A DNA stretch of 64,000 bases from an uncultured Rubrobacteraceae bacterium (lineage in GTDB: Bacteria > Actinomycetota > Rubrobacteria > Rubrobacterales > Rubrobacteraceae), in NCBI GenBank assembly GCA_902806095.1, contig CADCVF010000057.1:1-64000 (forward strand), read 5' to 3'. Under the pieces are notes generated by a model that was not told the origin of the DNA, did not search any database, and worked only from the letters and a program-made list of their open reading frames with translations. Position 1 is the stretch's first letter. Each line of letters starts with the position of its first letter. A program made the translations under genes and the position numbers. This document shows positions 1-64,000 of the stretch, one piece after another.

Positions 1-108
1 ACGGCCTCTCGCATGTCTGCTTTGGCTTTTGCTACCTCGGGGTACTCTGCCAAGTACTTACGTATGGTGTCCCTCGAGCATCCTAGTGCATCGCAGCGTA
101 AATAACCC
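1..108 (-). CDS. Partial HTH-like protein fragment (runs off left edge)
   Basis: Reading right to left from an ATG at 108, an open frame runs off the window edge with the residues LGCSRDTIRKYLAEYPEVAK. This resembles the helix-turn-helix of small phage terminase or site-specific DNA-binding proteins. It starts a few bases after the stop of the IS630 transposase, so it may be a host gene truncated by that insertion. Only about 35 codons are visible, so function and start are uncertain. Confidence 0.3.
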
Positions 109-114
109 ATCGGT

Positions 115-1374
115 TTAGACCTTCAGTGGTCGGCCCTTGTAGGTCCACTTGAACGGTTTGGCCATTGTTCGGTTGAAGTACTCGATGAACTCAACGATCC
201 GCTTGTGCAACTCTTCCACCGAGTTGAAGCTCCCTCGCTTTAGCAGCTTGCGCGCCAGGATGGAAAACCACAACTCCACCTGGTTGAGCCACGAAGTGTG
301 TTTTGGCGTGTAGACAAAGCGTATCCGGTGAGTTGGGTTCTGAAGAAAAGTACGCCGCGAGGCCATAGCTTTTATGTGCCCCAGATTGCCCTTCCCATCC
401 AACTCCACCTCGATTGAGCATTCTTTGACCACCAGCTTTACCAGCGCCTCCGACTGGGGGATGTTTAGCTGGTCAACCACGAAGATCCACTCCCCCTCAG
501 GGTCGGTGGCGATGGTCTTCTCGATGTGAGCGGCAAAGTCTTCATTGGTGCGGGTAGGCCCTATGAAGGGGGCTATGATCCTGCCCGTGGCCACCTCGAA
601 GTTGGCGATCAAACATCGGGTAGCGTGGCGGACGTATTCGTGCTCCTGGCGCTCAATGCTGCCCGGTCGCATCGGAAGGGCCGGATGGAGGCGCTCTAAG
701 GCCTGGATTCCACTCTTCTCGGCGGTGCAGACCAGATGAACGCCCTCTTGGTGCAAGGCGAGCGCTTTGGCGTAGTGCTCGCAAACTCTCCTAACCTCCG
801 CGTCGAAGACCTCCGGTTCGGCTGAGCGCTCGTTGTTCATCCAGTAGCGCATCAGGTGGGGTTTGAGATCCGCCTCTCCCCAAAAAACGCCCCACGCTGC
901 GTACCGAGATGCTCCGTACGATGCCCCGTTTGACGGCTTCATCGGCGAGTTCCCGAGACGTCCAGTGGGTCACCGCTCGCCCGGACCCCTCCCGTGGAGC
1001 CTCGCAAGCCAAAGCCACTATCTGGACTACCTGCTCCGGGCCGAAAGTCGCGGGGGCTCCACTGCGCGGTGCGTCAGCGAGCACCTCCTCTACGCACTCG
1101 CGCAACGCCTTCTCGGAGGTCTCCTCCTCCTCCTCTGCGGCGGCCAGAAGCTCTGCGGCATCTCTGACCACACCCTCCGCCACAAGCGCGCCGTCTCCCG
1201 GTTTATCCCGAGCCTTCGTGCGATCTGCTCGTTGTTGTGGCCTTCGGCGGCGGCCAGGACGATGCGCGCACGTCGCACCAGTCCTTGAGTACTGCTCGTC
1301 CGTCGCGTCAAATGCTCGAGCGTCTCGCGCTGAGGATCCGTGAGCGCGATCGGCCGTGGCCGTGGTCCTGGCAT
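115..1374 (-). pseudogene. IS630-family transposase, two frameshifts
   Basis: Three frame pieces together make an IS630-type DDE transposase. The first, starting with ATG at 1374, has the N-terminal helix-turn-helix (RRLGINRETARLWRR). The second, from about 1175 to 888, carries the winged-helix/linker part (ADAPRSGAPATFGPEQ and SVRSVGRFLG). The third, from about 888 to 115, carries the DDE domain (IFVVDQLNIPQSEA, YTPKHTSWLNQVELWF). The first switch lies near 1165 to 1185. The second is at a homopolymer-rich spot near 885 to 895 (six A next to a C run on the plus strand). IS630 elements can use one programmed shift, but two compensating shifts point to decay or to sequencing errors in homopolymers. 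The DUF262 gene upstream keeps its own stop codon right at the element edge. Confidence 0.8.
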
Positions 1375-1380
1375 GACGTT

Positions 1381-3078
1381 TTAGATCCCTTCCGTAGTAG
1401 TTTCTGATGGTTTCCTCGCTATCGGACCAAGTATAAACGGCGGGAAACTTCCACCGCAATGCTCTAGGTTGCCGTCTCGGTGCTCGTCGGGAATGACGGT
1501 CTCCAGGTAGTCGGAGGGACTCTTGCTGCTGATCCGTCTGTTTGTCCGCCCGGCTATGAGAGTGCGGTTGACGATGGTGTTGGCGTCGCCACCCGTGATG
1601 TCGCGCTCATCCTTAAGGAATTTCCGCGGGAAGATGTGATGGTCGTCGAGCTCCTGAAAGGTGATGCCGTCGTTGTTGGCGAAGTCTTTCGCCCCATCGA
1701 GGGCGATTAAGTTCATTACGCCCTTGTACTCGGCAGCACTCACGCGCGAGGTCCCGCGCAGTGAGAAGGCAGGATTCTGGACGATCTGGCTCTGGGCCTC
1801 GGCGAAGACGTTGGGCTCTGCCTGCTCTCCCCGCACGTACCGCAGGACATCTTGAAAATCGGCGTAGGCGACGGTCTCGGTGGCGCCGGTGTAGCGCCCT
1901 AAGAAGACGCTGGTCCAGTACCAACGACGCAAAGCCGCATAGGCATCGGCACCGGCGTTCGACTCGCACAGTTTCTCCGTAATGGCGGCAAGGACCGGCA
2001 GGATCGTCTTGTAGGGCAGCCACCTGCGATTGAAGACGCCGAACCCTTCTGCCGCGGTGCTCGTCACCCTATCCAGGGCCCTCTCCATGGCCTCGGATGC
2101 CCTTTCCCAGTCGTCCTCGAAGTTCTCGGTATTCATCTCGATCAGTCGCTTGCTCTTGACTTCCTGCTCGCGTAGAAGGGCGACGGTACGCAGGAGCAAG
2201 ATCCCGAAGTCGTCAGAGTCTGCCTCCTCCACGTTGGGCTCGCCACCTGCGAACCTCCGCAGCAGAGGGTAGGACTGCAGTGTGTACCTCCAGAGCCAGT
2301 GCAGGTCCACGTTGTCGCGGTAGAGGCGTGCGGTCATGAGGTCGAATACGGTCAGTTTGAGGCCCGTGCTGTTGAGCTTCTCGAAGACTTCGCATATCTG
2401 TCGGATCTTCGGGTGATCGTCGGCGCTGACCTTATCCAATGTAACGACCGGCACCTCGGCGTCGCGTATCCGCCGCACCGCCTCGTCCCAGCGGGCCTGC
2501 TCTCCTCCGAGGTATTCGACGACGGCGTCGGGATCCCTGGCGAGGAGCCACTGCGTGTAGCTTTGTTTCCAGTCCTCCCAGCGAAGGATCTCGGTAAACG
2601 GAAGACTCTTCCATTCGAACTGGATCTCGGGGTCCTCCAGCTGCTTCACCCAATTCTCGTTCGCACGGCCCGATACGATCAGATCGTCGCCATCTTCGAT
2701 GTCTTCCAGCCTGTACAAGCGTATGAAGAACCGGTGCGGGTGGTTGGTGTCGCGCAGCGGATGGTTCGGTGCGGCGAAGGCGTAGTGAAGCGCAGTGATC
2801 CTCTGTTGGCCATCGAGGACGAGGTCGTCGGGATGCGAGCCATTAGAGCTTGTTTCGATCCCGGCCATGGGCCTGAATCCGAACGGCATGTGCTCCCGAT
2901 CGGTCTCCAGGAAGAGCAACGCCCCTATGTAATGACCTCGCAGCAAAGACCCCAGCAGACTCTCGATGCTGCGTCGAGGCCACACGAAGTTGCGCTGAAA
3001 CTGGGGTAACGCTATCAGGCCAGTTCTGGCTTGCTCTGCCAGTTGTGCGAGCTTCTTGTTATTCGGGCTTGCTCTCAT
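1381..3078 (-). CDS. DUF262/GmrSD-like protein with C-terminal HNH domain
   Basis: A 565-residue protein. Near residues 20 to 30 it has LPQFQRNFVW and near 85 to 95 LDGQQRITAL, the two signatures of the ParB-like DUF262 (GmrS-type NTP-binding) domain. Near residues 485 to 540 it has DDHHIFPRKFL and VNRTLIAGRTNRRISSKSPS, the HNH nuclease-like DUF1524 (GmrD-type) domain. The fused GmrSD family is known for type IV restriction of modified phage DNA. This member's target cannot be read from sequence. The start ATG has a strong Shine-Dalgarno stretch (GGGGAGGAG) lying inside the upstream CBS-HEPN gene, which it overlaps by 20 bases. This indicates translational coupling in a defence-like operon. 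It is the last gene of that operon and is followed immediately by the IS630 remnant. Confidence 0.9.
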   Translation of the reverse strand: MRASPNNKKLAQLAEQARTGLIALPQFQRNFVWPRRSIESLLGSLLRGHYIGALLFLETDREHMPFGFRPMAGIETSSNGSHPDDLVLDGQQRITALHYAFAAPNHPLRDTNHPHRFFIRLYRLEDIEDGDDLIVSGRANENWVKQLEDPEIQFEWKSLPFTEILRWEDWKQSYTQWLLARDPDAVVEYLGGEQARWDEAVRRIRDAEVPVVTLDKVSADDHPKIRQICEVFEKLNSTGLKLTVFDLMTARLYRDNVDLHWLWRYTLQSYPLLRRFAGGEPNVEEADSDDFGILLLRTVALLREQEVKSKRLIEMNTENFEDDWERASEAMERALDRVTSTAAEGFGVFNRRWLPYKTILPVLAAITEKLCESNAGADAYAALRRWYWTSVFLGRYTGATETVAYADFQDVLRYVRGEQAEPNVFAEAQSQIVQNPAFSLRGTSRVSAAEYKGVMNLIALDGAKDFANNDGITFQELDDHHIFPRKFLKDERDITGGDANTIVNRTLIAGRTNRRISSKSPSDYLETVIPDEHRDGNLEHCGGSFPPFILGPIARKPSETTTEGI

Positions 3079-3880
3079 ATCTCCTCCCCAACAAGCTTAT
3101 CCACTTCCGGGCGAGGCCGACCACCTCGATAGTCTCTCGCGCGGTCTCCTGTGTTAGAGCGTAGTCGCCTGCGTGGGCGACCCTGTTCCTGAGCTCCTTG
3201 ATCCGGTACAGCTCATTCTCGTATCCGCCCGGGTCCTCGAACGAGCCGAGTTTCACCACAAGCTTGTACTTATCCGAGAAGTGGGTGGCGGTCAACTTGT
3301 CGATAGCCAGATCATTGTCTTGCAGTTTTTCCCACTGGTTCCCTATGCCCTTCCGACGTTTACTAGAAAGCTCCTTGAGCCAATCTTGCTCGCTCTGGCA
3401 ACGCCGCCTGATGTAGTCAGACATCAACAATTCCAAGTGTGTTATGAGCAAGAAGATAGCCGGACGCACAGGGAGCCTTTGGAGGTCGGATAGGGTCACT
3501 ATACCGTCGAGTCGAGTGCCGCGGAGAACCAGTCGGCATGGATACTCGGCTGCGCCCTCGATGTACGAGAGGATGCCGGCATCGGCGGAGATGATGAGAT
3601 CCTCACGAAGGTGCCACATCGCGTCACGAACCCGGCCCGACGCGTCCTCTGTATCGTGCTCAGGCCTATGCAGCAAACCCACTACCTCGTCATTCTCCTT
3701 GACTGGGACGTAGTCGAACTCGCGCAAGTCCTCGCGACCGATCACTTCCTTGAGATCATCGTCGGCTTCGCAACAATTGGGCTCGAAGGTGGTTATGAGA
3801 CGAACACTAAGGCCCTGTTCAAGGGAAGATAGGAGGCTATCGGCATCCCCTTCAAGCGGCATCGAAGCCCAGGGGCTCAT
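3059..3880 (-). CDS. CBS-domain protein with C-terminal HEPN-like region
   Basis: A 273-residue protein with two CBS-like repeats in about the first 145 residues (EFDYVPVKENDEVVGLLHR; RLDGIVTLSDLQRLPV). An alpha-helical tail ends in ELRNRVAHAG. The R-N-R-V-A-H string fits the R-x4-H ribonuclease motif of HEPN proteins. CBS pairs usually bind adenine nucleotides. A CBS sensor joined to a HEPN effector would fit a nucleotide-gated toxin, but that is inference. It lies 58 bases behind the HEPN gene and overlaps the DUF262 gene, so it belongs to the same transcript. The start codon ATG at 3880 has only a weak ribosome-binding site. I do not recognise a named family for the full protein. Confidence 0.75.
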   Translation of the reverse strand: MSPWASMPLEGDADSLLSSLEQGLSVRLITTFEPNCCEADDDLKEVIGREDLREFDYVPVKENDEVVGLLHRPEHDTEDASGRVRDAMWHLREDLIISADAGILSYIEGAAEYPCRLVLRGTRLDGIVTLSDLQRLPVRPAIFLLITHLELLMSDYIRRRCQSEQDWLKELSSKRRKGIGNQWEKLQDNDLAIDKLTATHFSDKYKLVVKLGSFEDPGGYENELYRIKELRNRVAHAGDYALTQETARETIEVVGLARKWISLLGRRYESKPE

Positions 3881-3938
3881 GATAGATCGCCTACTGTCTG
3901 CAGCAGCTTTCTTGCCTCCTTGAGCTTCGTGCAGTTGG

Positions 3939-4394
3939 TCAACTCGTCTCCTCTTCGCCGGCCTCTGCCCGCGATTCTCCGTCTGTCTGGTCGTAGCCGT
4001 GCTCTTCTAGGTCCGCGAGCGCCGTTTCGTAGACCTTGCGGGCCTTCTCGATAGCAGCTTTCGCGTCTTCCCGCGTAGCCTCGGGTAGATCGCCGGGGTA
4101 GCGGCCTCGCGCGGCCCAGGCCGACAGTGCGCCGAGGCCTGTTGGTGTCTCCTTTAGTGCCCAGTCGTCCGGCAGGAGATCTCGCAGGAGGTCGAGGTCG
4201 TGGCGGAAAGGGAATTCTGTTTGCAAGAAGATCAGGGCGGCCTTTATTGACTTCTCCGCCGCCTGTTGGGCTAAGAAGCAAGCCAGGCGTGGAGGAACGT
4301 CATCCCTTTCCAGCAACGCCTCCGCCCCACGCTGGTCATCGTGGGCGAAGCGTAGCCAACGTCCGGTCTCCCGCACATGCTCAGGCTCGCTCAT
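3939..4394 (-). CDS. HEPN-domain protein (toxin-like partner of MNT)
   Basis: A 151-residue helical protein of the PF05168-type HEPN family. Typical segments are FLAQQAAEKSIKAALIFLQ, FRHDLDLL and the aromatic loop RGRYPGDLPEATRED. In the classic HEPN/MNT modules the HEPN protein is an RNase toxin and the nucleotidyltransferase neutralises it by modifying it. The canonical R-x4-H catalytic motif is not clear here, so activity is uncertain. It overlaps the upstream MNT gene by 14 bases, the usual arrangement of such pairs. The acidic C-terminal tail (about the last 25 residues) is probably disordered. Confidence 0.85.
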   Translation of the reverse strand: MSEPEHVRETGRWLRFAHDDQRGAEALLERDDVPPRLACFLAQQAAEKSIKAALIFLQTEFPFRHDLDLLRDLLPDDWALKETPTGLGALSAWAARGRYPGDLPEATREDAKAAIEKARKVYETALADLEEHGYDQTDGESRAEAGEEETS

Positions 4395-4749
4395 ATAGTA
4401 CCTTGCCCTCCCTCAGCGCCGGGCGTAGTACGGTTCCCACGAGGTCGCCGCGACGTTTGATCTCGTCGAGGTCCGTCACTACTACGTCCTTTGGCGCCGG
4501 CAGATCGGCGAGGACGCCCAGGATCTCGACGGTCAGACCGTGCTTGTCTTCCCTTTTCACCTCGGAGAACACCACGAGTAGGTCGATGTCGCTATGATAA
4601 TTCGCCTCGTCGCGAGCGAGCGAGCCGAAGAGGATCACCTTCAGGGGATCGAAGTGTTCCACTACGCGCTCCACGGCCTCAGGTACCCACTCTTCGAGCG
4701 ACTTGCCCTTGTAAAGGAACATTTCTCTTGCGTCGCCGCGCTGTTTCAT
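4381..4749 (-). CDS. MNT-type minimal nucleotidyltransferase (antitoxin-like)
   Basis: A 122-residue protein with the polymerase-beta-like nucleotidyltransferase signature GSLARDEANYHSDIDLLVV. This gives the G-S pair and the D-x-D metal-binding aspartates, with a third acidic position in VVVTDLDEI. It is the expected partner of the HEPN protein encoded next, which it overlaps. It also overlaps the end of the helicase gene by 4 bases, so helicase, MNT and HEPN are translationally chained. MNT proteins of this type can AMPylate and silence HEPN toxins. Whether this pair guards the helicase system or acts alone is not visible. Confidence 0.88.
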   Translation of the reverse strand: MKQRGDAREMFLYKGKSLEEWVPEAVERVVEHFDPLKVILFGSLARDEANYHSDIDLLVVFSEVKREDKHGLTVEILGVLADLPAPKDVVVTDLDEIKRRGDLVGTVLRPALREGKVLYERA

Positions 4750-7700
4750 GTCGGTTCTCCCGCCGCTTGCAGCAGCTTTCGCAGGCTAAACGTCGTCGCC
4801 GTCTGGGCGAACACCGCTTCGCCGAAATCGTAACCCTTGGGGTAGCGGGACGCACGAGCCCCGTCCTCGCCGACGACCACGATGGCGAGGCGGAACTTCT
4901 CGGGCTCGTTGCGGGAGCAGAGGATCTCGTTCTTGGTGAGCGTGAGGTCGTCCTTGCCCTCCCACTTGCCTTTGACTTCGATGAAGTAGAGTGAGCCTGT
5001 CTCCGGATCTTTCGACTCTATGTCGTAGCCGATACCGCGCTCGTCCGACACGTCTCGAGGCACACGCCCGAGTCGTACCTCGGCCTCCTCCACGGCGCGC
5101 ATCGCGAGGCGTTCTATCTCTTGCCGCTCGAGGATGTCTGGATCTCCCAAAGACCGGGCTTCCTTGCCTTCGAGCTTACGGACCAGACCGCTAGGGACGA
5201 TAACGGCGCCACCTCTCACTACCGGGGGTAGGGCGCTGATCTGGCGTTCTCTATCGAGCAGTTCGCGGCGGCGTTCGAGGCGGTCTGCGAGCTCCTCGGC
5301 TGCTGCTGCGGCGTTTTGCGAGCTGAGGCGTGTTTTCCCGGCACGCTCCTGGGCCTTGAGCTCCTGCGCGCGGCGGTCCCAGTAGTTGATCTGGGTCTTC
5401 AAGCGCGCCTTGACCTCGCGCTCGACCTTGTCTATCAAGGGGAGACGCTGGCGGCGGACCTCCTGCACGTGCTGAGGTACAAGCTGTCCGATGGCGTAGC
5501 TCATCACCGTGCCTTCGATGTCCTGACGAAGCCAAGATGTGTCCAGCGTCTCATCCAGCAAGAAGCGCTCCTCGTCTCGCAGCGGCCTGTAGTCCAGGTA
5601 AGGTGCGGGGCCGGGGTTGCTGACGTCGCCTTCTTGATTCAACTCGACGAACTGCAGTCTCCTGGAGACGACCTGCCCTTTGCCGTCGCGGTCCGTGCGA
5701 GCGTCCTGCACGGCGTGCTCGAGGTAGACGAGGGCGCGTGGGTCTTTGCCGGGGTCGGTCTCGTCCACGAGTACGGCGCCCCGTTTGAGGAGGTCGCGGT
5801 GGCGTTCGAGGATGAGGTCTATGGTCGCGTCGAGCAGGGGATGGCCGGGGCTGACGAATGACGTGGGCGGGAGGCCCTCACCTTTGTCTTGCTCGAAGTA
5901 GATGCGTTCGTAGGTGCGGTGCACTGGTACGCCATGGCCATGGCTTCGCTGGCGGGCGCGTTCGCGGATGGCCAGGGGGACGTGTTTGATCTCGTAGCGG
6001 CCAGGTTCTCTCTTATGGATCGTACCTCCGAGGTGTTCGAAGGCCTCCAGGAAGAAGGACCGGATGAAGTGGGGTTGGAGACGCCTGGCCTCTGCCCGCT
6101 CCATCTGCTCCCGGATCTCTTTGACTTTGGATGGGTCCATGGTCTCTCTGACCAGCGCCCGCTCCTTGAGCAGGGCCTCCAGGTGCTCACGGTCAACCGC
6201 TGAGTCCACGCTCTCTTGGAGACGGGCCTTGACCTCGGGGCGCTCACCGTAGCGGATAGCGTCGAGGAGCAGCTCCCTCAGTGGCCTGGCTTCGAAGAGG
6301 CGGCCGAGCACGTCGTAGACGCGCCCGCCGAGGTCTTTTCTCTCCTGCTCGAGCTTCGCGAGGAGCCGGGTGTAGACTTCTCCCTCGCGGGTCTGGGCTG
6401 CGACGAGATTCCAGAGGTGGCAGACTTCCTTCTGGCCTATGCGATGGATGCGGCCGAAGCGTTGCTCGAGGCGGTTCGGGTTCCAGGGCAGGTCGTAGTT
6501 GACCATGAGGTGGGCGCGCTGGAGGTTGATGCCCTCGCCGGCGGCGTCGTTGGCGACCATGAAGAGGACATCCTTGTCCTGGGTGAAGGCTTCGACGGCC
6601 TGCCGCCTTTCGTCGCGCCTGAGGCCGCCATGGATCTCGACCACCTCTTCGTGCCTGCCACGGAGCGTGCGGATCTTCTCCGCCAGGTAGAAGAGGGTGT
6701 CCTTGGCTTCGGTGAAGATTATGAGCTTACGGCGGTTGCCTGCCTCGTCGGTCATGAGCGGATCGTCGAGTATGGTGGAGAGCTGGCCCCACTTGGTGTC
6801 CGTCCCTGAGTAGCGCACCCTGCGGGCATGCTCTTCGAGCCGCGTCAACGTTTCTATCTCCGTCCTGAGTTCTGCGACCGTTGCGGCGGCAGTTGCCTGG
6901 TCGAGGATGAGTTCTTCGGCCTCCTCGACTTCCGCCTCCGGGGCGTCCTCCAGGTCGTCCAGGTAGTCGGGCGTGAGTCTGGGAACGGCCGCTTCCCTGG
7001 AGAGACGGGAGGCTCCGGGTGCGGAGGTCTCGTCGGCGAGGCGTTTCTCCAGGCGTTCGCGGCGGCGGGTGAGGGATCGGTAGATCGCCTCGGGAGAGGA
7101 GGCGAGGCGGCGCTGGAGGATCGTGAGTGCGAACCCAACGTTAACCCTGCGTCTGTCGTCGCCCTCCAGCGCGAAGCGTTCGGCTCGATTCATCTCGTCC
7201 CGGACGTAGGCCGTGACCTCTTCGTAGAGTGCCTCTTCCTCCGGGGAGAGTTCGTAGTTGACCGCGTATGCATGCCGTTCTGGGAAGAGGGGTTTGCCGT
7301 CGAAGGTGTAGAGCTCTTCTTTGACCAGGCGGCGCATGAGGTCGGTGGTGCTGGATTTGTAGGTCCCGCCGCGGGGTTTGCCCTCGAAGCGGTCTTCGTC
7401 GAGCAGGGCCATAAAGAGCTCGAAGTCGTACTGCTTGCCGCTGTGTGGCGTAGCGGAGAGCAGGAGGAAGTGGCGGCAATGGTCTCGGACGGTCTCTCCC
7501 AGGTGGTAGCGCTTTGTGTACTCGGCCTTGCCACGGATGTAGGAGGCGCTCATCTTGTGGGCCTCGTCCACGACTATGAGGTCGTATTCGGGGGCGCCGA
7601 TCAGGCGTTCCTTGAGGTCTTCATTGCGGCTTAGCATGTCGAGGCGGACGATCATGAACGGATGCTCCTCGAAGGGATTGCCCACGGAGGTCTCGACGTG

Positions 7701-8255
7701 TTCGCGGGTGAGGATGGCGAAAGAGAGGCCGAACTTCTGGGCGAGCTCGTCTTGCCACTGCTCGACGAGATTGCCTGGTGCTATGACGAGGCAGCGTTCC
7801 AGGTCACCCCGGACCATGAGCTCCTTTATGAGGAGGCCCGTCATGATGGTCTTTCCGGCGCCAGGATCGTCAGCGAGCAGGAAGCGTAGAGGCTGGCGTT
7901 GGAGCATCTCGGCATATACCGCCGTGATCTGGTGCGGCAGCGGCTCGATGCGGGAGGTGTGGACGGCGAGGTAGGGATCGAAGAGGTGGGCCAGGCGGAT
8001 CCTGTTCGCCTCGGAGACGAGCCTGAGTAGAGCGCCGTCGCCGTCGAAGGACCAGGGACCCTGGGAGGAGGTCACTTCGACGGTGGACTCTTCGTCCCTG
8101 TAGATCAGACGGCTGCCAGGGGTTCCACCACCGTCCTCGTAGATGACCTTGATGGCCCCGTCGCCGAACCACTCGATACCGACGACTTTCACGAGTCCGT
8201 CCGGTGAGATCCCACGCACAGACGTTCCTGCCTTTATGTCTTCAAGGCGCGTCAC
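4746..8255 (-). CDS. SNF2-like DEAH helicase with DUF3883 C-terminal domain
   Basis: A protein of about 1,169 residues. An N-terminal SH3-like module comes first, then a helicase core with Walker A DDPGAGKT near residue 135, DEAH box in VVDEAHKMSA near 230, LLSATPHSG (motif III) and the C-lobe motif QRFGRIHRIGQ near 630. The last 100 residues (GIGYDIESKDPE, LYFIEVKGK) are a DUF3883 endonuclease-like domain. Such helicases are typical of phage-defence clusters, including DISARM DrmD-like proteins and clusters with DUF1156 methylases. No methylase or DUF499 ATPase is present here. I prefer the GTG at 8255 as start: it matches the usual family N-terminus (xxRLEDI) and overlaps the stop of a 16-codon leader. 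A TTG at 8267 is the alternative. Confidence 0.9.
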   Translation of the reverse strand: MTRLEDIKAGTSVRGISPDGLVKVVGIEWFGDGAIKVIYEDGGGTPGSRLIYRDEESTVEVTSSQGPWSFDGDGALLRLVSEANRIRLAHLFDPYLAVHTSRIEPLPHQITAVYAEMLQRQPLRFLLADDPGAGKTIMTGLLIKELMVRGDLERCLVIAPGNLVEQWQDELAQKFGLSFAILTREHVETSVGNPFEEHPFMIVRLDMLSRNEDLKERLIGAPEYDLIVVDEAHKMSASYIRGKAEYTKRYHLGETVRDHCRHFLLLSATPHSGKQYDFELFMALLDEDRFEGKPRGGTYKSSTTDLMRRLVKEELYTFDGKPLFPERHAYAVNYELSPEEEALYEEVTAYVRDEMNRAERFALEGDDRRRVNVGFALTILQRRLASSPEAIYRSLTRRRERLEKRLADETSAPGASRLSREAAVPRLTPDYLDDLEDAPEAEVEEAEELILDQATAAATVAELRTEIETLTRLEEHARRVRYSGTDTKWGQLSTILDDPLMTDEAGNRRKLIIFTEAKDTLFYLAEKIRTLRGRHEEVVEIHGGLRRDERRQAVEAFTQDKDVLFMVANDAAGEGINLQRAHLMVNYDLPWNPNRLEQRFGRIHRIGQKEVCHLWNLVAAQTREGEVYTRLLAKLEQERKDLGGRVYDVLGRLFEARPLRELLLDAIRYGERPEVKARLQESVDSAVDREHLEALLKERALVRETMDPSKVKEIREQMERAEARRLQPHFIRSFFLEAFEHLGGTIHKREPGRYEIKHVPLAIRERARQRSHGHGVPVHRTYERIYFEQDKGEGLPPTSFVSPGHPLLDATIDLILERHRDLLKRGAVLVDETDPGKDPRALVYLEHAVQDARTDRDGKGQVVSRRLQFVELNQEGDVSNPGPAPYLDYRPLRDEERFLLDETLDTSWLRQDIEGTVMSYAIGQLVPQHVQEVRRQRLPLIDKVEREVKARLKTQINYWDRRAQELKAQERAGKTRLSSQNAAAAAEELADRLERRRELLDRERQISALPPVVRGGAVIVPSGLVRKLEGKEARSLGDPDILERQEIERLAMRAVEEAEVRLGRVPRDVSDERGIGYDIESKDPETGSLYFIEVKGKWEGKDDLTLTKNEILCSRNEPEKFRLAIVVVGEDGARASRYPKGYDFGEAVFAQTATTFSLRKLLQAAGEPT

Positions 8256-8302
8256 GCTGCGGGCCAAGCGATACAGGCAAGTGTGGTAGCGTTCGCGCTC
8301 AT
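8252..8302 (-). CDS. 16-residue leader peptide upstream of helicase
   Basis: ATG at 8302 opens a 16-codon frame (MSANATTLACIAWPAA). Its TGA stop shares two bases with the GTG start of the helicase (GTGA overlap). A G-rich ribosome-binding stretch precedes the ATG. The arrangement suggests translational coupling of the helicase to a leader peptide. It could equally be chance, because the helicase may start at the TTG at 8267. Confidence 0.35.
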   Translation of the reverse strand: MSANATTLACIAWPAA

Positions 8303-8682
8303 ATCCCCACCCTGAAAGGAATTTCTGAAACCTCCCGTAGTGTATTTTGTGCTGAAGTCCGAAGCAAGTGTGATCATCCCTCGTCGAGGCCTCGGAGGGT
8401 GGCGACGATGTAGTCCGCTACGACTTCCCTCGGCCGAGAAGTCGGGAAGGCTGGGAGCCACGAGCGTTGGTTTTGCGGCTGTCCATGTAGGATCAAATCC
8501 CGAGCGCTGTGTGCGTGTGATTTTCTCTCTTATATAGGGTTTCTCACACACGGCTGCGTCGTGGGGTAGGGTGCCAGTGTCGCCGTTGTCACAAGCTCCT
8601 CCTGGTCTATGGTGAGAATGGCAATGACAGCGTTGGGCGGCGCATCTTGCCGATCCCATTTCGGCGGAGCTTCTTCGATTTT

Positions 8683-8732
8683 ATCGTCGGTATCCACGGC
8701 GGAGGGCCTACTTTGCCGACCATACCGACGAT
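8683..8732. repeat. Inverted repeat, 11-bp arms
   Basis: The arms ATCGTCGGTAT (8683-8693) and ATACCGACGAT (8722-8732) are perfect reverse complements separated by 28 bases. It is the first of three such structures in this stretch and has no adjacent gene end. Confidence 0.7.
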
Positions 8733-8764
8733 GTTTTTGTGCAAGTTTGGCTCTCACCACGTTC

Positions 8765-8833
8765 AAAACTGCGTTGGTTGCGTTGGTAGAGTAGGTACGG
8801 GCGAAGATCCACCAACGCAACCAACGCAGTTTT
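8765..8833. repeat. Inverted repeat, 23-bp perfect arms with 23-base loop
   Basis: The left arm 8765-8787 and right arm 8811-8833 are perfect reverse complements around a 23-base loop. Each arm itself contains a short tandem repeat of GCGTTGGTT-type. It lacks a following T-run in either direction (a TTTT belongs to the arm itself), so a simple terminator role is not obvious. Transcribed RNA would form a very stable hairpin. Confidence 0.85.
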
Positions 8834-8942
8834 CTGCATGTTTGCGTTCCTTGTACGCCCGGATCTTGCGGCTGTGCAATCCAGTTCATACCGTCGCTAA
8901 CTTTCGAGGTCTTTGCGCTCTGTCGACCTCCGCTCCCTTGCA

Positions 8943-9082
8943 AGCATACAAAGCGTGCAGGTGTGCACTCGTTTTCGGGGGGAGGGGGGTACCCCCCCCT
9001 TCTCTGACCTTTTTCGCCGTTTGGAGGGGAGGGGGGGTACCTCCCCCCGGTTTCGCCTGCACGCGTGCACGCTTTGTATGCT
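8943..9082. repeat. Inverted repeat with 17-bp arms; outer copy at 9257
   Basis: AGCATACAAAGCGTGCA (8943-8959) pairs perfectly with 9066-9082. The right arm is repeated at 9257-9272 and, more degenerately, at 9457-9505. Between the arms lie two G-run/C-run palindromes centred on GGTACC. Confidence 0.75.
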
Positions 9083-9345
9083 AGTGGTTCGTGAGGTTTG
9101 AGGAGCGCTTCGGAGCCTTCTGGCAAGGGGAGTGCGAGGATTGTCCTACAAAACCGCACATTCTTTCGGGGGGTATGTACACCCTCCCCCCCTTACGGGT
9201 CTCTCTGGTCGTTTCGGGGGAGTGTGTCATGTATCCCCCGATTTCGCCTGCACGCTTGCACGCTTTGTATGCATGTATTTTGTGAGGATCGGGGAGATTT
9301 CGAGGTCTTCTGGCAGGTGTTTTCTGAGATTGTCCTCCAGATCCC
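9050..9345. repeat. Degenerate tandem duplication, period about 193 bp
   Basis: The segment from 9055 (GCCTGCACGCGTGCACGCTT) recurs from 9248, followed in both copies by similar sequence including TTCTGGCA and GATTGTCCT at matching distances. Identity is roughly three quarters by eye over about 100 bases. Confidence 0.55.
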
Positions 9346-9637
9346 GCAAGAGACCGCCTTTTTCGCGGAGCGTATTCTGCGGAAGGAGAGGGAGTGGTCT
9401 GATTTGAGCTCGCTTACGCCTCGATATCGGTCACTGGCCGGGAGTCTGCCTGGGCGTGCATGCGTGCAAAGGCGTGCATAGAGCCGTGCTCGCCTTGTAT
9501 GCTTGGGGCGTGCACGGGTGCAAGCGATCCCAGGGGAATTCACTCCCCTCCTCCTTTACGGCGAGCGCCAATACCGAGCAATGTTTCAGGAGACACGCAG
9601 AGCGGCTGCCAACGAGTTCGTCGGGCAGGCTTCGCCG

Positions 9638-10096
9638 CTAGCCGACGCCGGCCGCTCTTGTGGTCTTCGAAGCGGGGAGCCTGGCGCGGATGCTCAGATC
9701 CAACCCCAAAGCGCATGAGGCCTCTGCCAGGCGCCACAGGCTGATCTTCTGCCACCCGTCCCGCTCGTAGCGCTGAACCTGCTGCTGGCTCATGCCCAGG
9801 ATCTCTCCGAGCTCCGTTTGCGTAAGGCCGCGGGCTATGCGCGTCTTGGTGATGAGTTCTCCCAAAGAGTCCAGGTCCTCCGCGACGAAGGAGAGCAGAC
9901 ACCCCCCCTTGAGGCCCTCGTACTCGGAGATCTCACGCTGAAGGTCCTCGATCTGCATCCGAAGCGCGTCGATCACCACCGAAGTCACCTCATCTCGCTC
10001 TGCCGACCGGTGGGTTGACGAGAGCCTCTGCAGCTCCGCCTCAAGCTCGGAGAGCTGGTTCTTGCTGTGCCTGTGCTCATTGTCATTGCGGATCAT
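9638..10096 (-). CDS. XRE-family HTH regulator / antitoxin-like protein
   Basis: A 152-residue protein. The first 60 residues are a charged coiled-coil-like segment (SELEAELQRLSSTHRSAERD). Residues about 80 to 135 form a Cro/C1-type helix-turn-helix (ARGLTQTELGEILGMSQQQV, QRYERDGW). It follows the DUF6932 gene by only 4 bases on the same strand, so the two form a pair like a nucleotidyltransferase-type toxin or regulator with an HTH partner. It may repress its own operon. No operator could be assigned. Confidence 0.8.
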   Translation of the reverse strand: MIRNDNEHRHSKNQLSELEAELQRLSSTHRSAERDEVTSVVIDALRMQIEDLQREISEYEGLKGGCLLSFVAEDLDSLGELITKTRIARGLTQTELGEILGMSQQQVQRYERDGWQKISLWRLAEASCALGLDLSIRARLPASKTTRAAGVG

Positions 10097-10100
10097 GCCT

Positions 10101-10551
10101 TCACCTCCTCGCTCGCATTTCCACCGAGAGCACGCCCTGCTCCTGCCCCTCGCAGTCGGTCTGGTAGAACCGCAGGAAGGGTTGCCCCGATCCCAGCTCC
10201 GTAGCCGCAGCTGGGAAGAAGTCCAAACCGAACCGCCTCTTGGCTTCCGCTCGGTTGGAAGGACTCGGCGGGAAGATCGAAGCCAGGCGCCCCAGATCCT
10301 CGGCAGTGACGTCCTCAGCCAGATCGTAGCAACCGTCTATGTCGTTCGGAAGATCCTTATCCGTCATAAAGCTACTGTACAGGTACACCCTCACAACACC
10401 ACAGTACGCCATCAGCTCCAGAGCCTCTTCATGCCCCTCGAGCAGCTGCCGTGTCTTGCGGCTCCAAATCCATCTTCTCCGTGAGTTCCTCCAGGTCTGT
10501 CTCGTAGACGCCTGGTGGCAGCAGCCCCTCATCCGTGACCTGCGGTATCAT
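10101..10551 (-). pseudogene. DUF6932-type nucleotidyltransferase-like gene, frameshifted
   Basis: The N-terminal piece begins at ATG 10551 (MIPQVTDEGLLPPGVYETDL), the typical start of DUF6932 proteins. It must shift frame near 10450 to continue as RQLLEGHEEALELM, VVRVYLYSSFMTDKDLPNDI and DGCYDL. The S-F-x-T-D-x-x-x-N-D-I-D-G string resembles the G-S...D-x-D nucleotidyltransferase signature. A single base change in the count at about 10,450 to 10,453 would restore about 149 codons. It is either a recent inactivation or a sequencing error. It pairs with the XRE gene downstream and is divergent from the KAP NTPase gene, 66 bases away. Confidence 0.7.
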
Positions 10552-10617
10552 CTGGCTCAGTATACAGCACTTTTGTTGTGTTATGTAGGCATGGTGCTCG
10601 AAAGGAGCTAGAACAAT

Positions 10618-12753
10618 ATGAGCGAGAACGAGGACCGGCAAGTAGCCAACCCGAGGATGGCCTCGTCCACCGGTGATCCGCCAATTCGTAGGAAGAAGGA
10701 AGACCGTCTGAACCGGGCGCGCTTCGCCGAGGCGTTGGCGGAGCAGATCGCGAGCGCGCCAGGATCCGGCGGAGTCGTCTTCGGACTTCTGGGCCCTTAC
10801 GGAAGCGGGAAGACCTCGATCCTCAACATGGTCGAGGAAACGCTAAAGGAGACTACCGAGAACCCGGTAGTACTGTGGTTCAACCCGTGGCTGTTCTCTG
10901 GGACGGAGCAACTCGTCGAGCACTTCTTCGAGGAGTTGGCTGCCCAGCTCCTCGAAGAGTCCGACGACAGGTTGCGGAAGATCGGGAAGGCCCTCGAGCG
11001 ATACGGCATGCTTCTAGGCCCACTGCGTTACGTGCCGGGTGTCGGACGCTACGCAGAAGGGGCAGAGAAGGCAACCCGCATACTCGGTGGCTTGTTGAAG
11101 GGGCGTGAGGAGAAGCCAGTGAGCGTGCGGACCAGGCGTCGCGAGCTGGAGACGGTGCTGAATGAGCTGAACGGCAGGATCGTGATCTTCATAGACGACT
11201 TGGACCGCCTCAGCAGGAAGGATGAGATCCAGGACGTCGTAAGGTTAGTGAGACTAAGCGCGGATCTTCCCAACGTCGTCTTCGTAATGGCCTTCGACCG
11301 CTGGCGGGTCGAGGAGGCCCTCGCGGGAGTCGAGGGAGACGGGCGAGCCTACCTGGAGAAGATCGTGCAGGTGGTGCACGACATCCCAGCGATCAGGGAG
11401 GTAGACCTGAGCCGAGTGCTTGTAGAGGAGGTCAACAGGATCATCGGACAGGCTCCAACGGGACCATTCGACGAACACGAGTTCTGGAACGTCTTCCACA
11501 CCGTCATCAAACCCCTGTTCAGCAACGTCCGCGATGTCCGACGCTATGCCGACGCTTTACCGATGACCTTGCAGGTGATCGGAGACGAGGTCCGACTGAC
11601 AGACGTATTGGCCCTCGAAGCGATACGGCTCCAGGCGCCGGACGCCTTCGCCAAGTTGCCTACCACAGCGGAGACACTAACCACCACGTCCGACGGATAC
11701 GGGATGGGGATAAATTCGGACGAAGCCAAGGCCGAGATAGAGGGTTTCGAGCAAGCCGGCGGCGAGCACGCACAGGTGATCAGCGAGGCGCGTTGTCACC
11801 TCTTTCCTGCAAGCTCGTGGGTGGAGAACACGCAGCATGGAGGGGAGTGGCTGAAGACCTGGAGCAAGGAGCGCCGCGTCGCCCATCCGAGGGTTTTGAG
11901 GTTCTACCTTGAGAAGAACCTGCCGGAAGATGTCATGCCTGCCTCGGCAGTGCAGGACCTCTTCGAGTCGCTCGGTGACCAGGAAGCTTTGACCATGAGG
12001 TTCGCGGCGATGGATCCACGCATGCTGGAGCATGCTATAGAGCGACTCCGAGAGTACGAAGACGACTACCGACCGGAGCACGTCGAGTCCGCAGTGGAGG
12101 TTCTCCTGAACCAGATGCCGAGGCTTCGCGAGGGAACGGAGCAATTCATGGATGTCGGCGCGCACCGAAAGGTGCGGTGGGCCGCGTTGGACTTCCTCCG
12201 CAAAATCGAAGACCCAGAGGCATTGGCCCTCAAGGTGAAGATGGTGATGCCAAGGGTTGACAACCTATCTGCGCGGCTAGACTTGGCAACGATGGTCGGT
12301 CACCGAGAGGGCATAGGCCGTGGCCTAGTTTCGGAAGAAGAGGCGCGGAATCTGGAGGAGCATGTACTGACCGCCTTGGAGCACGCCGATCCCGATTCGC
12401 TCGCCCGAGAGCGCAACGTGGTGCGCCTTCTCATGGGGGCGCGGGAGATAGACCGGACGAGAGGAGAAGCCCTAAGCACTAGACTCGCCGAGAAGGATTC
12501 CGTCTTCTTGACGGTGCTCAGGAGCTCACTGAAAGAGAGCCACAGCTTCACTCAGGGCGAGGTCGTCTCCAGAGTAGAGCACGAGCTGATGTGGGACGCG
12601 ATGTGCGACCTGTTCGGCGAGGACGTCGTACAGCGCCGCGTGGAGGAGCTAGCGAGGGCTGGCGACGGAGGCGTAGTTTCCCCCGACGAGAGAACCAGCT
12701 TGGCGCTAGATACAGCTAGACGTTACGTGGCTGGCTGGCGCCCCGACTGGTAG
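10618..12753 (+). CDS. KAP-family P-loop NTPase
   Basis: A 711-residue protein with Walker A GPYGSGKTS near residue 60, a hydrophobic Walker B ending IVIFIDDLDRLS near 190, and the intermediate VVLWFNPWLFSGTEQLVEHF that marks KAP P-loop proteins. Unlike many KAP members I see no clear transmembrane insertion in the middle. The C-terminal 350 residues are helical and unrecognised. KAP NTPases are often found in defence islands and in signalling at the membrane. The start ATG has AGGAG about 10 bases upstream. It transcribes towards the tRNA fragment that seems to mark the island edge. Its exact role is unknown. Confidence 0.85.
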   Translation: MSENEDRQVANPRMASSTGDPPIRRKKEDRLNRARFAEALAEQIASAPGSGGVVFGLLGPYGSGKTSILNMVEETLKETTENPVVLWFNPWLFSGTEQLVEHFFEELAAQLLEESDDRLRKIGKALERYGMLLGPLRYVPGVGRYAEGAEKATRILGGLLKGREEKPVSVRTRRRELETVLNELNGRIVIFIDDLDRLSRKDEIQDVVRLVRLSADLPNVVFVMAFDRWRVEEALAGVEGDGRAYLEKIVQVVHDIPAIREVDLSRVLVEEVNRIIGQAPTGPFDEHEFWNVFHTVIKPLFSNVRDVRRYADALPMTLQVIGDEVRLTDVLALEAIRLQAPDAFAKLPTTAETLTTTSDGYGMGINSDEAKAEIEGFEQAGGEHAQVISEARCHLFPASSWVENTQHGGEWLKTWSKERRVAHPRVLRFYLEKNLPEDVMPASAVQDLFESLGDQEALTMRFAAMDPRMLEHAIERLREYEDDYRPEHVESAVEVLLNQMPRLREGTEQFMDVGAHRKVRWAALDFLRKIEDPEALALKVKMVMPRVDNLSARLDLATMVGHREGIGRGLVSEEEARNLEEHVLTALEHADPDSLARERNVVRLLMGAREIDRTRGEALSTRLAEKDSVFLTVLRSSLKESHSFTQGEVVSRVEHELMWDAMCDLFGEDVVQRRVEELARAGDGGVVSPDERTSLALDTARRYVAGWRPDW

Positions 12754-13011
12754 AGGACGGCGTCGTCGTACTTGTCGGACGCCGCGATCGGCTGACAATG
12801 CATGATTCAGACGTCCAGATCTGTCCGTCTATCGAAGATGCTGCGTTCGAATACGTAACGCCGAGACATGCTCGTTAGAACAGGGAAGTTACTGCAACCG
12901 TACTGCAACCGGGCCGGTACGGACGCGTACGGGATGGACGAACTGCTGAAGCGAACCTCGTAAAACACCTGCAAAATCGCGTAATTTTCGGACGTAGCAG
13001 GACAGGCTAGA

Positions 13012-13068
13012 ACGGGCCTGGTAGCACTCGGATGGCGGAGGTCACGAGTTCGAGTCTCGTCGGGTCCA
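13012..13068 (+). other. tRNA 3'-end fragment, putative attachment site
   Basis: A perfect T-arm (ACGAG, loop TTCGAGT, CTCGT at 13044-13060) is followed by a 7-base acceptor 3' strand CGGGTCC and discriminator A at 13068. It is preceded by a plausible variable loop AGGTC and an anticodon-stem remnant. The matching 5' acceptor strand GGACCCG is absent upstream. Such 3' halves are typical remnants left where tyrosine-recombinase islands integrate into tRNA genes. The tRNA identity cannot be told. Confidence 0.55.
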
Positions 13069-13347
13069 CCCCAAAACCCACCGTTTTGCAGCACAAAACT
13101 ACAGAACACAAAGTAGCCTCAGCCGCGATCCGGAGCTTCTTACTGCAACCGAGGATAGAGTTCGTAGGTGCGCCAAACAAGCCGCCTCAGGTCACTGTCG
13201 GTATGCGCTCGCACGCATCACTATCCCCAACAACATTTTGTAGTGGCCCTTATCAATCACCGCTCTCCAGTTGGGTATCGGGGACATTGGAGCAGACGCT
13301 ATACAGTATCCTGCATACGACCTTCCGAGAACTCACCTTTTCCACGT

Positions 13348-13363
13348 ACTCGGGTGAATAAGG
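13348..13363 (+). repeat. 16-base sequence shared with 17013-17028
   Basis: ACTCGGGTGAATAAGG occurs here and, identically, at 17013-17028 inside the 3' end of the IS110 element. A near copy (TTGGGTGAATAATGG) lies at 14127-14141. It may be an IS110 end or target remnant. Confidence 0.5.
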
Positions 13364-13510
13364 ACCACGAGGGCGCTTTGTCGAGATCTTCTGGAAGCTC
13401 CCGGCTTCCTTCGTCGACCTCAGAAGTTCTGAGAGCGGCGCATGCGGCTGGATTGGACTTGTGCCATCATCTCCCCCAAGAAAGAATCCAGCGGAAAGGG
13501 GGAGACGCGC

Positions 13511-14077
13511 GTGCTTGCCTACGTATTCTGGCACTGGCCGTCGGAGGGTGTCGAGGCCCGACACTACGAGCGGGATCTGATCTCCTTCCACGAGACACTG
13601 GCGGAGGCCGAGCTGGAGGGGTTCCGCGGATCCTCGACCTACCGCATCGAAGGCGCTCCCTGGGTCGGTCCCGGCTCTCGCGGCTACGAGGACTGGTACC
13701 TGCTCGAAGGCTCCTACGCGCTGGACCTTCTCAACGAGATTGCCGTCTCCGGGAAACGCAAGAGCCCGCACGACAGGGTCGCAGGGGCGTCCGCCGTGGG
13801 CAGCGCCGGGGGCCTCTACGGATTCGGGAGCGGCGAGCCTGCTGCAGTAGGGTCGCACCTTGCGACCTGGCTGACCAAGCAACGCGGCACCTCCTACGGG
13901 GAGTTTTACGCTCGGATCGAGCCTTGGACGAACGCACCACAGACGAGCCTGTGGCGACGACAGTTGGTGCTAGGTCCCACGCCCGAGTTTTGCGTGCTGG
14001 GGCGTGCAGGATTGGAATTTCCTGCGGACCTTTCTCCGGTCGCCGTGGAGCGGACGCCGCTCTGGCCGGTCGCCTGA
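13511..14077 (+). CDS. Conserved hypothetical protein
   Basis: A protein of 188 residues from the GTG at 13511, chosen because a strong ribosome-binding stretch (AAAGGGGGAG) lies just ahead and the residues LAYVFWHWPSEGVEARHYER begin a well-formed domain. Other segments are GYEDWYLLEGSYALDLLNEI and LYGFGSGEP. I recall similar uncharacterised proteins in actinobacteria but no function. No signal peptide or membrane segment is seen. It is the first gene beyond the tRNA scar. Confidence 0.65.
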   Translation: MLAYVFWHWPSEGVEARHYERDLISFHETLAEAELEGFRGSSTYRIEGAPWVGPGSRGYEDWYLLEGSYALDLLNEIAVSGKRKSPHDRVAGASAVGSAGGLYGFGSGEPAAVGSHLATWLTKQRGTSYGEFYARIEPWTNAPQTSLWRRQLVLGPTPEFCVLGRAGLEFPADLSPVAVERTPLWPVA

Positions 14078-14147
14078 CCCACTCCCACTGAGGCTGAACT
14101 TCCTAGTACACGTCTTTTTTCTGATGTTGGGTGAATAATGGAACGGT

Positions 14148-14540
14148 CTATCCGTCGAGCACTTCGGACTGCTGCTTGGAGAACTCGACTATCTTGCCAC
14201 CCGCCACACGCACCACGGTAGTGCCGACGAACTCGTCCCGCTTCCCACTCGGCGCTACTCCTCTCACCTCACCAGTGTGCGTACCCCACGCCCGCCAACG
14301 TGCCGTCACCCGATCACCTTCGGCTACCAAGTCCTCGATGACCAAGGTCCAGTCGGGGTAGGCGGTGCGAGTCTCGACGACGCCCTCCTTGTAGAGTTCG
14401 CGGTGTGGGTATGGGGTCCCCTCGACCTCATGGGTGACAAAGTCCTCGGAGAGGAGCTCGTCCGCGGCGGCGAGATCACCCCCGTTCCAGATCTCTTCGT
14501 AAAAACGGCGAAACACGGCCTTGTTCTCTGACTCGATCAT
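14148..14540 (-). CDS. SnoaL-like / ester cyclase family protein
   Basis: A 130-residue NTF2-fold protein from the ATG at 14540: ENKAVFRRFYEEIWNGGDL, LLSEDFVTHE, TAYPDWTLVIEDLVAEGDRV and GTHTGEVRGVAPSGK. These are the standard segments of SnoaL-like polyketide cyclase or ester cyclase proteins. The natural substrate is unknown. A second, distinct NTF2-fold gene in the same orientation sits at 17096-17501. Two IS110 insertions separate them, so the pair was probably closer together once. Confidence 0.85.
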   Translation of the reverse strand: MIESENKAVFRRFYEEIWNGGDLAAADELLSEDFVTHEVEGTPYPHRELYKEGVVETRTAYPDWTLVIEDLVAEGDRVTARWRAWGTHTGEVRGVAPSGKRDEFVGTTVVRVAGGKIVEFSKQQSEVLDG

Positions 14541-14619
14541 CGCGCGACCATGATAGCAAGCCGCACCTTCCACACTGTGAGTATCCTGGAGAATGGCTGT
14601 GGGCGACGCCTCGGAGCGG

Positions 14620-15480
14620 CCTGACCCTCTTTCCACGTGGGCCCTAAAGGTGCCAGCTCCTACGGGACAGGGCTCGCCCGCCACCTGAGGGCCAGGGGGA
14701 TCGAGGTGCTTGAAGGTGGAGCGCCCGAAGCGCCAGCGGCGAAGCTCGCGCCCTAACGTCCAGAAGTCCGACCCCCTAGATGCCGAGCGCCCCGCAAGAG
14801 CGGGGAATAGGCCGGAGAAGCGTCGGGGGTGCCCAAGAGCGGCGACGGGCGCGTGGAGATGATCAGGACCCTGCGTGCAGCCCGCCGCTCGGCGGTTAAG
14901 GCCAGGACCTAAAGGCCGCCAACCAGCTCCAAGGCTTGCGCGTGAGGGCACCTGATGAACTGCTCAAGCGTTTACGCGCACTCTCGACGAAGGAGCTCGT
15001 CTCGGTGGCTGCGCGCTTCCGCCTCGCGGATGGTCCTGGTGACGTGACGTCTGCGACCAAGTTCACGCTCCGTTCGGTGCCCGCCGCCACGATGCTCTCT
15101 CAGAGGAGATAGCCGAGCTAGACGCGCACCTAGACCGGCTGGTGGCGCAAGCCGCCCCGGAGCTGATCTCTTTGCCGGGCATCGGTACCCACAACGCCGC
15201 GACACTGTTGATCGTAGCCGGGGACAACCCCCGGAGGTTGGAGAGCGAGGCCTCCTTCGCCAGTCTGTGTGGTGTCTCACCCATCGAAGCCTCCTCCGGC
15301 AAAGTGGTGAGGCACCGCCTCAACCGCGGTGGCAACTGGGAGGCCAACCGTGCGCTGTACATGGTCTGCCTGGCTCGGATGCGCTGAGATCGTCGCACCC
15401 GCGAGTACGTGGCCAGGCGAACCGTGGAGGGCAAGAGCAAGCGAGAGATCCTACGGTGCCTAAAGCGATACGTCGCTCGC
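14620..15480 (+). pseudogene. Decayed IS110-family transposase
   Basis: Fragments of an IS110 transposase lie in several frames. The N-terminal DEDD part has SSYGTGLARHLRARGIEVLE and SDPLDAERAARA near 14,665-14,800. The middle has RAPDELLKRLRALSTKELVS near 14,945. The Transposase_20 part has ISLPGIGTHNAATLLIVAGD and GGNWEANRALYMVCL at 15,166-15,380. An in-frame TGA at 15385-15387 cuts off a further conserved tail (EYVARRTVEGKSKREILRCL). At least three frameshifts plus the nonsense codon make it dead. Its 3' end abuts the second IS110 element. Confidence 0.8.
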
Positions 15481-15621
15481 GAGGTCTACCGTGTGCTGAT
15501 CTCTTGCGGCGCCCGTTCCTCGCCGACGGGACCAGAAGACGCGCTCCGCATCGCCTCCGGGAGCAGCGCCGCTTGACCATAGGAGCCCTACCCTTTAGGT
15601 GTGCCGCGGGAGTAGAGTACC

Positions 15622-15815
15622 GTGGCGGCCCGGCGGATCGGGCATGGCTCACATAGGACCGCCCCCAGAGGGCTCTTGACGCATGGCCACCCGGTCCGCC
15701 ACAGGAACCTCCAGACCGCTGATCGGGATAGGCGACCAATCGCTCCGTAGGGCTCTGACGGCGGGGGAACCCGAAAGGCGAAGGGAAGAGACGGACGAAG
15801 AAGGAGGCGGGGCGA
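15622..15815 (+). ncRNA. Candidate bridge RNA region of the IS110 element
   Basis: IS110 elements carry a non-coding end next to the recombinase gene, from which a bridge RNA is made. Here 194 bases lie between the left inverted repeat and the transposase ATG. GTGGCGG near 15,622 can pair with CCGCCAC near 15,697, with CCCGG in both flanks, enclosing a structured internal part. This is inferred from family knowledge and a hand-found stem only. In IS1111-type elements the RNA is encoded at the other end. Confidence 0.3.
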
Positions 15816-16992
15816 ATGCACTGGATAGGCTTCGACGTGGGCAAGGCGTTCCACTGGGTTTGCGTGCTGGACGAAGATGGCGAAGAGGTTCTCTCGCGCA
15901 GGGTCGAAGCCTCGGAAGAGGACCTGGAGGCCGTCTGCTTGGAGATTGAGGCTTTGGGCGAGGATCGCATCGTGGGCATCGATCTGATGGGCGGGTCGGC
16001 GACGCTCCTGGAAGCGATCCTCGTCGAGCGCGCGGAGAAGCTCTTCCACGTCCCCGGCATCGCCGTGAATAGGACTCGCGACGCCTACCCAGGCGAGTCC
16101 AAGAGCGACGCGAGGGACGCCCGCGTGAATCGCCGAGCAGTTGAGGCTTCGGCGGGGAGCCCTGCAGGAGATCCGTCCCAGAAACGGGGTGCTGGCCGAG
16201 ATGCGGGTGCTCGTCGCCCACCGCAGGGACCTGCTCCAAGACCAGACTCGACGCGCCGCACGGCTCAGGGAGGTCCTGCTAAGCGTGTTCCCTGGCCTCG
16301 AGGCGGCGCTCGACCTTGAGCGGGAGGGTGCCCTGGTGCTCGTGACCAAGCTCGCCACGCCCACCGGGGCCCGCAGGCTGGGGGAGGCCCACCTGCACCG
16401 GTGGTTGAAGGCCAAGGGCGTGCGCAAGGCTCAAGACGTCGCCAGGAGAGTCGTCGTGGCCGCCAAGGCCCAGCGCCGCGAGCTACCCGCCGCCGAGGCC
16501 AAGTCTGCGCTCGCCGCGGAGCTCGCCTCCGAGATGCTCAGGACCAGGGAGAGGATCGCCGAGCTAGACCGTCGTCTGGAGGAGTTGCTTGCCGCGATCC
16601 CCGAGTCGGAGATCGTAAGGAGCCTGCCGGGCATGGGCGTGGTTTTCACGGCCGAGTTCCTGGCCGGGGTAGGGAATCTCGGGAGGTTCGCTTCCGCCGA
16701 CTCCTTGGCCGCAGCGGCGGGGATCGCCCCGGTGCAAAGAGCATCCGGCGCGTCGAGCCATCAGCGCAGGGCGAGGCGTGGCAACAAGGTCCTGAAGCGG
16801 CTCCTGTACCGCTCCGCCTTCAGTTGCATCTGCCATCACCAGAGAAGCGAGGATTTCTACAGAAAGAAGAGGGCCGAGGGCAAAGGCCACCACCAAGCCG
16901 TGATCGCCCTCGCCCGCAGACGCGTGAACGTCCTCTGGGCGATGCTGCGCGACGGAGAAATCTACCGTGAGCGGTCTTCACAAGCGGCTTGA
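15816..16992 (+). pseudogene. IS110-family transposase with one frameshift
   Basis: The first frame from ATG 15816 gives the DEDD RuvC-like domain (MHWIGFDVGKAFHWVCVLDE, IVGIDLMGGSATLLEAI, KSDARDARV). After a one-base shift at about 16,128 the second frame continues IAEQLRLRRGALQEIRP. It runs through a coiled coil to the Transposase_20 domain (RSLPGMGVVFTAEFLAGVGN, ASADSLAAAAGIAPVQRASG, KVLKRLLYRSAFSCI) and ends at 16992. The full product would be about 390 residues, normal for the family. One extra A would account for the break, so it is a recent loss or a sequencing error. It lies inside the element bounded by the 12-bp repeats. Confidence 0.85.
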
Positions 16993-17095
16993 CTAACGCA
17001 TCGGGATGCGTCACTCGGGTGAATAAGGGCAAAAGAAGGGCCAGGGCCGTGTTAGGCCCCGGCTGGGACACAACCGCGATACGAGGGTACTCTAC

Positions 17096-17501
17096 TCAGC
17101 CTTCGTGAAAAGCCTCGGCCAAGACTGCGGTATCCGTATATTCTTGGAACCTCGTGATCTTCCCATCACGCACACTGAACACGTGGACGAAATCGCTCTC
17201 CCACTCCCGACCAGTGGACCTGACATGCCAAACATAGTGACCCAGCGTCACAACCTTATCATGTTGGGCTACGAATTCTCTTGGCTCGAATTGCCGAGCC
17301 CCTTGCGTGTCGTCCAGGGTCTGAAAGAACTGTCCTACTTGCTCACGCCCATGCCAATTGCCCCTGCCCGGCACTCCCCCTACTTCGGGGACAACCCACT
17401 CGACATCCTCGGAAAGCAACTCGAGCACTGCCGGGATATCTCCGCTCAGAAAGTAGTCGTAGGCTTGTTGCACCAGCCCCGTGTTTTCTAGTTCGCTCAT
17501 G
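17096..17501 (-). CDS. SnoaL-like NTF2-fold protein
   Basis: A 134-residue protein from ATG 17501, preceded by GGAGAA at good distance. Segments VQQAYDYFLSGDIPAVLELL, EDVEWVVPE, DFVHVFSVRDGKITRFQEYT are characteristic of the ketosteroid isomerase-like SnoaL family. The substrate cannot be told. The stop codon coincides with the right inverted repeat of the IS110 element, so the last one or two codons may derive from the insertion. Confidence 0.85.
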
Positions 17502-17747
17502 GCCAGCTTCTCCTTTCCCGACCCTCGTGCCGAAGTGGACCAGCTCTTTCCATCATCGGCATGATGCCACGTGGCGAAGGTTGGCGCCTCCCCCACATAG
17601 GCTATCGTTAATGGGGGTGGGTCCTGTTTGGAGCCGCGGGCGGGTCCCCGCGGGAGAGCCTCAAAGATCCCCCAATTGCGGGATGCGCGCGGCCGCGAGG
17701 TGTGTTACCTTGCTGCGGCAAACGCCGGCTTCTAAGGAGGAGATCCC
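17502..17747. other. Intergenic region with GC-rich hairpins
   Basis: This region separates divergent genes. It contains a GC-rich fold around 17,630-17,670 (CCGCGGGCGGG against CCCCGCGGG) ahead of the small membrane protein gene, and a strong ribosome-binding site AAGGAGG at its right end. A structured leader is possible, but I could not match it to a known riboswitch class. Confidence 0.35.
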
Positions 17748-18011
17748 ATGTCGCGGCCTTGGAAGCTGTGGATCGCCGCCGCGGGGGCGCTTCTCGTCGT
17801 CGGGGCGCTCGCTTGGATCACGAAGCTCTGGGTCATCGTCGCGACCGACGGCCGGGTGGTGGCGACCGGCGCCGCGGGTGCGATGAGCGCACATCCCGTC
17901 CGGGGTGCTGCCGGCGTTTGGTCCGGGCGTCATTCGGCGGTCCCCTGGGCCGAACTGCTGGTCGGTCGTCAAGCACAGGCCAACCGCCTCACCATCAGGG
18001 GCAGGTCGTAA
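17748..18011 (+). CDS. Small membrane protein of unknown function
   Basis: An 87-residue frame with a textbook ribosome-binding site (AAGGAGG, 7 bases before ATG). Residues about 7 to 32 (LWIAAAGALLVVGALAWITK) form one transmembrane helix. The rest is Gly/Ala/Arg-rich and looks unlike a folded domain, so the second half could be out of frame relative to a longer ancestral membrane protein. A strong terminator hairpin follows 25 bases after the stop, which supports a real transcription unit. No homolog is recognised. Confidence 0.5.
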   Translation: MSRPWKLWIAAAGALLVVGALAWITKLWVIVATDGRVVATGAAGAMSAHPVRGAAGVWSGRHSAVPWAELLVGRQAQANRLTIRGRS

Positions 18012-18035
18012 CTTTGTTGTCAAGTTCTTTGCGGG

Positions 18036-18064
18036 GACCGGGGATCCTAGTGGGATCCCCGGTC
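18036..18064 (+). terminator. Intrinsic terminator-like hairpin
   Basis: GACCGGGGATCC and GGATCCCCGGTC form a perfect 12-bp stem (18036-18047 with 18053-18064) around a 5-base loop, followed by TTCTCCCTT. It sits just behind the small membrane protein gene. Confidence 0.75.
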
Positions 18065-18157
18065 TTCTCCCTTAGGCGTTCCCGACTGGAAATACGACGA
18101 CACGACCTTCCGTGTAGAGAGCGGATGACAAATCGCTTTGGTACTTGGTAGACAGCC

Positions 18158-18631
18158 TCACTCGAAGGTTTCATCTTCCTTCATGTATCCAGGGTCTTTC
18201 AGATTCTTCCGCAGTTCCTGTAGCTCATTCTTCAGCCGGGGTACTTCGTCTTCGGTCAGGGCCCTGACTCCTTCTTCGATCCGGTCCAGCTTCTTTCCGT
18301 CCTGAAAGTCGGAAGACTCCCTCCCTCGCTGGTCGAAGTCTTGCAAAAACTCACTCAGGCGTTCCGCAGATTCCTCGAAGGTCTGCCCGCCGGGTGCCCA
18401 GCGAAGCAAGCGCTGCAGGCCTGTTCTGAAGAAGAACCCGAAGATGGCGATCAACAGGATCGTGCTGCCGAAGCTGGCCAGCAACTCCGTGACGACCTCC
18501 CTCAGGATGTTCTCGGGACCGAACAGCCGCGACATCACGATAACCAGGATCCCGAAGATGGCTACGGCCATGAGCCCAGGTACAGAGAGTAACCTCGGCA
18601 GCTTCTGGGACCCGGGATCTTCTGTTGGCAT
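18158..18631 (-). CDS. Two-helix membrane protein of unknown function
   Basis: A 157-residue protein. Two hydrophobic helices lie at about residues 17-37 (SVPGLMAVAIFGILVIVMSR) and 50-70 (ASFGSTILLIAIFGFFF). A charged coiled-coil tail rich in E, K and D follows (LKNELQELRKNLKD). The start ATG has GGAGGGAG upstream. The layout suggests a cytoplasmic coiled coil anchored by a hairpin in the membrane. I recognise no family. It is transcribed away from the divergent metabolism genes and probably alone. Confidence 0.7.
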   Translation of the reverse strand: MPTEDPGSQKLPRLLSVPGLMAVAIFGILVIVMSRLFGPENILREVVTELLASFGSTILLIAIFGFFFRTGLQRLLRWAPGGQTFEESAERLSEFLQDFDQRGRESSDFQDGKKLDRIEEGVRALTEDEVPRLKNELQELRKNLKDPGYMKEDETFE

Positions 18632-18779
18632 CTGATCTCCCTCCGTCGTACATCTACACTCTCTGGCAGCCTACCGGATAAGCCGCCCTCGAACTTCCCG
18701 TACAATGTTCCATGTCCTCGCCTCTGCAGGCAATGTTCCCAGGGAATTCCTGTAGCCTGTGACCTGATGCCTTGGCCTA

Positions 18780-19355
18780 TCAGCCGATGAGGTGGAAGGC
18801 GACCCAGGTCCCCCCGCCCCCGACGATGGCGCCGAGCGCCAATTCGACCGGCGTGTGGCGACCCAGCGCGAGCCTGGCCCAGAACACGGCGGGCAGGAGC
18901 AAGAATGCCGGCAAACCCGACGCGCCGAAAACATAAACCAGGCAGACGGCGGCGCCGGAGACACCGGCCGCATGGAGGGACAGGTTGCTTACAGGTGTGA
19001 TCAGGACGAAGCCAAGCGTGGCCAGAGTGTAGGAGAGAAGCGCGGCCCCGAGCTCCGCCGGTCCGCCGAGAAGCGAGACGATCACGAACGCCATTGCATG
19101 CAGCGCCGCGACGACACGCAAGGGCCCTACCCGCTCGATTCGCGGGATGGCTCGCGGGTCACTGACTTTCCCCGAGCGGGTGAGGTAGACGAGGTAGAGG
19201 AGCGAGAGTCCGCTCGTCAGGAAGATGCAGAAGACGGCCCACAGCAGGCCCCGTAGCCCGGCTGCCTCGACTCCGACCGCCAGGAAGAGCGGAACGGCGA
19301 TGAGCGGCAGGCGGGTTGCCGCTGAGACGAGTTCGGCCAGCCTGATGCGGTTCAC
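18780..19355 (-). CDS. PAP2-like membrane phosphatase-family protein
   Basis: A 191-residue polytopic membrane protein with about six helices. Near residues 125-180 it has NLSLHAAGVSGAA and GRHTPVELALGAIVGG, which match the S-x-x-H and (S)R-x5-G-x-H-x3-E motifs of the PAP2/lipid phosphatase superfamily. Probable substrates are lipid or isoprenoid phosphates. I take the GTG at 19355 as start, since longer frames run into the Nif3 gene on the other strand. It is divergent from Nif3, with only 28 bases between start codons. Confidence 0.75.
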   Translation of the reverse strand: MNRIRLAELVSAATRLPLIAVPLFLAVGVEAAGLRGLLWAVFCIFLTSGLSLLYLVYLTRSGKVSDPRAIPRIERVGPLRVVAALHAMAFVIVSLLGGPAELGAALLSYTLATLGFVLITPVSNLSLHAAGVSGAAVCLVYVFGASGLPAFLLLPAVFWARLALGRHTPVELALGAIVGGGGTWVAFHLIG

Positions 19356-19368
19356 GGTCCGGGGATTG

Positions 19369-19374
19369 TACAAT
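19369..19374 (+). promoter_or_regulatory. -10 box of the Nif3-family gene
   Basis: TACAAT lies 9 bases before the TTG start at 19384 and no Shine-Dalgarno sequence is present, which fits a leaderless transcript. Confidence 0.5.
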
Positions 19375-19383
19375 GCCAGAACC

Positions 19384-20460
19384 TTGGTACACGTGGCACA
19401 GATAGCGGAAGCGGTCGAACGGATAGCCCCATTACCCATGGCCGAAGAGTGGGACAATTGCGGTCTGCAGGTCGGCGACCCGGCGGCACAGGTAGCCAGG
19501 GTCCTGGTCGCGCTTACGCCGCTTGCCGAGGTCTTCGAGGAGGCAGAGGAGAGGGGAGCAGATTTCCTGCTCTTCCACCACCCGCTTGTCTTCGGCCCAC
19601 TCACGTCTGTAGTGGTCTCAGCCTATCCCGGAGACCTCCTGGCCAGGGCAATCCGTAACGGTCTCGCAGTCTACGCCGCACATACGAGCTACGACGCCGC
19701 CCCCGCAGGCGTCTCTGTCGCCCTGGCAGGGGCGCTCGGTCTTAGCGGTCCGCTGCGTGTACTCTCGCCGAGAGGAGCCCTGCGGAAGCTCGTGGTCTTC
19801 GTTCCTGAGGAGAATGTGGACGCCGTGGCCCAGGCGCTCGCGGGAGCTGGTGCGGGTGTGATCGGGGACTACACAGAATGCACTTTCATGACGCAGGGCA
19901 CTGGTACCTTCCGCGGTGGGGATGACGCGAATCCCTACCGCGGAGAAAAGGGCCGGCTGGAGGAGGTCGAGGAGGTACGTATCGAGACCGTCGTCTCTGC
20001 CCACGCCGTAGACCGTGCCATAGACGCCGCCACCGCTGCACATCCTTACGAGGAGGTGGCGCTTGACGTCTACCCTGTCGAGGGATCTCCCGAAGGTCAC
20101 GGCTACGGAAGGCTCGGGACTCTGCCGGAGCAGCTCACTGCTGATGAGTTGCGCGAACACGTCTCGGAGTCGTTGGGCTTCCCTTCACACCTCGTCGCAG
20201 ACCAGGGGCGAAGGATAGAGACCGTCGCTGTTCTTGGGGGATCGGGCGGTTCCTTTGTCCCCGAAGTGGCCGTCTCGGGCGCGCATGCCTTCGTGACAGG
20301 GGACGTCGACTACCACGACGCGTTGCTCGCTGAGTCGCTTGGACTGACCGTGATAGATGCAGGACACGTCGCCACGGAGTTGCCTTCGCTCGAGCCGCTC
20401 GCCCTGCAACTCGCTGAACTCGTGGACGTGCCCGTCGAGGTCAGCCGGGTGCGACGCTAG
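19384..20460 (+). CDS. Nif3-like dinuclear metal center protein
   Basis: A 358-residue protein of the Nif3/YqfO family. N-terminal metal-site segments are EEWDNCGLQVGDP and LLFHHPLVFGPLTSV, and the C-terminal half has AHPYEEVALDVYPVE, VTGDVDYHDALLAESLG and VIDAGHVATELPSLE. The middle insertion (about residues 120-230) is the NIF3 PII-like domain of the longer bacterial forms. The family binds two metals and is a putative GTP cyclohydrolase-like hydrolase with no settled function. The start is a TTG just after a -10 box; GTG at 19393 is an alternative. It is followed at once by a dispersed repeat. Confidence 0.9.
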   Translation: MVHVAQIAEAVERIAPLPMAEEWDNCGLQVGDPAAQVARVLVALTPLAEVFEEAEERGADFLLFHHPLVFGPLTSVVVSAYPGDLLARAIRNGLAVYAAHTSYDAAPAGVSVALAGALGLSGPLRVLSPRGALRKLVVFVPEENVDAVAQALAGAGAGVIGDYTECTFMTQGTGTFRGGDDANPYRGEKGRLEEVEEVRIETVVSAHAVDRAIDAATAAHPYEEVALDVYPVEGSPEGHGYGRLGTLPEQLTADELREHVSESLGFPSHLVADQGRRIETVAVLGGSGGSFVPEVAVSGAHAFVTGDVDYHDALLAESLGLTVIDAGHVATELPSLEPLALQLAELVDVPVEVSRVRR

Positions 20461-20546
20461 GGGCGATTTGCTTCGCAAACCGCTGCATGTCAGCACTTCA
20501 GCTAGTCAGCATTTCAGCTTTCGCGTGCGCAGGCCTTCGCTGACTG
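20461..20546 (+). repeat. Dispersed TCAGCA-type intergenic repeat, copy 1
   Basis: GTCAGCACTTCAGC (20489-20502) and GTCAGCATTTCAGC (20505-20518) lie in tandem between the converging Nif3 and sugar kinase genes. They are preceded by a GATTTGCTTCGCAAAC hairpin. It is the shortest of six copies in the window. Confidence 0.75.
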
Positions 20547-21497
20547 TCAATTGGTCTCCATGAACTGTTCGAGGTCTTCCTTCGTTGGCAAGGCGCGCAT
20601 GGCGCCGTAGTCGTTGCAGGCTAGGGCGCCCGCGGCGCAGCCCCTGAGGGTCGCCTCGCGCACCCGGTTTTCTTCTAACGGTTTGCCTGAAAGGTGGACG
20701 AGCGCGGCGGCGAGGAAAGCGTCTCCGGCGCCGGTGGCGTCCACGATCTCACCGACGTCGAACGGGGGCGCTTCACCGCTGAACTCGCTGGTGGCGTAGA
20801 ACGCGCCTTCGGGTCCCTTGCTTACTAGCACCAGGGAGACGCCGCGATCCAGCAGCATCCCTGCGGCCTCCTCGACGTCATCGGTGCCGAGCAAAGGTGA
20901 GAGCTCGTCGTCGCCCAGTTTGACGATGGTGGATAGATCAAGGAGCGGGTCCACGGCTTCCCTTGCGGCCTCGGCACTCTCCCACAGGTGCTCACGAAAG
21001 TTGACGTCGAAGGCCACGGGGACTTCGAATTTGCGCGCCAGCTCCGCGATGCGGTGGGTCGCCGAGCGGACGGGCTCGCGGATGAGGGGGATGCTGCCGA
21101 AGTTCACGAAAGACGCCCCGGAGACGAGATCCTCCGCAACGTCCTCAGGCGAGAGCAGCTCGTCGGCGGCAGGGCTAGACCGATAGAACGTGAACTCGCG
21201 GTCCCCGTCGGCGCCTATCTCCACAAAGGCCAGCGAGGTGCGGGTCGGCGGACTCTGGCGGCCGACACCGGAGGTGTCCACGCCCTCGGACTCGAGGGCC
21301 CGCAGGATGAAGTCTCCGAAGAGATCCTCCCCGACGCTGCCAATGAAGGCGGCCCCTGAGCCGAGGCGACAAGCTGCGACGGCGACGTTCGCCGGCGCGC
21401 CCCCAGGCCGGGCGACGAACCCGAGCTCGACCGCGGACATCTCCTCCCCCCTGTAGATATCCGAGACGACCTCGCCCAACGCGACTATCTTCCCCAA
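20547..21497 (-). CDS. PfkB-family sugar kinase, probably fructokinase
   Basis: A 316-residue ribokinase/PfkB-family protein. The N-terminal glycine motif is RPGGAPANVAVAACRLG (residues 30-46), and the C-terminal anion-hole/catalytic motif is VDATGAGDAFLAAAL (near 250), with the catalytic base D in GAGD. The sequence resembles fructokinases that make fructose 6-phosphate from fructose and ATP. The neighbouring mannose-6-phosphate isomerase, 36 bases upstream on the same strand, supports a fructose/mannose interconversion operon. Substrate assignment within PfkB proteins is not certain. Confidence 0.85.
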   Translation of the reverse strand: MGKIVALGEVVSDIYRGEEMSAVELGFVARPGGAPANVAVAACRLGSGAAFIGSVGEDLFGDFILRALESEGVDTSGVGRQSPPTRTSLAFVEIGADGDREFTFYRSSPAADELLSPEDVAEDLVSGASFVNFGSIPLIREPVRSATHRIAELARKFEVPVAFDVNFREHLWESAEAAREAVDPLLDLSTIVKLGDDELSPLLGTDDVEEAAGMLLDRGVSLVLVSKGPEGAFYATSEFSGEAPPFDVGEIVDATGAGDAFLAAALVHLSGKPLEENRVREATLRGCAAGALACNDYGAMRALPTKEDLEQFMETN

Positions 21498-21533
21498 GAC
21501 TTCCTCCCGACCCTGCAGCTAGTTCTCAACCGT

Positions 21534-22598
21534 CTAGATCCCTACTTCGCCTAGAGCCTTTATCTCCCCATCCGAGTACCCCGCCTCCCGCAGGGGCCCT
21601 ATGACGTCGCGTTCGAGGTCGGGGACGTAGCAAGCCACCAGGCTGGCCTCCCCGGTCCCCACCCTAACCTCTCCTATCGCGGAGGGCAAGACGCAGCTCT
21701 CGGCGCGTCCGAGCGTCTCGGAACCGCCTTCGTAAGCTAGCTCCACCGGCCCTTCGCCGACGTTCGAGAGCGTGAGGAAGCGCCGCGGGTGCGAAGGCTC
21801 CGTGTGGGTCTCCGCGAGCATCCAGCGTTCGAGGGCGAAGTGTGGGCCGGCGCAGCAAAGGTCGCGCCTGTTGGTGGCGTCCTCGACCACGAGTCCAGGG
21901 TTCGGACGGGGCAGGTAGTCAGTCTTCAGTTCGTCGAGGGTGGCTTGAATGTTGGCGTCCCATTCCTCCTCGTCCAGACGGTTGCCGTAGAGGTCGAAGG
22001 GCATGACGAACTGGCCCAGGTCCGAGGTCTGTTGGACCTCCAGGATCAGGGTGTCAGGCCCGAAGGTGTGCAGGATTCCACCAGGCACGTAAACGGTATC
22101 ACCGGCCCGTATCTCGTGGCGCGGCATGACAGCGTCGTAGTCTTGGGCCTTGAACGCATCGATGAGCTTCTCTCGCGAGAGGTCGTTCTCGACCCCGGCG
22201 AGTATCGTAGCGCCTTCGGCCGCCCACAGGATGTGCCAGGCCTCCGTCTTGCCGTGGGGCTCGCCGTGCTTCTCCATTGCGGTCGCGTCGTCGGCGTGCA
22301 GGTGGACGGGCAGCATGTTGGAGGCGTCGAGGAGTTTGATCAGGAGCGGGAAATGCGGCCCACGCCAGCCTTCCCCCACGAGCTCGTCAGGGAACTCCTC
22401 GACGAGCTCGTGGAGCGTGCGCCCCGCGTAGGGACCGTTGGCGATTTTCCCTACTGTCTCACGGTAGTCGCTGATCTCCCAGGTCTCTGCCACTACGCCC
22501 TCGGGCGCGTCACTCTTGCCGAGCATCTCGGGGATCAAACGCTCCCCGAAGTAATAATCGCGCACGTGGTAACTCAACTTCATCGGGTAGGCGTCCAC
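21534..22598 (-). CDS. manA: Class I mannose-6-phosphate isomerase
   Basis: A 354-residue zinc enzyme converting mannose 6-phosphate and fructose 6-phosphate. Metal-site segments are SNMLPVHLHADD (near 92-103), HGKTEAWHIL (near 115) and GGILHTFGP (near 173), in the expected order. The C-terminal cupin half ends at residue 354, normal length. The start is GTG 22598 with GGGAGATGG upstream; an in-frame ATG five codons later is possible. With the downstream fructokinase it links mannose and fructose use, and it could feed GDP-mannose or mannosylglycerate synthesis. Confidence 0.92.
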   Translation of the reverse strand: MDAYPMKLSYHVRDYYFGERLIPEMLGKSDAPEGVVAETWEISDYRETVGKIANGPYAGRTLHELVEEFPDELVGEGWRGPHFPLLIKLLDASNMLPVHLHADDATAMEKHGEPHGKTEAWHILWAAEGATILAGVENDLSREKLIDAFKAQDYDAVMPRHEIRAGDTVYVPGGILHTFGPDTLILEVQQTSDLGQFVMPFDLYGNRLDEEEWDANIQATLDELKTDYLPRPNPGLVVEDATNRRDLCCAGPHFALERWMLAETHTEPSHPRRFLTLSNVGEGPVELAYEGGSETLGRAESCVLPSAIGEVRVGTGEASLVACYVPDLERDVIGPLREAGYSDGEIKALGEVGI

Positions 22599-22737
22599 GG
22601 CCCATCTCCCTATCCCCTCGCTTATCAGCAGGAATATTCTACACCGGTTGGCACGGCCCCTGACAGCGCCCCGCAGTGCACGAAACCTGCGATTGTGAGT
22701 AGATAAGGGGGACAGACCCCGACCTGGGAGAAGACTC

Positions 22738-23598
22738 TTGGCCCTCTACGAAACGGGCGATGCGCACAGGCAAGGGCGCCGGCGCGTCCTCCTGACAGGC
22801 GCCACAGGCTACATAGCAGGCCAGCTCTTGCCAGCCTTCAGAGAGCGCTACGACCTGAGGCTCATCGATGTCAAGGAGGCTGGCTCTTCGGGCAACGGCG
22901 TCGAAGGGGTCGAAGCCTTCGACCTGCTCTCGGACGAAGATTCCACGCTGGAGCCCTTGTTCTCGGACGCGGACGTGGTGGTCCATTGTGGGCACCTCAA
23001 GCCGGAAGGCGACGATCCCGAGACGCTCTACAGAGGTGAGCGGCGCAACGTGGACATGATGCAGCGCGTCTACAGGCTCGCGCTGGAGCAGGGCGTTGGG
23101 CGGGTGGTCGCGGCCAGCACCAACCAGGCCGCGAAGTGGTACGAGCAGCCTTACTACGCCGGACTGAGAGACCGCGTCGGCCCCGAGGACTACCCGCGGC
23201 CGGACAGCTTCTACGGCTGGGCCAAGGCGGCCTACGAGCCGCTCGGCTTCCTCTACGCCTGCGGCAGCCTGGGACGGAAGCTGGAGGTGGTCCAGATCCG
23301 GATAGTCGTGCCGCGCGAGATCGACGCTAGCCTCTTCGAGAACGAGCCGCCCGAACGCTACGTCCGCGAGCTCGCAGGCTACATCAGCGAGCGCGACATG
23401 CAGCAGCTCTTCTGCAAGTCCGTGGAGACGCCGGACATCGAAGACGAACACGGCGTCCCTTTCCACATCTTCTACGGCGTCTCGGACAACGCCAGAAAGT
23501 TCTGGAGCATTACGAACGCAAGGAAGATTATAGGCTACGAGCCCGCTGACGACTCCGAAGTCCGATTCGCCGAAGACATCGCCAGCCTGCTGCACTGA
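22738..23598 (+). CDS. NAD-dependent epimerase/dehydratase (uronate dehydrogenase-like)
   Basis: A 286-residue short-chain dehydrogenase of the extended type. It has the NAD motif VLLTGATGYIAGQLLPAF (residues 16-33), VVAASTNQAAKWYEQP with the active serine, and the catalytic pair in FYGWAKAAYEPLG (Y-x3-K). The overall pattern is like uronate dehydrogenases, which oxidise hexuronates to lactones, but sugar epimerases are close. The start TTG at 22738 has GGGAGAAG upstream. It leads a short plus-strand group with the VOC protein. Confidence 0.82.
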   Translation: MALYETGDAHRQGRRRVLLTGATGYIAGQLLPAFRERYDLRLIDVKEAGSSGNGVEGVEAFDLLSDEDSTLEPLFSDADVVVHCGHLKPEGDDPETLYRGERRNVDMMQRVYRLALEQGVGRVVAASTNQAAKWYEQPYYAGLRDRVGPEDYPRPDSFYGWAKAAYEPLGFLYACGSLGRKLEVVQIRIVVPREIDASLFENEPPERYVRELAGYISERDMQQLFCKSVETPDIEDEHGVPFHIFYGVSDNARKFWSITNARKIIGYEPADDSEVRFAEDIASLLH

Positions 23599-23612
23599 AA
23601 GGAGCTTGATAC

Positions 23613-24038
23613 ATGATCACCGACCTCGGACACCCCGCCTTCGCGGCGCACGACGTAGATGAGACCATCGGCTTCTACACGATGCTCGGCATCGACGAGG
23701 CCTTCCGGTTGCGCAACGACGATGGCTCGCTGATGCTCGTGTACCTTCACGTCTCTGGCGACCGGTTTATAGAGGTGTTTCCTGGCGGACCGTCCCCCGA
23801 TCCGGACAGGGTGCAGAGCTTTATGCACATTTGTTTGCTGACCGATGACCTGCACGCGGCCGTCGAGCACCTGCGGGAGAACGGCGCGCCCATAGACCGC
23901 GAGCCTGCGCTCGGCCGCGACGGCAACTGGCAGGCGTGGACGTGGGACCCTGACGGAAACGAGATCGAACTCATGCAGCTCTCCGAGGAATCGCCGCAAT
24001 GGCGAACGGCTCGTTCCGCCGAACGCAGTGGGACCTAG
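23613..24038 (+). CDS. VOC-family glyoxalase/dioxygenase-fold protein
   Basis: A 141-residue protein with two beta-alpha-beta3 repeats. The N half is LGHPAFAAHDVDETIGFYTM and the C half MHICLLTDDLHAAVEHLREN, then WDPDGNEIELMQLSEESPQW. Metal ligands H7, E in FIEVFPG, H near 75 and E in NEIELM are in place, typical of lactoylglutathione lyase-like VOC proteins. The exact reaction is unknown. AAGGAG precedes the ATG by 8 bases, and the gene follows the epimerase by 14 bases, so they are likely co-transcribed. The 3' end overlaps a glycoside hydrolase remnant. Confidence 0.85.
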   Translation: MITDLGHPAFAAHDVDETIGFYTMLGIDEAFRLRNDDGSLMLVYLHVSGDRFIEVFPGGPSPDPDRVQSFMHICLLTDDLHAAVEHLRENGAPIDREPALGRDGNWQAWTWDPDGNEIELMQLSEESPQWRTARSAERSGT

Positions 24039-24409
24039 GGACAAACATCAGTCTCCCCGTCGCCAGCTGGGACGCTGCCAGGGCATCCGGCGCACCCTAC
24101 CGCTACTTCTCGGTGAGTTCGGACCATAATCGCTTCCCTTACGACCGCCACTTCTTTGCGGCCATCAAAGACCTGAGGAGAGACCTCGTCGAGCCACGCA
24201 TAGATATCACCCCGACCGGAGAGCACGAACTACGAATACATCTCGAGGCGCCTGCATACGCCTACTTCGTCCATCTCAAAGTCCCTGACGAGGCCACCCG
24301 CTTCTCGGACAACTACCTCGACCTCGAGCCAGGACAAGAGCGCACCATCTCCGTCACCAACCAAAAGCGTGCACTCGAGCCGGAGAACATCAAAGTCAGA
24401 TGGCGCTGA
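23999..24409 (+). pseudogene. C-terminal remnant of a beta-mannosidase (GH2-like)
   Basis: A 136-codon frame. The part from about residue 45 onward reads NRFPYDRHFFAAIKDL, ELRIHLEAPAYAYFVHLKVP and TRFSDNYLDLEPGQERTI, which is the immunoglobulin-like C-terminal domain of beta-mannosidases and other GH2 enzymes. The catalytic barrel, some 700 residues, is absent. Its 5' end lies within the VOC gene in another frame, so a deletion probably joined the two. It may still be translated as a small carbohydrate-associated domain, but a decayed gene is more likely. Confidence 0.65.
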
Positions 24410-24424
24410 TATCTGAAGCCTTCT

Positions 24425-25309
24425 CTACTGCCTGCGGGCCAGGTAGACGCCGAGTAGGATCACGACTCCGCCTACGATCTTATGGATCCCCAGCGTCTCG
24501 CCGAAGAACACGATACCCGAGGTGACCCCGACGACGGTGATGAGGTACTGGTAGACGAGCACCCTGTTAGCCCCGATGCGGCTGATCCCCCTCTGCCAAG
24601 CCGCGAACGCGAAGGCGGTGGCGAAGACGGCAGAGTAGGCGACTGCGGCCCAGGGCCCTGCTCCCACGCTCCCCCACTGCAGACTCAGCATCTGTGGGGA
24701 GGAGATGAGCAGCAGGAAGGGGGTCCCGAACAAGACAGGATAAGTCGCGACCGCGAGCGGGGTGTGGCGCTCCAGCAGTGGCATCGAGAGAACCGCGTAG
24801 GCGCCCACGCAGAAAGCAGCGACCAGTACCAGCAAGTCCCCGACGAGGCTGGCGTTCTTTGACGTCAGCCCGTCCAGGACGACCAGGGCCACCCCCAAGA
24901 TGGAGAGCCCGACGCCGAGCACACCCTTCCCCGTGGGCCGTTCGAGACCGAGGGTCGCCCCCAGGAGCAACCCCCACACCGGTGCCGTCGCGAAGATAAG
25001 GCCCGTGCTGCCGGCACTGGAGAGGCTAACTCCGAACGTGAAACCCATCTGGGCTGTGGCCACCCCGAAGCAACCCAGTGCGGCCATCGGGAGCATGTCG
25101 CCCCGTCGGAGCCTGCTCTTGGGTTCGAGGAGCCGTAGAACGAGCAGTAACAACAGGCCACCGACCGTAAACCGCAGGGCGACGAGGATCAGGGGTGAGA
25201 TCGTCGCGGCGGCATACTTCGTCGCGGCGAAGTTCAGGCCCCAGAAGGTCGCAGCCAGGACCAGCGAGACCTCCGTCGCCACCGCTGCCCTGTCCTTGAG
25301 ATCAAACAC
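24425..25309 (-). CDS. EamA/DMT-family transporter
   Basis: A 294-residue protein with ten predicted transmembrane helices in two EamA repeats (AATFWGLNFAATKYAAATIS; LVAAFCVGAYAVLSMPLLER). Such drug/metabolite transporters export amino acids, nucleobases or other small molecules; the substrate is not visible. Longer frames upstream are translations of the tRNA-Arg gene and were discarded. The GTG at 25309 lies 8 bases behind a TACAAT box, so the mRNA is probably leaderless. Confidence 0.88.
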   Translation of the reverse strand: MFDLKDRAAVATEVSLVLAATFWGLNFAATKYAAATISPLILVALRFTVGGLLLLLVLRLLEPKSRLRRGDMLPMAALGCFGVATAQMGFTFGVSLSSAGSTGLIFATAPVWGLLLGATLGLERPTGKGVLGVGLSILGVALVVLDGLTSKNASLVGDLLVLVAAFCVGAYAVLSMPLLERHTPLAVATYPVLFGTPFLLLISSPQMLSLQWGSVGAGPWAAVAYSAVFATAFAFAAWQRGISRIGANRVLVYQYLITVVGVTSGIVFFGETLGIHKIVGGVVILLGVYLARRQ

Positions 25310-25317
25310 AGGAGCGG

Positions 25318-25323
25318 ATTGTA
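25318..25323 (-). promoter_or_regulatory. -10 box of the EamA transporter gene
   Basis: TACAAT on the minus strand, 8 bases ahead of the GTG start at 25309 and downstream of the tRNA-Arg gene. No ribosome-binding site follows it. Confidence 0.5.
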
Positions 25324-25341
25324 CCGTGTGAGTAAGAACAG

Positions 25342-25414
25342 CGGGCCTGGCAGGATTCGAACCTGCGACACACGGCCCCGGAAACCGTTGCTCTATCCCC
25401 TGAGCTACAGGCCC
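25342..25414 (-). tRNA. tRNA-Arg (anticodon CCG)
   Basis: A 73-base cloverleaf: acceptor GGGCCTG/CAGGCCC, D-stem GCTC/GAGC, anticodon stem ACGGT/GCCGT with loop TTCCGGG, and T-arm GCAGG-TTCGAAT-CCTGC, discriminator G. The anticodon CCG reads CGG codons. CCA is not encoded. Confidence 0.92.
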
Positions 25415-25532
25415 GCGCAAGAGTGGGAACCGCCAGGGGATGTTACCTTAACGCCCGCGGCGCTTCAACGGACGGTCGGGAAGGGGCGATTGAAATCACT
25501 CACCCAACGTATAAACTACGCCGCACTCTAAT

Positions 25533-26252
25533 ATGTATGCGGTGATCTCGGACATCCACGGCAACCTCGAGGCCCTCGAAGCCGTCCTTGACGACGTGCC
25601 CGAGGACGTAGAGACTATCTTCTGCCTCGGCGACGTCATCGGCTACGGGGCGAACCCGGACGAGTGCTGCGACATCGTGCGCTCTCTGGGGATGCCGACG
25701 ATCTCGGGCAACCACGACCTCGCCGTTACCGACCTCGACACAGACCTGAACTGGTTCAACCCGACGGCCGCTGCGGCCGTGCTGTGGACGCGGAAACACC
25801 TGGGCGAGGAGAACGCCGAGTTCCTGCGTACGAGGCCGCGCATGATGCGGACCGGGGAGGCGCTCTTCGTCCACGGCTCTGTACGGGATCCCGATGAGTA
25901 CATAATCAACAAGATCTCCGCGCAGGACAACCTCGCGATGTTGAAGAACGAGTACCCTGACGTCCCGATCTGCTATTTCGGCCACACGCACGTCAAGGCC
26001 GTAGCGCCTTCTCCGAACGGCGCGATGTCAGGGGGACACACCCTGGATCTCCACTCCGGCGGCCCCTACCTGGTGAACCCCGGCTCTGTGGGCCAGCCGC
26101 GCGATGGGGATACGTTCGCCTCGTACGTGATCGCCGACGGCAAGAGCGTGCTCTATCGCTTTGTCGAATATGACATAAGGAAGGCTCAGGCCAAGATACG
26201 GGCCGCTGGCCTCCCCGACATGCTCGCAGACCGCCTGGCCATAGGCCGCTAG
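25533..26252 (+). CDS. Metallophosphoesterase (YfcE/diadenosine-type)
   Basis: A 239-residue calcineurin-like phosphoesterase with all signature motifs in order: SDIHGNLEAL (residues 5-14), CLGDVIGYGANP, ISGNHDLAV, LFVHGSVRDP and CYFGHTHVKAV. They supply the two-metal site for phosphoester hydrolysis. Small stand-alone members may act on cyclic nucleotides, diadenosine polyphosphates or phosphoproteins; the substrate is not known. It is divergent from tRNA-Arg and followed by DUF2203 and dtd on the same strand with tight spacing, so the three are likely an operon. Confidence 0.9.
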   Translation: MYAVISDIHGNLEALEAVLDDVPEDVETIFCLGDVIGYGANPDECCDIVRSLGMPTISGNHDLAVTDLDTDLNWFNPTAAAAVLWTRKHLGEENAEFLRTRPRMMRTGEALFVHGSVRDPDEYIINKISAQDNLAMLKNEYPDVPICYFGHTHVKAVAPSPNGAMSGGHTLDLHSGGPYLVNPGSVGQPRDGDTFASYVIADGKSVLYRFVEYDIRKAQAKIRAAGLPDMLADRLAIGR

Positions 26253-26264
26253 CCTTCCCCAGAA

Positions 26265-26651
26265 GTGGACCCCACCTTCCAGAGGCTCTTCACCGTCGAA
26301 GAAGCGAACGCCCTCCTACCCAGCTTGCGTGCGATCCTGGACGAAGTAGCGCTCCACCGCGACGCGCTGCGCGAGAGAGCCCCTCACATGGAGCCCATCC
26401 TGGAAGCTGCGCCAGGGAACGGCGGCGGGAAGGCAGGCTCTGAGTACGGCGTCGAAGCATACAACCTCTATCTGGCGATAGAGCGAATCAGGGAGCTAGG
26501 CGTCGTCCTCAAAGACCTGGACATCGGCCTGCTCGACTTCCCGCACGAGCGCGAGGGACGCGTCGTCTTCCTCTGCTGGCACCCGCCGGAAGAGAGCGTG
26601 GAGTACTGGCACGACCTCGACTCAGGCTACGCAGGCCGCCAACCACTCTAG
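26265..26651 (+). CDS. DUF2203 family protein
   Basis: A 128-residue protein beginning at a GTG. Signature segments are [20 protein letters not shown] (residues 8-27) and the C-terminal [19 protein letters not shown] followed by [15 protein letters not shown]. It is an uncharacterised soluble family found in actinobacteria, Chloroflexi and Deinococcus. It lies 12 bases behind the phosphoesterase and 5 bases ahead of dtd, so it is in one transcript with them. Function unknown. Confidence 0.85.
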
Positions 26652-26656
26652 AGACC

Positions 26657-27115
26657 TTGCGCATAGTCCTCCAGCGCGTCAAAGAAGCATCCGTTACGGT
26701 CGCTGGAGAGAAGATCTCCGGCATAGGCCCCGGCCTCCTGTTGCTGGTCGGCGTCGCCGACGGAGACGGCGAACCAGAAGCGGACTGGCTGGCCGAGAAG
26801 ATAGCGGGACTGAGAATCATGGCCGACGAACGAGAGAAGATGAACCGCAGCGTCAGAGACGTGGGAGGGGCCATCCTCGCCGTCTCTCAATTCACCCTCC
26901 TCGCGGACACACGCAAAGGAAGGCGTCCCAGCTTCGTCGGAGCGGCCCCGCCCGAAGAAGCCACACGCCTCTTAGACTACTTCTGCGAACGGCTCCGCGC
27001 AGCGGGCGTGGACCAGGTCGAGACAGGCCGCTTCGGCGCGATGATGGACGTATCGCTCGTCAACGACGGCCCCGTCACGATAGTCTTGGAAAGCCCGCCG
27101 CCTGTCGGCGGCTAG
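26657..27115 (+). CDS. dtd: D-aminoacyl-tRNA deacylase
   Basis: A 152-residue enzyme that removes D-amino acids (and glycine from tRNA-Ala) from mischarged tRNA. Both signatures are present: [17 protein letters not shown] (near residue 77) and [11 protein letters not shown] (near 136), which form the shared active site of the dimer. It starts at TTG 26657. The last codons (PPVGG, TAG) lie in a GCCGCC/GGCGGC hairpin and in the first motif of a dispersed repeat, so its C-terminus was remodelled by that repeat. Confidence 0.93.
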
Positions 27116-27335
27116 TCAGCACGCTCGGGCCTTTGGCCTTCGCTTGTCAGCACGCCGCCTCCCTCCGATCGGCGGCTCTCAGCACTTCAGCAACTCCTCT
27201 GAGGAAGCCACCACGAGCATCAAACCCAACGGTCGCGGGCAGCGGTTCTTCGTGCGCAGCCGGGCGAGGCCGGAACGGGAGAAGCTTACATGCTGACGAG
27301 CGAGGGCCTGAAAGGCCGGAAGCGTGCTGACTAGC
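27112..27335. repeat. Dispersed TCAGCA-type repeat, copy 2
   Basis: It fills the gap between the converging dtd and ABC-F genes. It begins GCTAGTCAGCACG at 27111 and ends, inverted, with CGTGCTGACTAGC at 27335, so both neighbours obtain TAG stops from it. Inside are GTCAGCACG and CTCAGCACTTCAGC units alternating with hairpins such as GGGCCTTTGGCC, CGCCGCCT...CGGCGGC and GGCCTGAAAGGCC. Confidence 0.8.
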
Positions 27336-28974
27336 TGCCGTAGGCAGCGTGCTGAAACGCTGTTCTTCGCCAGTCGCTGTAGCCTCCTGTGTGGCGGTGC
27401 ACTTCGCCTTCGCTGACTTCGACTATGCCGTCGGCGATACGGTCGAGGAAGTAGCGGTCGTGCGAGACGAAGATCACTGTGCCGGGGAACCGTTCGAGTT
27501 CGGCTTCGAGGATCTCCAGCGAGTCTATGTCGAGGTGGTTTGTCGGCTCATCGAGGACGAGGCAGTTCGGTTCTCGTAGCATGATCAGGAGCAGTTGTAG
27601 CCGGGTGCGCTCTCCTCCGCTCAGTGATGTCACAGGCGCCCTGACCTGCTCGTAGCGGAACAGGAATCGCCCGAGCAACTTCACGGCCTCGCCCTCGTAC
27701 ATTGGCCTGGCGTCCCTCACGAGCCCTAGCGGTGAGGCGCCGGGTGGCGGTTCGTCGTTCTGGGCGAGGTAACCGATGTCTATAGATGGGCCTGCCCAGC
27801 GCTCGCCTTCCGTCGGGGGGATGACGCCGGCGAGGAGCTTCGCGAGCACGCTCTTGCCAGCGCCGTTCGGCCCGATTATCCCGAGGCGCTCGCCGCGCGA
27901 GACGGTAAGATCTACTCCAATGAGGACCGGAAATTCGTCGAAGGCAACACCTACGTCCTGGAGTTCGATCACCTTCCTGCCACCCCTTACCCTGCCGCGG
28001 AGCTCCAGCCCTATCTTGCGCCGCTCCAGCACGGGGCGTTCGACCTTGTCCATGCGGTCGATCTGGCGCTGTTTGTTGCGGGCCTGCTTGATGTGACGTT
28101 CGAATACGACCATGCTGGCCCAGAGCTTGAAGCGCCGGATCGCCTCTTCGAGTCGCGCTATCTCCTTCTGCTGCGAGACGTAGAGTTGCTGCTGTCGTTT
28201 GAGCTTGAGTTCACGCGCCACGGTATAAGCCGAATAGTTGCCTGGCCAGGATATGATCCTCCCGTTTTCGAGCTCGGCGATCTCCTCCACCGTCTCGTCG
28301 AGCATGTAGCGGTCGTGGGAGACGATGACGACGGCACCATCGAACGTGCGGACGATCGCCTCCAAGAGCTCCCTGCGCCCGGCGTCGAGGTGGGCTTCTG
28401 GTTCGTCGAGGAGCAAGACGTTTGGACACCCCGCCAGACAGGAAGCCAGGACTGCCAGTTTGCGCTGCCCGCCGCTAAGATCCCTCATAGGACGATCGAT
28501 GTCGCCGTCACCAAGACCAAGCGACCCCAGGTAGCCGCGTGACTCGCCCTCGAAGCCTGGCCCGCCGAGCTCCGTGAAGCGGCGAAAGAGCCTCTCCTGA
28601 CGCTCGAGCACCCGCTGCATCCGGCGCAGGTCGGCCGTCACCCCTGGCGAGCCGAGCTGTTCCTCGCAGACTCGAAGCTCCCCCTGGAGCTCCGAGATCT
28701 CGGGCCGCGCCGCGCGTACGACCTCCATCGGCGTGCGCGCATCACCCTCGACATACTGGGGCAAAGATGCGACGCTCAGACCGCGGCGCCGGATCACCTC
28801 CCCCCCATCGACATCCTCCGTTCCTGCGAGGATGCGAAGCACTGTGGACTTGCCAGCGCCATTTGCACCGACGAGCCCGATCCTCGCCCCCGCGTTCACG
28901 TTCATAGACAAATCCCGCAGCACGGCCCGGCCTCCGTAGAACTTCTCTACGGAACTCAATCCGATGAGGGTCAT
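27331..28974 (-). CDS. ABC-F family ATPase (duplicated ABC domains)
   Basis: A 547-residue soluble protein with two ABC domains. The first has Walker A GANGAGKST and signature LSGGQRKL with DEP-E-AHLD in place of the usual DEPTNHLD. The second has GPNGAGKSV, LSGGERTRLQ and DEPTNHLDID. A linker rich in R, K and Q (about residues 235-320) is the P-site tRNA-interaction motif of ABC-F translation factors. No membrane domain is present. The start ATG 28974 has GGAGG at perfect spacing. The C-terminal residues FQHAAYGS and the stop come from the adjoining dispersed repeat. It could be a translation factor or an antibiotic-resistance protein; sequence alone does not decide. Confidence 0.9.
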   Translation of the reverse strand: MTLIGLSSVEKFYGGRAVLRDLSMNVNAGARIGLVGANGAGKSTVLRILAGTEDVDGGEVIRRRGLSVASLPQYVEGDARTPMEVVRAARPEISELQGELRVCEEQLGSPGVTADLRRMQRVLERQERLFRRFTELGGPGFEGESRGYLGSLGLGDGDIDRPMRDLSGGQRKLAVLASCLAGCPNVLLLDEPEAHLDAGRRELLEAIVRTFDGAVVIVSHDRYMLDETVEEIAELENGRIISWPGNYSAYTVARELKLKRQQQLYVSQQKEIARLEEAIRRFKLWASMVVFERHIKQARNKQRQIDRMDKVERPVLERRKIGLELRGRVRGGRKVIELQDVGVAFDEFPVLIGVDLTVSRGERLGIIGPNGAGKSVLAKLLAGVIPPTEGERWAGPSIDIGYLAQNDEPPPGASPLGLVRDARPMYEGEAVKLLGRFLFRYEQVRAPVTSLSGGERTRLQLLLIMLREPNCLVLDEPTNHLDIDSLEILEAELERFPGTVIFVSHDRYFLDRIADGIVEVSEGEVHRHTGGYSDWRRTAFQHAAYGS

Positions 28975-29073
28975 GCGATCCTCCACGCTTTGGCACGACA
29001 TAGGTTTCTCATCGGACTAATGATGATACCCGTACGGAACCGGCGCATCCCCCATTTGGGTGATCTTCGAGAA

Positions 29074-29868
29074 CTAAGCACTCTGCACCAGACCTTCGAT
29101 GTACACGGTCGCAGGACGTGTGTAGCCCTCGCCCAGAATCCGGGTGCGCATGGCATCGAGGCTTTCGCGTATTCGCCGCGCTGTCGCCGGCGGCAGCGAG
29201 GACAACTCTGTAGGTTCGTCTTCGGCCAGGACCAGCTTTCCGAGGTGACGGATTCGTTGTGGTGGAAATACTTGCCACCGCAGGTTCGTGAGAAGCTCAT
29301 TGTGTAAGCCCACGAGACCTTCTGGCGCCCCGATCCCGTAGGGCTGGCTTGCGTAAGCCTCACGTCTCAACTCCGCCTCCAGCCTCTCGTCTTCGAGCTG
29401 GACTGCTTCCTCGGAATCGACGAAGTCGCCCGTCGCCACCCTACCGCCGGGTCGAGCCACAGAGCAAAGCGCTGCGAGCGCATCTTCCGCCGTCCTCTCC
29501 TTTACGTCCAGCTCGTGGAAGAGGCCGGAGGAGTAGACGAGGTCGAAGGTTCCCGAGGCGAACGACAACCCGAAGACGTCTCCTGCGAGAATAAGGACTG
29601 GGGCTACGAATCCCGCCTCGCCAATAGAAGCTTGCGTCTCATCGACACGTTCAGCGTCCATGTCGATTGCGGTGACGCTACCGCCTTCTCCTATCCGCTG
29701 GCTGAGGCCCTCGATCCAGAGCGGTGAGGAGCCTCCTGCGTAGAGTACGTCGAGGTCCCTGATGTTCCCGAGCAGGTCGAGCTCGCGGTCGCAGAAGGCG
29801 ATGAGGTCGTCTTCGAGCTCCTCTCGCTCTCCCGGCGTCAGGGGGTCACCTTTGTATAATCTCTGCAT
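29074..29868 (-). CDS. Class I SAM-dependent methyltransferase
   Basis: A 264-residue protein. The SAM-binding Rossmann motifs are LDVLYAGGSSPLWIEGLSQR (degenerate motif I), VTAIDMDAERVDET (acidic loop) and FDLVYSSGLFHELD (motif IV). Typical VARPGGRVATGDFVD comes next. Substrate unknown. The ATG at 29868 shares two bases with the oppositely directed ATG of the second ABC-F gene (both lie in CATG), so there is no 5' untranslated region on either side in the DNA. Longer starts would run through the ABC-F coding sequence. Confidence 0.82.
   Translation of the reverse strand: MQRLYKGDPLTPGEREELEDDLIAFCDRELDLLGNIRDLDVLYAGGSSPLWIEGLSQRIGEGGSVTAIDMDAERVDETQASIGEAGFVAPVLILAGDVFGLSFASGTFDLVYSSGLFHELDVKERTAEDALAALCSVARPGGRVATGDFVDSEEAVQLEDERLEAELRREAYASQPYGIGAPEGLVGLHNELLTNLRWQVFPPQRIRHLGKLVLAEDEPTELSSLPPATARRIRESLDAMRTRILGEGYTRPATVYIEGLVQSA
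29855..29860 (+). promoter_or_regulatory. -10 box of the second ABC-F gene, inside the methyltransferase CDS
   Basis: A perfect TATAAT, 6 bases before the ATG at 29867, so transcription should start at or next to the first base of the codon. It lies within the coding sequence of the divergent methyltransferase. Confidence 0.65.
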
Positions 29869-31765
29869 GAAGGTAATTGTCGCAAGTGACATCGTAAAGT
29901 ACCATGGTGGAGACCTGAAGGTCCTCTCTGGCGCGACGCTCTCGGTGGAGGCCGGGGAGAAGATCGGGCTCGTCGGACGCAACGGCGCTGGGAAGACGAC
30001 CCTCCTCGATATACTGGCCGGACACTCGGAACCCGACTCGGGCTCGGTCGAGCATCCTGGCGGCGCGAAGGTCGGGATGACGGCCCAAAAACTCTACGCC
30101 GGAGAACGGGGCGCCCTCTCTCTGCAACAAGAGATCATCTCCGCCTTCGAGCCCCTGATGGCCCGCGAGAGGCAGTTGGAGGAGCTTGGTACACGTCTCT
30201 CCGAGGACCCCTCGAACGCCCTCATGGAACGATATGGCAAGTTTCAGAGCGAGTTCGAGCGGGACGGCGGCTACGAGTACCGCGCGCGGGCGGCCTCGAC
30301 CATCTCTTCACTTGGGTTCGCCCCCGAGGACTGGAAGCGTCCCGTGGGCTCTTTCTCGGGCGGAGAGCAGGGCCGCATCGCCCTGGCCAGATTGCTTATG
30401 GAGGAGCCTGACCTCATCCTCCTCGACGAGCCGACCAACCACCTCGATCTGCGCGCCATAGAGTGGCTCGAGAGCTTCGTCAAGGGGGCGAGGAGCGCCG
30501 TCATCGTCGTCTCCCACGACCGCTACTTCCTCGACGCCGTCGCCGGTTCGATGCTGGAGCTCGAGGATGGCCGTTTGACCCGCTACCCAGGCAACTACAG
30601 CAAGTACGTGGCCGAGAAACGGGCCCGCGAGGAGCAACTCGCCCGCAAAGCGAAGGCCAACGCCGAACGCAGGGCGCAACTCGAACGATTCGTCGAGAAA
30701 AACAGGGCTAAGGCGAGTAAGGCCAGCCAGGCCAGGAGCAAGCAGAAGCTCCTCGACAGTATGGAGAAGATAGAGGATCCGAGGAGATCATCGAAGAACG
30801 TAAGGCTCGACCTCGGCGGGCAGACCGCGCGGGCCGGGCGCGTCGTGCTCGAGATGGAGAACGTGCGCTACGCCCACGAGGACGCCGACGAGCCGCTCCT
30901 GGAAGGCCTGGACCTCGTTATCGAGCGCGGGGAGAGGGTTGCCTTGCTCGGTCCCAACGGGACAGGGAAGAGCACGATCATGCGCCTCGCTACAGGAGAA
31001 CTCTCTCCCCAGAGAGGCATGGTCAGGCCAGGCAACAACGTAAGGCTCGCCTACCAGGACCAGCAGTTAGCCCGCCTCGACGACTCCAAGACCGTCCTTG
31101 GGGAGGCGATGGACGCGACGGGGTTCGACGCCCCCGAGGCCCGCGACCTTCTCGGCGCCTTCCTGTTCTCCGGCGACGACGTCTTCAAGAGAGTGAGATC
31201 TCTCTCCGGCGGCGAGAGGAACCGTCTGAGCCTGGCCGAGATAGTAGTGAGCGGTGCGAACCTCCTGCTGCTCGACGAGCCTACCAACAACCTCGACATC
31301 CCTGCCCGCGAGGCCCTGGAAGATTCGCTGCTCGAGTACAGCGGCACGATGTTTTTCATCTCCCACGACCGCTACTTCCTGCGCAAGCTGGCGACCAGGG
31401 TCGTGGACCTTGAAGGCAGGAAGCTTAGGAACTACCTCGGTGGCTACGACTACTACCGTTCCCACCTCAGGCTGGACGAGGACTCGAAAGGCAGAAAGGG
31501 CCGCCAGCGCCAGCGCGTCAGGCCGGGCCAGAGCAAAGAGCAGAACATCCTTGCCACCCGCCTCGTCGCTGTAGAGGGTGAGATCGACGCCACCGAGCGC
31601 CGCGTGGCCAGCCTCGAAAAGGAGCTGGCCACCTCAGAGCTCTACTCCGACGATAAACGCTCCCGCGAAGTCTTCACCGAACACCGCCAACTGAAGAGCA
31701 CACTGGACGGCTTGTACGCCGATTGGGGACAGCTACTCGAAGAAGCGGAAGAAACAGGACTTTGA
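29867..31765 (+). CDS. ABC-F family ATPase (Uup/EttA-like)
   Basis: A 632-residue ABC-F protein. The first ABC domain has GLVGRNGAGKTTLLDILAGH, FSGGEQGRIALARLL and DEPTNHLDLRAIEWL; the second has GPNGTGKSTIMRL, LSGGERNRLSLAEIV and DEPTNNLDIPA. The interdomain linker (about residues 235-320) is K/R-rich. After the second domain comes a basic segment and a C-terminal coiled coil (VEGEIDATERRVASLEKELA), as in Uup-type members. It probably acts on the ribosome. The mRNA is apparently leaderless. With the ABC-F at 27331-28974 this makes two paralogues within 5 kb. Confidence 0.92.
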   Translation: MKVIVASDIVKYHGGDLKVLSGATLSVEAGEKIGLVGRNGAGKTTLLDILAGHSEPDSGSVEHPGGAKVGMTAQKLYAGERGALSLQQEIISAFEPLMARERQLEELGTRLSEDPSNALMERYGKFQSEFERDGGYEYRARAASTISSLGFAPEDWKRPVGSFSGGEQGRIALARLLMEEPDLILLDEPTNHLDLRAIEWLESFVKGARSAVIVVSHDRYFLDAVAGSMLELEDGRLTRYPGNYSKYVAEKRAREEQLARKAKANAERRAQLERFVEKNRAKASKASQARSKQKLLDSMEKIEDPRRSSKNVRLDLGGQTARAGRVVLEMENVRYAHEDADEPLLEGLDLVIERGERVALLGPNGTGKSTIMRLATGELSPQRGMVRPGNNVRLAYQDQQLARLDDSKTVLGEAMDATGFDAPEARDLLGAFLFSGDDVFKRVRSLSGGERNRLSLAEIVVSGANLLLLDEPTNNLDIPAREALEDSLLEYSGTMFFISHDRYFLRKLATRVVDLEGRKLRNYLGGYDYYRSHLRLDEDSKGRKGRQRQRVRPGQSKEQNILATRLVAVEGEIDATERRVASLEKELATSELYSDDKRSREVFTEHRQLKSTLDGLYADWGQLLEEAEETGL

Positions 31766-31905
31766 AGGCTTCAGGCAACAAGCTTTCCGCAGCCTACCTT
31801 CACCAGGCTCTCTAATCTCAGAGCAGAATCTCACGTTTCCTCGGACGTGTACGAACGTTTCTGGATACCAGAGTCTGGTAGCAAAACGCCTGGAACCTGC
31901 AAGAG

Positions 31906-31979
31906 TCGGGACGAGAGGATTTGAACCTCCGACCTCCTCGTCCCGAACGAGGCGCGCTACCAGGCTGCGCTACGTCCCG
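31906..31979 (-). tRNA. tRNA-Pro (anticodon CGG)
   Basis: A 74-base cloverleaf: acceptor CGGGACG/CGTCCCG, D-arm GCGC...GCGC, anticodon stem CCTCG/CGAGG with loop TTCGGGA, and T-arm GGAGG-TTCAAAT-CCTCT, discriminator A. The anticodon CGG reads CCG. CCA is not encoded. Confidence 0.93.
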
Positions 31980-32027
31980 ACTGTGAGGCTGATTGTATCA
32001 GCTAGGTAATAGGTTTCAGGCTGATGC

Positions 32028-33098
32028 CTAGACAGCGATGAAAGCCGTATCGCGACCGGCGTAGAGTTCGAGAGCGCTGGCTATGGCTTCGGCGACGGTT
32101 GCGGGATAGTAGGGGTCGGAGGCGAGGTCTAGTTCTTCGGCGTTGGTAAGGTGCAGGGGCTCGAGGATTATGGCCGGGATGTTCGTCTCGCGCAGGATCT
32201 CGAAAGATCTACCGAACTCCCCGATATCGCGGGTACCTAAAGTCTGGCTGATGCACCGCTGCAGATAGGCGGCAGCCATCCTGCCCCTGTGCGACTCATA
32301 GCCGAGCCGCCCGAAGTAGAAGGAAGCTGTGCCGCAGGCGGTCGGGGTCGGGTGGGAAGCGTGGTGGACGGAGACGACCATCTTCGCCCCCGAGGAGTTG
32401 GCGAGGAAGGCTCTGTCGGCCGCCGAGACCTCCTCGTCACCGCTCCTGGTCAAGAGGACTTCTCTAGCAGGCAGGATCTGGGCCAGCTCCTGGGCGACGG
32501 CGAGGTTCAAGTCTGCCTCGGAGAGCCCGACCGGGCTCTCGTACCCTGTTTCCCTGCCGCCGTGGGCGGCGTCAACGACTATGGACCCGGAGAAGAGATC
32601 ATCGGTGAAGTACCCTCCGCTCTTGTCCGGGAGCTGGTGGGTTCCGAGGGATTGTGCGGCGAAGGTGTTCAAAACCTTGAAGACCGTGGCATCGACCACC
32701 CCGTCGTCCTGCAGGCCTGCGTTCCTCTGGAAGTCGCGAACGGCCCTGACGGTACGTGGGTCGAACAGGCCGTTGACGGCGCCGGGGTCGAACCCAAGGT
32801 CGTCGAGCATCTGCTGGAGTTCGACGACGTCAGCGCCTCTAAAGGGCGGCTGCCTGAGGTATAGCAGGCGTCCTCCTGGCCTGTAGCCGGCCTCCACGAT
32901 CTCGCGCCAGCTGATAGGCCCGACGAGCCCATCAGCGAGGAGCCCAAGTTGCTGCTGGAAGGCCCTAACAGCGAGCTCTGTCCTCTCCCTGAAGACGCCG
33001 TCTATGCCCCTGTTTCCCAGGTCAAAGCCAAGAGCCTGCAGGCGGGTCTGGAGGTCGACGACCTCACGCCCCCTGTCTCCCCTACGCAGCGTACGCAC
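32028..33098 (-). CDS. N-acetylmuramoyl-L-alanine amidase with two PG-binding domains
   Basis: A 356-residue protein with two peptidoglycan-binding-1 repeats at about residues 5-65 (VVDLQTRLQALGFDL) and 80-145 (VVELQQMLDDLGFDPGAVNG). An Amidase_3 catalytic domain follows from about 170. It shows IVVDAAHGGRETG (first zinc His), VVSVHHASH (third ligand) and the catalytic-glutamate region PAIILEPLHLTN. No signal peptide is seen, as in actinobacterial CwlM-type proteins, which can be cytoplasmic regulators of peptidoglycan synthesis. Both an enzymatic and a regulatory role are possible. Confidence 0.88.
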   Translation of the reverse strand: MRTLRRGDRGREVVDLQTRLQALGFDLGNRGIDGVFRERTELAVRAFQQQLGLLADGLVGPISWREIVEAGYRPGGRLLYLRQPPFRGADVVELQQMLDDLGFDPGAVNGLFDPRTVRAVRDFQRNAGLQDDGVVDATVFKVLNTFAAQSLGTHQLPDKSGGYFTDDLFSGSIVVDAAHGGRETGYESPVGLSEADLNLAVAQELAQILPAREVLLTRSGDEEVSAADRAFLANSSGAKMVVSVHHASHPTPTACGTASFYFGRLGYESHRGRMAAAYLQRCISQTLGTRDIGEFGRSFEILRETNIPAIILEPLHLTNAEELDLASDPYYPATVAEAIASALELYAGRDTAFIAV

Positions 33099-33212
33099 GT
33101 ACCCGACCGGTCTCCCCTCTTTCCTCGCTCAGTCTTCGAGCCGGCCAACGCGTGAGCGCCGGGTCCCGTGAGGATGCCCGGCGCTCCGGAGAGCAGACTC
33201 TTGCTCTTTCCC

Positions 33213-33482
33213 CTAGCTCTCGACTATCCCCAGGATGTCGTCAGCGTCGAGGATCATATAGTCCTCTCCGTCGAGGCTGATCTCGGTGCCCGAGTACTTG
33301 GCGAAGACGATGACGTCGCCCTCGCTGACCTTGACCCCGTTCTCGAACTGGCCGACGGCGACGACCTCGGCCGTCTGCGGCTTCTCCTTGGCCGTGTCAG
33401 GCAGGACTATCCCCGAGGCTGTCGTCTCCTCGCGCTCGACGATCTGGACGAGCGCCCGCTCTCCCAAAGGCTTGAACTTCAT
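33213..33482 (-). CDS. groES: Co-chaperonin GroES
   Basis: An 89-residue protein with the family segments [20 protein letters not shown] (mobile loop with SGIVLP) and [20 protein letters not shown]. It caps the GroEL chamber. GroEL is not next to it here, which is unusual for groES but common where actinobacterial groEL genes are dispersed. It lies between the amidase and thioredoxin genes on the same strand. I found no CIRCE-like inverted repeat upstream. Confidence 0.95.
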
Positions 33483-33600
33483 TTCCCTTACCTCCTCGTA
33501 ACTTCGGACTTACTACGACGCCCCGCGCGACGTCCGGGCGTACCCGGCTCCACGGGACTTATGCGCCAGAGATTGTAACCGCGAGTGTTGCTCCTCGCAA

Positions 33601-33912
33601 TTACAGGCCAAGCTGTGCCGATAGCTGGTTCTTCGGCAGGGCTCCTATCGCCTGCTGGGTGACCTGTCCCTCCTCGAAACGGGCGATGGTCGGAATGCTC
33701 GAGATGCTGTAGTTCATCGCTGCCTGAGGGTTGTCGTCTACGTTGACCTTGACGAAAGTGACGTCCTGGCGCGACTCGGACATCTCTTCGAGGATCGGGG
33801 AGACCCGCCGGCAAGGCACGCACCACGGCGCCCAGAAATCTACTATGACGGGCCTCTCCGATCGCAGAACGTCGCTCTCGAAAGTCGCGTCCGTTACTTC
33901 GGCTACTGCCAT
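33601..33912 (-). CDS. trxA: Thioredoxin
   Basis: A 103-residue thioredoxin from ATG 33912 (GGAGG nine bases ahead). The active-site string is FWAPWCVPCRRVSPILEEM: the two cysteines are kept, but the usual Gly of C-G-P-C is Val, which may shift the redox potential. The cis-Pro is in ISSIPTIARFEEG. Apart from this the length and fold segments are standard. Upstream of it, on the same strand, is the phosphofructokinase-like gene. Confidence 0.93.
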   Translation of the reverse strand: MAVAEVTDATFESDVLRSERPVIVDFWAPWCVPCRRVSPILEEMSESRQDVTFVKVNVDDNPQAAMNYSISSIPTIARFEEGQVTQQAIGALPKNQLSAQLGL

Positions 33913-33999
33913 TATCTCGAACCTCCGTACTCTCTGGAAGTGATCTCCGCCGAACATTCTAGCACGAGAGCGGGGTCTTCTCGGGACCCTGAAAGTACT

Positions 34000-34959
34000 C
34001 TAGGTCCTGCTCTCCTCGAGGCTTTGTGAGAAAACCTCGACCTTCACGGAGTCGGCCAGCTCTTCGGCCCTGCGAGCCTCGAAGAGCCCTGCGCCGAGTG
34101 TCTCGGCGTTGGCGGCGGCGCATCCCGCGGCGAGACGAACGGCTTCTGACGGCGCGAGGTTACGGTGCAGCAGACCGGCGAGGAGCCCAGCGAGGTACGC
34201 ATCGCCGCTCCCTACCGTCGAGACGGCCTCGACCCTTGGCGCACGCGCCGAGACGGTGCCGTTATCGGTGCTCAGGTAGGAGAGGCCCTCGGACGATGTG
34301 ATACAGGCGTTCGCGGCCCCGAGTTCGACGATCCTGGAGAGGCCGAGTGGAAAATCCCCGTCCTCGATAAAATCGAAGCCGACGACGCTCTCGGCCTCGT
34401 GCTGGTTCGGGCTTACGAGCGAGGGGTTAGCCTTGAGCGCAGCCCTTAGCACGGATGACGGTGAGTCCACCACCGTGTAGATTCCACGCTCCCTCGCGCG
34501 CCGTACCAGACCAACGAGGAAGGTCTCGTCCAGGTTCGGCGGCACGCTGCCGGCGAAGACGACGGCCGTGGCATACTCCATCAGGTACTCCAGGCGCCTC
34601 GAGAACTCCTTGGTCTCGCCGAGGGTTACTTCGGGGCCGTACTCGTTGATCTCGGTCTGCGTCCCCGCCATCGGGTCGACGATGGCCGTCGAGGTGCGCG
34701 AGTATCCCTCTATCTCGACGAGGTCGAACGGGATGGCCGCCTCGGAGAGGCCGTCGCGGATAGCGTCGCCGTTGCGCCCGCCGGCGAACCCGGCAGCAAG
34801 GACGGGCACGTCCAGGGTCCTTAGGGACCGGGCCACGTTGACGCCCTTTCCGCCGGCCAGCGTCATGCTCTCAGGCGCCCTGTGCCTGTGGCCGAGCGTC
34901 AGGCTGGGAACGACCAGCGTCCTGGCAACGGCAGCGTTGAGGGTGACGGTCAATATCAT
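34000..34959 (-). CDS. PfkB-family hexose-phosphate kinase (1-phosphofructokinase-like)
   Basis: A 319-residue kinase starting ILTVTLNAAVARTLVVPSLT, the typical N-terminus of 1-phosphofructokinase/tagatose-6-phosphate kinase (LacC/FruK) proteins. It has the glycine motif TLAGGKGVNVARSLRTLD and the C-terminal catalytic VSTVGSGDAYLAGLLAGLL. It phosphorylates fructose 1-phosphate, tagatose 6-phosphate or fructose 6-phosphate; no PTS gene is near to help decide. The start ATG has two purine-rich ribosome-binding stretches (GGAGG, GGGAGAGG). It follows a small possible zinc-ribbon frame. Confidence 0.85.
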   Translation of the reverse strand: MILTVTLNAAVARTLVVPSLTLGHRHRAPESMTLAGGKGVNVARSLRTLDVPVLAAGFAGGRNGDAIRDGLSEAAIPFDLVEIEGYSRTSTAIVDPMAGTQTEINEYGPEVTLGETKEFSRRLEYLMEYATAVVFAGSVPPNLDETFLVGLVRRARERGIYTVVDSPSSVLRAALKANPSLVSPNQHEAESVVGFDFIEDGDFPLGLSRIVELGAANACITSSEGLSYLSTDNGTVSARAPRVEAVSTVGSGDAYLAGLLAGLLHRNLAPSEAVRLAAGCAAANAETLGAGLFEARRAEELADSVKVEVFSQSLEESRT

Positions 34960-34978
34960 GCCTCTCCCTACTTACCTC

Positions 34979-35164
34979 CTACTCTAAAATCCCCTCAACG
35001 GTATACCACACCAGCTGCCCGAGCGAGGCCTTTTCGCAACCCTTCTTCGCGACGACCTCGCCGAGCCTGGTTCCCGCCCTGGCCGAGCCAGGCAGACCCT
35101 CTACCAGGTCGATGTCGCGTGACGAAGTGGCTTGCGATCCGCACTTTCGACATTTCGAACACAG
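34979..35164 (-). CDS. Possible small zinc-ribbon protein (start unclear)
   Basis: A 61-codon open frame reads CSKCRKCGSQATSSRDIDLV near its N-terminus and LGEVVAKKGCEKASLGQLVW towards the end. The paired cysteines suggest a zinc ribbon. No ATG, GTG or TTG is in frame at the right place; a CTG at 35164 would serve. Its stop is 20 bases ahead of the kinase gene, whose ribosome-binding site it borders. The codon pattern looks coding, but the start problem keeps this tentative. Confidence 0.35.
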   Translation of the reverse strand: MCSKCRKCGSQATSSRDIDLVEGLPGSARAGTRLGEVVAKKGCEKASLGQLVWYTVEGILE

Positions 35165-35264
35165 GACTATAGAGGCTGCGATGATTCCGGCTCTACGACA
35201 AGGGACGTGGTAGCGGATACAATCTTTGTGTCGTGTGCCTCTTCAGACCTGGTTCGGAGGATTC

Positions 35265-35813
35265 GTGAAACGCCTGGCCATCGTCTTCTTCGTCGTGTTG
35301 GCCGCTGCGTTGTTCTACCGTTCCTTCGGCAGCGCCGAGACCGGCACAGGCTCGCTCACGCTGCCCCAGCCAGCCCCGAACGTGGGTGACCGTGCCCCCG
35401 GATTCGGGGTGGTGAGCGTGGACGGCCTCGACTTCGAGCTCTCGGACCAAGGCGTCTACGTGCTCGCTTTCTGGAGCACCCTGAACAAGTCATCCAACCA
35501 AGCGGCTCCCGGTTTCGAGGACCTTGCCAGGAGGTATGAGGACGATGGAGCCTCCTTCGCTGTCGTCTACGTCAACAGTGCCCCTGGCGACGACAACCTC
35601 CCCTACACGATGCTCCTCGACTCGACAGGAGAGCTGGTCTCCAGGTACAACGTCAAGAGGGTGCCCAGACTTTTCGTGATCGAGGACGGTACGGTAGTGT
35701 ACGCTCTGGACTACTACTACGAAGGCTACGAAAAGAGCCTCAGGGTGGCCATCGACGAGGCGCTCTCGAAAGAGCCTGAGCAGGGCCGCCAAAGCGCGCT
35801 CCACGAACAGTAG
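35265..35813 (+). CDS. Membrane-anchored thioredoxin-fold protein lacking the CxxC
   Basis: A 182-residue protein from GTG 35265 with GGAGGA just before it. Residues 3-19 (RLAIVFFVVLAAALFYR) are a signal anchor. Residues about 45-165 are a TlpA/AhpC-like thioredoxin domain (GDRAPGFGVVSVDG; VLAFWSTLNKSSNQ; YNVKRVPRLFVIEDGTVVY with the cis-Pro). At the active site the expected W-C-x-x-C is S-T-L-N-K, so no redox cysteines remain. It may bind partners or substrates rather than do redox chemistry. A TACAAT box at 35218-35223 is a likely -10. The 32-residue membrane peptide follows. Confidence 0.8.
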   Translation: MKRLAIVFFVVLAAALFYRSFGSAETGTGSLTLPQPAPNVGDRAPGFGVVSVDGLDFELSDQGVYVLAFWSTLNKSSNQAAPGFEDLARRYEDDGASFAVVYVNSAPGDDNLPYTMLLDSTGELVSRYNVKRVPRLFVIEDGTVVYALDYYYEGYEKSLRVAIDEALSKEPEQGRQSALHEQ

Positions 35814-35844
35814 AGAACCAATCCCGAGCACGCGGAAGGAGAAG

Positions 35845-35943
35845 ATGAGCAGAGAGAGCATGGTACAGGTACTTGGGGTTGTGGTCACAGCCGCGACGGT
35901 GTTCGTGACGGTTCTGGCGGTAGCACACCTGTGGGCGGGTTGA
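35845..35943 (+). CDS. 32-residue single-helix membrane peptide
   Basis: ATG 35845 has an excellent ribosome-binding site (GGAAGGAG, 5 bases away). The frame encodes MSREST-like polar residues and then one hydrophobic helix (VLGVVVTAATVFVTVLAVAH), ending LWAG. It follows the thioredoxin-fold gene by 31 bases on the same strand. The stop lies inside a perfect 36-bp palindrome that can act as terminator. It may be a small partner of the membrane-anchored thioredoxin-like protein. Confidence 0.6.
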   Translation: MSRESMVQVLGVVVTAATVFVTVLAVAHLWAG

Positions 35944-35970
35944 GGGAGGGTCGACCCTCCCTCAACCCGC
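35935..35970 (+). terminator. Perfect 36-bp palindrome spanning a stop codon
   Basis: The 36 bases are their own reverse complement with TCGA at the centre (35951-35954) and outer arms GCGGGTTGAGGGAGGG. The TGA of the 32-codon gene is at 35941-35943 within the left arm. No T-run follows, so it may act as a bidirectional or processing hairpin rather than a classic terminator. Confidence 0.6.
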
Positions 35971-36123
35971 GCAAGTCAGCACTTCAGCACGCCGCCAGGC
36001 TTCGCCAGGCAGCTTGTCAGCATTTCAGCTTCGTTGGGAGCAGCTTGCTTTGCGGTAGACAAGGTACCATATCGTTTGCCACGGAGCCTCGCTGGCAGGC
36101 ACTCGCTGAAGTGCTGACATGCT
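35971..36123. repeat. Dispersed TCAGCA-type repeat, copy 3
   Basis: GTCAGCACTTCAGC at 35974, GTCAGCATTTCAGC at 36016 and the inverted GCTGAAGTGCTGAC at about 36105-36118 frame short hairpins (GCCAGGCTTCGCCAGGC). It fills the gap between two converging transcription units, ending next to the pyrF stop codon. Confidence 0.75.
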
Positions 36124-36978
36124 CTACATTCGGGCTCCTGCGAGGCGCAACTCGTTCCGCGATTCTCTGGCGGCTTCTCTGGCTGCGTCCTTGTAGTCTG
36201 AGGCTGAGCGTTCGTAGGCGTAGAGGATGCTTCGGCTGCTGTTGACGAGGACTCCGCCGCCGTTGCAGTCGAGCAGCGGGCGTATGCCGGAGGCGTCGCC
36301 CCCCTGGGTCCCGTAACCTGGGGAGAGGAATAGGGTTTCGGGTAACAATGCCCTCGCCCGGCCTCCGATCTCGGGGCGGGTGGCCCCTACGACCGCCCCT
36401 GCGTCGGGGTAGTCGCCGGCCGGCCTCCCAAGCTCCGCGACCATCCTGGCGATGACCTCGAAGAGCGGTGGCTCTGTTGACTCCTGGACCTCACGGGAGG
36501 ACGGGTTCGAGGTCGCAACGAGCATGAAGACACCACCGCCAAGGGCCTGCCTGCGGGTCTCTTCGAGGAACGGGAGCCCCGCCTCCACTCCCATGTACGG
36601 GTTTACAGTGACACAGGTGGCGCCGTAGACGCCGAGGTGTGCCTCGGCGTAGGCAGCGGCCACGGGGCCGATGTCCCCGCGCTTTACGTCCGCTATGGCC
36701 GGCAAGCCAAGGTCCCTGGCGGCCTCGATCAGGCCGGCATAGATTCCCATCCCGACGGTACCGAGCCGCTCGAAGTAGGCCGCCTGCAGCTTGACGGCGG
36801 CGACGCAGGGCTCTACCGCTTCGAGGATGCCCCGGCAGAACTCTAGGGTCGCTTCGGCCTCGGGCAGGATGCGCAGTTCCTCCGGGAAACGTGAGGGTAT
36901 GGGGTCGAGGCCGGCGACGAGTACGCTCTCCTTGCGCCGCGACGCGTCTACCAGTGCCTGCATCGTGATCCAGACCAT
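36124..36978 (-). CDS. pyrF: Orotidine 5'-phosphate decarboxylase (type 2)
   Basis: A 284-residue enzyme making UMP in the last step of pyrimidine synthesis. The catalytic lysine lies in AIADVKRGDIGPVAAAYAEA (D-x-K-R-x-D). Substrate-binding parts are VLVAGLDPIPSRFP at the start, TVNPYMGVEAGLPFL and FLSPGYGTQGGDASGIRPLL near the end. The length and motif context fit the longer type 2 subfamily seen in actinobacteria. An ATG five codons downstream is an alternative start. It is downstream of HU and pyrE on the same strand, but a terminator separates it from HU. Confidence 0.93.
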   Translation of the reverse strand: MVWITMQALVDASRRKESVLVAGLDPIPSRFPEELRILPEAEATLEFCRGILEAVEPCVAAVKLQAAYFERLGTVGMGIYAGLIEAARDLGLPAIADVKRGDIGPVAAAYAEAHLGVYGATCVTVNPYMGVEAGLPFLEETRRQALGGGVFMLVATSNPSSREVQESTEPPLFEVIARMVAELGRPAGDYPDAGAVVGATRPEIGGRARALLPETLFLSPGYGTQGGDASGIRPLLDCNGGGVLVNSSRSILYAYERSASDYKDAAREAARESRNELRLAGARM

Positions 36979-36990
36979 CTAGACGCGGGC

Positions 36991-37027
36991 GAAAAGAAAG
37001 GCGCCGCGGGGAGAAGCCCGCGGCACC
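36991..37027 (-). terminator. Intrinsic terminator of the HU gene
   Basis: On the minus strand GGTGCCGCGGG and CCCGCGGCGCC form a stem around a short loop and are followed by CTTTCTTTTC. It sits 20 bases behind the HU stop codon. Confidence 0.8.
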
Positions 37028-37045
37028 AGGAAGCACCTTGGGTGG

Positions 37046-37324
37046 CTACTTGATCTGATCCTTGAGCGCGTTGCCAGCGGTGAACTTGGGCACCTTGGAT
37101 GCTGGTATGTTGATCCTCTGCTTTGTCTGCGGGTTGATGCCCTGCCTGGCGTCGCGTTTTTGCACGTAGAACTTGCCGAAGCCTGTGATCTGGACCTGCT
37201 CGCCGTTCTTGAGGCTGTCCGTCACGACCTCGGTGAACGCGTCGAAGAACCTCTGGGCGTCGCTCTTCGAGGCGTTCGCCTTGCCGGCGATCTCCTCTAT
37301 CAGGGCCGTCTTGTTTAACGCCAC
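37046..37324 (-). CDS. hup: HU-family DNA-binding protein
   Basis: A 92-residue nucleoid protein. It has the N-terminal helical dimer part ALIEEIAGKANASKSDAQRF and the beta-arm signature GFGKFYVQKRDARQGINPQT, with the intercalating Pro in the arm tip. It ends SKVPKFTAGNALKDQIK. There is no long Lys/Ala-rich tail of the kind seen in mycobacterial HU. It has its own terminator and presumably its own promoter in the 76-base gap to pyrE. Confidence 0.95.
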   Translation of the reverse strand: MALNKTALIEEIAGKANASKSDAQRFFDAFTEVVTDSLKNGEQVQITGFGKFYVQKRDARQGINPQTKQRINIPASKVPKFTAGNALKDQIK

Positions 37325-37400
37325 GTCTTCCTCCCTACTTCGCTTCCACTCCTCTTTCCTCCGGTTTGTCGGAAGAACTTACCAGAGACACTATAACGTC

Positions 37401-37934
37401 TCAATTCCGTTTAACTACCCGTAAATCTTCCATTCTAAGCAAAGCCCGGAAAGGAAATCCCCCAAGTTGCCCCGCGCTCTCCTCCCTGCGGTCGAGTACT
37501 GCTACTATCGTCACGACTTCGGTCCCCGCCCCGACCAGGTTCCTGGCGGCCCGCACGGCCTGCGTACCCGTGGTTACGACGTCCTCGACGAGGGCTATCC
37601 TCTCGCCCGTTTCCAGGTTGCCTTCGATACTCCGTCCTGCGGAGCTGCCATGCTCTTTTGCGGACTTGCGGACGATGACGTAGGGCAACCCTGTGGCGAG
37701 GGCCGTGGCCACGACGAGGGGAACGGCACCGAGCTCTACGCCGGCGAGCCGCCCTACTCCTTCTGGTATCTGCTTCGCCAGCGCGTCTGCCACGTCCCGC
37801 AGGAGGTTCGGTTCGGTCGAGAAGAGGTACTTGTCCACATAAAAGCAACTGCGCTCTCCGCTGGAGAGCACGAAGTCCCCTTCCAGGAACGCCGCGTCCC
37901 TGATGCGTGGTGCGAGATCAGGTACCCGGCTCAC
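37401..37934 (-). CDS. pyrE: Orotate phosphoribosyltransferase
   Basis: A 177-residue enzyme joining orotate to PRPP. The PRPP-binding loop is IALVEDVVTTGTQAVRAAR (near residue 112), preceded by the catalytic lysine loop VIVRKSAKEHGSS and the orotate-side SGERSCFYVDKYLF at the N-terminus. Its start overlaps the preceding small gene by 17 bases, so it is translationally coupled to it. With pyrF nearby two of the last pyrimidine steps are clustered. Confidence 0.93.
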   Translation of the reverse strand: MSRVPDLAPRIRDAAFLEGDFVLSSGERSCFYVDKYLFSTEPNLLRDVADALAKQIPEGVGRLAGVELGAVPLVVATALATGLPYVIVRKSAKEHGSSAGRSIEGNLETGERIALVEDVVTTGTQAVRAARNLVGAGTEVVTIVAVLDRREESAGQLGGFPFRALLRMEDLRVVKRN

Positions 37935-38208
37935 CGGTAGTCCGCTCCCTGTGCTCGTGATTCTCCATGGCCTCGTCGAAGGGCCCGAAGTCTACCTGCC
38001 CGAGGAGATCGCCGATCTCGCGCGACTCGTCTCCTGCTGTGTTTAGCCTGCCTTCGATGTCTGAATTGATCTCGGCCAAGAGCCCCACGGCCTCGTTGAG
38101 GGCGCCCACCAGCTCATCTTCGGGCACGTCGTCGAGAGAGTCGGTGAGCTTCTCGAGCTCGCCGACGTTCTCCTCGAGATCGTCCTGTTGTCTCCCGCGA
38201 TCCTCCAT
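37918..38208 (-). CDS. Small acidic helical protein of unknown function
   Basis: A 96-residue, strongly acidic protein from ATG 38208: QQDDLEENVGELEKLTDSLD, then DELVGALNEAVGLLAEINSD. It is probably a helical bundle or coiled coil. A TATAGT box lies 9 bases before the ATG, suggesting a leaderless mRNA and a promoter for this gene plus pyrE. No family recognised. It overlaps the start of pyrE. Confidence 0.65.
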   Translation of the reverse strand: MEDRGRQQDDLEENVGELEKLTDSLDDVPEDELVGALNEAVGLLAEINSDIEGRLNTAGDESREIGDLLGQVDFGPFDEAMENHEHRERTTGEPGT

Positions 38209-38217
38209 ACGTCTCGG

Positions 38218-38223
38218 ACTATA
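38218..38223 (-). promoter_or_regulatory. -10 box of the small acidic protein/pyrE unit
   Basis: TATAGT on the minus strand, 9 bases ahead of the ATG at 38208. It overlaps the last codons of the upstream membrane protein gene. Confidence 0.45.
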
Positions 38224-38479
38224 CACCATTCCGACCCCGTCTTTGGCCCCCAGAAGTCCCGCGCTCGTCCCGACCACGGCCGGCCCTTGCCGCCCTGCTC
38301 AGCACGAAGGCGAGCGCCGCGACTATGAGCAGTGAAGCCATGAAAGGCGAAACCGCCCAGACCAGGACTCCGTATCCCGCCCTCATCAGGAGAAAGGCGG
38401 CTACGCCGGCACCGGCCACGACTAGCGGGACGGTCCCCAGCAGGACGAAAAGCAGGGTCTGAGGATGCATGCGGTTCAT
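38219..38479 (-). CDS. Small two-helix membrane protein
   Basis: An 86-residue frame from ATG 38479 with a G-rich ribosome-binding stretch. Two transmembrane helices are clear, about residues 7-29 (LFVLLGTVPLVVAGAGVAAF) and 38-60 (WAVSPFMASLLIVAALAFVL), followed by a basic, Gly/Arg-rich tail. It follows the CsoR-like gene by 35 bases. It may be a partner of that regulator, but nothing links them beyond position. No family recognised. Confidence 0.55.
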   Translation of the reverse strand: MNRMHPQTLLFVLLGTVPLVVAGAGVAAFLLMRAGYGVLVWAVSPFMASLLIVAALAFVLSRAARAGRGRDERGTSGGQRRGRNGV

Positions 38480-38514
38480 GCCGCCCCCAAGCCTTTTAGC
38501 CTCACACGCAACAC

Positions 38515-38775
38515 CTACTTCGTCACCCGGTCTATGGCCTTGATCAGGTCCCTTATCAGCTCTTCGGAGGCGCCGTCCCTTTCGGCCCGCTCCTCGACGA
38601 AATCCTTCAAGAGTACCGTGTTTATTCGCCTGATGGCCGAGAAGATGGCGTTGGTCTGCTGGACGATGTCGGCGTATGTTACGTCGTCCTCCTCGACCAT
38701 CTTCTCGACCCCCCTGACATGGCCTTCTACGCTCTTTAGCCGGCGTATGACCTCGCTCCTGGTCTGCTTCTGCAA
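38515..38775 (-). CDS. CsoR/RcnR-fold (DUF156) protein without metal ligands
   Basis: An 86-residue four-helix protein clearly aligned to CsoR/FrmR regulators (RRLKSVEGHVRGVEKMVEED, then ADIVQQTNAIFSAIRRINTV). The three residues that bind Cu(I) or react in this family (Cys, His, Cys) are all replaced: Y-C becomes Y-A, and D-H-x-x-x-C becomes D-F-V-E-E-R. The protein has no cysteine at all. It may regulate in response to another signal or only shape DNA. It lies 8 bases behind murE. Confidence 0.85.
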   Translation of the reverse strand: MQKQTRSEVIRRLKSVEGHVRGVEKMVEEDDVTYADIVQQTNAIFSAIRRINTVLLKDFVEERAERDGASEELIRDLIKAIDRVTK

Positions 38776-38783
38776 GACTCGCG

Positions 38784-40259
38784 CTACCTTCCTTTGTTCC
38801 CGATCTCCGCCAGTAGCTCCCTGACCACCATTGCGTCGTGGAAGGGGACGTCTCCTTCGGGCAGGTGCTGGACCGTCTCGTGTCCTTTGCCGGCCACCAC
38901 AACCACGTCACCAGCCCGCGCCGCCTCCAGCGCACGCCGGATCGCCTTCCGCCTGTCGAGCTCAATGCTGGTCCGTGAAGGGTCCGTACCGGCCTCGACC
39001 TCCCTGGCTATCTTCTCAGGGTCCTCCGAGTATGCGTCGTCCGTCGTAATGAGGCTCATGTCGGCGAGAATGGAGGCTACCCGGCCCATCTTCGGCCGCT
39101 TTGCCCCATCCCTGTCTCCTGCCGCCCCGAACACGCAGATAACCCGCCCCCTGCTACCGTCCGGACCACCGGCTACCCCCCTGGCCACCCGCAGGACCGC
39201 ATCCAGCCCAACGTCGGTGTGGGCGTAGTCTACGACTACCTCGAACCCGTATACGCTGGCTGCTGCGACCCGTTCGAAGCGTCCTGGGACCTGTCCCATC
39301 CCTCGCACCGCACGGCTTATCGTCCCTTCGTCCGTGCCGATGGAGAGCGCGAGGGAGGCGGCCCCGGCGACGTTGAGCACGTTGTAAGATCCTAGCAGAG
39401 GCGTCTGGAGCTCGAGGACACCCTCGTAATGGTAGACCGTGAAGCCCGTCCCGCTCCGTGTCGTCTCGACCTCGGCGATTCTGTAATTCGCGCCGGCCGT
39501 GCTCCCGAAGGTACTAACGTCTTCCAACTCGGCGGCCAGCCGTCTTCCGTAGGCATCCTCGGAGTTGGCGAGGCTGGGACCTTCCGTCATGTAGAAAAGC
39601 CCCCGCTTGGCCGCGTAGTAGGCCTCCATCGAACCGTGGAGGTCGAGGTGATCCCTGGTCAGGTTGGTGAAGATCGCCCCCGCGAAGCGGGTCCCCGCGA
39701 CACGCTTCAAGGATATGCCGTGCGAGGAGACCTCCATAACGACCCTGCGGACGCCCGACTCGAGCATGGAGGCTAGCGTCCCCTGCACCTCTGTGGCCTC
39801 GGGGGTGGTCCGCACCGACCGGCGGCGCTCGCCACCGGAGATGGTCTCGGCGGTCGTCATGAGCCCGCACTCGTCCTGACCGTAGGCGCCCGCGAGTATC
39901 GCATGCAGGGCGTAGGAGGTGGTGGTCTTGCCGTTGGTGCCCGTAACGCCGTAGACCTCCAAGCTCCTCGAAGGATCGCCGTTGACCTCCCTGGCCAGCG
40001 CCGCCAGAGAGCCCCGTGCATCCGCCACGACCGCGGTCGGGACCCCGGCAACGTCGTGCTCGGCCACGACGAGAGAGGCACCACGGCGGACGGCCTCGGG
40101 CGCGAACTCCGTCCCGTCGCGCTTGAAGCCAGGGACCGCGACGAAGACGAAGCCCGGCTCGGCGCAGCGGGAATCGTGCGTCACGCCCCAAACGCTCCGC
40201 ACACTGGAAGGAACCTCCGTCCCGAGAACCTCGGTAAGCTTTGCCCGGTCCAGGATCAC
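38784..40259 (-). CDS. murE: UDP-MurNAc-dipeptide ligase, non-DAP type
   Basis: A 491-residue Mur ligase that adds the third peptide residue to UDP-MurNAc-L-Ala-D-Glu. The ATP loop is GVTGTNGKTTTSYALHAIL (near residue 103). The middle-domain segments are VVMEVSSHGISLKRV and FTNLTRDHLDLHGSMEAYY with the carbamylated-lysine site at AAKRGLF. The C-domain has FGAAGDRDGAKRPKMG and AGKGHETVQ. Where meso-DAP enzymes have D-N-P-R, this one has TTDDAYSEDPEKI. That argues for L-lysine or another diamine, in line with lysine-type walls reported for Rubrobacter. The start GTG is 6 bases behind a TACACT box. Confidence 0.93.
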   Translation of the reverse strand: MILDRAKLTEVLGTEVPSSVRSVWGVTHDSRCAEPGFVFVAVPGFKRDGTEFAPEAVRRGASLVVAEHDVAGVPTAVVADARGSLAALAREVNGDPSRSLEVYGVTGTNGKTTTSYALHAILAGAYGQDECGLMTTAETISGGERRRSVRTTPEATEVQGTLASMLESGVRRVVMEVSSHGISLKRVAGTRFAGAIFTNLTRDHLDLHGSMEAYYAAKRGLFYMTEGPSLANSEDAYGRRLAAELEDVSTFGSTAGANYRIAEVETTRSGTGFTVYHYEGVLELQTPLLGSYNVLNVAGAASLALSIGTDEGTISRAVRGMGQVPGRFERVAAASVYGFEVVVDYAHTDVGLDAVLRVARGVAGGPDGSRGRVICVFGAAGDRDGAKRPKMGRVASILADMSLITTDDAYSEDPEKIAREVEAGTDPSRTSIELDRRKAIRRALEAARAGDVVVVAGKGHETVQHLPEGDVPFHDAMVVRELLAEIGNKGR

Positions 40260-40265
40260 AGCCCT

Positions 40266-40271
40266 AGTGTA
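40266..40271 (-). promoter_or_regulatory. -10 box of murE
   Basis: TACACT on the minus strand, 6 bases before the GTG at 40259. This spacing puts the transcription start at the start codon (leaderless). Confidence 0.5.
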
Positions 40272-40429
40272 GCAAGAGCCATGGCGAGAGCGTTCAGTAA
40301 GGCTTCTCGAGAGAACACGACACGCCGAAACATCCCTGAAATATCGCTGAAACGGCGCCGAAACACGCGTCGGTTGTTGGAGTACGGAAATGTGGTAAAA
40401 GAAAACACAGGAAATAGGGCCAGAATACG

Positions 40430-40458
40430 GTGACTCACCATATGTGGTGTGCTACCCT
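40430..40458 (+). promoter_or_regulatory. Candidate promoter of rpoD with palindromic spacer
   Basis: GTGACT (40430-40435) and TACCCT (40453-40458) are 17 bases apart, a sigma-A-type layout. The spacer contains CACCATATGTGGTG, a short inverted repeat that could be an operator. The start codon of rpoD lies 91 bases downstream and has its own ribosome-binding site. Confidence 0.35.
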
Positions 40459-40549
40459 ACGCGGGTCATTTTTACAGGGATTTCACAATTGCGTCGATGT
40501 GTCTCCGGCTGTCGGCAGTCGATACACACAGGCGCAGGAGAGGAGATAA

Positions 40550-41653
40550 ATGGCGACCCAGAACTCCATGATGCTGGCGGAGCGGACTGACGAGCTCCTG
40601 AATCGGGGGCGAAGTCAGGGCTTTCTCAGCACAGAGGAGGTCGCCAATCTCTTGCAGGAGGGGGATCTCTCGGCGGCGGAGGTAGAGGAATTCTACGCTG
40701 CGCTGGAGGAAGAAGAGATATCGATCGTGGATAGCGAGGCGGTCGAGGCCGGGGGGAGCCGGACGGCGGCAGTTACAGCCGCCCACGTCTCTGAGGCCCC
40801 TGCGGTCCAGATCGCACACGCCGTCGCCACGGGCGATTCGATCAGGATGTACCTGGCCGAGATAGGGAGGGTGCCCCTCCTTACCCACGCTGACGAGATA
40901 CGGCTCGCCAAGGGTATAGCCCGCGGGTGCAAGAGGTCCAAGGACCGTCTCGTCGAGGCCAACCTGAGGCTCGTCGTCTCCATCGCAAAGAAGTACCGTA
41001 ACCGTGGCGTCTCGTTTCTCGACCTGATCCAGGAGGGCAACCTCGGGCTCATAAGGGCGGCCGAGAAGTTCGACCATTCCAAAGGCTACAAGTTCTCGAC
41101 GTACGCGACGTGGTGGATCCGTCAGGCCATAACCCGCGCCATCGCGGACAAGGGGCGGACCATCCGTATCCCCGTCCACATGGTCGAGAAGGTCAACAAG
41201 TACCACAGGACCCACAGGCGTATGATCCAGACCCTCGGGCGCGAGCCTTCAGAGGAGGAGATCGCATTCGAGCTTGGCGTTTTCGTCGCCGAGATTCAGC
41301 GGCTGCAGGAGATCAGCCAGAGATCCATAAGCCTCGCCACCCCCGTCGGCGACGACGACTCCTCCGAGCTCGGCGACTTCCTGGAGGACGCTGGCTCCGT
41401 AACCCCCACTGACGCCGTCTCGGAGTCGCTGTTGAAGGCCCACCTGAGGGAGGCTCTCGATGAGCTACCCGAGAGGGAGCGCCAGATCATCGAGCTCCGG
41501 TTCGGGATGAAGGACGACCGTCCACGCACCCTGGAAGAGGTAGGCCGTGAGTTCGACATCACGCGCGAGCGGGTCCGCCAGATCCAGATGAAGACGCTGA
41601 ACCTGCTTCGCGAGCAGCGCCGGACCCAGAACCTGCGTGAGTACCTCAACTAG
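40550..41653 (+). CDS. rpoD: RNA polymerase principal sigma factor
   Basis: A 367-residue sigma-70 group 1 factor. A short region 1.1-like N-terminus (residues 10-65) is followed by region 1.2 ([20 protein letters not shown]). Regions 2.1 to 2.4 come next ([40 protein letters not shown]), then region 3 and region 4.2 ([20 protein letters not shown]). The residues that read the -10 box are canonical, consistent with the TANNNT boxes seen throughout the window. GGAGAGGAG precedes the ATG. It stands alone with a 290-base upstream region. Confidence 0.96.
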
Positions 41654-41680
41654 AGTAGCTCCGCCTAGATCGGGAATACC

Positions 41681-42466
41681 CTGGACACCCCGAAAGAGTT
41701 CCACGCCTTCGTCTGTGAAGTAGCCCGCAGGGCGGGGGAACTTCAACTCTCGCGCTACCAGAACCCCGGTGAGGTCAGGGAGAAGGCCCCAAAGGACTTC
41801 GTTACCGAGGTGGACCTCCTTTGTGAGGAGTTGATGGTGAACGCCATCAGGGAGCGCTACCCAGACGACGCCATCCTCTCCGAGGAGCGAGGCGGGTCGG
41901 TCTCGGAGCGCGGACGCACCTGGCTCCTCGACCCCGTCGACGGTACGGCGAACTACATGAAGGCGAACCCCATATTCTGCTCCTGCGTCTCTGTCATCGA
42001 GGGCGGCTCCGTAACCCACGCAGCCGTCGACGCGCCACGCCTCGGCGACATGTATCACGCGAGATCCGGGGGCGGCGCCTACAGGGTGACCGGCGGCAGA
42101 GAGACCCCCCTGCGCGTCAGCGACACGGAGAGGCTGGAGTACGCCGTCGCTGGTGCCGACCTCTCCCTGCACGGCGGCAAACCTCAAGACCCAGGGGTTG
42201 AGAGAGTGCTGTTCGAAGCCTGGCAGCTGAGGGCTCTTGGCAGCGCGGGCATCAGGGGCGCCTGGCTCGCTGCCGGGTACCTCGACGTCTCCGTCGGCAC
42301 CCACAACACGGCCTGGGACTACGCCCCCACGGTCCTACTCGTCTCCGAGGCCGGGGGACGCGCCACAGACCTCTCGGGCGAGCCGTGGAGCCTCTCCTCC
42401 GGTGGCCTCATCGCCACCAACGCTATCCTGCACGATGAGGTCCTGGAGACACTACACAGCGCCTGA
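41681..42466 (+). CDS. Inositol monophosphatase family protein (start atypical)
   Basis: A protein of about 261 residues hydrolysing inositol phosphate or related sugar phosphates. Conserved metal-site motifs are KAPKDFVTEVDLLCEEL, ILSEERGG (E-E), WLLDPVDGTANYMKANPIFC (D-P-x-D-G-T) and NTAWDYAPTVLLVSEAGG (W-D). The first motif lies upstream of any in-frame ATG, GTG or TTG except a GTG at 41810 that would cut it off, so the true start must be non-standard. CTG at 41681 is my choice, ATC at 41669 the alternative. It follows rpoD by 27 bases and may share its transcript. Confidence 0.85.
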   Translation: MDTPKEFHAFVCEVARRAGELQLSRYQNPGEVREKAPKDFVTEVDLLCEELMVNAIRERYPDDAILSEERGGSVSERGRTWLLDPVDGTANYMKANPIFCSCVSVIEGGSVTHAAVDAPRLGDMYHARSGGGAYRVTGGRETPLRVSDTERLEYAVAGADLSLHGGKPQDPGVERVLFEAWQLRALGSAGIRGAWLAAGYLDVSVGTHNTAWDYAPTVLLVSEAGGRATDLSGEPWSLSSGGLIATNAILHDEVLETLHSA

Positions 42467-42510
42467 GCGGGTCGACCTTTATGTGCAGTCGGATGTCGCT
42501 GTCTCTGTGG

Positions 42511-43788
42511 TTAGAGGCTACCCAGTACCTCCTGCACTCCGACCACGATGAAAGGAACCACCGAGACCGCGAGGACCACGTTGGTGACGAGCCGGTTGCG
42601 GTACTCGGGAGCCACACGCCGGGAGTTCAAGAGTATGAGCAACGTAACCGCCAAAAAGGGCAGGAACAGAGCACCGAGCGAGGCGTAGACGATCACCAGC
42701 AGGACCGGCTCTCCCAAGGCGAGCAGGATCATGGGCGGGAACGTCATCCAGGCCAGAAATGCTCGGAAGAATATGCTCTTCTCGGAGAGGTAATCGGATG
42801 CCTCTTCGTCAGGCACCTCGCGGATGGTGCGTACACAGTCTGCGAAGAGGTGGGCGCCGCCGTTCCAGGCTCCTAGCATGGCGCCGGTCGCAACGGCCCA
42901 GAAGCCGATGAGGAATGCCCAGCGTGCCAGGAGACCGAATCGGTCCTGCATGGGGTCTACCAACGCCAGCAGCCCCTCCTCGTCACTTATGGACGTGCCG
43001 GTACCGAAGAGCAACTCAGCCCCGATGATCAGCATCGACATCATGAACAGGGCGGTCAGCGCGTAGCCAAGGGTCAGGTCAGTCCGCATAGTCGGGATCC
43101 AGTCCGATTGGCGCCAGCCGCGCTCGCGCACCCAGTACGTGTAGGCGGCCAACGAGTAGGTCCCACCAACGCCGCCGATAATGGCCAGCACGTTGATCAG
43201 GGCGCCCTCCGGTATCCGCGGGACGAACCCTAGGGCGATCTCACCAAGGGATGGGGCGAGCAGGATCGCCAGCAGTATGACGATCCCGAACTTCAGGGCG
43301 GCGAAGGTCTTCATGATCAGTTCGAATAGCGCGTAACGGCCTATGCCAACGATGAAGAAAGCCGCAACGCCGTGGAGTGCGGCCCAGGCCCAAAACGGCA
43401 GCACGCCGGGGAACGCCGCGTCGACAGCCAGCGCGGCGGTCGAGGTTACCGCGGCACCGAAGACGAAGGTCACGATGAACAGATAGACCACGAAATACCA
43501 GATCGCTACCCGGCCTAGTGAACGTCAGCCCTGCAAAATGGTCTGCCCAGAGGCCATGTACCAACGTCCTATTCCTTCGGTCAGGAAATACTTGAGGATC
43601 GCGCCGAGAACGACGGCCCAAAGGAGGACCATCCCGAAGTCTGTCCCAGCCACGAGGGAGGAGACCATGTCCCCAGCCCCCACGCCGGTCACCGCGATGA
43701 CTATGCCGGGCCCCACGTACCTCAACCGGCGTCCTAGAGTAGATGGAGCCTGCGTCCTCGAGGCACGTTCATCAGTAACGTCAGCCAT
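42511..43788 (-). pseudogene. Nramp-family divalent metal transporter with in-frame TGA
   Basis: From ATG 43788 (GGGGAGAG before it) the frame encodes GPGIVIAVTGVGAGDMVSSL and GTDFGMVLLWAVVLGAILKY, typical of Nramp helices 1 and 2. It then hits TGA at 43525-43527 after GQTILQG. The same frame continues RSLGRVAIWYFVVYLFIVTF and runs intact through the remaining eight or so helices to 42511. No frameshift is needed: a single TGG-to-TGA change at a tryptophan position explains it. It is either a fresh null mutation, a sequencing error, or stop-codon readthrough. The full protein would have 425 residues, normal for Mn/Fe transporters. Confidence 0.8.
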
Positions 43789-43895
43789 CTCTCCCCTCAC
43801 CCACGCTCGCCAACAAACCCACCGTATTAGACACCACAGCTTCTCGTCAAGCAAACCAGAGATAAGGCTAGAACAGGTTGCAAAGAGGTTTGCAC

Positions 43896-43964
43896 CTCAT
43901 TGGCAAGCATTTCAGCTTGGCTTCGCTGAAACCTGCTGCCTGTAGCCGTGGTGTGCGGTGAGTC
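43896..43964. repeat. Dispersed TCAGCA-type repeat, copy 4 (degenerate)
   Basis: GGCAAGCATTTCAGC near 43900 is followed by an inverted TTCGCTGAAACC, between the Nramp and MFS genes. It is the most eroded copy, with one motif pair and a short stem. Confidence 0.55.
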
Positions 43965-45158
43965 TCAATTCCTCCGCACACCACTTTGCTGACCACTTCG
44001 TCCTGCGATAAAGGCCAGCGAAAGGGCTGCGAGGAGCATCGGGACTACGATGCCGAAAGCGGTACCTATGCCGACCCTGTCGGCCAGGGCTCCCAGAATG
44101 AATGGGGCCACGAGAATGGCGCCGCCACCTCCGACGGCGAGCCTCGCCGCGGCCGCATCGGTGTTGCCTGGCGCCGACGCGATGGCCGCCGAGACGCCGA
44201 GCGGGTAGACACCGCCGATGCCGAGCCCCGTAATAGCGAGGCCGGCCAGGGTGAAGATGATTCCCGGCGAGAGCCAGAACAGCGGGAACCCGAGGAGCGC
44301 GGCGCAGAGGGTCGCGGCGAGGAGGATCGCCGGGGGCAGAGTACGCGCGAGGCGGCTGCTCGCGACCCGGCCCACGAGCATCGCGGCGAAGAAGGCGGTC
44401 AGGGAGGTTGCCGCGGCCGGGCGGGTGAGGCCGGTCCCTTCAGCGAGGAAATCCGCCCCCCAGTACCCGACGCACCACTCCGAGGCGACGCCGAGCGCCA
44501 CGAGCGCCCAAAACGCCCAGTAGATCGGGGGCAGGGTCCGCTCATCGTCCGGCGCGTCATCGTCCGCCGAGTTCGGGGGAAGGTCCATAGGACGATAGAA
44601 GAAACGGACGGCGAGCAGCGCGAGGGCAGCGACGGGCAAGAGGAGCGCCGCGCGCCAACCGAGCCCCGATGCTGCGGACGCGCCGACTAGCAGCGGGGCG
44701 GATATCGCGCACGCGCTCGCCGTGATGTTCGACTCGGTGAGGGCCACGGCGCTCCACTCTCCGTGCCTGTCGGAGAGCACGGCCTGGGAGGTTACGAGCA
44801 ACAGGGCACCGCAGATACCCATGGCGAAGGTCGCAGGGACGGTGCCTGCTACGCTCGAGCTCGAGACTAGCACCAGGGCGCCACAGGCCACGCCGAATGC
44901 CCCACCCCAGAGGGCTGCGCGTCTCCCCCAGCGACCCACGATCCGGTCCCCGAAAAAGCCGAGCAAGACGGCGCCTAGGGCGAAGGCGCTGAAGTGGAGG
45001 CTTGCAGCGGTGTAGCCAAGGTCCAACTCCCTCCTGAGGAAGGGCATGATCGGGCCCAGCACCGTCTCCATAAAAGCGAAGAAGCCGACGAGACCGTAGG
45101 TCAACCAGGTGGCAGGGTCCCTGACGAAGCCTGCCTGCGCGCCGCCAGTCTGCTTCAA
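43965..45158 (-). CDS. MFS transporter
   Basis: A 397-residue major facilitator protein with twelve predicted helices. It has the loop 2-3 motif GFFGDRIVGRWGRRAALWGG (G-x3-D-R-x-G-R-R) and a weaker copy in the second half. The cytoplasmic centre is acidic (NSADDDAPDDERTL). Similar proteins are annotated as cyanate or drug exporters; the substrate is unknown. The start is a TTG at 45158 without a clear ribosome-binding site, so the exact N-terminus is uncertain. It is downstream of the PBP1A gene by 81 bases. Confidence 0.88.
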   Translation of the reverse strand: MKQTGGAQAGFVRDPATWLTYGLVGFFAFMETVLGPIMPFLRRELDLGYTAASLHFSAFALGAVLLGFFGDRIVGRWGRRAALWGGAFGVACGALVLVSSSSVAGTVPATFAMGICGALLLVTSQAVLSDRHGEWSAVALTESNITASACAISAPLLVGASAASGLGWRAALLLPVAALALLAVRFFYRPMDLPPNSADDDAPDDERTLPPIYWAFWALVALGVASEWCVGYWGADFLAEGTGLTRPAAATSLTAFFAAMLVGRVASSRLARTLPPAILLAATLCAALLGFPLFWLSPGIIFTLAGLAITGLGIGGVYPLGVSAAIASAPGNTDAAAARLAVGGGGAILVAPFILGALADRVGIGTAFGIVVPMLLAALSLAFIAGRSGQQSGVRRN

Positions 45159-45239
45159 GGGCTGCTCTGTAGCCTCACACGCTGCTTTGCTGGCGGGGGA
45201 GACGCCACTCCGACGGGTCTGGCTGTCCTCGTAAACGTG

Positions 45240-47468
45240 CTAGCCCCCGTCCGGTGCGGGAGAGGCCGAGGATGGAGAAGCGCTCGACGTGATCTGTTGC
45301 GATGGCGGTTCCTGTCCCGAGTCCGGCGCAGACGGCTCCTGCAACGACTCTGGAGGAGCCGGCTCTTCGCGTTGGGCCCCAGTATTCCTGGAACCAGGGC
45401 CTTCCTCCTTCGTGTCGCCATTTTTCTCTTCGTCGGCCTTTTCCGGAGGGGGCTTCGGCGGGGGCTCGGGCTTGACGTAGGTGCGGTCGTCGGTCTTGAC
45501 TTCGAGGTGCAGGTCGGGGCTTGGGGCGTCGAACTGTCGAACCGGGTACTTCTGGACGGCGCTCTGCATGTAGAGAGACCAGATGTCCAATGGGTAGTTC
45601 TCGCCGTTGATCTCCTCGAGGCCGTTTATGTTCACCATGGAACGCCGCTCGTTCGGGTAGCCGACCCAAACGCTCGTGGAGAGTTGCGGTATGAAGCCGA
45701 TGAACCAGGCGTCTATGAACTCGTTGGAGGTGCCTGTCTTGCCCGCGGCGGGACGACCTATCTCGGCGTCGAGGTCGTGGTAGTAGCTGGCCGTTCCGCG
45801 TTCGACGACGCCGCGAAGCGCCTCCGTGACGATGGCCGCCTCGTCTTCGCTCAGGACTTCTTCGCCGATCGTGCGGTGTTTTTCGAGAAGCGTGTTCTTC
45901 CCTCTATCGTCCTTGGTCACCTTCTGGACCAGGTAGGGTTCCATGTGCGTGCCCGAGTTGGCGAAGGTCGAGTATGCCGAGGCCATCTCCAGCGGCGTGA
46001 CCCCGACCCTGAGGCCCCCGATCGCGGTGGCGGGGTAGGCGTCGATCTCGGTGTCTACGCCAAGCTCGTTGGCCATCTCAACGACCTTCTGGAGGCCGAG
46101 ATCCAGGGCCAACTGGACAAAGACCGTGTTGTCCGAATCGGCGAGAGCCTTCTCGAGCGTTATCGGGCCGCGGTGGATGAAGTCGTAGTTGTCTACTTCG
46201 TAAGGCCTGGCGTTCTCGCCCATGTCTATACTAAGGTGCTTGGAGATGTACATGGTCTCCGGTGAGATACCCTCGTGTACGGCTTCCGCGTAGACGAAGG
46301 GCTTGAACGAGCTTCCCGCCTGCCGATGTGCCTGGGTCGCGAGGTTGAACTTCACCTGGTCGAAATCCGATCCGCCGACCATGGCCCTGACCGCGCCCGT
46401 TTCGGGTTCGACCGAGACCAGGGAGGCGGAAGGGTCGCCGGCTTCGGGGTTGACGATGGAGTCGACCGCGTCATTCGCCATCGCCTGGAGATCGGGGTCC
46501 AGGGTGGTATAGATCTCGAGCCCGCCCTCGTAGACCATGTCGTCGCCGTACTCCTCGGCTATCTCCTTGCGGACGGCGTTGAGGAAGTACTCGTTGTCGT
46601 TCTGGTACTGGACCCTACCACGACTCACATCGAGCTTCGATGCCACCGCCCTGTCGCGTTCTTTCCTGGAGATGTGGCCGTACTCGAGCATCCTGTCGAG
46701 CACGACGTTGCGCCTCGCCTTCGCGCTCTTTGGGTCGGCGAAGGGGTCGTAGACACCGGGCAGATTGATGATCCCGGCCAGAAGCGCCGACTCTGAGAGC
46801 GTGAGGTCTGAGGCTTTCTCGTTGAAGTAGGTCTCGGCCGCGGCCTCCGCGCCGTATGCGTTGGCCCCGAAGTACACGGTATTGAGGTACTGTTCCAGGA
46901 TCTCATCCTTGGGGTGCTCTTTCTCGTATTGCCAAGCGAGCGAGCCCTCGACGAACTTTCTTTCGAAACTTGCGACCTGGCGTTCTTGCTGGGCTATGTA
47001 AGTGTTCTTTATGAGCTGCTGGGTCAGGGTAGAGCCGCCCTCTTGGATGGAGAGGCTCGTGACGTTCTCCACCGCCGCGCGTCCGATGGCCTCGAAATCC
47101 AATCCCCTGTGCCGATAGAAACGATGGTCTTCGATGGAGATGACAGCCTGTCTCAGGGTCGGGTCGACCTCTTCCAGGGGTACCACAAAGCGGTTCTGCA
47201 CACCGTAGAGCTGGTCGACGATATTGCCGTTCGTATCGTAGATCAGGGAGGTCTGGGCGAGCTCGGTGGAGCGGTAGTCGCCGAGGTCCGGCATGTTGGC
47301 GGCGAAGGCCTGGTAGGTGCTCACGGCGCTTGCGACCATGCCGACCAGCCCGAGTATCGTCACAAAGCAGAGCAGCAGGAAAGCGGTCCTGAGCCTCTGC
47401 AAGAGCTTGCTCTTGTTGCGCGTCCGCCTGCGCCTGCGGCCGATCCTGACCAGGTCACTGTTGTGCAT
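45240..47468 (-). CDS. Class A penicillin-binding protein (PBP1A-like)
   Basis: A 742-residue bifunctional peptidoglycan synthase. A signal anchor lies at about residues 25-50 (AFLLLCFVTILGLVGMVASA). The glycosyltransferase motifs are EDHRFYRHRGLDFEAIGRA and GGSTLTQQLIKNTY. The transpeptidase motifs are SSFKPFVY (S-x-x-K), SDN in LADSDNTVFVQL, and KTGT in AAGKTGTSNEF. The last 110 residues are Pro/Glu/Ser-rich and probably span the wall. A TATAAT box is 9 bases before the ATG at 47468, so the mRNA is short-leadered or leaderless. Confidence 0.94.
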   Translation of the reverse strand: MHNSDLVRIGRRRRRTRNKSKLLQRLRTAFLLLCFVTILGLVGMVASAVSTYQAFAANMPDLGDYRSTELAQTSLIYDTNGNIVDQLYGVQNRFVVPLEEVDPTLRQAVISIEDHRFYRHRGLDFEAIGRAAVENVTSLSIQEGGSTLTQQLIKNTYIAQQERQVASFERKFVEGSLAWQYEKEHPKDEILEQYLNTVYFGANAYGAEAAAETYFNEKASDLTLSESALLAGIINLPGVYDPFADPKSAKARRNVVLDRMLEYGHISRKERDRAVASKLDVSRGRVQYQNDNEYFLNAVRKEIAEEYGDDMVYEGGLEIYTTLDPDLQAMANDAVDSIVNPEAGDPSASLVSVEPETGAVRAMVGGSDFDQVKFNLATQAHRQAGSSFKPFVYAEAVHEGISPETMYISKHLSIDMGENARPYEVDNYDFIHRGPITLEKALADSDNTVFVQLALDLGLQKVVEMANELGVDTEIDAYPATAIGGLRVGVTPLEMASAYSTFANSGTHMEPYLVQKVTKDDRGKNTLLEKHRTIGEEVLSEDEAAIVTEALRGVVERGTASYYHDLDAEIGRPAAGKTGTSNEFIDAWFIGFIPQLSTSVWVGYPNERRSMVNINGLEEINGENYPLDIWSLYMQSAVQKYPVRQFDAPSPDLHLEVKTDDRTYVKPEPPPKPPPEKADEEKNGDTKEEGPGSRNTGAQREEPAPPESLQEPSAPDSGQEPPSQQITSSASPSSASPAPDGG

Positions 47469-47477
47469 GAAGAGGCT

Positions 47478-47483
47478 ATTATA
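47478..47483 (-). promoter_or_regulatory. -10 box of the PBP1A gene
   Basis: A perfect TATAAT on the minus strand, 9 bases before the ATG at 47468. It lies between the divergent PBP1A and aminotransferase-fold genes. Confidence 0.55.
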
Positions 47484-47519
47484 CAGAACGGTCTTTCAGA
47501 TCCAGGAAGGAGAAGCGCC

Positions 47520-48656
47520 ATCACCGAAACGAGCCTCCCCCGTGAGATGTTCCCCGCCCTCGCAACCAATGATTGTACTTACCTGAACTCCGGCAGTAGC
47601 GGACCTCCACCCAACTACGTAATAGACGCCATGCGAGAAGCCGACGACCTCTGCTCCGGCCCCGCCTACCTCGAGGGTCTCGGCCTCTTCGCCCACCAGG
47701 CAGAGTCGAACTCGCGGGCCCGCGAGGCCGCGGCCCGCCTCGTGGGGGCAAATAACGTAGCCCTCACCCAGAACACCACCAACGGCATCAACCTCGGCGT
47801 CGGCTCGATAAACTGGCGCGATGGCGACGAGGTCGTCTCTGCAACGACAGAGCACCCAGGCTGCCTCATGCCGCTCCACAACCTGAAGGACCGATTCGGG
47901 GTGAAGGTCAACCTGGTCCCGCCCCCGGTGACGCCCGAGAGGATCGAAGCCGCCCTGACACCGCACACGCGTCTCGTCGCTTTATCGCACGTGGACTGGA
48001 CGAACGGAGAGGTTCTGCCGCTGTGGGAGATCTGCGCCGTGGCCCGCGAGCGGGAGGTCCTTACCCTCGTCGACGGCGCCCAGTCTGTCGGGAACATTCC
48101 GGTCGACGTGCCGGCCACCGGCGCCGACATGTACGCTTTCACGGGCCACAAATGGGTTCTCGGCCCCGAAGGGATTGGGGCGTTCTACGTCAGGCCAGGC
48201 CTGCCTCTCTACAGCCCGAACGTAGGCTTCTTGTCGCTTCCTGCCCCCGCTGATTTCGATATCGACGGCGACTACGAGCTGAGATCCGACGCCCGCCGCT
48301 TCGAGGCCTCGACCATGAGCCCCGCCCTCGCTGGCGGTCTCGCCGCCGCCGCAGTAGCCGCCTGCGAACGTGGCAGCGCGCAATTCCAGGAGATTCAGTA
48401 TCGCGCCAACCTCCTGATGGACCTCCTCTCGGAACTACCGCGCGTCACCATTCGTTCACCGAGACCCGCGCAGTCCGGGCTCGTCAGCTTCGAGGTCGAA
48501 AGCATAGCGGCCAAAGACGCCGTCGAGCGCCTGCTGGAGCGGGGTTTCATCCTTCGCTACCTCCCTGGCCCGCACGCCTACATCAGGGCGAGCACGCACC
48601 TGTTCAACACGGAGGAGGAGTTGGAGGCATTGGCGAAAGCCGTGCGGAGATTGTAA
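47520..48656 (+). CDS. Class V aminotransferase-fold PLP enzyme
   Basis: A 378-residue protein related to cysteine desulfurase and isopenicillin N epimerase. It has TYLNSGSSGPPPNYVIDAMR at the N-terminus, LTQNTTNGINLGVGSINW, HVDWTNGEVLPLWEI, LVDGAQSVGNIPVDV (PLP aspartate) and FTGHKWVLGPEGIGAFYVRP with the PLP lysine in G-H-K-W. The catalytic cysteine of desulfurases is not evident, so epimerase or lyase chemistry is more likely. GGAAGGAG stands at ideal distance from an ATC codon at 47520, which I take as the start because no ATG, GTG or TTG fits. The next ATG (47547) lacks a ribosome-binding site. Confidence 0.83.
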   Translation: MTETSLPREMFPALATNDCTYLNSGSSGPPPNYVIDAMREADDLCSGPAYLEGLGLFAHQAESNSRAREAAARLVGANNVALTQNTTNGINLGVGSINWRDGDEVVSATTEHPGCLMPLHNLKDRFGVKVNLVPPPVTPERIEAALTPHTRLVALSHVDWTNGEVLPLWEICAVAREREVLTLVDGAQSVGNIPVDVPATGADMYAFTGHKWVLGPEGIGAFYVRPGLPLYSPNVGFLSLPAPADFDIDGDYELRSDARRFEASTMSPALAGGLAAAAVAACERGSAQFQEIQYRANLLMDLLSELPRVTIRSPRPAQSGLVSFEVESIAAKDAVERLLERGFILRYLPGPHAYIRASTHLFNTEEELEALAKAVRRL

Positions 48657-48711
48657 TTCCTGATATGCATGATCGCTTCCGCTTGGAGGAGCGGAGCTTC
48701 TGCTGCGGTGG

Positions 48712-48731
48712 ATTCCCGCTTTCGCGGGAAT
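48712..48731. repeat. Widespread REP-type hairpin
   Basis: ATTCCCGC-TTTC-GCGGGAAT, followed by GACG. It belongs to the very common bacterial intergenic repeat whose false translation reads VIPAKAGI. It sits between the converging aminotransferase-fold and HAD genes and may help terminate both. Confidence 0.75.
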
Positions 48732-48806
48732 GACGTGTATGGGAGGGCCTCCCATGCGCGCTCGCGGCCCGAATGCGCTCCCGTTCCAGCGCACTCGGTA
48801 TGATCT

Positions 48807-49454
48807 CTACAACATCAGCAGGACGTCTACCGCCGATGCGATGTCGGGGACGAGGTAGTCCGGTTCGGCTTCGCGCAGCCTGTCTTCTGAGAAAGCGCCC
48901 CAGCTTACGGCGACGCTCGTAAGTCCTGCAGCCTTCGCGGCTCGCACATCGAATGGGGAGTCACCGATGTAGGCGGCGCTTTCTTTCAGTATGCCGCCGA
49001 GGAGTTCCAGGCCTCTTAGCAGTGGCTCGGGGTTGGGTTTGTGCTGCGTGGTGTCTTCGAGCGTGACGAAGCGGTCGACGATGTCTCGGAGACCTGGGAA
49101 GTTCTTCAGGGCCATCTCCACCGAGGTTCGGCGTTTGGAGGTCACTACGGCTACCAAAATCCCTGCTGAGCGGAGGCGTGAGAGCGACTCCTCGACACCG
49201 GGGAACTCTCCGATCAGGGCGTCGTGGTGTTCCTCGTGGTGGCTGCGGTAGGCCTCGAGTAGCAACTCGGCCTTCTCGGCTTCGATGAGCTCCATCTGGC
49301 GCGGGAGAGGCTGGCCTACGTTGGCGAGCAGAGTCTCGCGGGGTATGTCGTCGCGGCCGAGGACTGAGATGGTGGCGTGGCGCATGGACTGGTGGATCAT
49401 CTCCGTCGTATCGACGAGCGTCCCGTCGAAGTCGAAGAGGGCCGCGGCCGGCAA
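48807..49454 (-). CDS. HAD-family phosphatase (PpaX/Gph-like)
   Basis: A 215-residue haloacid dehalogenase-like hydrolase. Motif I is LFDFDGTLVDTTEM (nucleophile Asp), motif II VVTSKRRTS, the lysine is in QHKPNPEPLLRG, and motif III/IV is YIGDSPFDVRAAKAAGL. The cap domain between residues 15 and 80 is of the C1 type. It probably cleaves phosphoglycolate or pyrophosphate. It follows surE by 3 bases, so the two phosphatases are co-transcribed. Confidence 0.88.
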   Translation of the reverse strand: MPAAALFDFDGTLVDTTEMIHQSMRHATISVLGRDDIPRETLLANVGQPLPRQMELIEAEKAELLLEAYRSHHEEHHDALIGEFPGVEESLSRLRSAGILVAVVTSKRRTSVEMALKNFPGLRDIVDRFVTLEDTTQHKPNPEPLLRGLELLGGILKESAAYIGDSPFDVRAAKAAGLTSVAVSWGAFSEDRLREAEPDYLVPDIASAVDVLLML

Positions 49455-49457
49455 AGG

Positions 49458-50276
49458 CTAGTCGGGCCCGTTCTCGAGCAGACCGTCCACATCCCAGGTG
49501 CCTATCTCCTCGAGTCCCGCTGTATCTGTCAGCTCGAGGTGGACCGGGGTGATGCTGATCTCATCGTTCTCGATGGCTGCGAAGTCGGTGCCTTCCTCCT
49601 CGTGGTGGCCTGGAGGGTTGTTGTAGATGTCGTAGCCGACCCTCCCCCCCTCGTCCCTTACCTCGACCAGCTCGTCCTTGTAGAACCGGCGCCCGAGCCT
49701 GGTAACCCGCGCACCCCGCAGCTTCTCGCGTGGCAGGTTCGGCGCGTTGACGTTGAGGATTCGTCCAGAAGGGAGGCCCTTGAGGGCGACCTTCACCAGG
49801 CGCGCCGTGAAATCCGCCGCAGCCTCGAAGTGGAGTCCGCCGTCGAGGGGCATGGCCTCCTGAACCGTCTCGTGCCAGGGACGGCTTATACTAAGGGAGA
49901 CGGCGATGCCGGGGACCCCGATCACTATCCCCTCCATCGCGCCAGCTACCGTCCCAGAGTAGGTGATGTCGTCGCCGAGGTTCTCCCCGTGGTTTATCCC
50001 CGAGACGACGACGTCGGGCTCGAAGTCCATGAGCCCGAGCGCGACGAGCCGCACGCAATCGACCGGCGTCCCCGAGCAAGCGTACCCGATCACCCCGTCT
50101 GCCATCTCGATCTCCTCCACGTGGAGCGAGCGCCCGAAGGAGATGCTCCTGCCTACTCCCGAGCGGTTCTGGTCAGGGGCCACGGTGATCACGTCCCCGA
50201 CCTTCTCCAGCGCTCGCCGGGCCGCGAGAAGCCCCGGAGCCTCGATCCCGTCATCGTTGGTCAATACTATGCGCAT
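49458..50276 (-). CDS. surE: 5'/3'-nucleotidase SurE
   Basis: A 272-residue survival protein E family nucleotidase. The N-terminal metal site is MRIVLTNDDGIEAPGLLAAR. The second part is VSGINHGENLGDDITYSGTV. It dephosphorylates nucleoside monophosphates, often in stationary phase. The ATG at 50276 was chosen because the family always begins at this point and GGAGAG lies upstream; longer open frames are not supported. It is coupled to the HAD phosphatase gene downstream. Confidence 0.93.
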   Translation of the reverse strand: MRIVLTNDDGIEAPGLLAARRALEKVGDVITVAPDQNRSGVGRSISFGRSLHVEEIEMADGVIGYACSGTPVDCVRLVALGLMDFEPDVVVSGINHGENLGDDITYSGTVAGAMEGIVIGVPGIAVSLSISRPWHETVQEAMPLDGGLHFEAAADFTARLVKVALKGLPSGRILNVNAPNLPREKLRGARVTRLGRRFYKDELVEVRDEGGRVGYDIYNNPPGHHEEEGTDFAAIENDEISITPVHLELTDTAGLEEIGTWDVDGLLENGPD

Positions 50277-50496
50277 AGTTCCAAGCTCTCCGTAAGTCCG
50301 GAGGTCGTTGTCTTCCAAAAGGGTCCTGATTCTATCACCCTGGCCCCGATGCCCCCGCGCCGCACACAGGAACCGGCGGTATCCGGTATAGAAATGGGCT
50401 ATCCGCAACATTAAGAAAAAAGAATGGACAAGAGCGGTCAAATACGATAGCTTACCGTGACTGTGATGGAGAGACCTACGTAAGGAGTGTGATGTT

Positions 50497-51483
50497 GTGG
50501 ACGCCGTAGAGTGGTTTAGGCATCGCTCCTATGATTACAGGCAGTTCTCGGACCTCGCTGCTTTGGGCCGCCGCAAGCGTGAGCTCGGCCTGACGGTCAG
50601 CGCAGTTCTACCCTGCCGCAACGTCGCCGACACCGTAGGCGGGATAGTCCACGAGATCCACGCCGTCAACCGCCAGACCGGGGATAATCCGCTGGTCGAC
50701 CAGATCCTCGCCGTCGACGCGGACTCGCCGGACGGTACCGCGGAGGTGGCCGCCTCCAGTGGCGCTGAGGTCTACTCGGAGAACGAGCTCATGAGCAACC
50801 ACGGCGGCGCGCACGGCAAGGGCGACGCCATGTGGCGCGCGCTCTCCGTAGCCCGCGGCGACCTCGTCATGTACATGGACGCTGACACCAAAGGCTTCAG
50901 GCCCCAGCTCGTCTACGGCATTCTGGGTCCGATCCTGGAGGTGCCCGAGATCCGCTTTGTCAAGGCCGCCTACAGGCGTCCTTTCAAGAGCCACGAGACC
51001 GTGGAGCAGGACGGTGGTGGGAGGGTGACTGAGCTCTCGAGCAAGCCGCTCTTCAACCTCTTCTACCCTGAGCTCACGGGCTTCGTGCAACCCCTCGCCG
51101 GGGAGTTCGTCGCCGACAGGGAACTCTTGTCCTCCATCTCGTTCCTGACCGGTTACGCGGTCGAGACCGGGATCATGATAGACGTCCTCAAGGCGATCGG
51201 GCTCGAAGGGATGGCGCAGGTCGACCTTGGCACCCGCCAGAACAGGCACCAGCCCCTGCGTAACCTCTCCCGCATGGCCTACTCTGTCCTGCGGGCGGTC
51301 GCCAGGCGCATGCGCCAGGAGGGGCGCCTGAACCAGGTGCGCGACCCCGGTATGCCCGACTCCCTTTTCCAGCTCTCAGACTACCTGCACGCCGTCGCCA
51401 CCCCGGACGGCCTCGAGCTCCAGGAGTACGTCGAAGAGCTCGTCGAGCGGCCCCCGATCAAGGAAGTCTTGAGGGTCGTATAG
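50497..51483 (+). CDS. gpgS: GT81 glucosyl- (or mannosyl-) 3-phosphoglycerate synthase
   Basis: A 328-residue GT-A glycosyltransferase. It has the nucleotide-sugar start LTVSAVLPCRNVADTVGGIV, metal motif MYMDADTKGFRPQLVYGILG (D-x-D), acceptor-side GAHGKGDAMWRAL, and TGFVQPLAGEFVADRELLSS. These are hallmarks of GT81 enzymes that join glucose (NDP-glucose) to 3-phosphoglycerate for the compatible solute glucosylglycerate. In Rubrobacter xylanophilus a GT81 member is the mannosyl-3-phosphoglycerate synthase, so mannose is possible here. No matching phosphatase gene is adjacent. The start is GTG with AAGGAG upstream. Confidence 0.85.
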   Translation: MDAVEWFRHRSYDYRQFSDLAALGRRKRELGLTVSAVLPCRNVADTVGGIVHEIHAVNRQTGDNPLVDQILAVDADSPDGTAEVAASSGAEVYSENELMSNHGGAHGKGDAMWRALSVARGDLVMYMDADTKGFRPQLVYGILGPILEVPEIRFVKAAYRRPFKSHETVEQDGGGRVTELSSKPLFNLFYPELTGFVQPLAGEFVADRELLSSISFLTGYAVETGIMIDVLKAIGLEGMAQVDLGTRQNRHQPLRNLSRMAYSVLRAVARRMRQEGRLNQVRDPGMPDSLFQLSDYLHAVATPDGLELQEYVEELVERPPIKEVLRVV

Positions 51484-51493
51484 GAGCAGTGCC

Positions 51494-51793
51494 TTGGGTG
51501 GGGTCCACGACATGGGCGGGTCGCCCGGAGGCCCCATAGACAGGGGCCAGCACGAGGTCGAGGACTGGGAGCGTCTCGCCGACGCCATCAACGCAGCGCT
51601 CGGCGGTAAGGGCCTCCAGACCACTGACCAGCACCGCAGGGCCATAGAGAGCCTCGAAGAGTACCGAAACCTCTCGTACTACGAACGTTGGGTGGCAGCG
51701 ACCGAGAAGCTCCTCGTCGAGAAGCGCGTCCTAACCAGCGACGAGATAGACGAGAGGGCTGCCTCTATCCGACGCCGCTGGGACGGGCTGTGA
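51494..51793 (+). CDS. Nitrile hydratase beta N-domain / thiocyanate hydrolase beta-like subunit
   Basis: A 99-residue protein equal to the N-terminal helical domain of nitrile hydratase beta: GGVHDMGG at the start and YRNLSYYERWVAATEKLLVE near residue 57. In ordinary nitrile hydratase this is fused to an SH3-like C-domain; here that domain is a separate gene next door. The split is the architecture of cobalt thiocyanate hydrolase (three subunits). It ends by overlapping the next start (GTGA). It lies 10 bases behind gpgS, probably in the same transcript. Confidence 0.83.
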   Translation: MGGVHDMGGSPGGPIDRGQHEVEDWERLADAINAALGGKGLQTTDQHRRAIESLEEYRNLSYYERWVAATEKLLVEKRVLTSDEIDERAASIRRRWDGL

Positions 51794-52083
51794 CTTTCGA
51801 GCCCGGCGACCGCGTCAGGGTCCTGCCCTCGGAGAAGCCTGGCCACGTACGCACCCCCGAATACCTCAAAGGTAAGGTAGGTTGGATAGAGTCCTTGATC
51901 GGCGAGTTCCCGAACCCGGAAGAGCTCGCCTACGGTCACTCGGGCCTGCCCGAACGGCCCCTGTACAAGGTTGGTTTCAGGCAAGCCGACCTCTGGGACG
52001 ACTACGAAGGCCCCGCCGAAGACTACGTGTACGCCGACGTCTACGAGCATTGGCTGGAGCCCGGCGAAGGAGGTCCGGTGTGA
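51790..52083 (+). CDS. Nitrile hydratase beta C-domain / thiocyanate hydrolase alpha-like subunit
   Basis: A 97-residue SH3-like protein from GTG 51790: FEPGDRVRVLPSEKPGHVRT, then RPLYKVGFRQADLWDDYEGP and VYADVYEHWLEPGE, all typical of the beta-subunit C-domain that packs against the metal-bearing subunit. It overlaps both neighbours by 4 bases (GTGA), so the three genes are translationally coupled and should be made in equal amounts. Confidence 0.85.
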   Translation: MTFEPGDRVRVLPSEKPGHVRTPEYLKGKVGWIESLIGEFPNPEELAYGHSGLPERPLYKVGFRQADLWDDYEGPAEDYVYADVYEHWLEPGEGGPV

Positions 52084-52685
52084 GCGGCCATCATCAGCAC
52101 GAAGGAGCAGGAAGAACCACGAGCCCTTACGCCGCGCGTATCAGGGCCATAGAGGCGCTACTCCTGGAGAAAGGCGTTCTCACGGAGCCGGAGGTGCAGG
52201 ATAGCATCTCCTACATGGAGGCCCGCTCCCAGGCCAACGGCGCGAAGCTCGTGGCCCGCGCCTGGATTGACGAAGGCTTCGAAGAGTTGCTGCTCTCCGA
52301 CGCCAAAGCCGCGGCTTTGCAGCTCGGCATGGAACCCGAGCACCCCGCCGAGTTCGTAGTCGTAAAGAATACGCTCGGTGTGCACAACCTGATCGTCTGC
52401 ACCCTGTGCTCCTGCTACCCACGGGCCATCCTCGGCCGCCCGCCAGACTGGTACAAGAGCTTCGAGTACCGCTCGCGCGCCGTCAGAGAACCGCGCGCCG
52501 TGATGCGCGAGTTCGGCTTCGAACCACCAGAGAGCGTCGAGGTCGTCGTCCACGACAGCACCGCAGACGTCCGCTACATGGTCCTCCCCATACGCCCGCC
52601 TGGTACAGAAGACATGGGAGAGAACGAGCTTGCGGATCTCGTTACGCGCGACTCCCTGGTCGGAGTCAACGTACCGCGGTTATAG
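52080..52685 (+). CDS. Cobalt-type nitrile hydratase alpha / thiocyanate hydrolase gamma-like subunit
   Basis: A 201-residue protein from GTG 52080. The metal claw VCTLCSCYPRAILGRPPDWY (near residue 105) has the C-T-L-C-S-C sequence of cobalt enzymes, with Thr where iron enzymes have Ser. Two of these cysteines are normally oxidised to sulfinic and sulfenic acids. The following REPRAVMREFGFEPP is standard. It hydrates nitriles, cyanides or thiocyanate; the substrate cannot be chosen from sequence. No activator or cobalt transporter gene is adjacent. The gene is followed directly by a dispersed repeat. Confidence 0.88.
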   Translation: MSGHHQHEGAGRTTSPYAARIRAIEALLLEKGVLTEPEVQDSISYMEARSQANGAKLVARAWIDEGFEELLLSDAKAAALQLGMEPEHPAEFVVVKNTLGVHNLIVCTLCSCYPRAILGRPPDWYKSFEYRSRAVREPRAVMREFGFEPPESVEVVVHDSTADVRYMVLPIRPPGTEDMGENELADLVTRDSLVGVNVPRL

Positions 52686-52856
52686 CATTTCAGCATTTCA
52701 GCACGGCGGCTCCGCCGCCTTGTCAGCACGCTCCGGCCCTCCGGGCCTTCGCTTGTCAGCACACCGCCCCGCTCCACCAGGCGGCTTTCAGCCAGTTCCT
52801 GCGCAAGCTGAAATGCTGACAAGCGCCCGATAGGGCGCGTGCTGAAGTGCTGACTA
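52686..52856. repeat. Dispersed TCAGCA-type repeat, copy 5
   Basis: It begins AGCATTTCAGCATTTCAGCA right after the stop of the nitrile hydratase gene. Hairpins follow (GGCGGCTCCGCCGCC, CCGGCCCTCCGGGCC, GCGCCCGATAGGGCGC), each separated by TGTCAGCAC-type units. It ends, inverted, GTGCTGACTAGC, giving the TAG stop of the EF-G-like gene. Confidence 0.8.
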
Positions 52857-54896
52857 GCTTATTGCTTTTTCTTCCTCCCTCTCGTTGGCGGCGAGGACTT
52901 TTTCTACGAGGTTCGGAGGGACTTCCTCGTAGTGGCCGGCCTCGACGTGGAAGTTGGCGCGTCCGCCGGTTATGGAGCGGAGGTCGCGGGCGTAGGTGAG
53001 CATTTCGATCTGGGGCACCTCGGCCTGTATGATCTGACGCTCGCCGCGTTGTTCGACACCCATCGGCCTCCCGCGGCGGCTGGAGAGGTCGCCCATGATG
53101 TCGCCGACCAGCTCAGAGGGTGTCAACACCTCGACCTTCACGTAAGGTTCGAGCAGCACGGGATTGGCTTTCTCGACGGCGTTCTTGAAGGCCATGGACC
53201 CAGCGACCTTGAACGCATTCTCGGAGGAGTCGACGGTATGAAAAGCACCGTCGTGGAGGCGCACCTTCACGTCGACCACTGGGTAGCCGGCGATGTTCCC
53301 CCCGGCCATCGCCTCGACGATCCCCTTCTCTACCGCGGGGATGAACTGGCGCGGGATGGCGCCGCCGACGATGCCGTTCTCGAACTCGAAGCCAGAGCCC
53401 CGGGGTAATGGCGAGAGCTCTATCCTCGCGTCCCCGAACTGGCCCCTGCCGCCGGTCTGCTTCTTATAGCGGCCCTGGGCCTGGGCCGAGCCGGTGATCG
53501 TCTCCATAAACGGCACTTTAGGTGGCCTGGCCTCGACCTCGACCCCGTACCGGTGCTCTATTCGCTCCAGCGCGAGCTCGACGTGCATCTGGGCGAGCCC
53601 GGCCAGGATGTCCTCGCCCGTCGCCTCCGAGCGCTCCAGCTTGAGCGAGGGATCCTCGTCTACGATGCGCCTTATCGCGTCGAAGACCTTCTCTTCCTCG
53701 CCACGAGCCCTGGCGCCGACAGCGAACGCCGACGTAGGCTCGGGAAGTTCGACCGGCTCGAAGGTCATCGGCCTCTCTGGCTTGCAGAGGGTGTCGAAGG
53801 TCGCCGTGTCGCGGAGCTTGGCGACAGCGATGATGTCCCCGGCGACGGCCTCGTCGACGGGGTCGCGCTCCTTGCCGACTAGGTGCGAGATCCCTCCCAG
53901 CCGCTCAGAGGAACCGGTGCGCGGGTTGGTTAGCGCCTCGTCCGAGCGGCAGCGACCGCCCACGATCCTGAGGACGCTCAGTCGTCCGGCGTAAGGGTCC
54001 ACGTAGGTCTTGAACGCGTAGGCAGCGAAGGGGCCGTCAGGGTCGCATTGGACCTCGTCGCCATCTTCCGTGATCCAACGATCAAGGTCGGAGGGGCTTG
54101 GGGCGCTACCGGCGATCACGTCGAGTAGGCGGTCGATCCCGATCACGCGCTCCGCGCTCGCCGCGAGGACGGGGATGATGAGGCCCTCGGCGATCCCCCT
54201 GCGAATTCCGTCGAAAGCCTCCTCGGTCGTGATCTCCTCACCTTCGAGATACTTCTCCAGCAGCGTGTCATCGCTCTCCGCTATGGCCTCGAAGAGCTGC
54301 GTAGTAGCCGCATCTACCTCATCTTCCATGCCCTCGGGGATCTCTGCCCGCTGCTCGCCGTCCACGAAGGCGGTTCCGGTAAGGAGCCCGTAGATACCCT
54401 TGAGGTCATTCTCGCGTCCGATGGGCAGGTTAAGCGGGACGACGGCCTGGCCGAAGCGTTCCCTTAGTTGCTCGACCACGACTCCGAAGTCCGTACGCTC
54501 CCTGTCGAGGTGGTTGACGACGATGACGTGGGGGATACCTTCCTTCTCCCCCCTCCGCCACACGCGCTCTGTGACGACCTGGATCGGGTCCTGGGCGTGG
54601 ACCACCAGGATCGCGCAGTCGGCCACCCTCTGGGCTATGAAAGCATCACCTACGAAGCCCCCGTCTCCGGGGGTGTCGAGCACATTGACCTGGCGCCCCT
54701 TCCACTCGAGGTTGGCTACGCTCATGCCAAGCGTCATGCCACGCTCGGTCTCCTCGTCTGTGTAGTCGAGTACGCCACTCGTTGGGCCTTCGCGTCCCGA
54801 AGCCAGCCCGATCATACCCTCGGCTATGGCCGTCTTGCCGCTTCCGCGGTGCCCGATCAGGCACACGTTCCTGATGGTCTCCGTCTCTACAGCCAC
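52854..54896 (-). CDS. EF-G-like translational GTPase (EF-G2 type)
   Basis: A 680-residue GTPase with the EF-G domain order. G1 is GHRGSGKTAIAEGMIG, G2 lies in TDEETERGMTLGMSV, G3 is DTPGDGGFVGDAFIA (normal EF-G has D-T-P-G-H-V-D), and G4 is VVNHLDRERTDF (N-H-L-D instead of N-K-x-D). Domains III to V follow, with GRGQFGDARIELSP and the C-terminal MLTYARDLRSITGGRANFHV. It belongs to the EF-G2 group of unknown function in actinobacteria, not to the main elongation factor. Loss of the catalytic His in G3 suggests slow or altered GTP hydrolysis. Its stop codon lies in a dispersed repeat. Confidence 0.88.
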   Translation of the reverse strand: MAVETETIRNVCLIGHRGSGKTAIAEGMIGLASGREGPTSGVLDYTDEETERGMTLGMSVANLEWKGRQVNVLDTPGDGGFVGDAFIAQRVADCAILVVHAQDPIQVVTERVWRRGEKEGIPHVIVVNHLDRERTDFGVVVEQLRERFGQAVVPLNLPIGRENDLKGIYGLLTGTAFVDGEQRAEIPEGMEDEVDAATTQLFEAIAESDDTLLEKYLEGEEITTEEAFDGIRRGIAEGLIIPVLAASAERVIGIDRLLDVIAGSAPSPSDLDRWITEDGDEVQCDPDGPFAAYAFKTYVDPYAGRLSVLRIVGGRCRSDEALTNPRTGSSERLGGISHLVGKERDPVDEAVAGDIIAVAKLRDTATFDTLCKPERPMTFEPVELPEPTSAFAVGARARGEEEKVFDAIRRIVDEDPSLKLERSEATGEDILAGLAQMHVELALERIEHRYGVEVEARPPKVPFMETITGSAQAQGRYKKQTGGRGQFGDARIELSPLPRGSGFEFENGIVGGAIPRQFIPAVEKGIVEAMAGGNIAGYPVVDVKVRLHDGAFHTVDSSENAFKVAGSMAFKNAVEKANPVLLEPYVKVEVLTPSELVGDIMGDLSSRRGRPMGVEQRGERQIIQAEVPQIEMLTYARDLRSITGGRANFHVEAGHYEEVPPNLVEKVLAANEREEEKAIS

Positions 54897-55040
54897 GGAT
54901 TTCTCCTCTCATGAACTCGACCCCGCCCATCCCCGTGGACGGGGCATGTAGCTTATCGCAGGAAGGCCCTCCGCGCAGGCCTTGCCCCACCCATTAAAGG
55001 CACACAACAGCCATCGAGAAAGGTTTGCGGATATTGACTG

Positions 55041-55074
55041 CTGTAGGGGCGGGTTTGAAAACCCGCCTCTACAG
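55041..55074. repeat. Palindromic repeat CTGTAGGGGCGGG..., overlapping a stop codon
   Basis: CTGTAGGGGCGGGTTT and its near-perfect complement AAACCCGCCTCTACAG form a hairpin of about 15 bp. It resembles a widespread bacterial palindromic repeat of the GTAGGGGCGGGTTT type. The right arm contains the TAG stop of the transporter ATPase gene (55069-55071, minus strand). Confidence 0.8.
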
Positions 55075-55845
55075 CACGGCTTCCAGAAAGCGCCTCGTCC
55101 TTGGGTCCTTCGCGCCGTCGACCATCTCGGCGGGGGGACCCTGCTCTACAAGGCTACCCTCGTGCATAAAGGCCATCCGGTCGGCGACCTCGCGGGCGAA
55201 GCCCATCTCGTGGGTGACCACCACCATTGTCGTGCCCGACTCCAGGGCGAGATCCCTCATCACCGCCAGGACCTCCCCGATCAGCTCGGGGTCGAGCGCC
55301 GAGGTCGGCTCGTCGAAGAGCATTACCCTGGGGCGCATGGTCAGGGCGCGCGCGATGGCGACCCGCTGCTTCTGGCCGCCGGAGAGGCGTATCGGGTACT
55401 CGTCCCGCTTGTCTGTGACGCCAACCATCTCGAGAAAGTCCATGCCGAGCTCTTCGGCCTCTTCCCTGGACATTCCTTTGACCGTCGTCGGGGCCTCGAC
55501 GACGTTCTCGATCACGCTCAGGTGCGGGAAAAGGTTGAACTCCTGGAAGACCATGCCGGTTCTGGACCGAATCTCGCGTACGGTCTTGCGCCTCGCGCGG
55601 CTCGTCTGCCCTGCCTCGTAACGGACACCGTCCACCTCGACACTCCCCGCGGTCGGCTCCTCCAGGAAGTTGATGCATCTGAGGAGCGTGCTCTTCCCCG
55701 ATCCAGAACGGCCGAAGATCACGACGACCTCCCCCTCGGCGATGTCCAGGTCTATGCCTTTCAGGACCTCGTTCTCCCCGAACACCTTGCGGAGGCCGCG
55801 CAGGCTCACTATCGAAGGGCCCTCAGTGCCCATGCGGGCCGCCAT
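55069..55845 (-). CDS. glnQ: Polar amino acid ABC transporter ATP-binding protein
   Basis: A 258-residue ABC ATPase of the GlnQ/HisP type: Walker [22 protein letters not shown]-loop [16 protein letters not shown], signature [18 protein letters not shown], Walker [21 protein letters not shown] and switch [16 protein letters not shown]. It energises uptake of a polar amino acid together with the adjacent permease and lipoprotein. It overlaps the permease gene; ATG 55845 and ATG 55833 are both possible starts. The last codons lie in a palindromic repeat. Confidence 0.93.
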
Positions 55846-56584
55846 CCCTCACGTAGCCCTTCGAGAGCCTGCGCTCCAGCCGCCCCTGGAAGTAGGAGAA
55901 GATGCTGGTGAGTATCCAGTAGATGATGGCCGCCACCACCAGCATCTCCAGGTTCTGGAAATATTGGCGCCCGATCTTCGAGGCGCGGAAGAAGAGCTCC
56001 TGGGTGCCGACGAGGCCAACGAGCGCGGAGTCTTTGATCATCGCGATGAACTCGTTGCCTGTCGGCGGGATGATGACCCTTACGGCCTGGGGGAGGACTA
56101 TGCGGCGCATCGTCTGCGCCCGCGTCATCCCTAGAGCCTGCGCCGCCTCGACCTGCCCGTGACCCACCGACTGGATGCCGGCGCGGAATATCTCCGCCAT
56201 GTACGCGCCGTAGTTGATCCCCAAGGCCAGCACCCCTGACGTCACCGTTCCCAGGATAAAGACATTCTGCAGTGGGCCTGGCGCGTACTGGGCGAGTTGC
56301 GGTAGGCCGAGGTAGACGAAGAAGATCTGCACGATAAGGGGCGTCCCGCGGATAAAGGAGACGTAGAAGCCGCTCAACCCGTAGAAGACAGGGTTGTTCG
56401 AGAGCCGCCCAAGGGCCCCGAGCAACGCGAGCGGGACGGCGAGCAGGATGCCGAGGATAGAGATCAGGATGGTGAGCGGCACGCCGCCTAGGAGGTACGG
56501 CAGCCACTCTAACATGAACGCCGTGTCGAATCGGAAAGCCGCGAAGAGAACCCCGAGCACGACGAAGATGAGGACCCACACCAT
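55823..56584 (-). CDS. Polar amino acid ABC transporter permease
   Basis: A 253-residue permease of the HisM/GlnP family with about five helices. It has the family start [20 protein letters not shown], the region [20 protein letters not shown] and the coupling (EAA) loop [22 protein letters not shown]. The frame is open back to the lipoprotein gene without an ATG, GTG or TTG, so I take ATG 56584, which has no good ribosome-binding site; about 30 extra N-terminal residues could exist if a rare start is used. It pairs as a homodimer, as no second permease is seen. Confidence 0.9.
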
Positions 56585-56677
56585 GGCCAGCTTGACGCGG
56601 AAGGAGAGGCGAGCTGACCGTGCCTCCAGAGCGTCCCTTATGTTGGAGAGGGTCGAGATGATAGCCTCAGACGAAGA

Positions 56678-57574
56678 TCAGGCGCCCTGCTTCTTGGTCA
56701 GGTCGATGCCGTCGTACCACTTCTTGGAGAGTTCGGTCAGCGTCCCATCTTTGTGCATCTCCTCTATGGTCTTGCTCACCTCGTCGACGAACGGCTGCGG
56801 GTCGGCAGGCGCTTCTTTGTCTACGGCGGCGGCGAGCGGCTCGTAGTAGAGCGGGTCGCCGACGATCTTTATCGGGGTGCCTGAGTCCACGGCTTCCTCG
56901 AGGGTGGTCAGGGAGGACATCGCCGCGTCGAGACGTACCCCATCGCCGAGCGCGAGGTCCTGGATGGCCGACGAGTCGGTGTCGTAGGTCTGTATCTGTG
57001 GATCGTCCACGAGGAACTCGTAGTCGCCCGGTATGTTGAGCGAACGGTCGAGGTAGAACTCGTAGGTGCAAGCGGCGCACACCCCGATCCTCTTGCCGTC
57101 GAGATCAGTCTCCAGGTTGGTGATGTCGGTATTGCTCTCGTGCACTGCTGCGGCGGCCGGCGTGTAGTAGTAGGCCGGGCTGAAGTGGAGGACTTTCGCC
57201 CGCTCGGGGGTTACGGTCATCGAGCCCACGCTAAGGTCCCACCGCCCGCTCCAACTGCCCGCGGTGAGGACATCCCAGGAGGGAGTCATCCACTCCACCT
57301 CGACACCCATCCGCCTGGCGATCTCCTCGGTCACGTCGATGTCGAAACCCTTGAATTCGCCGCTGTTGGACTGGAAAGACTGGGGCGGATAGGCAGGGTC
57401 GGTCGCGGCCCTGAGCGTGCCCCGGTCCTTGATCTCCTGCAGGAGGTCTCCTCCTCCCCCACCGCCACCACCGCCGCCCGCGGAGCCGCCTCCCCCACAG
57501 GCGGTGACCACCAGTATGGCCGCAAGCGCGACGGCCAGTGACGCAAGCCTTCCCAGGTTCCACTCTTTATTCAT
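56678..57574 (-). CDS. Amino acid ABC transporter substrate-binding lipoprotein
   Basis: A 298-residue lipoprotein from ATG 57574 (GGAGAAG upstream). A signal peptide (LGRLASLAVALAAILVVTAC) ends at the lipobox cysteine near residue 26 and is followed by a glycine tract. The type 3 solute-binding fold follows: GTLRAATDPAYPPQSFQSN, FKGFDIDVTEEIARRMGVEV, DLSVGSMTVTPERAKVLHFS and KRIGVCAACTYEFYLDRSLN. The ligand is a polar amino acid; which one is unclear. It leads the three-gene transporter operon. Confidence 0.92.
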   Translation of the reverse strand: MNKEWNLGRLASLAVALAAILVVTACGGGGSAGGGGGGGGGGDLLQEIKDRGTLRAATDPAYPPQSFQSNSGEFKGFDIDVTEEIARRMGVEVEWMTPSWDVLTAGSWSGRWDLSVGSMTVTPERAKVLHFSPAYYYTPAAAAVHESNTDITNLETDLDGKRIGVCAACTYEFYLDRSLNIPGDYEFLVDDPQIQTYDTDSSAIQDLALGDGVRLDAAMSSLTTLEEAVDSGTPIKIVGDPLYYEPLAAAVDKEAPADPQPFVDEVSKTIEEMHKDGTLTELSKKWYDGIDLTKKQGA

Positions 57575-57622
57575 GATCTTCTCCGTTCCCACGGTACCCC
57601 TTCGAAACTTCACTATAGCGGT

Positions 57623-57783
57623 TTAACGGCGCGAATACGAGGCCAAGCGTTCCTTGAGCCGCCTTTTTCGCTCCGCGCTCCTGTGGTCCCCGACCACCAC
57701 CTTCGACGCGTCGAGGCCAGGGACACCCATGACCCCGCCGCCCGGGTGAGTTCCTGAGCCGCAGAGGTAGGGGCCCGCTTACT
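57623..57783 (-). pseudogene. C-terminal remnant of a phytoene desaturase-like oxidoreductase
   Basis: A minus-strand frame of about 53 codons reads [20 protein letters not shown] and then a basic tail ending SYSRR and a stop at 57623. This is the FAD-binding C-terminal signature of CrtI-like and related NAD(P)/FAD oxidoreductases. The frame is closed by a stop just upstream of the motif, so some 450 residues are missing. The cut end borders the oxygenase gene, which itself has lost a domain. Confidence 0.7.
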
Positions 57784-57854
57784 GTACAATTGCGGCATTC
57801 TAGCAGTAAGAACCGTCCACCCGGGCTTCGGGACCCGCACGGAGGGAGGATTAT

Positions 57855-58784
57855 GTGACGCCTATAGCCCTCGAACTTCTCGCACCGTCGCTAGGCCCGT
57901 TCGGCCGTAGCAGCACCCTCCCCGCCGAGGCGTACACTAACGGGTCCGTGTTCCGGTGGGAGCAGGAGCACTTCTTCGACCGGAGCTGGGTTTGCATCGG
58001 CCGCGCGGACGGCCTCGAATACGCTAGTCCCCAGCGCGTCGCGGAGTGGCACGGGTGGCTCTTCGCCAACGCCAGCGGCGACGCCCCCCCGTTCGAGGAA
58101 CACGCGGGCAATCTGGAGGATCTGGTACGAAACCACGGTTGCGAGGAGCTCGTCGTCGCCGCCGGCCACGACTACCAGATAGCGGCGAACTGGAAGATCC
58201 TGGCCGAGAACTACCACGAGTGCTACCACTGCTCCTCCATACATCCCGAGCTCTGCGAGGTCAGCCCCCCGACCAGCGGCGGCGACAACCTGGAGCCTGA
58301 GGGGGCCTGGATCGGGGGCCCCATGGACCTCTACGAGGGCGTTCAGACCATGTCACTCGACGGCAAGAGCCACGCCCCGAACTTATCCCGCCTCGCCGAG
58401 GGACAGAATCGCACGGTCTACTACTTCCAACTCTTCCCGAACCTCCTGATAAGCCTCCACCCCGACTACGTTATGACCCACCGCCTCTTACCCCTCGCCC
58501 CCGACTGCACCGCCGTGGAATGTGAGTGGCTCTTCTCCCGCGAGGCCGTCGAGCAGGGAGGCTTCGATCCCTCCTACGCCACCGACTTCTGGGACGTCAC
58601 CAACCGTCAGGACTGGCACGCTTGCGAGGCCGTCCAGAGGGGCGTCTCCTCGCGCGGCTACCGTCGCGGGCCCCTCTCGCCCCGCGAGGACGCCGTCTAC
58701 CAGCTGATCACGATGGTGGCCAACGGCTACCTCGAAGGCGGGGTTGCCCGTCCCGCGAGCCGGGCGCCGGGTGCAAGGAGGTGA
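57855..58784 (+). CDS. Ring-hydroxylating oxygenase alpha subunit lacking the Rieske domain
   Basis: A 309-residue protein. The N-terminus (LPAEAYTNGSVFRWEQEHFF, DRSWVCIGRAD) and the catalytic domain (ANWKILAENYHECYHCSSIH with the two iron His; iron Asp in YATDFWDVTNRQDW) match glycine-betaine/choline-type Rieske oxygenases. Between residues 52 and 60 the sequence jumps from the pre-Rieske strand to AEWHGWLFANASGDAPP. The C-x-H...C-x-x-H [2Fe-2S] domain of about 90 residues is therefore missing, in frame. Without it electrons cannot reach the mononuclear iron by the normal route. It may be a dead enzyme or use another donor. It begins at GTG 57855 and ends in a palindrome. Confidence 0.85.
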   Translation: MTPIALELLAPSLGPFGRSSTLPAEAYTNGSVFRWEQEHFFDRSWVCIGRADGLEYASPQRVAEWHGWLFANASGDAPPFEEHAGNLEDLVRNHGCEELVVAAGHDYQIAANWKILAENYHECYHCSSIHPELCEVSPPTSGGDNLEPEGAWIGGPMDLYEGVQTMSLDGKSHAPNLSRLAEGQNRTVYYFQLFPNLLISLHPDYVMTHRLLPLAPDCTAVECEWLFSREAVEQGGFDPSYATDFWDVTNRQDWHACEAVQRGVSSRGYRRGPLSPREDAVYQLITMVANGYLEGGVARPASRAPGARR

Positions 58785-58796
58785 ACCTCCTTGCAC
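58771..58796 (+). terminator. Terminator-like palindrome over a stop codon
   Basis: GTGCAAGGAGGT and ACCTCCTTGCAC (12-bp perfect stem, 2-base loop GA) enclose the TGA stop of the oxygenase gene (58782-58784). No T-run follows. Confidence 0.6.
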
Positions 58797-58994
58797 GCAT
58801 TTCAGCAAGTCAGCACGCGCCCTGTCGGGCGCTTGTCAGCATTTCAGCTTTTTCTTTGCTCGGTGCTGACGCTCTTTCGGAAATATGCGCCTCCTATGGT
58901 CAGCAAGGCGTCCCCACTGAGATGCGGAATCGTTCTGCTGAAATGCTGACAAGCGGAGGCCGAAGGCCGGGGCGTGCTGAAATGCTGAAGTGCT
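58797..58994. repeat. Dispersed TCAGCA-type repeat, copy 6
   Basis: GCATTTCAGCAAGTCAGCAC, a GCGCCCTGTCGGGCGC hairpin, TTGTCAGCATTTCAGC, and then inverted units CTGCTGAAATGCTGAC and GTGCTGAAATGCTGAAGTGC around a GGCCGAAGGCC hairpin. It lies between the converging oxygenase and E2 genes and reaches the E2 stop codon. Confidence 0.8.
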
Positions 58995-60350
58995 TCAAAC
59001 CATCAACATTACAGGGTTCTCTAGCACCCGTTTGACCTCGGCCATGTAGAGTGCGCCGTCGCGGCCGTTCGCGATTCGGTGGTCTGCCGAGAGGGTCAGC
59101 TTCATCATGCTCGCGGGGACGACCTGGCCGTTTTCGTCGTAGTCCGGACGCTTCGCTATGCTGGAGACGGCGACGATCGCCGCCTGCGGCGGATTGATGA
59201 TCGCGGTGAAGCTCTCGATGCCGAACATACCCATGTTGGAGACTGTTATAGTGCCCCCCTGGTACTCATCGGGCTGGAGCTTGCCGTCGCGTGCCCTCGT
59301 GGCGAGATCCTTGGACTCCTGCGAGATGGCAGCGAGGCCCTTGCTGCCGATGTCCCTTATGACCGGGGTTATGAGACCCTGATCGAGGGCCACCGCCATG
59401 GCCATGTCTACCTTCTCGTGGAGCTCGACCCCGCGGGTGGTGTAGAGGGCGTTGAGGTTCGGGTAGCTCCTCAGGGCGACGGCGCACGCCTTCATCACGA
59501 AGTCGTTGACCGAGAGCTTGACGCCTTCTTCTTCGAGCTGCTCGTTGAGCTGCTTGCGCAGGGCCATCGCGGCGTCCATCCTGACCTCGACTGTGGCGTA
59601 GAAGTGCGGGATATGCTGCTGGGCCTCGGTCATCCGCTCGCCGATGACCTGCATCATCCGCGTCGGCTCGACGAGCTGGGTCCCTGGCTCCTCGGTCGGT
59701 TCAGGCAGGCGGGCCGGCTGGAAGCCCTGCATCTCGGCCTGCTGCGGCTGCGCCTGCTCGGGCGCCGCCACGCCGTCTTCCTGCGCCGCCCCGTCTTCGG
59801 TCCTCTGGGCCGTTCCGCTCTCCATCGCGCCTCGCACGTCGCGCTCTACGATGCGTCCAGCAGGACCGGAGCCATCTATCTTCGCCAGGTCGAGGTCGTT
59901 CTCCTCGGCCAGCCTGCGGACTATGGGAGAGGCCCTGAAGTGCCCGTCGGCCCTGCCGTCGGTCTGACCGCCGGTCTCTTCTTCGGTCTCCTCTTCCTCA
60001 GGGGCCCCGGTCTCTGTGGCCGTGGCCTGCGCTCCGCCACCGTCTTCTTCGCCGCCCTCTTCGGCCTCATCTTCCGCTTCGCCGCCCCCCTCGCTGACCT
60101 CGGGGACCTCCTCGCCCTCGCCCTGGATAAACGCGATCGCCTCGCCGACGGGCACGTCCTGGCCCTCGCTCGCGATCAGCTGCGCGAGCGTCCCTGCGTC
60201 CTCGGCTTCGAGCTCCATCGTGACCTTGTCGGTCTCGATCTCTGCTATCGGGTCCCCCTCGGAGACTTCCTCACCCTCGCTCTTGAGCCACTGGAGGAGG
60301 GTGCCCTCCTCCATCGCGTCGCCCATCTTGGGCATAATGACTTCAGGCAC
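58995..60350 (-). CDS. Dihydrolipoamide acyltransferase (E2) of a 2-oxoacid dehydrogenase
   Basis: A 451-residue E2. One lipoyl domain (residues 1-75) carries the lipoylated lysine in EIETDKVTMELEAEDAG. An acidic linker, a subunit-binding domain (ASPIVRRLAEENDLDLAKID, near 145) and a second linker rich in Gln and Pro come next. The catalytic domain ends with TLSADHRIANGRDGALYM (active His and Asp). GTG 60350 is the start, with AGGAGAAG upstream and a one-base overlap with the E1-beta stop. It passes acyl groups to CoA. E3 is not in the window. Confidence 0.93.
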   Translation of the reverse strand: MPEVIMPKMGDAMEEGTLLQWLKSEGEEVSEGDPIAEIETDKVTMELEAEDAGTLAQLIASEGQDVPVGEAIAFIQGEGEEVPEVSEGGGEAEDEAEEGGEEDGGGAQATATETGAPEEEETEEETGGQTDGRADGHFRASPIVRRLAEENDLDLAKIDGSGPAGRIVERDVRGAMESGTAQRTEDGAAQEDGVAAPEQAQPQQAEMQGFQPARLPEPTEEPGTQLVEPTRMMQVIGERMTEAQQHIPHFYATVEVRMDAAMALRKQLNEQLEEEGVKLSVNDFVMKACAVALRSYPNLNALYTTRGVELHEKVDMAMAVALDQGLITPVIRDIGSKGLAAISQESKDLATRARDGKLQPDEYQGGTITVSNMGMFGIESFTAIINPPQAAIVAVSSIAKRPDYDENGQVVPASMMKLTLSADHRIANGRDGALYMAEVKRVLENPVMLMV

Positions 60351-61339
60351 TACTTCTCCTCCTCGTACAGAACCCGACGGGCCGCGTTCGTAACCTGCTT
60401 CTCGCTCGGGAAGGCCATCAACTCGAGGTTGCGCGCGTACGGCCCGGGGACCTCGGCACCGCTCACCCGCTCGACGGGAGCGTCGAGCGAGTCGAACGCC
60501 CGATCCTGGATGATCGCCGCCACCTCGCTCGCCACCCCGAACCACCGCCACTGCTCCTGGACAGCCACGGCCCTGTGCGTCTTCTCTACGGACTCGACGA
60601 TGGTGTCCTCATCAAAAGGCCTCAAGGATCTCAGGTCTATGACCTCGGCCTCGAAGCCGTCCTCTGAGAGCGTGTCAGCGGCCCTCAGGCAAAGGTTGAC
60701 CTGCCGACCGTAGGCTATCAGGGTGACGTCCGATCCCTCGCGGGCGACGCGGGCCTTGCCGAAGGGTACGGCGTTATCCCCTTCTTCGACCTCGCCCTTG
60801 GTCCCGTAAAGGGCCCCGGCTTCGAGGAAGATCACGGGATTGGGGTCCCGGATCGCCGTTAGCATCATGCCCTTGACGTCGTTCGGGGTCACTGGCGCGA
60901 CGACCTTGAGACCGGGGAAGTGGCCGTAGAAACTCTCTAGCGAGTGGGTGTGCTGGGCTGAGAGTTGGACGCCGCCCCCGTTGGGGCCCCGGATCACGAG
61001 CGGCACCTCTACCTGTCCGCCCGAGAAATAGCGCACCTTGGCGGCGTTCTGGATGATCTGGTCCGCCGCAAGAAACGAGAAGTTCCAGGTCATCATCTCG
61101 ACCACGGGGCGCATCCCCATCATCGCCATGCCGACCGCAGCGCCGGTAAACCCGTTCTCGGAGATCGGCACGTCCATTATCCTGTTGGGCCCGTACTCGT
61201 CGTAGAGGCCATCTGTTATGAGGTGGGTGCCGCCGTAGACGCCGATGTCCTCGCCCATGAGGACCACGCTCTCGTCGTTGTCGAGCTCGTGGACCATCGC
61301 CTCCCTCAAGGCCTCGCGGTAGGTCTTCGTCTCAGCCAC
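60350..61339 (-). CDS. pdhB: Pyruvate dehydrogenase E1 component, beta subunit
   Basis: A 329-residue transketolase-like subunit: SVVLMGEDIGVYGGTHLITD, VPISENGFTGAAVGMAMMGM (ThDP-contacting Glu) and FLAADQIIQNAAKVRYFSGG, then VIDLRSLRPFDEDTIVESVE in the C-domain. The S-A-Q-H-T-H-S-L-E segment is typical of pyruvate-type enzymes rather than branched-chain ones. With E1-alpha 3 bases upstream and E2 downstream it forms one operon that converts pyruvate to acetyl-CoA. Acetoin dehydrogenase is a less likely reading. Confidence 0.92.
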   Translation of the reverse strand: MAETKTYREALREAMVHELDNDESVVLMGEDIGVYGGTHLITDGLYDEYGPNRIMDVPISENGFTGAAVGMAMMGMRPVVEMMTWNFSFLAADQIIQNAAKVRYFSGGQVEVPLVIRGPNGGGVQLSAQHTHSLESFYGHFPGLKVVAPVTPNDVKGMMLTAIRDPNPVIFLEAGALYGTKGEVEEGDNAVPFGKARVAREGSDVTLIAYGRQVNLCLRAADTLSEDGFEAEVIDLRSLRPFDEDTIVESVEKTHRAVAVQEQWRWFGVASEVAAIIQDRAFDSLDAPVERVSGAEVPGPYARNLELMAFPSEKQVTNAARRVLYEEEK

Positions 61340-61342
61340 GGC

Positions 61343-62407
61343 CTACGCCTCCCCCGTATACTCGTCCTCGCCGGCGTAGACGTCGGTGTAGAGCTCCTCC
61401 TCCGGCGGCTCGTCGCTCTCGTCGGCGAACTCGACGGCCTCCTGTATCCGCTCCTTGGCCTCGTCCCTTATCTCCTCTAGCTTGTCCTCGTCGAGCACAT
61501 CGTTCTCTATGAGCTTGTGCTCGACCATCCCTATAGGGTCGCGCTCGCGCCACTCTTCGATCTCTTCCTTGGTGCGGTAATTCTCGAAGAAGTCGGCCGC
61601 GCCGTGCGGGGCCGTCCTGTAGGTGAGCGCCTCGATCGCGTACGGCTTGCCCGTCTCCCTTACCTGCTCGGCCACCCTCTCGGCGGCCTCGACAACGGCC
61701 TCGACGTCCATGCCGTCTACCTTCTCGTGCTCGATGCCGTAGGCGTCGAACTTGGCCGCGAGGTCGGTCATCGCCGTCGTGCGCTCGACCGATGTGCCCA
61801 TCCCGTACTTGTTGTTCTCGACGATGAACAGGCAGGGGCACTGTCCTTCCCTGCCCCAGAGTCCCGCGAGGTTGGCGGCCTCGTGGAAGGCACCCTGGCT
61901 CATCGCACCGTCCCCGAGATAGAGCTGGGTGATGTGGTCGGTCTCCTGGTAGCGCATGGCGTAGGCTATGCCGACCCCGAGGGGTATGTGCCCGCCGACG
62001 ATACCGTAGCCGCCCATAAGGCCGCGCTCGACGTCGAAGAGGTGCATGGAGCCGCCTTTGCCCTTTACGAGGCCCGTCCCCTTGCCGTACAGCTCGGCCA
62101 TGACCTCTTTGGGATCACTGCCCAGGAGTAGCGCGTGGGCGTGGTCGCGGTAGGCCGTGATGACCCTGTCGCCCTCCTCGAAGGCCTGCAAGAAACCAGT
62201 GGCGACGGCCTCCTGCCCGATGTAGACGTGGAGGTAGCCCCCGATCTTACCCTGCCTGAAACCCTTCTGGCACGCCTCTTCGAAGGCCCGGATCAGGGCC
62301 ATCTGACGGTACAAATCTACGAGTCGCTCCGAACTGGTCGCTATGGCACCACCGTCTTCGCGGGTCTCTACGCCCCCGTCTTCCGAATGCTCGTTCTCTG
62401 CCGACAT
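61343..62407 (-). CDS. pdhA: Pyruvate dehydrogenase E1 component, alpha subunit
   Basis: A 354-residue subunit with the thiamine-diphosphate motif LYLGDGAMSQGAFHEAANLA ending N-N-K-Y-G (near residue 180-210). It also has MALIRAFEEACQKGFRQGKI, GQEAVATGF and the phosphorylation-loop-like TYRTAPHGAADFFENYRTKE. The last 70 residues are acidic. It decarboxylates pyruvate with E1-beta. I prefer ATG 62407; a TTG directly before it is also possible. GGGAAGGGG lies upstream. It is the first gene of the E1-alpha/E1-beta/E2 operon. Confidence 0.92.
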   Translation of the reverse strand: MSAENEHSEDGGVETREDGGAIATSSERLVDLYRQMALIRAFEEACQKGFRQGKIGGYLHVYIGQEAVATGFLQAFEEGDRVITAYRDHAHALLLGSDPKEVMAELYGKGTGLVKGKGGSMHLFDVERGLMGGYGIVGGHIPLGVGIAYAMRYQETDHITQLYLGDGAMSQGAFHEAANLAGLWGREGQCPCLFIVENNKYGMGTSVERTTAMTDLAAKFDAYGIEHEKVDGMDVEAVVEAAERVAEQVRETGKPYAIEALTYRTAPHGAADFFENYRTKEEIEEWRERDPIGMVEHKLIENDVLDEDKLEEIRDEAKERIQEAVEFADESDEPPEEELYTDVYAGEDEYTGEA

Positions 62408-62502
62408 CAACGGCCCCTTCCCTCTCAGAGATACAAACTAAGAGAAAGAATACCAAAACCACAGGTTTCGTACGTATTCTCCACACGCTCCTATACCCCG
62501 CT

Positions 62503-63054
62503 TTACGCCTCTCCCAACCACTCCCGCACGGCCCTGAACGCCCTCGCCCTGTGGGAGTCTGCGTTCTTGCCTTCTCCCATCTCGGCATAAGTCATCGAAG
62601 ACCACTCCGGGACGAACACAGGATCATAGCCGAACCCGCCCTCACCCCGCGGCCTCTCTGCCAGGGACCCCGGCACCTCACCCCTGAACGTGCGCACGGT
62701 CCCGTCAGCCTCAGCGAGCGCGACGACGCACACGGCCCTGGCCGAACGGTCCTCGCCTTCCGGGAGCATCCTGAGCAGGCCTTCATTGCCGAGGCTCTTC
62801 ATAAGCCACTTGGTCAGCGCACCTGGGAACCCGTCCCACGCATCGACCATAAGCCCCGAGTCCTCTACGAGAACAGGGAGGTCCCGATCTCCGAGAGCTT
62901 CGCGGGCTGCGCGTACTTTCTCGGTTGCGACCTCGGCGGGGTCTATGGCCTGTATCTCGGGCAGGTCCAGATCCGCCCGCTCCAACGCGAAGCCCAGGAT
63001 CTCCTGCACCTCGCGGCGCTTGTGCTCGTTGGCGGTCACGAAGATGGCTTTCAT
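62503..63054 (-). CDS. rdgB: XTP/dITP diphosphatase (RdgB/HAM1)
   Basis: A 183-residue house-cleaning pyrophosphatase that removes dITP, XTP and similar bases. Signature segments: IFVTANEHKRREVQEILG at the start, LVEDSGLMVDAWDGFPGALT, GFGYDPVFVPEW and the C-terminal SHRARAFRAVREWL. ATG 63054 is the family start. A TAGACT box 8 bases before it again suggests a leaderless mRNA. It is divergent from the aminotransferase gene at the right edge. Confidence 0.93.
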   Translation of the reverse strand: MKAIFVTANEHKRREVQEILGFALERADLDLPEIQAIDPAEVATEKVRAAREALGDRDLPVLVEDSGLMVDAWDGFPGALTKWLMKSLGNEGLLRMLPEGEDRSARAVCVVALAEADGTVRTFRGEVPGSLAERPRGEGGFGYDPVFVPEWSSMTYAEMGEGKNADSHRARAFRAVREWLGEA

Positions 63055-63062
63055 GGCGTAAG

Positions 63063-63068
63063 AGTCTA
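63063..63068 (-). promoter_or_regulatory. -10 box of rdgB
   Basis: TAGACT on the minus strand, 8 bases before the ATG at 63054, with no ribosome-binding site between. Confidence 0.4.
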
Positions 63069-63147
63069 CATAGGAGCGATTCTTTATGATACAGTCGCGT
63101 CCATGCATGAAGTATGGGTGGAGACCATTGCCAACGGGATATAGTCC

Positions 63148-64000
63148 TTGCCGCTCGTAGACCTCGATCGATTCGATTTCCTCTACGCAAACAGGGTCAA
63201 GGGCATGAAGTCGGCGGCGACCCGCGACCTGATGGCGACGCTCTCGCGGCCAGGGATCATCTCGCTGGCTGGCGGTTTTCCCGACACGAGGGCCTTTGGG
63301 GAGGAGGCATTCCGTGAGATCTCGCGCAACATCGCCTCGGACGCGGCCCAGGCACTGCAGTACGGGCCTACTGCCGGCCTCGAAGCCATAAAGGACGTCA
63401 TAGTCGAGGTCATGGGCGCGGAGGGCATGCCGGCGAGGCAGGAGGACGTCTTCGTCACGACAGGGGCCCAGCAAGGACTGGACCTTATCGCCAAGGTGTT
63501 TCTGGACGAGGGCGACGCCGTACTTTGTGAGGGGCCGACCTACGCGGGGGCGCTCAACGCGTTCGCCGCCTACAGGCCGCGCATAGCCCACGCCCCGATG
63601 GACAGGGCCGGTATCATCCCTGTTGCGGCTCGCGAGACTCTGAAGAAGGCCCGCAAAGGCGGGCTCCACGTCAAGTTCCTCTACACCGTCCCCAACTTCC
63701 AGAACCCTGCGGGGGTTACGATGGTCGCCGAGCGGCGCAGGGAGCTCCTCGAGATGGCGCGCGAGTTCGACCTGGTGATCGTCGAGGACAACCCTTACGG
63801 GATGCTCCGCTTCGAGGGCGAGCCGCTACCCGCTCTAGCAGCGTTGGAACAGGAAGAGGGAGACGTCGACAGGGTCGTTTACCTCGGGACGTTCTCCAAG
63901 ATCTTCGCCCCAGGCGTCAGGCTCGGGTGGGTGCATGCGCAACCCGGCATCCTGCATAAGATCAACGTCGGCAAGCAGGGCGCTGACCTCTGCTCCTCGA
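63148..64000 (+). CDS. PLP-dependent aminotransferase (LysN/MocR-like), cut by right edge
   Basis: At least 284 codons of a fold-type I aminotransferase: YANRVKGMKSAATRDLMATL, RPGIISLAGGFPDTRAFGEE, VFVTTGAQQGLDLIAKVFLD, FLYTVPNFQNPAGVTM and VEDNPYGMLRFEGEPLPAL, then YLGTFSKIFAPGVRLGWVHA with the PLP lysine. It is typical of 2-aminoadipate or aromatic aminotransferases without an HTH domain. The TTG at 63148 gives the expected N-terminus but sits only 2 bases behind a TATAGT box, so a start a little downstream or another promoter is possible. The 3' end is outside the window. Confidence 0.88.
   Translation, partial: MPLVDLDRFDFLYANRVKGMKSAATRDLMATLSRPGIISLAGGFPDTRAFGEEAFREISRNIASDAAQALQYGPTAGLEAIKDVIVEVMGAEGMPARQEDVFVTTGAQQGLDLIAKVFLDEGDAVLCEGPTYAGALNAFAAYRPRIAHAPMDRAGIIPVAARETLKKARKGGLHVKFLYTVPNFQNPAGVTMVAERRRELLEMAREFDLVIVEDNPYGMLRFEGEPLPALAALEQEEGDVDRVVYLGTFSKIFAPGVRLGWVHAQPGILHKINVGKQGADLCSS

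Follow-up and report, generated by a model that had tools for sequence, protein, structure and literature searches.

Actinobacteria have many leaderless genes (PMC3160421, PMC3898074), and in both Actinobacteria and Deinococcus-Thermus a TANNNT motif precedes the start codons of such genes by about 12 bp (PMC3160421, PMC3898074, PMC12340547). Closely juxtaposed divergent promoters and leaderless pairs are known from Mycobacterium tuberculosis; an example is prpD/Rv1129c, both genes of which were classified as leaderless by mapping of transcription start sites (PMC3898074). In bidirectional promoters of Escherichia coli, competition arises only when one direction is strongly active, and there is little of it at basal strength (PMC12825309). 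Divergent overlaps make up about 1% of annotated overlaps among well-characterized genes (PMC2478687). They are under-represented, and the explanation offered for their avoidance is that each gene depends on signals upstream of its start (PMC2174442).

The locus described here lies in a window of 64,000 nucleotides, the whole stretch of Rubrobacteraceae DNA that was analyzed. Its plus strand from 29855 to 29869 reads TATAATCTCTGCATG (TATAAT CTCTG CATG), and the terminal CATG (29866 to 29869), read on both strands, holds the start codons of two divergent genes. The ATG of the ABC-F ATPase ABC-F1 occupies 29867 to 29869 on the plus strand, and that of a class I SAM-dependent methyltransferase occupies 29868 to 29866 on the minus strand. 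Positions 29867 and 29868 are common to both, which is the two-base overlap that the original prediction had described. We consider it likely, judging from the sequence motifs, that the junction consists of two face-to-face leaderless promoters, each embedded in the coding sequence of the other gene, with start sites that coincide on the CATG. A polymerase arriving from the left would use TATAAT (29855 to 29860) and start the ABC-F1 mRNA at the ATG or within a few nucleotides of it, whereas one arriving from the right would use TGC-GACAAT (29884 to 29876, minus strand) and initiate methyltransferase mRNA at that gene's ATG. The first codons of either gene would contain the -10 box of the other, and each elongating polymerase would pass over the other promoter. 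The two boxes are the outermost elements, 15 bp apart, and flank a single start region.

ABC-F1 (29867 to 31765, plus strand) encodes 632 amino acids up to position 31762, with a stop codon ending at 31765, and comprises two ABC domains, a linker, and a C-terminal domain. It scored 434.8 bits against the ribosomal protection-like family NF000355.4, above the curated cutoff of 380, and its nearest solved PDB chains are YheS and EttA. The methyltransferase (29074 to 29868, minus strand) has 264 amino acids ending at 29077, followed by a stop codon at 29076 to 29074. It matches the domains PF13649 (E value, 5e-10) and PF08241 (E value, 5e-9), and its strong matches were confined to its own bacterial family among the genomes searched. 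Its closest public relative, from a Rubrobacteraceae bacterium, is 87% identical, and a search of a wider collection returned one locus, which agreed with G008 in sequence identity. A PDB sequence search with the methyltransferase gave weak generic matches only. A predicted structure of this protein was discarded, as it had a pLDDT of 36 and derived from an alignment of two sequences. A second ABC-F gene, ABC-F2 (27331 to 28974, minus strand), follows downstream of the methyltransferase in the same orientation; its start is probably at 28974, after a GGAGGA site, the listed start at 29001 being less likely. A tRNA-Pro (cgg) gene is located just downstream of ABC-F1 (31905 to 31979, minus strand), and a tRNA was the sole Rfam match around the junction.

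Relatives were sampled from one family (39 genomes, 13 genera), and the junction was located in 31 ABC-F orthologues. Conservation of the CATG had been proposed as a check on the original prediction, and normal intergenic spacing in relatives as evidence against it. A single CATG holds both start codons in 17 Rubrobacteraceae genomes from seven genera (g1, g2, g3, g6, g8, g9, and g12), for which the objection from normal spacing fails; in the other 14 relatives, the genes are unlinked or stand tens to hundreds of bases apart. On the ABC-F protein tree, the overlap requires seven changes, at least four of them on supported branches. With about 14 relatives lacking it, whether through loss or from the outset, the overlap is not obligatory, and the case for an obligate regulatory link between the two genes is weakened by these spaced or unlinked pairs. 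In two relatives from different genera (L004 and L078), the regions upstream of the unlinked methyltransferase genes have sequence in common, including a TATACT box at a distance of about 100 nt. Separation may thus itself be a shared or transferred trait. Five genomes (L062, L063, L067, L073, and L074) have an ABC-F gene that does not lie at a CATG junction but is preceded by a reading frame of 26 to 28 codons. This frame begins 7 nt behind a TAGAAT box and ends in a stop codon that overlaps the start of ABC-F in an ATGA, as in MEVYLASNSSFELRGDVVSFSKLGISSA; judging by sequence, it may encode a leader peptide that is itself leaderless and is coupled to ABC-F.

The predicted -10 box of ABC-F1, TATAAT at 29855 to 29860 on the plus strand, falls within methyltransferase codons 3 to 5 (AGA TTA TAC) and is perfect in all 17 overlap genomes. 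It precedes the ABC-F ATG by 6 nt in the window and by 9 to 10 nt in the other 16 overlap genomes (9 nt in most, 10 nt in g9), placing it at the 6 to 10 nt from the start codon that characterize leaderless genes. In most overlap genomes, the methyltransferase has one codon more than that of the window, and with the wider spacing of 9 nt (10 nt in g9), the mRNA of these relatives may have a leader of a few nucleotides. TATAAT-to-ATG distances in the host genome have their mode at 6 nt (14 of 88 matches at spacings of 0 to 30); by this measure of sequence, the window's spacing lies at the genome-wide peak, as expected for leaderless genes. Across the 39 family genomes, the pattern TATAATN5-10CATGAA was much more common than its reversed-pattern control.

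The codons that contain this box are constrained as well. The TTA embedded in TATAAT is present in 15 of the 15 genomes sharing the frame and forms the rarest invariant column of the methyltransferase gene, TTA representing 1.7% of leucine codons, and the codon preceding it always ends in A. In g9, the same TATAAT is read in a different methyltransferase frame and codes for II instead of LY; it is therefore the DNA, not the protein, that is conserved. Perfection of the box appears to go with ABC-F linkage: in three of three genomes whose methyltransferase has no adjacent ABC-F, it is imperfect (TATAAC in G002 and G052, TATGAT in G007), and in spaced pairs whose ABC-F has retained it, the box stays with ABC-F (G017, 280 nt; G023, 60 nt). 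No recognizable -35 element was found on either side of the junction, and the site was missed by a consensus promoter scan, which requires a -35 element too. The prediction of an ABC-F -10 box within the methyltransferase was thus borne out by conservation at the DNA level and by leaderless spacing, and this half of the architecture, a putative ABC-F1 promoter within methyltransferase codons, is well supported.

On the opposite strand, the candidate extended -10 element TGC GACAAT (29876 to 29884, minus strand) lies 7 nt before the methyltransferase ATG and is formed by ABC-F codons 4 to 6 (ATT GTC GCA). Across relatives, the motif occurs as TGC-GACAAT or TGC-TATAAG at the same distance. It was intact in 17 of 17 overlap genomes but in 8 of 14 others (Fisher's exact test, P = 0.004, with relatedness ignored). 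Among 501 ABC-F columns, no fully invariant codons are rarer than codons 4 and 6. These data are suggestive of a methyltransferase promoter inside ABC-F. Of the original claim that each promoter lies in the coding sequence of the other gene, the ABC-F side therefore stands, and the methyltransferase side is suggestive, with a motif intact in every overlap genome and a paired test that did not reach significance.

The most serious alternative, which we nevertheless regard as unlikely, is that the junction promoter serves ABC-F1 only. The methyltransferase would then be transcribed from a promoter deeper within ABC-F1, or with a leader; its mRNA would be antisense to the 5' end of ABC-F1, and the AT-rich ABC-F codons 4 to 6 would serve translation initiation. 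The minus-strand -10 element matches the consensus at 4 to 5 of 6 positions, most genomes having just 4. Rarity of codons 4 and 6 extends to nonoverlap genomes, although these codons are less uniform there, and when relatedness was controlled, the difference in motif retention was not significant (four pairs on supported branches). Against this alternative, codons 4 to 6 are fully invariant in the overlap genomes, and the two alternative codon states, ATT GTC and CTT ATA, both preserve, 7 nt from the ATG, a hexamer that resembles a -10 box and is preceded by TGN.

Given the size of its footprint, two RNA polymerases at the junction must overlap, and therefore only one at a time would occupy the site. 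This mutual exclusion would follow from the geometry of two opposed promoters. Since competition in the E. coli bidirectional promoters needs one strongly active direction (PMC12825309), exclusion at the CATG may or may not matter. The original prediction had also proposed antisense transcripts; this part is unsupported, because the leaderless transcripts would run apart from the CATG and share about two nucleotides. A stronger interpretation is that the junction has been selected as a protein-free either/or toggle across the family, in which each cell would express either ABC-F1 or the methyltransferase, possibly together with ABC-F2. In its favor, the two polymerases could not occupy the junction simultaneously and each transcript would cross the other promoter; if true, a toggle between two translation-related ATPases would have been retained across a bacterial family. 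We regard this as improbable. In our view, the arrangement of face-to-face promoters is chiefly a matter of compactness that can be tolerated because leaderless genes require little beyond a -10 box, and competition would be a side effect.

It is very unlikely that a single symmetric -10 box drives both genes, as in a bidirectional promoter in the sense of PMC12825309. The starts of both genes do lie within a few bases of each other and the site is partly symmetric, but the starts are located between two -10 boxes rather than flanking or falling within a single shared box. Read backward, TATAAT would start RNA to the left of the box, inside the methyltransferase and past its ATG, yielding no full protein. 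A symmetric double TATAAT (TATAATN3-9CATGN3-9ATTATA) was absent from the 39 family genomes. In one relative whose genes are apart (L021, G024), TAGGAT on the minus strand has two bases in common with TATAAT and precedes the probable start of the methyltransferase by 9 nt; the layout there is back-to-back, as opposed to face-to-face at the CATG.

Annotation of the start codons was also considered. The open reading frame list extends both frames further upstream (methyltransferase, TTG at 29982; ABC-F, ATG at 29762), but the starts retained in relatives are those at the CATG: every one of the 17 overlap genomes has a methyltransferase frame that begins there, and alignments with ABC-F homologues start with residue 1, encoded by the plus-strand ATG of the CATG. 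A methyltransferase start further downstream, which would have contradicted the original prediction, finds no candidate in the window, where the stretch from the CATG to the conserved DPLT motif contains no in-frame ATG, GTG, or TTG codon. Database entries with long divergent overlaps usually reflect wrong starts (PMC2478687), but with an overlap of just 2 bases and both ATGs kept in 17 genomes, an artefact in which the true start of one gene lies elsewhere is very improbable. The two genes form a divergent pair with overlapping 5' coding sequences and conserved starts on both sides.

Such junctions appear to be scarce. Among 69 divergent pairs called by a simple gene caller in 400 kb of the congener G006, most of them tens to hundreds of bases apart, the CATG junction was the only credible overlap of start codons, and searches of an open-access library turned up no description of a CATG shared by divergent leaderless genes. 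Leaderless expression shows here how tightly genes can be packed: a promoter of one hexamer can fit within the opening codons of a gene that runs the other way, and those codons are then constrained family-wide. Relatives in which the pair is linked or unlinked offer a natural test of interference between opposed promoters at the same site.

Compared with known systems, the junction resembles TANNNT leaderless genes in having a -10 box at leaderless spacing and no recognizable -35 element; it differs in that the box lies in the codons of a divergent gene and the start codons overlap. Like prpD and Rv1129c, which are both leaderless by transcription start site mapping, the two genes are divergent neighbors, but start codons that share bases and -10 boxes within the opposite gene are features for which no statement was found in PMC3898074. 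As in bidirectional promoters with a shared symmetric -10 box (PMC12825309), binding of one polymerase should exclude the other, although here two separate boxes face inward and the starts coincide in the middle. The head-to-head overlap of coding sequences is shared with short divergent overlaps (PMC2478687, PMC2174442); unlike those, the CATG overlap comprises two bases only, is kept over several genera, and is accompanied by promoter evidence. The CATG junction is a rare variant of known compact promoters.
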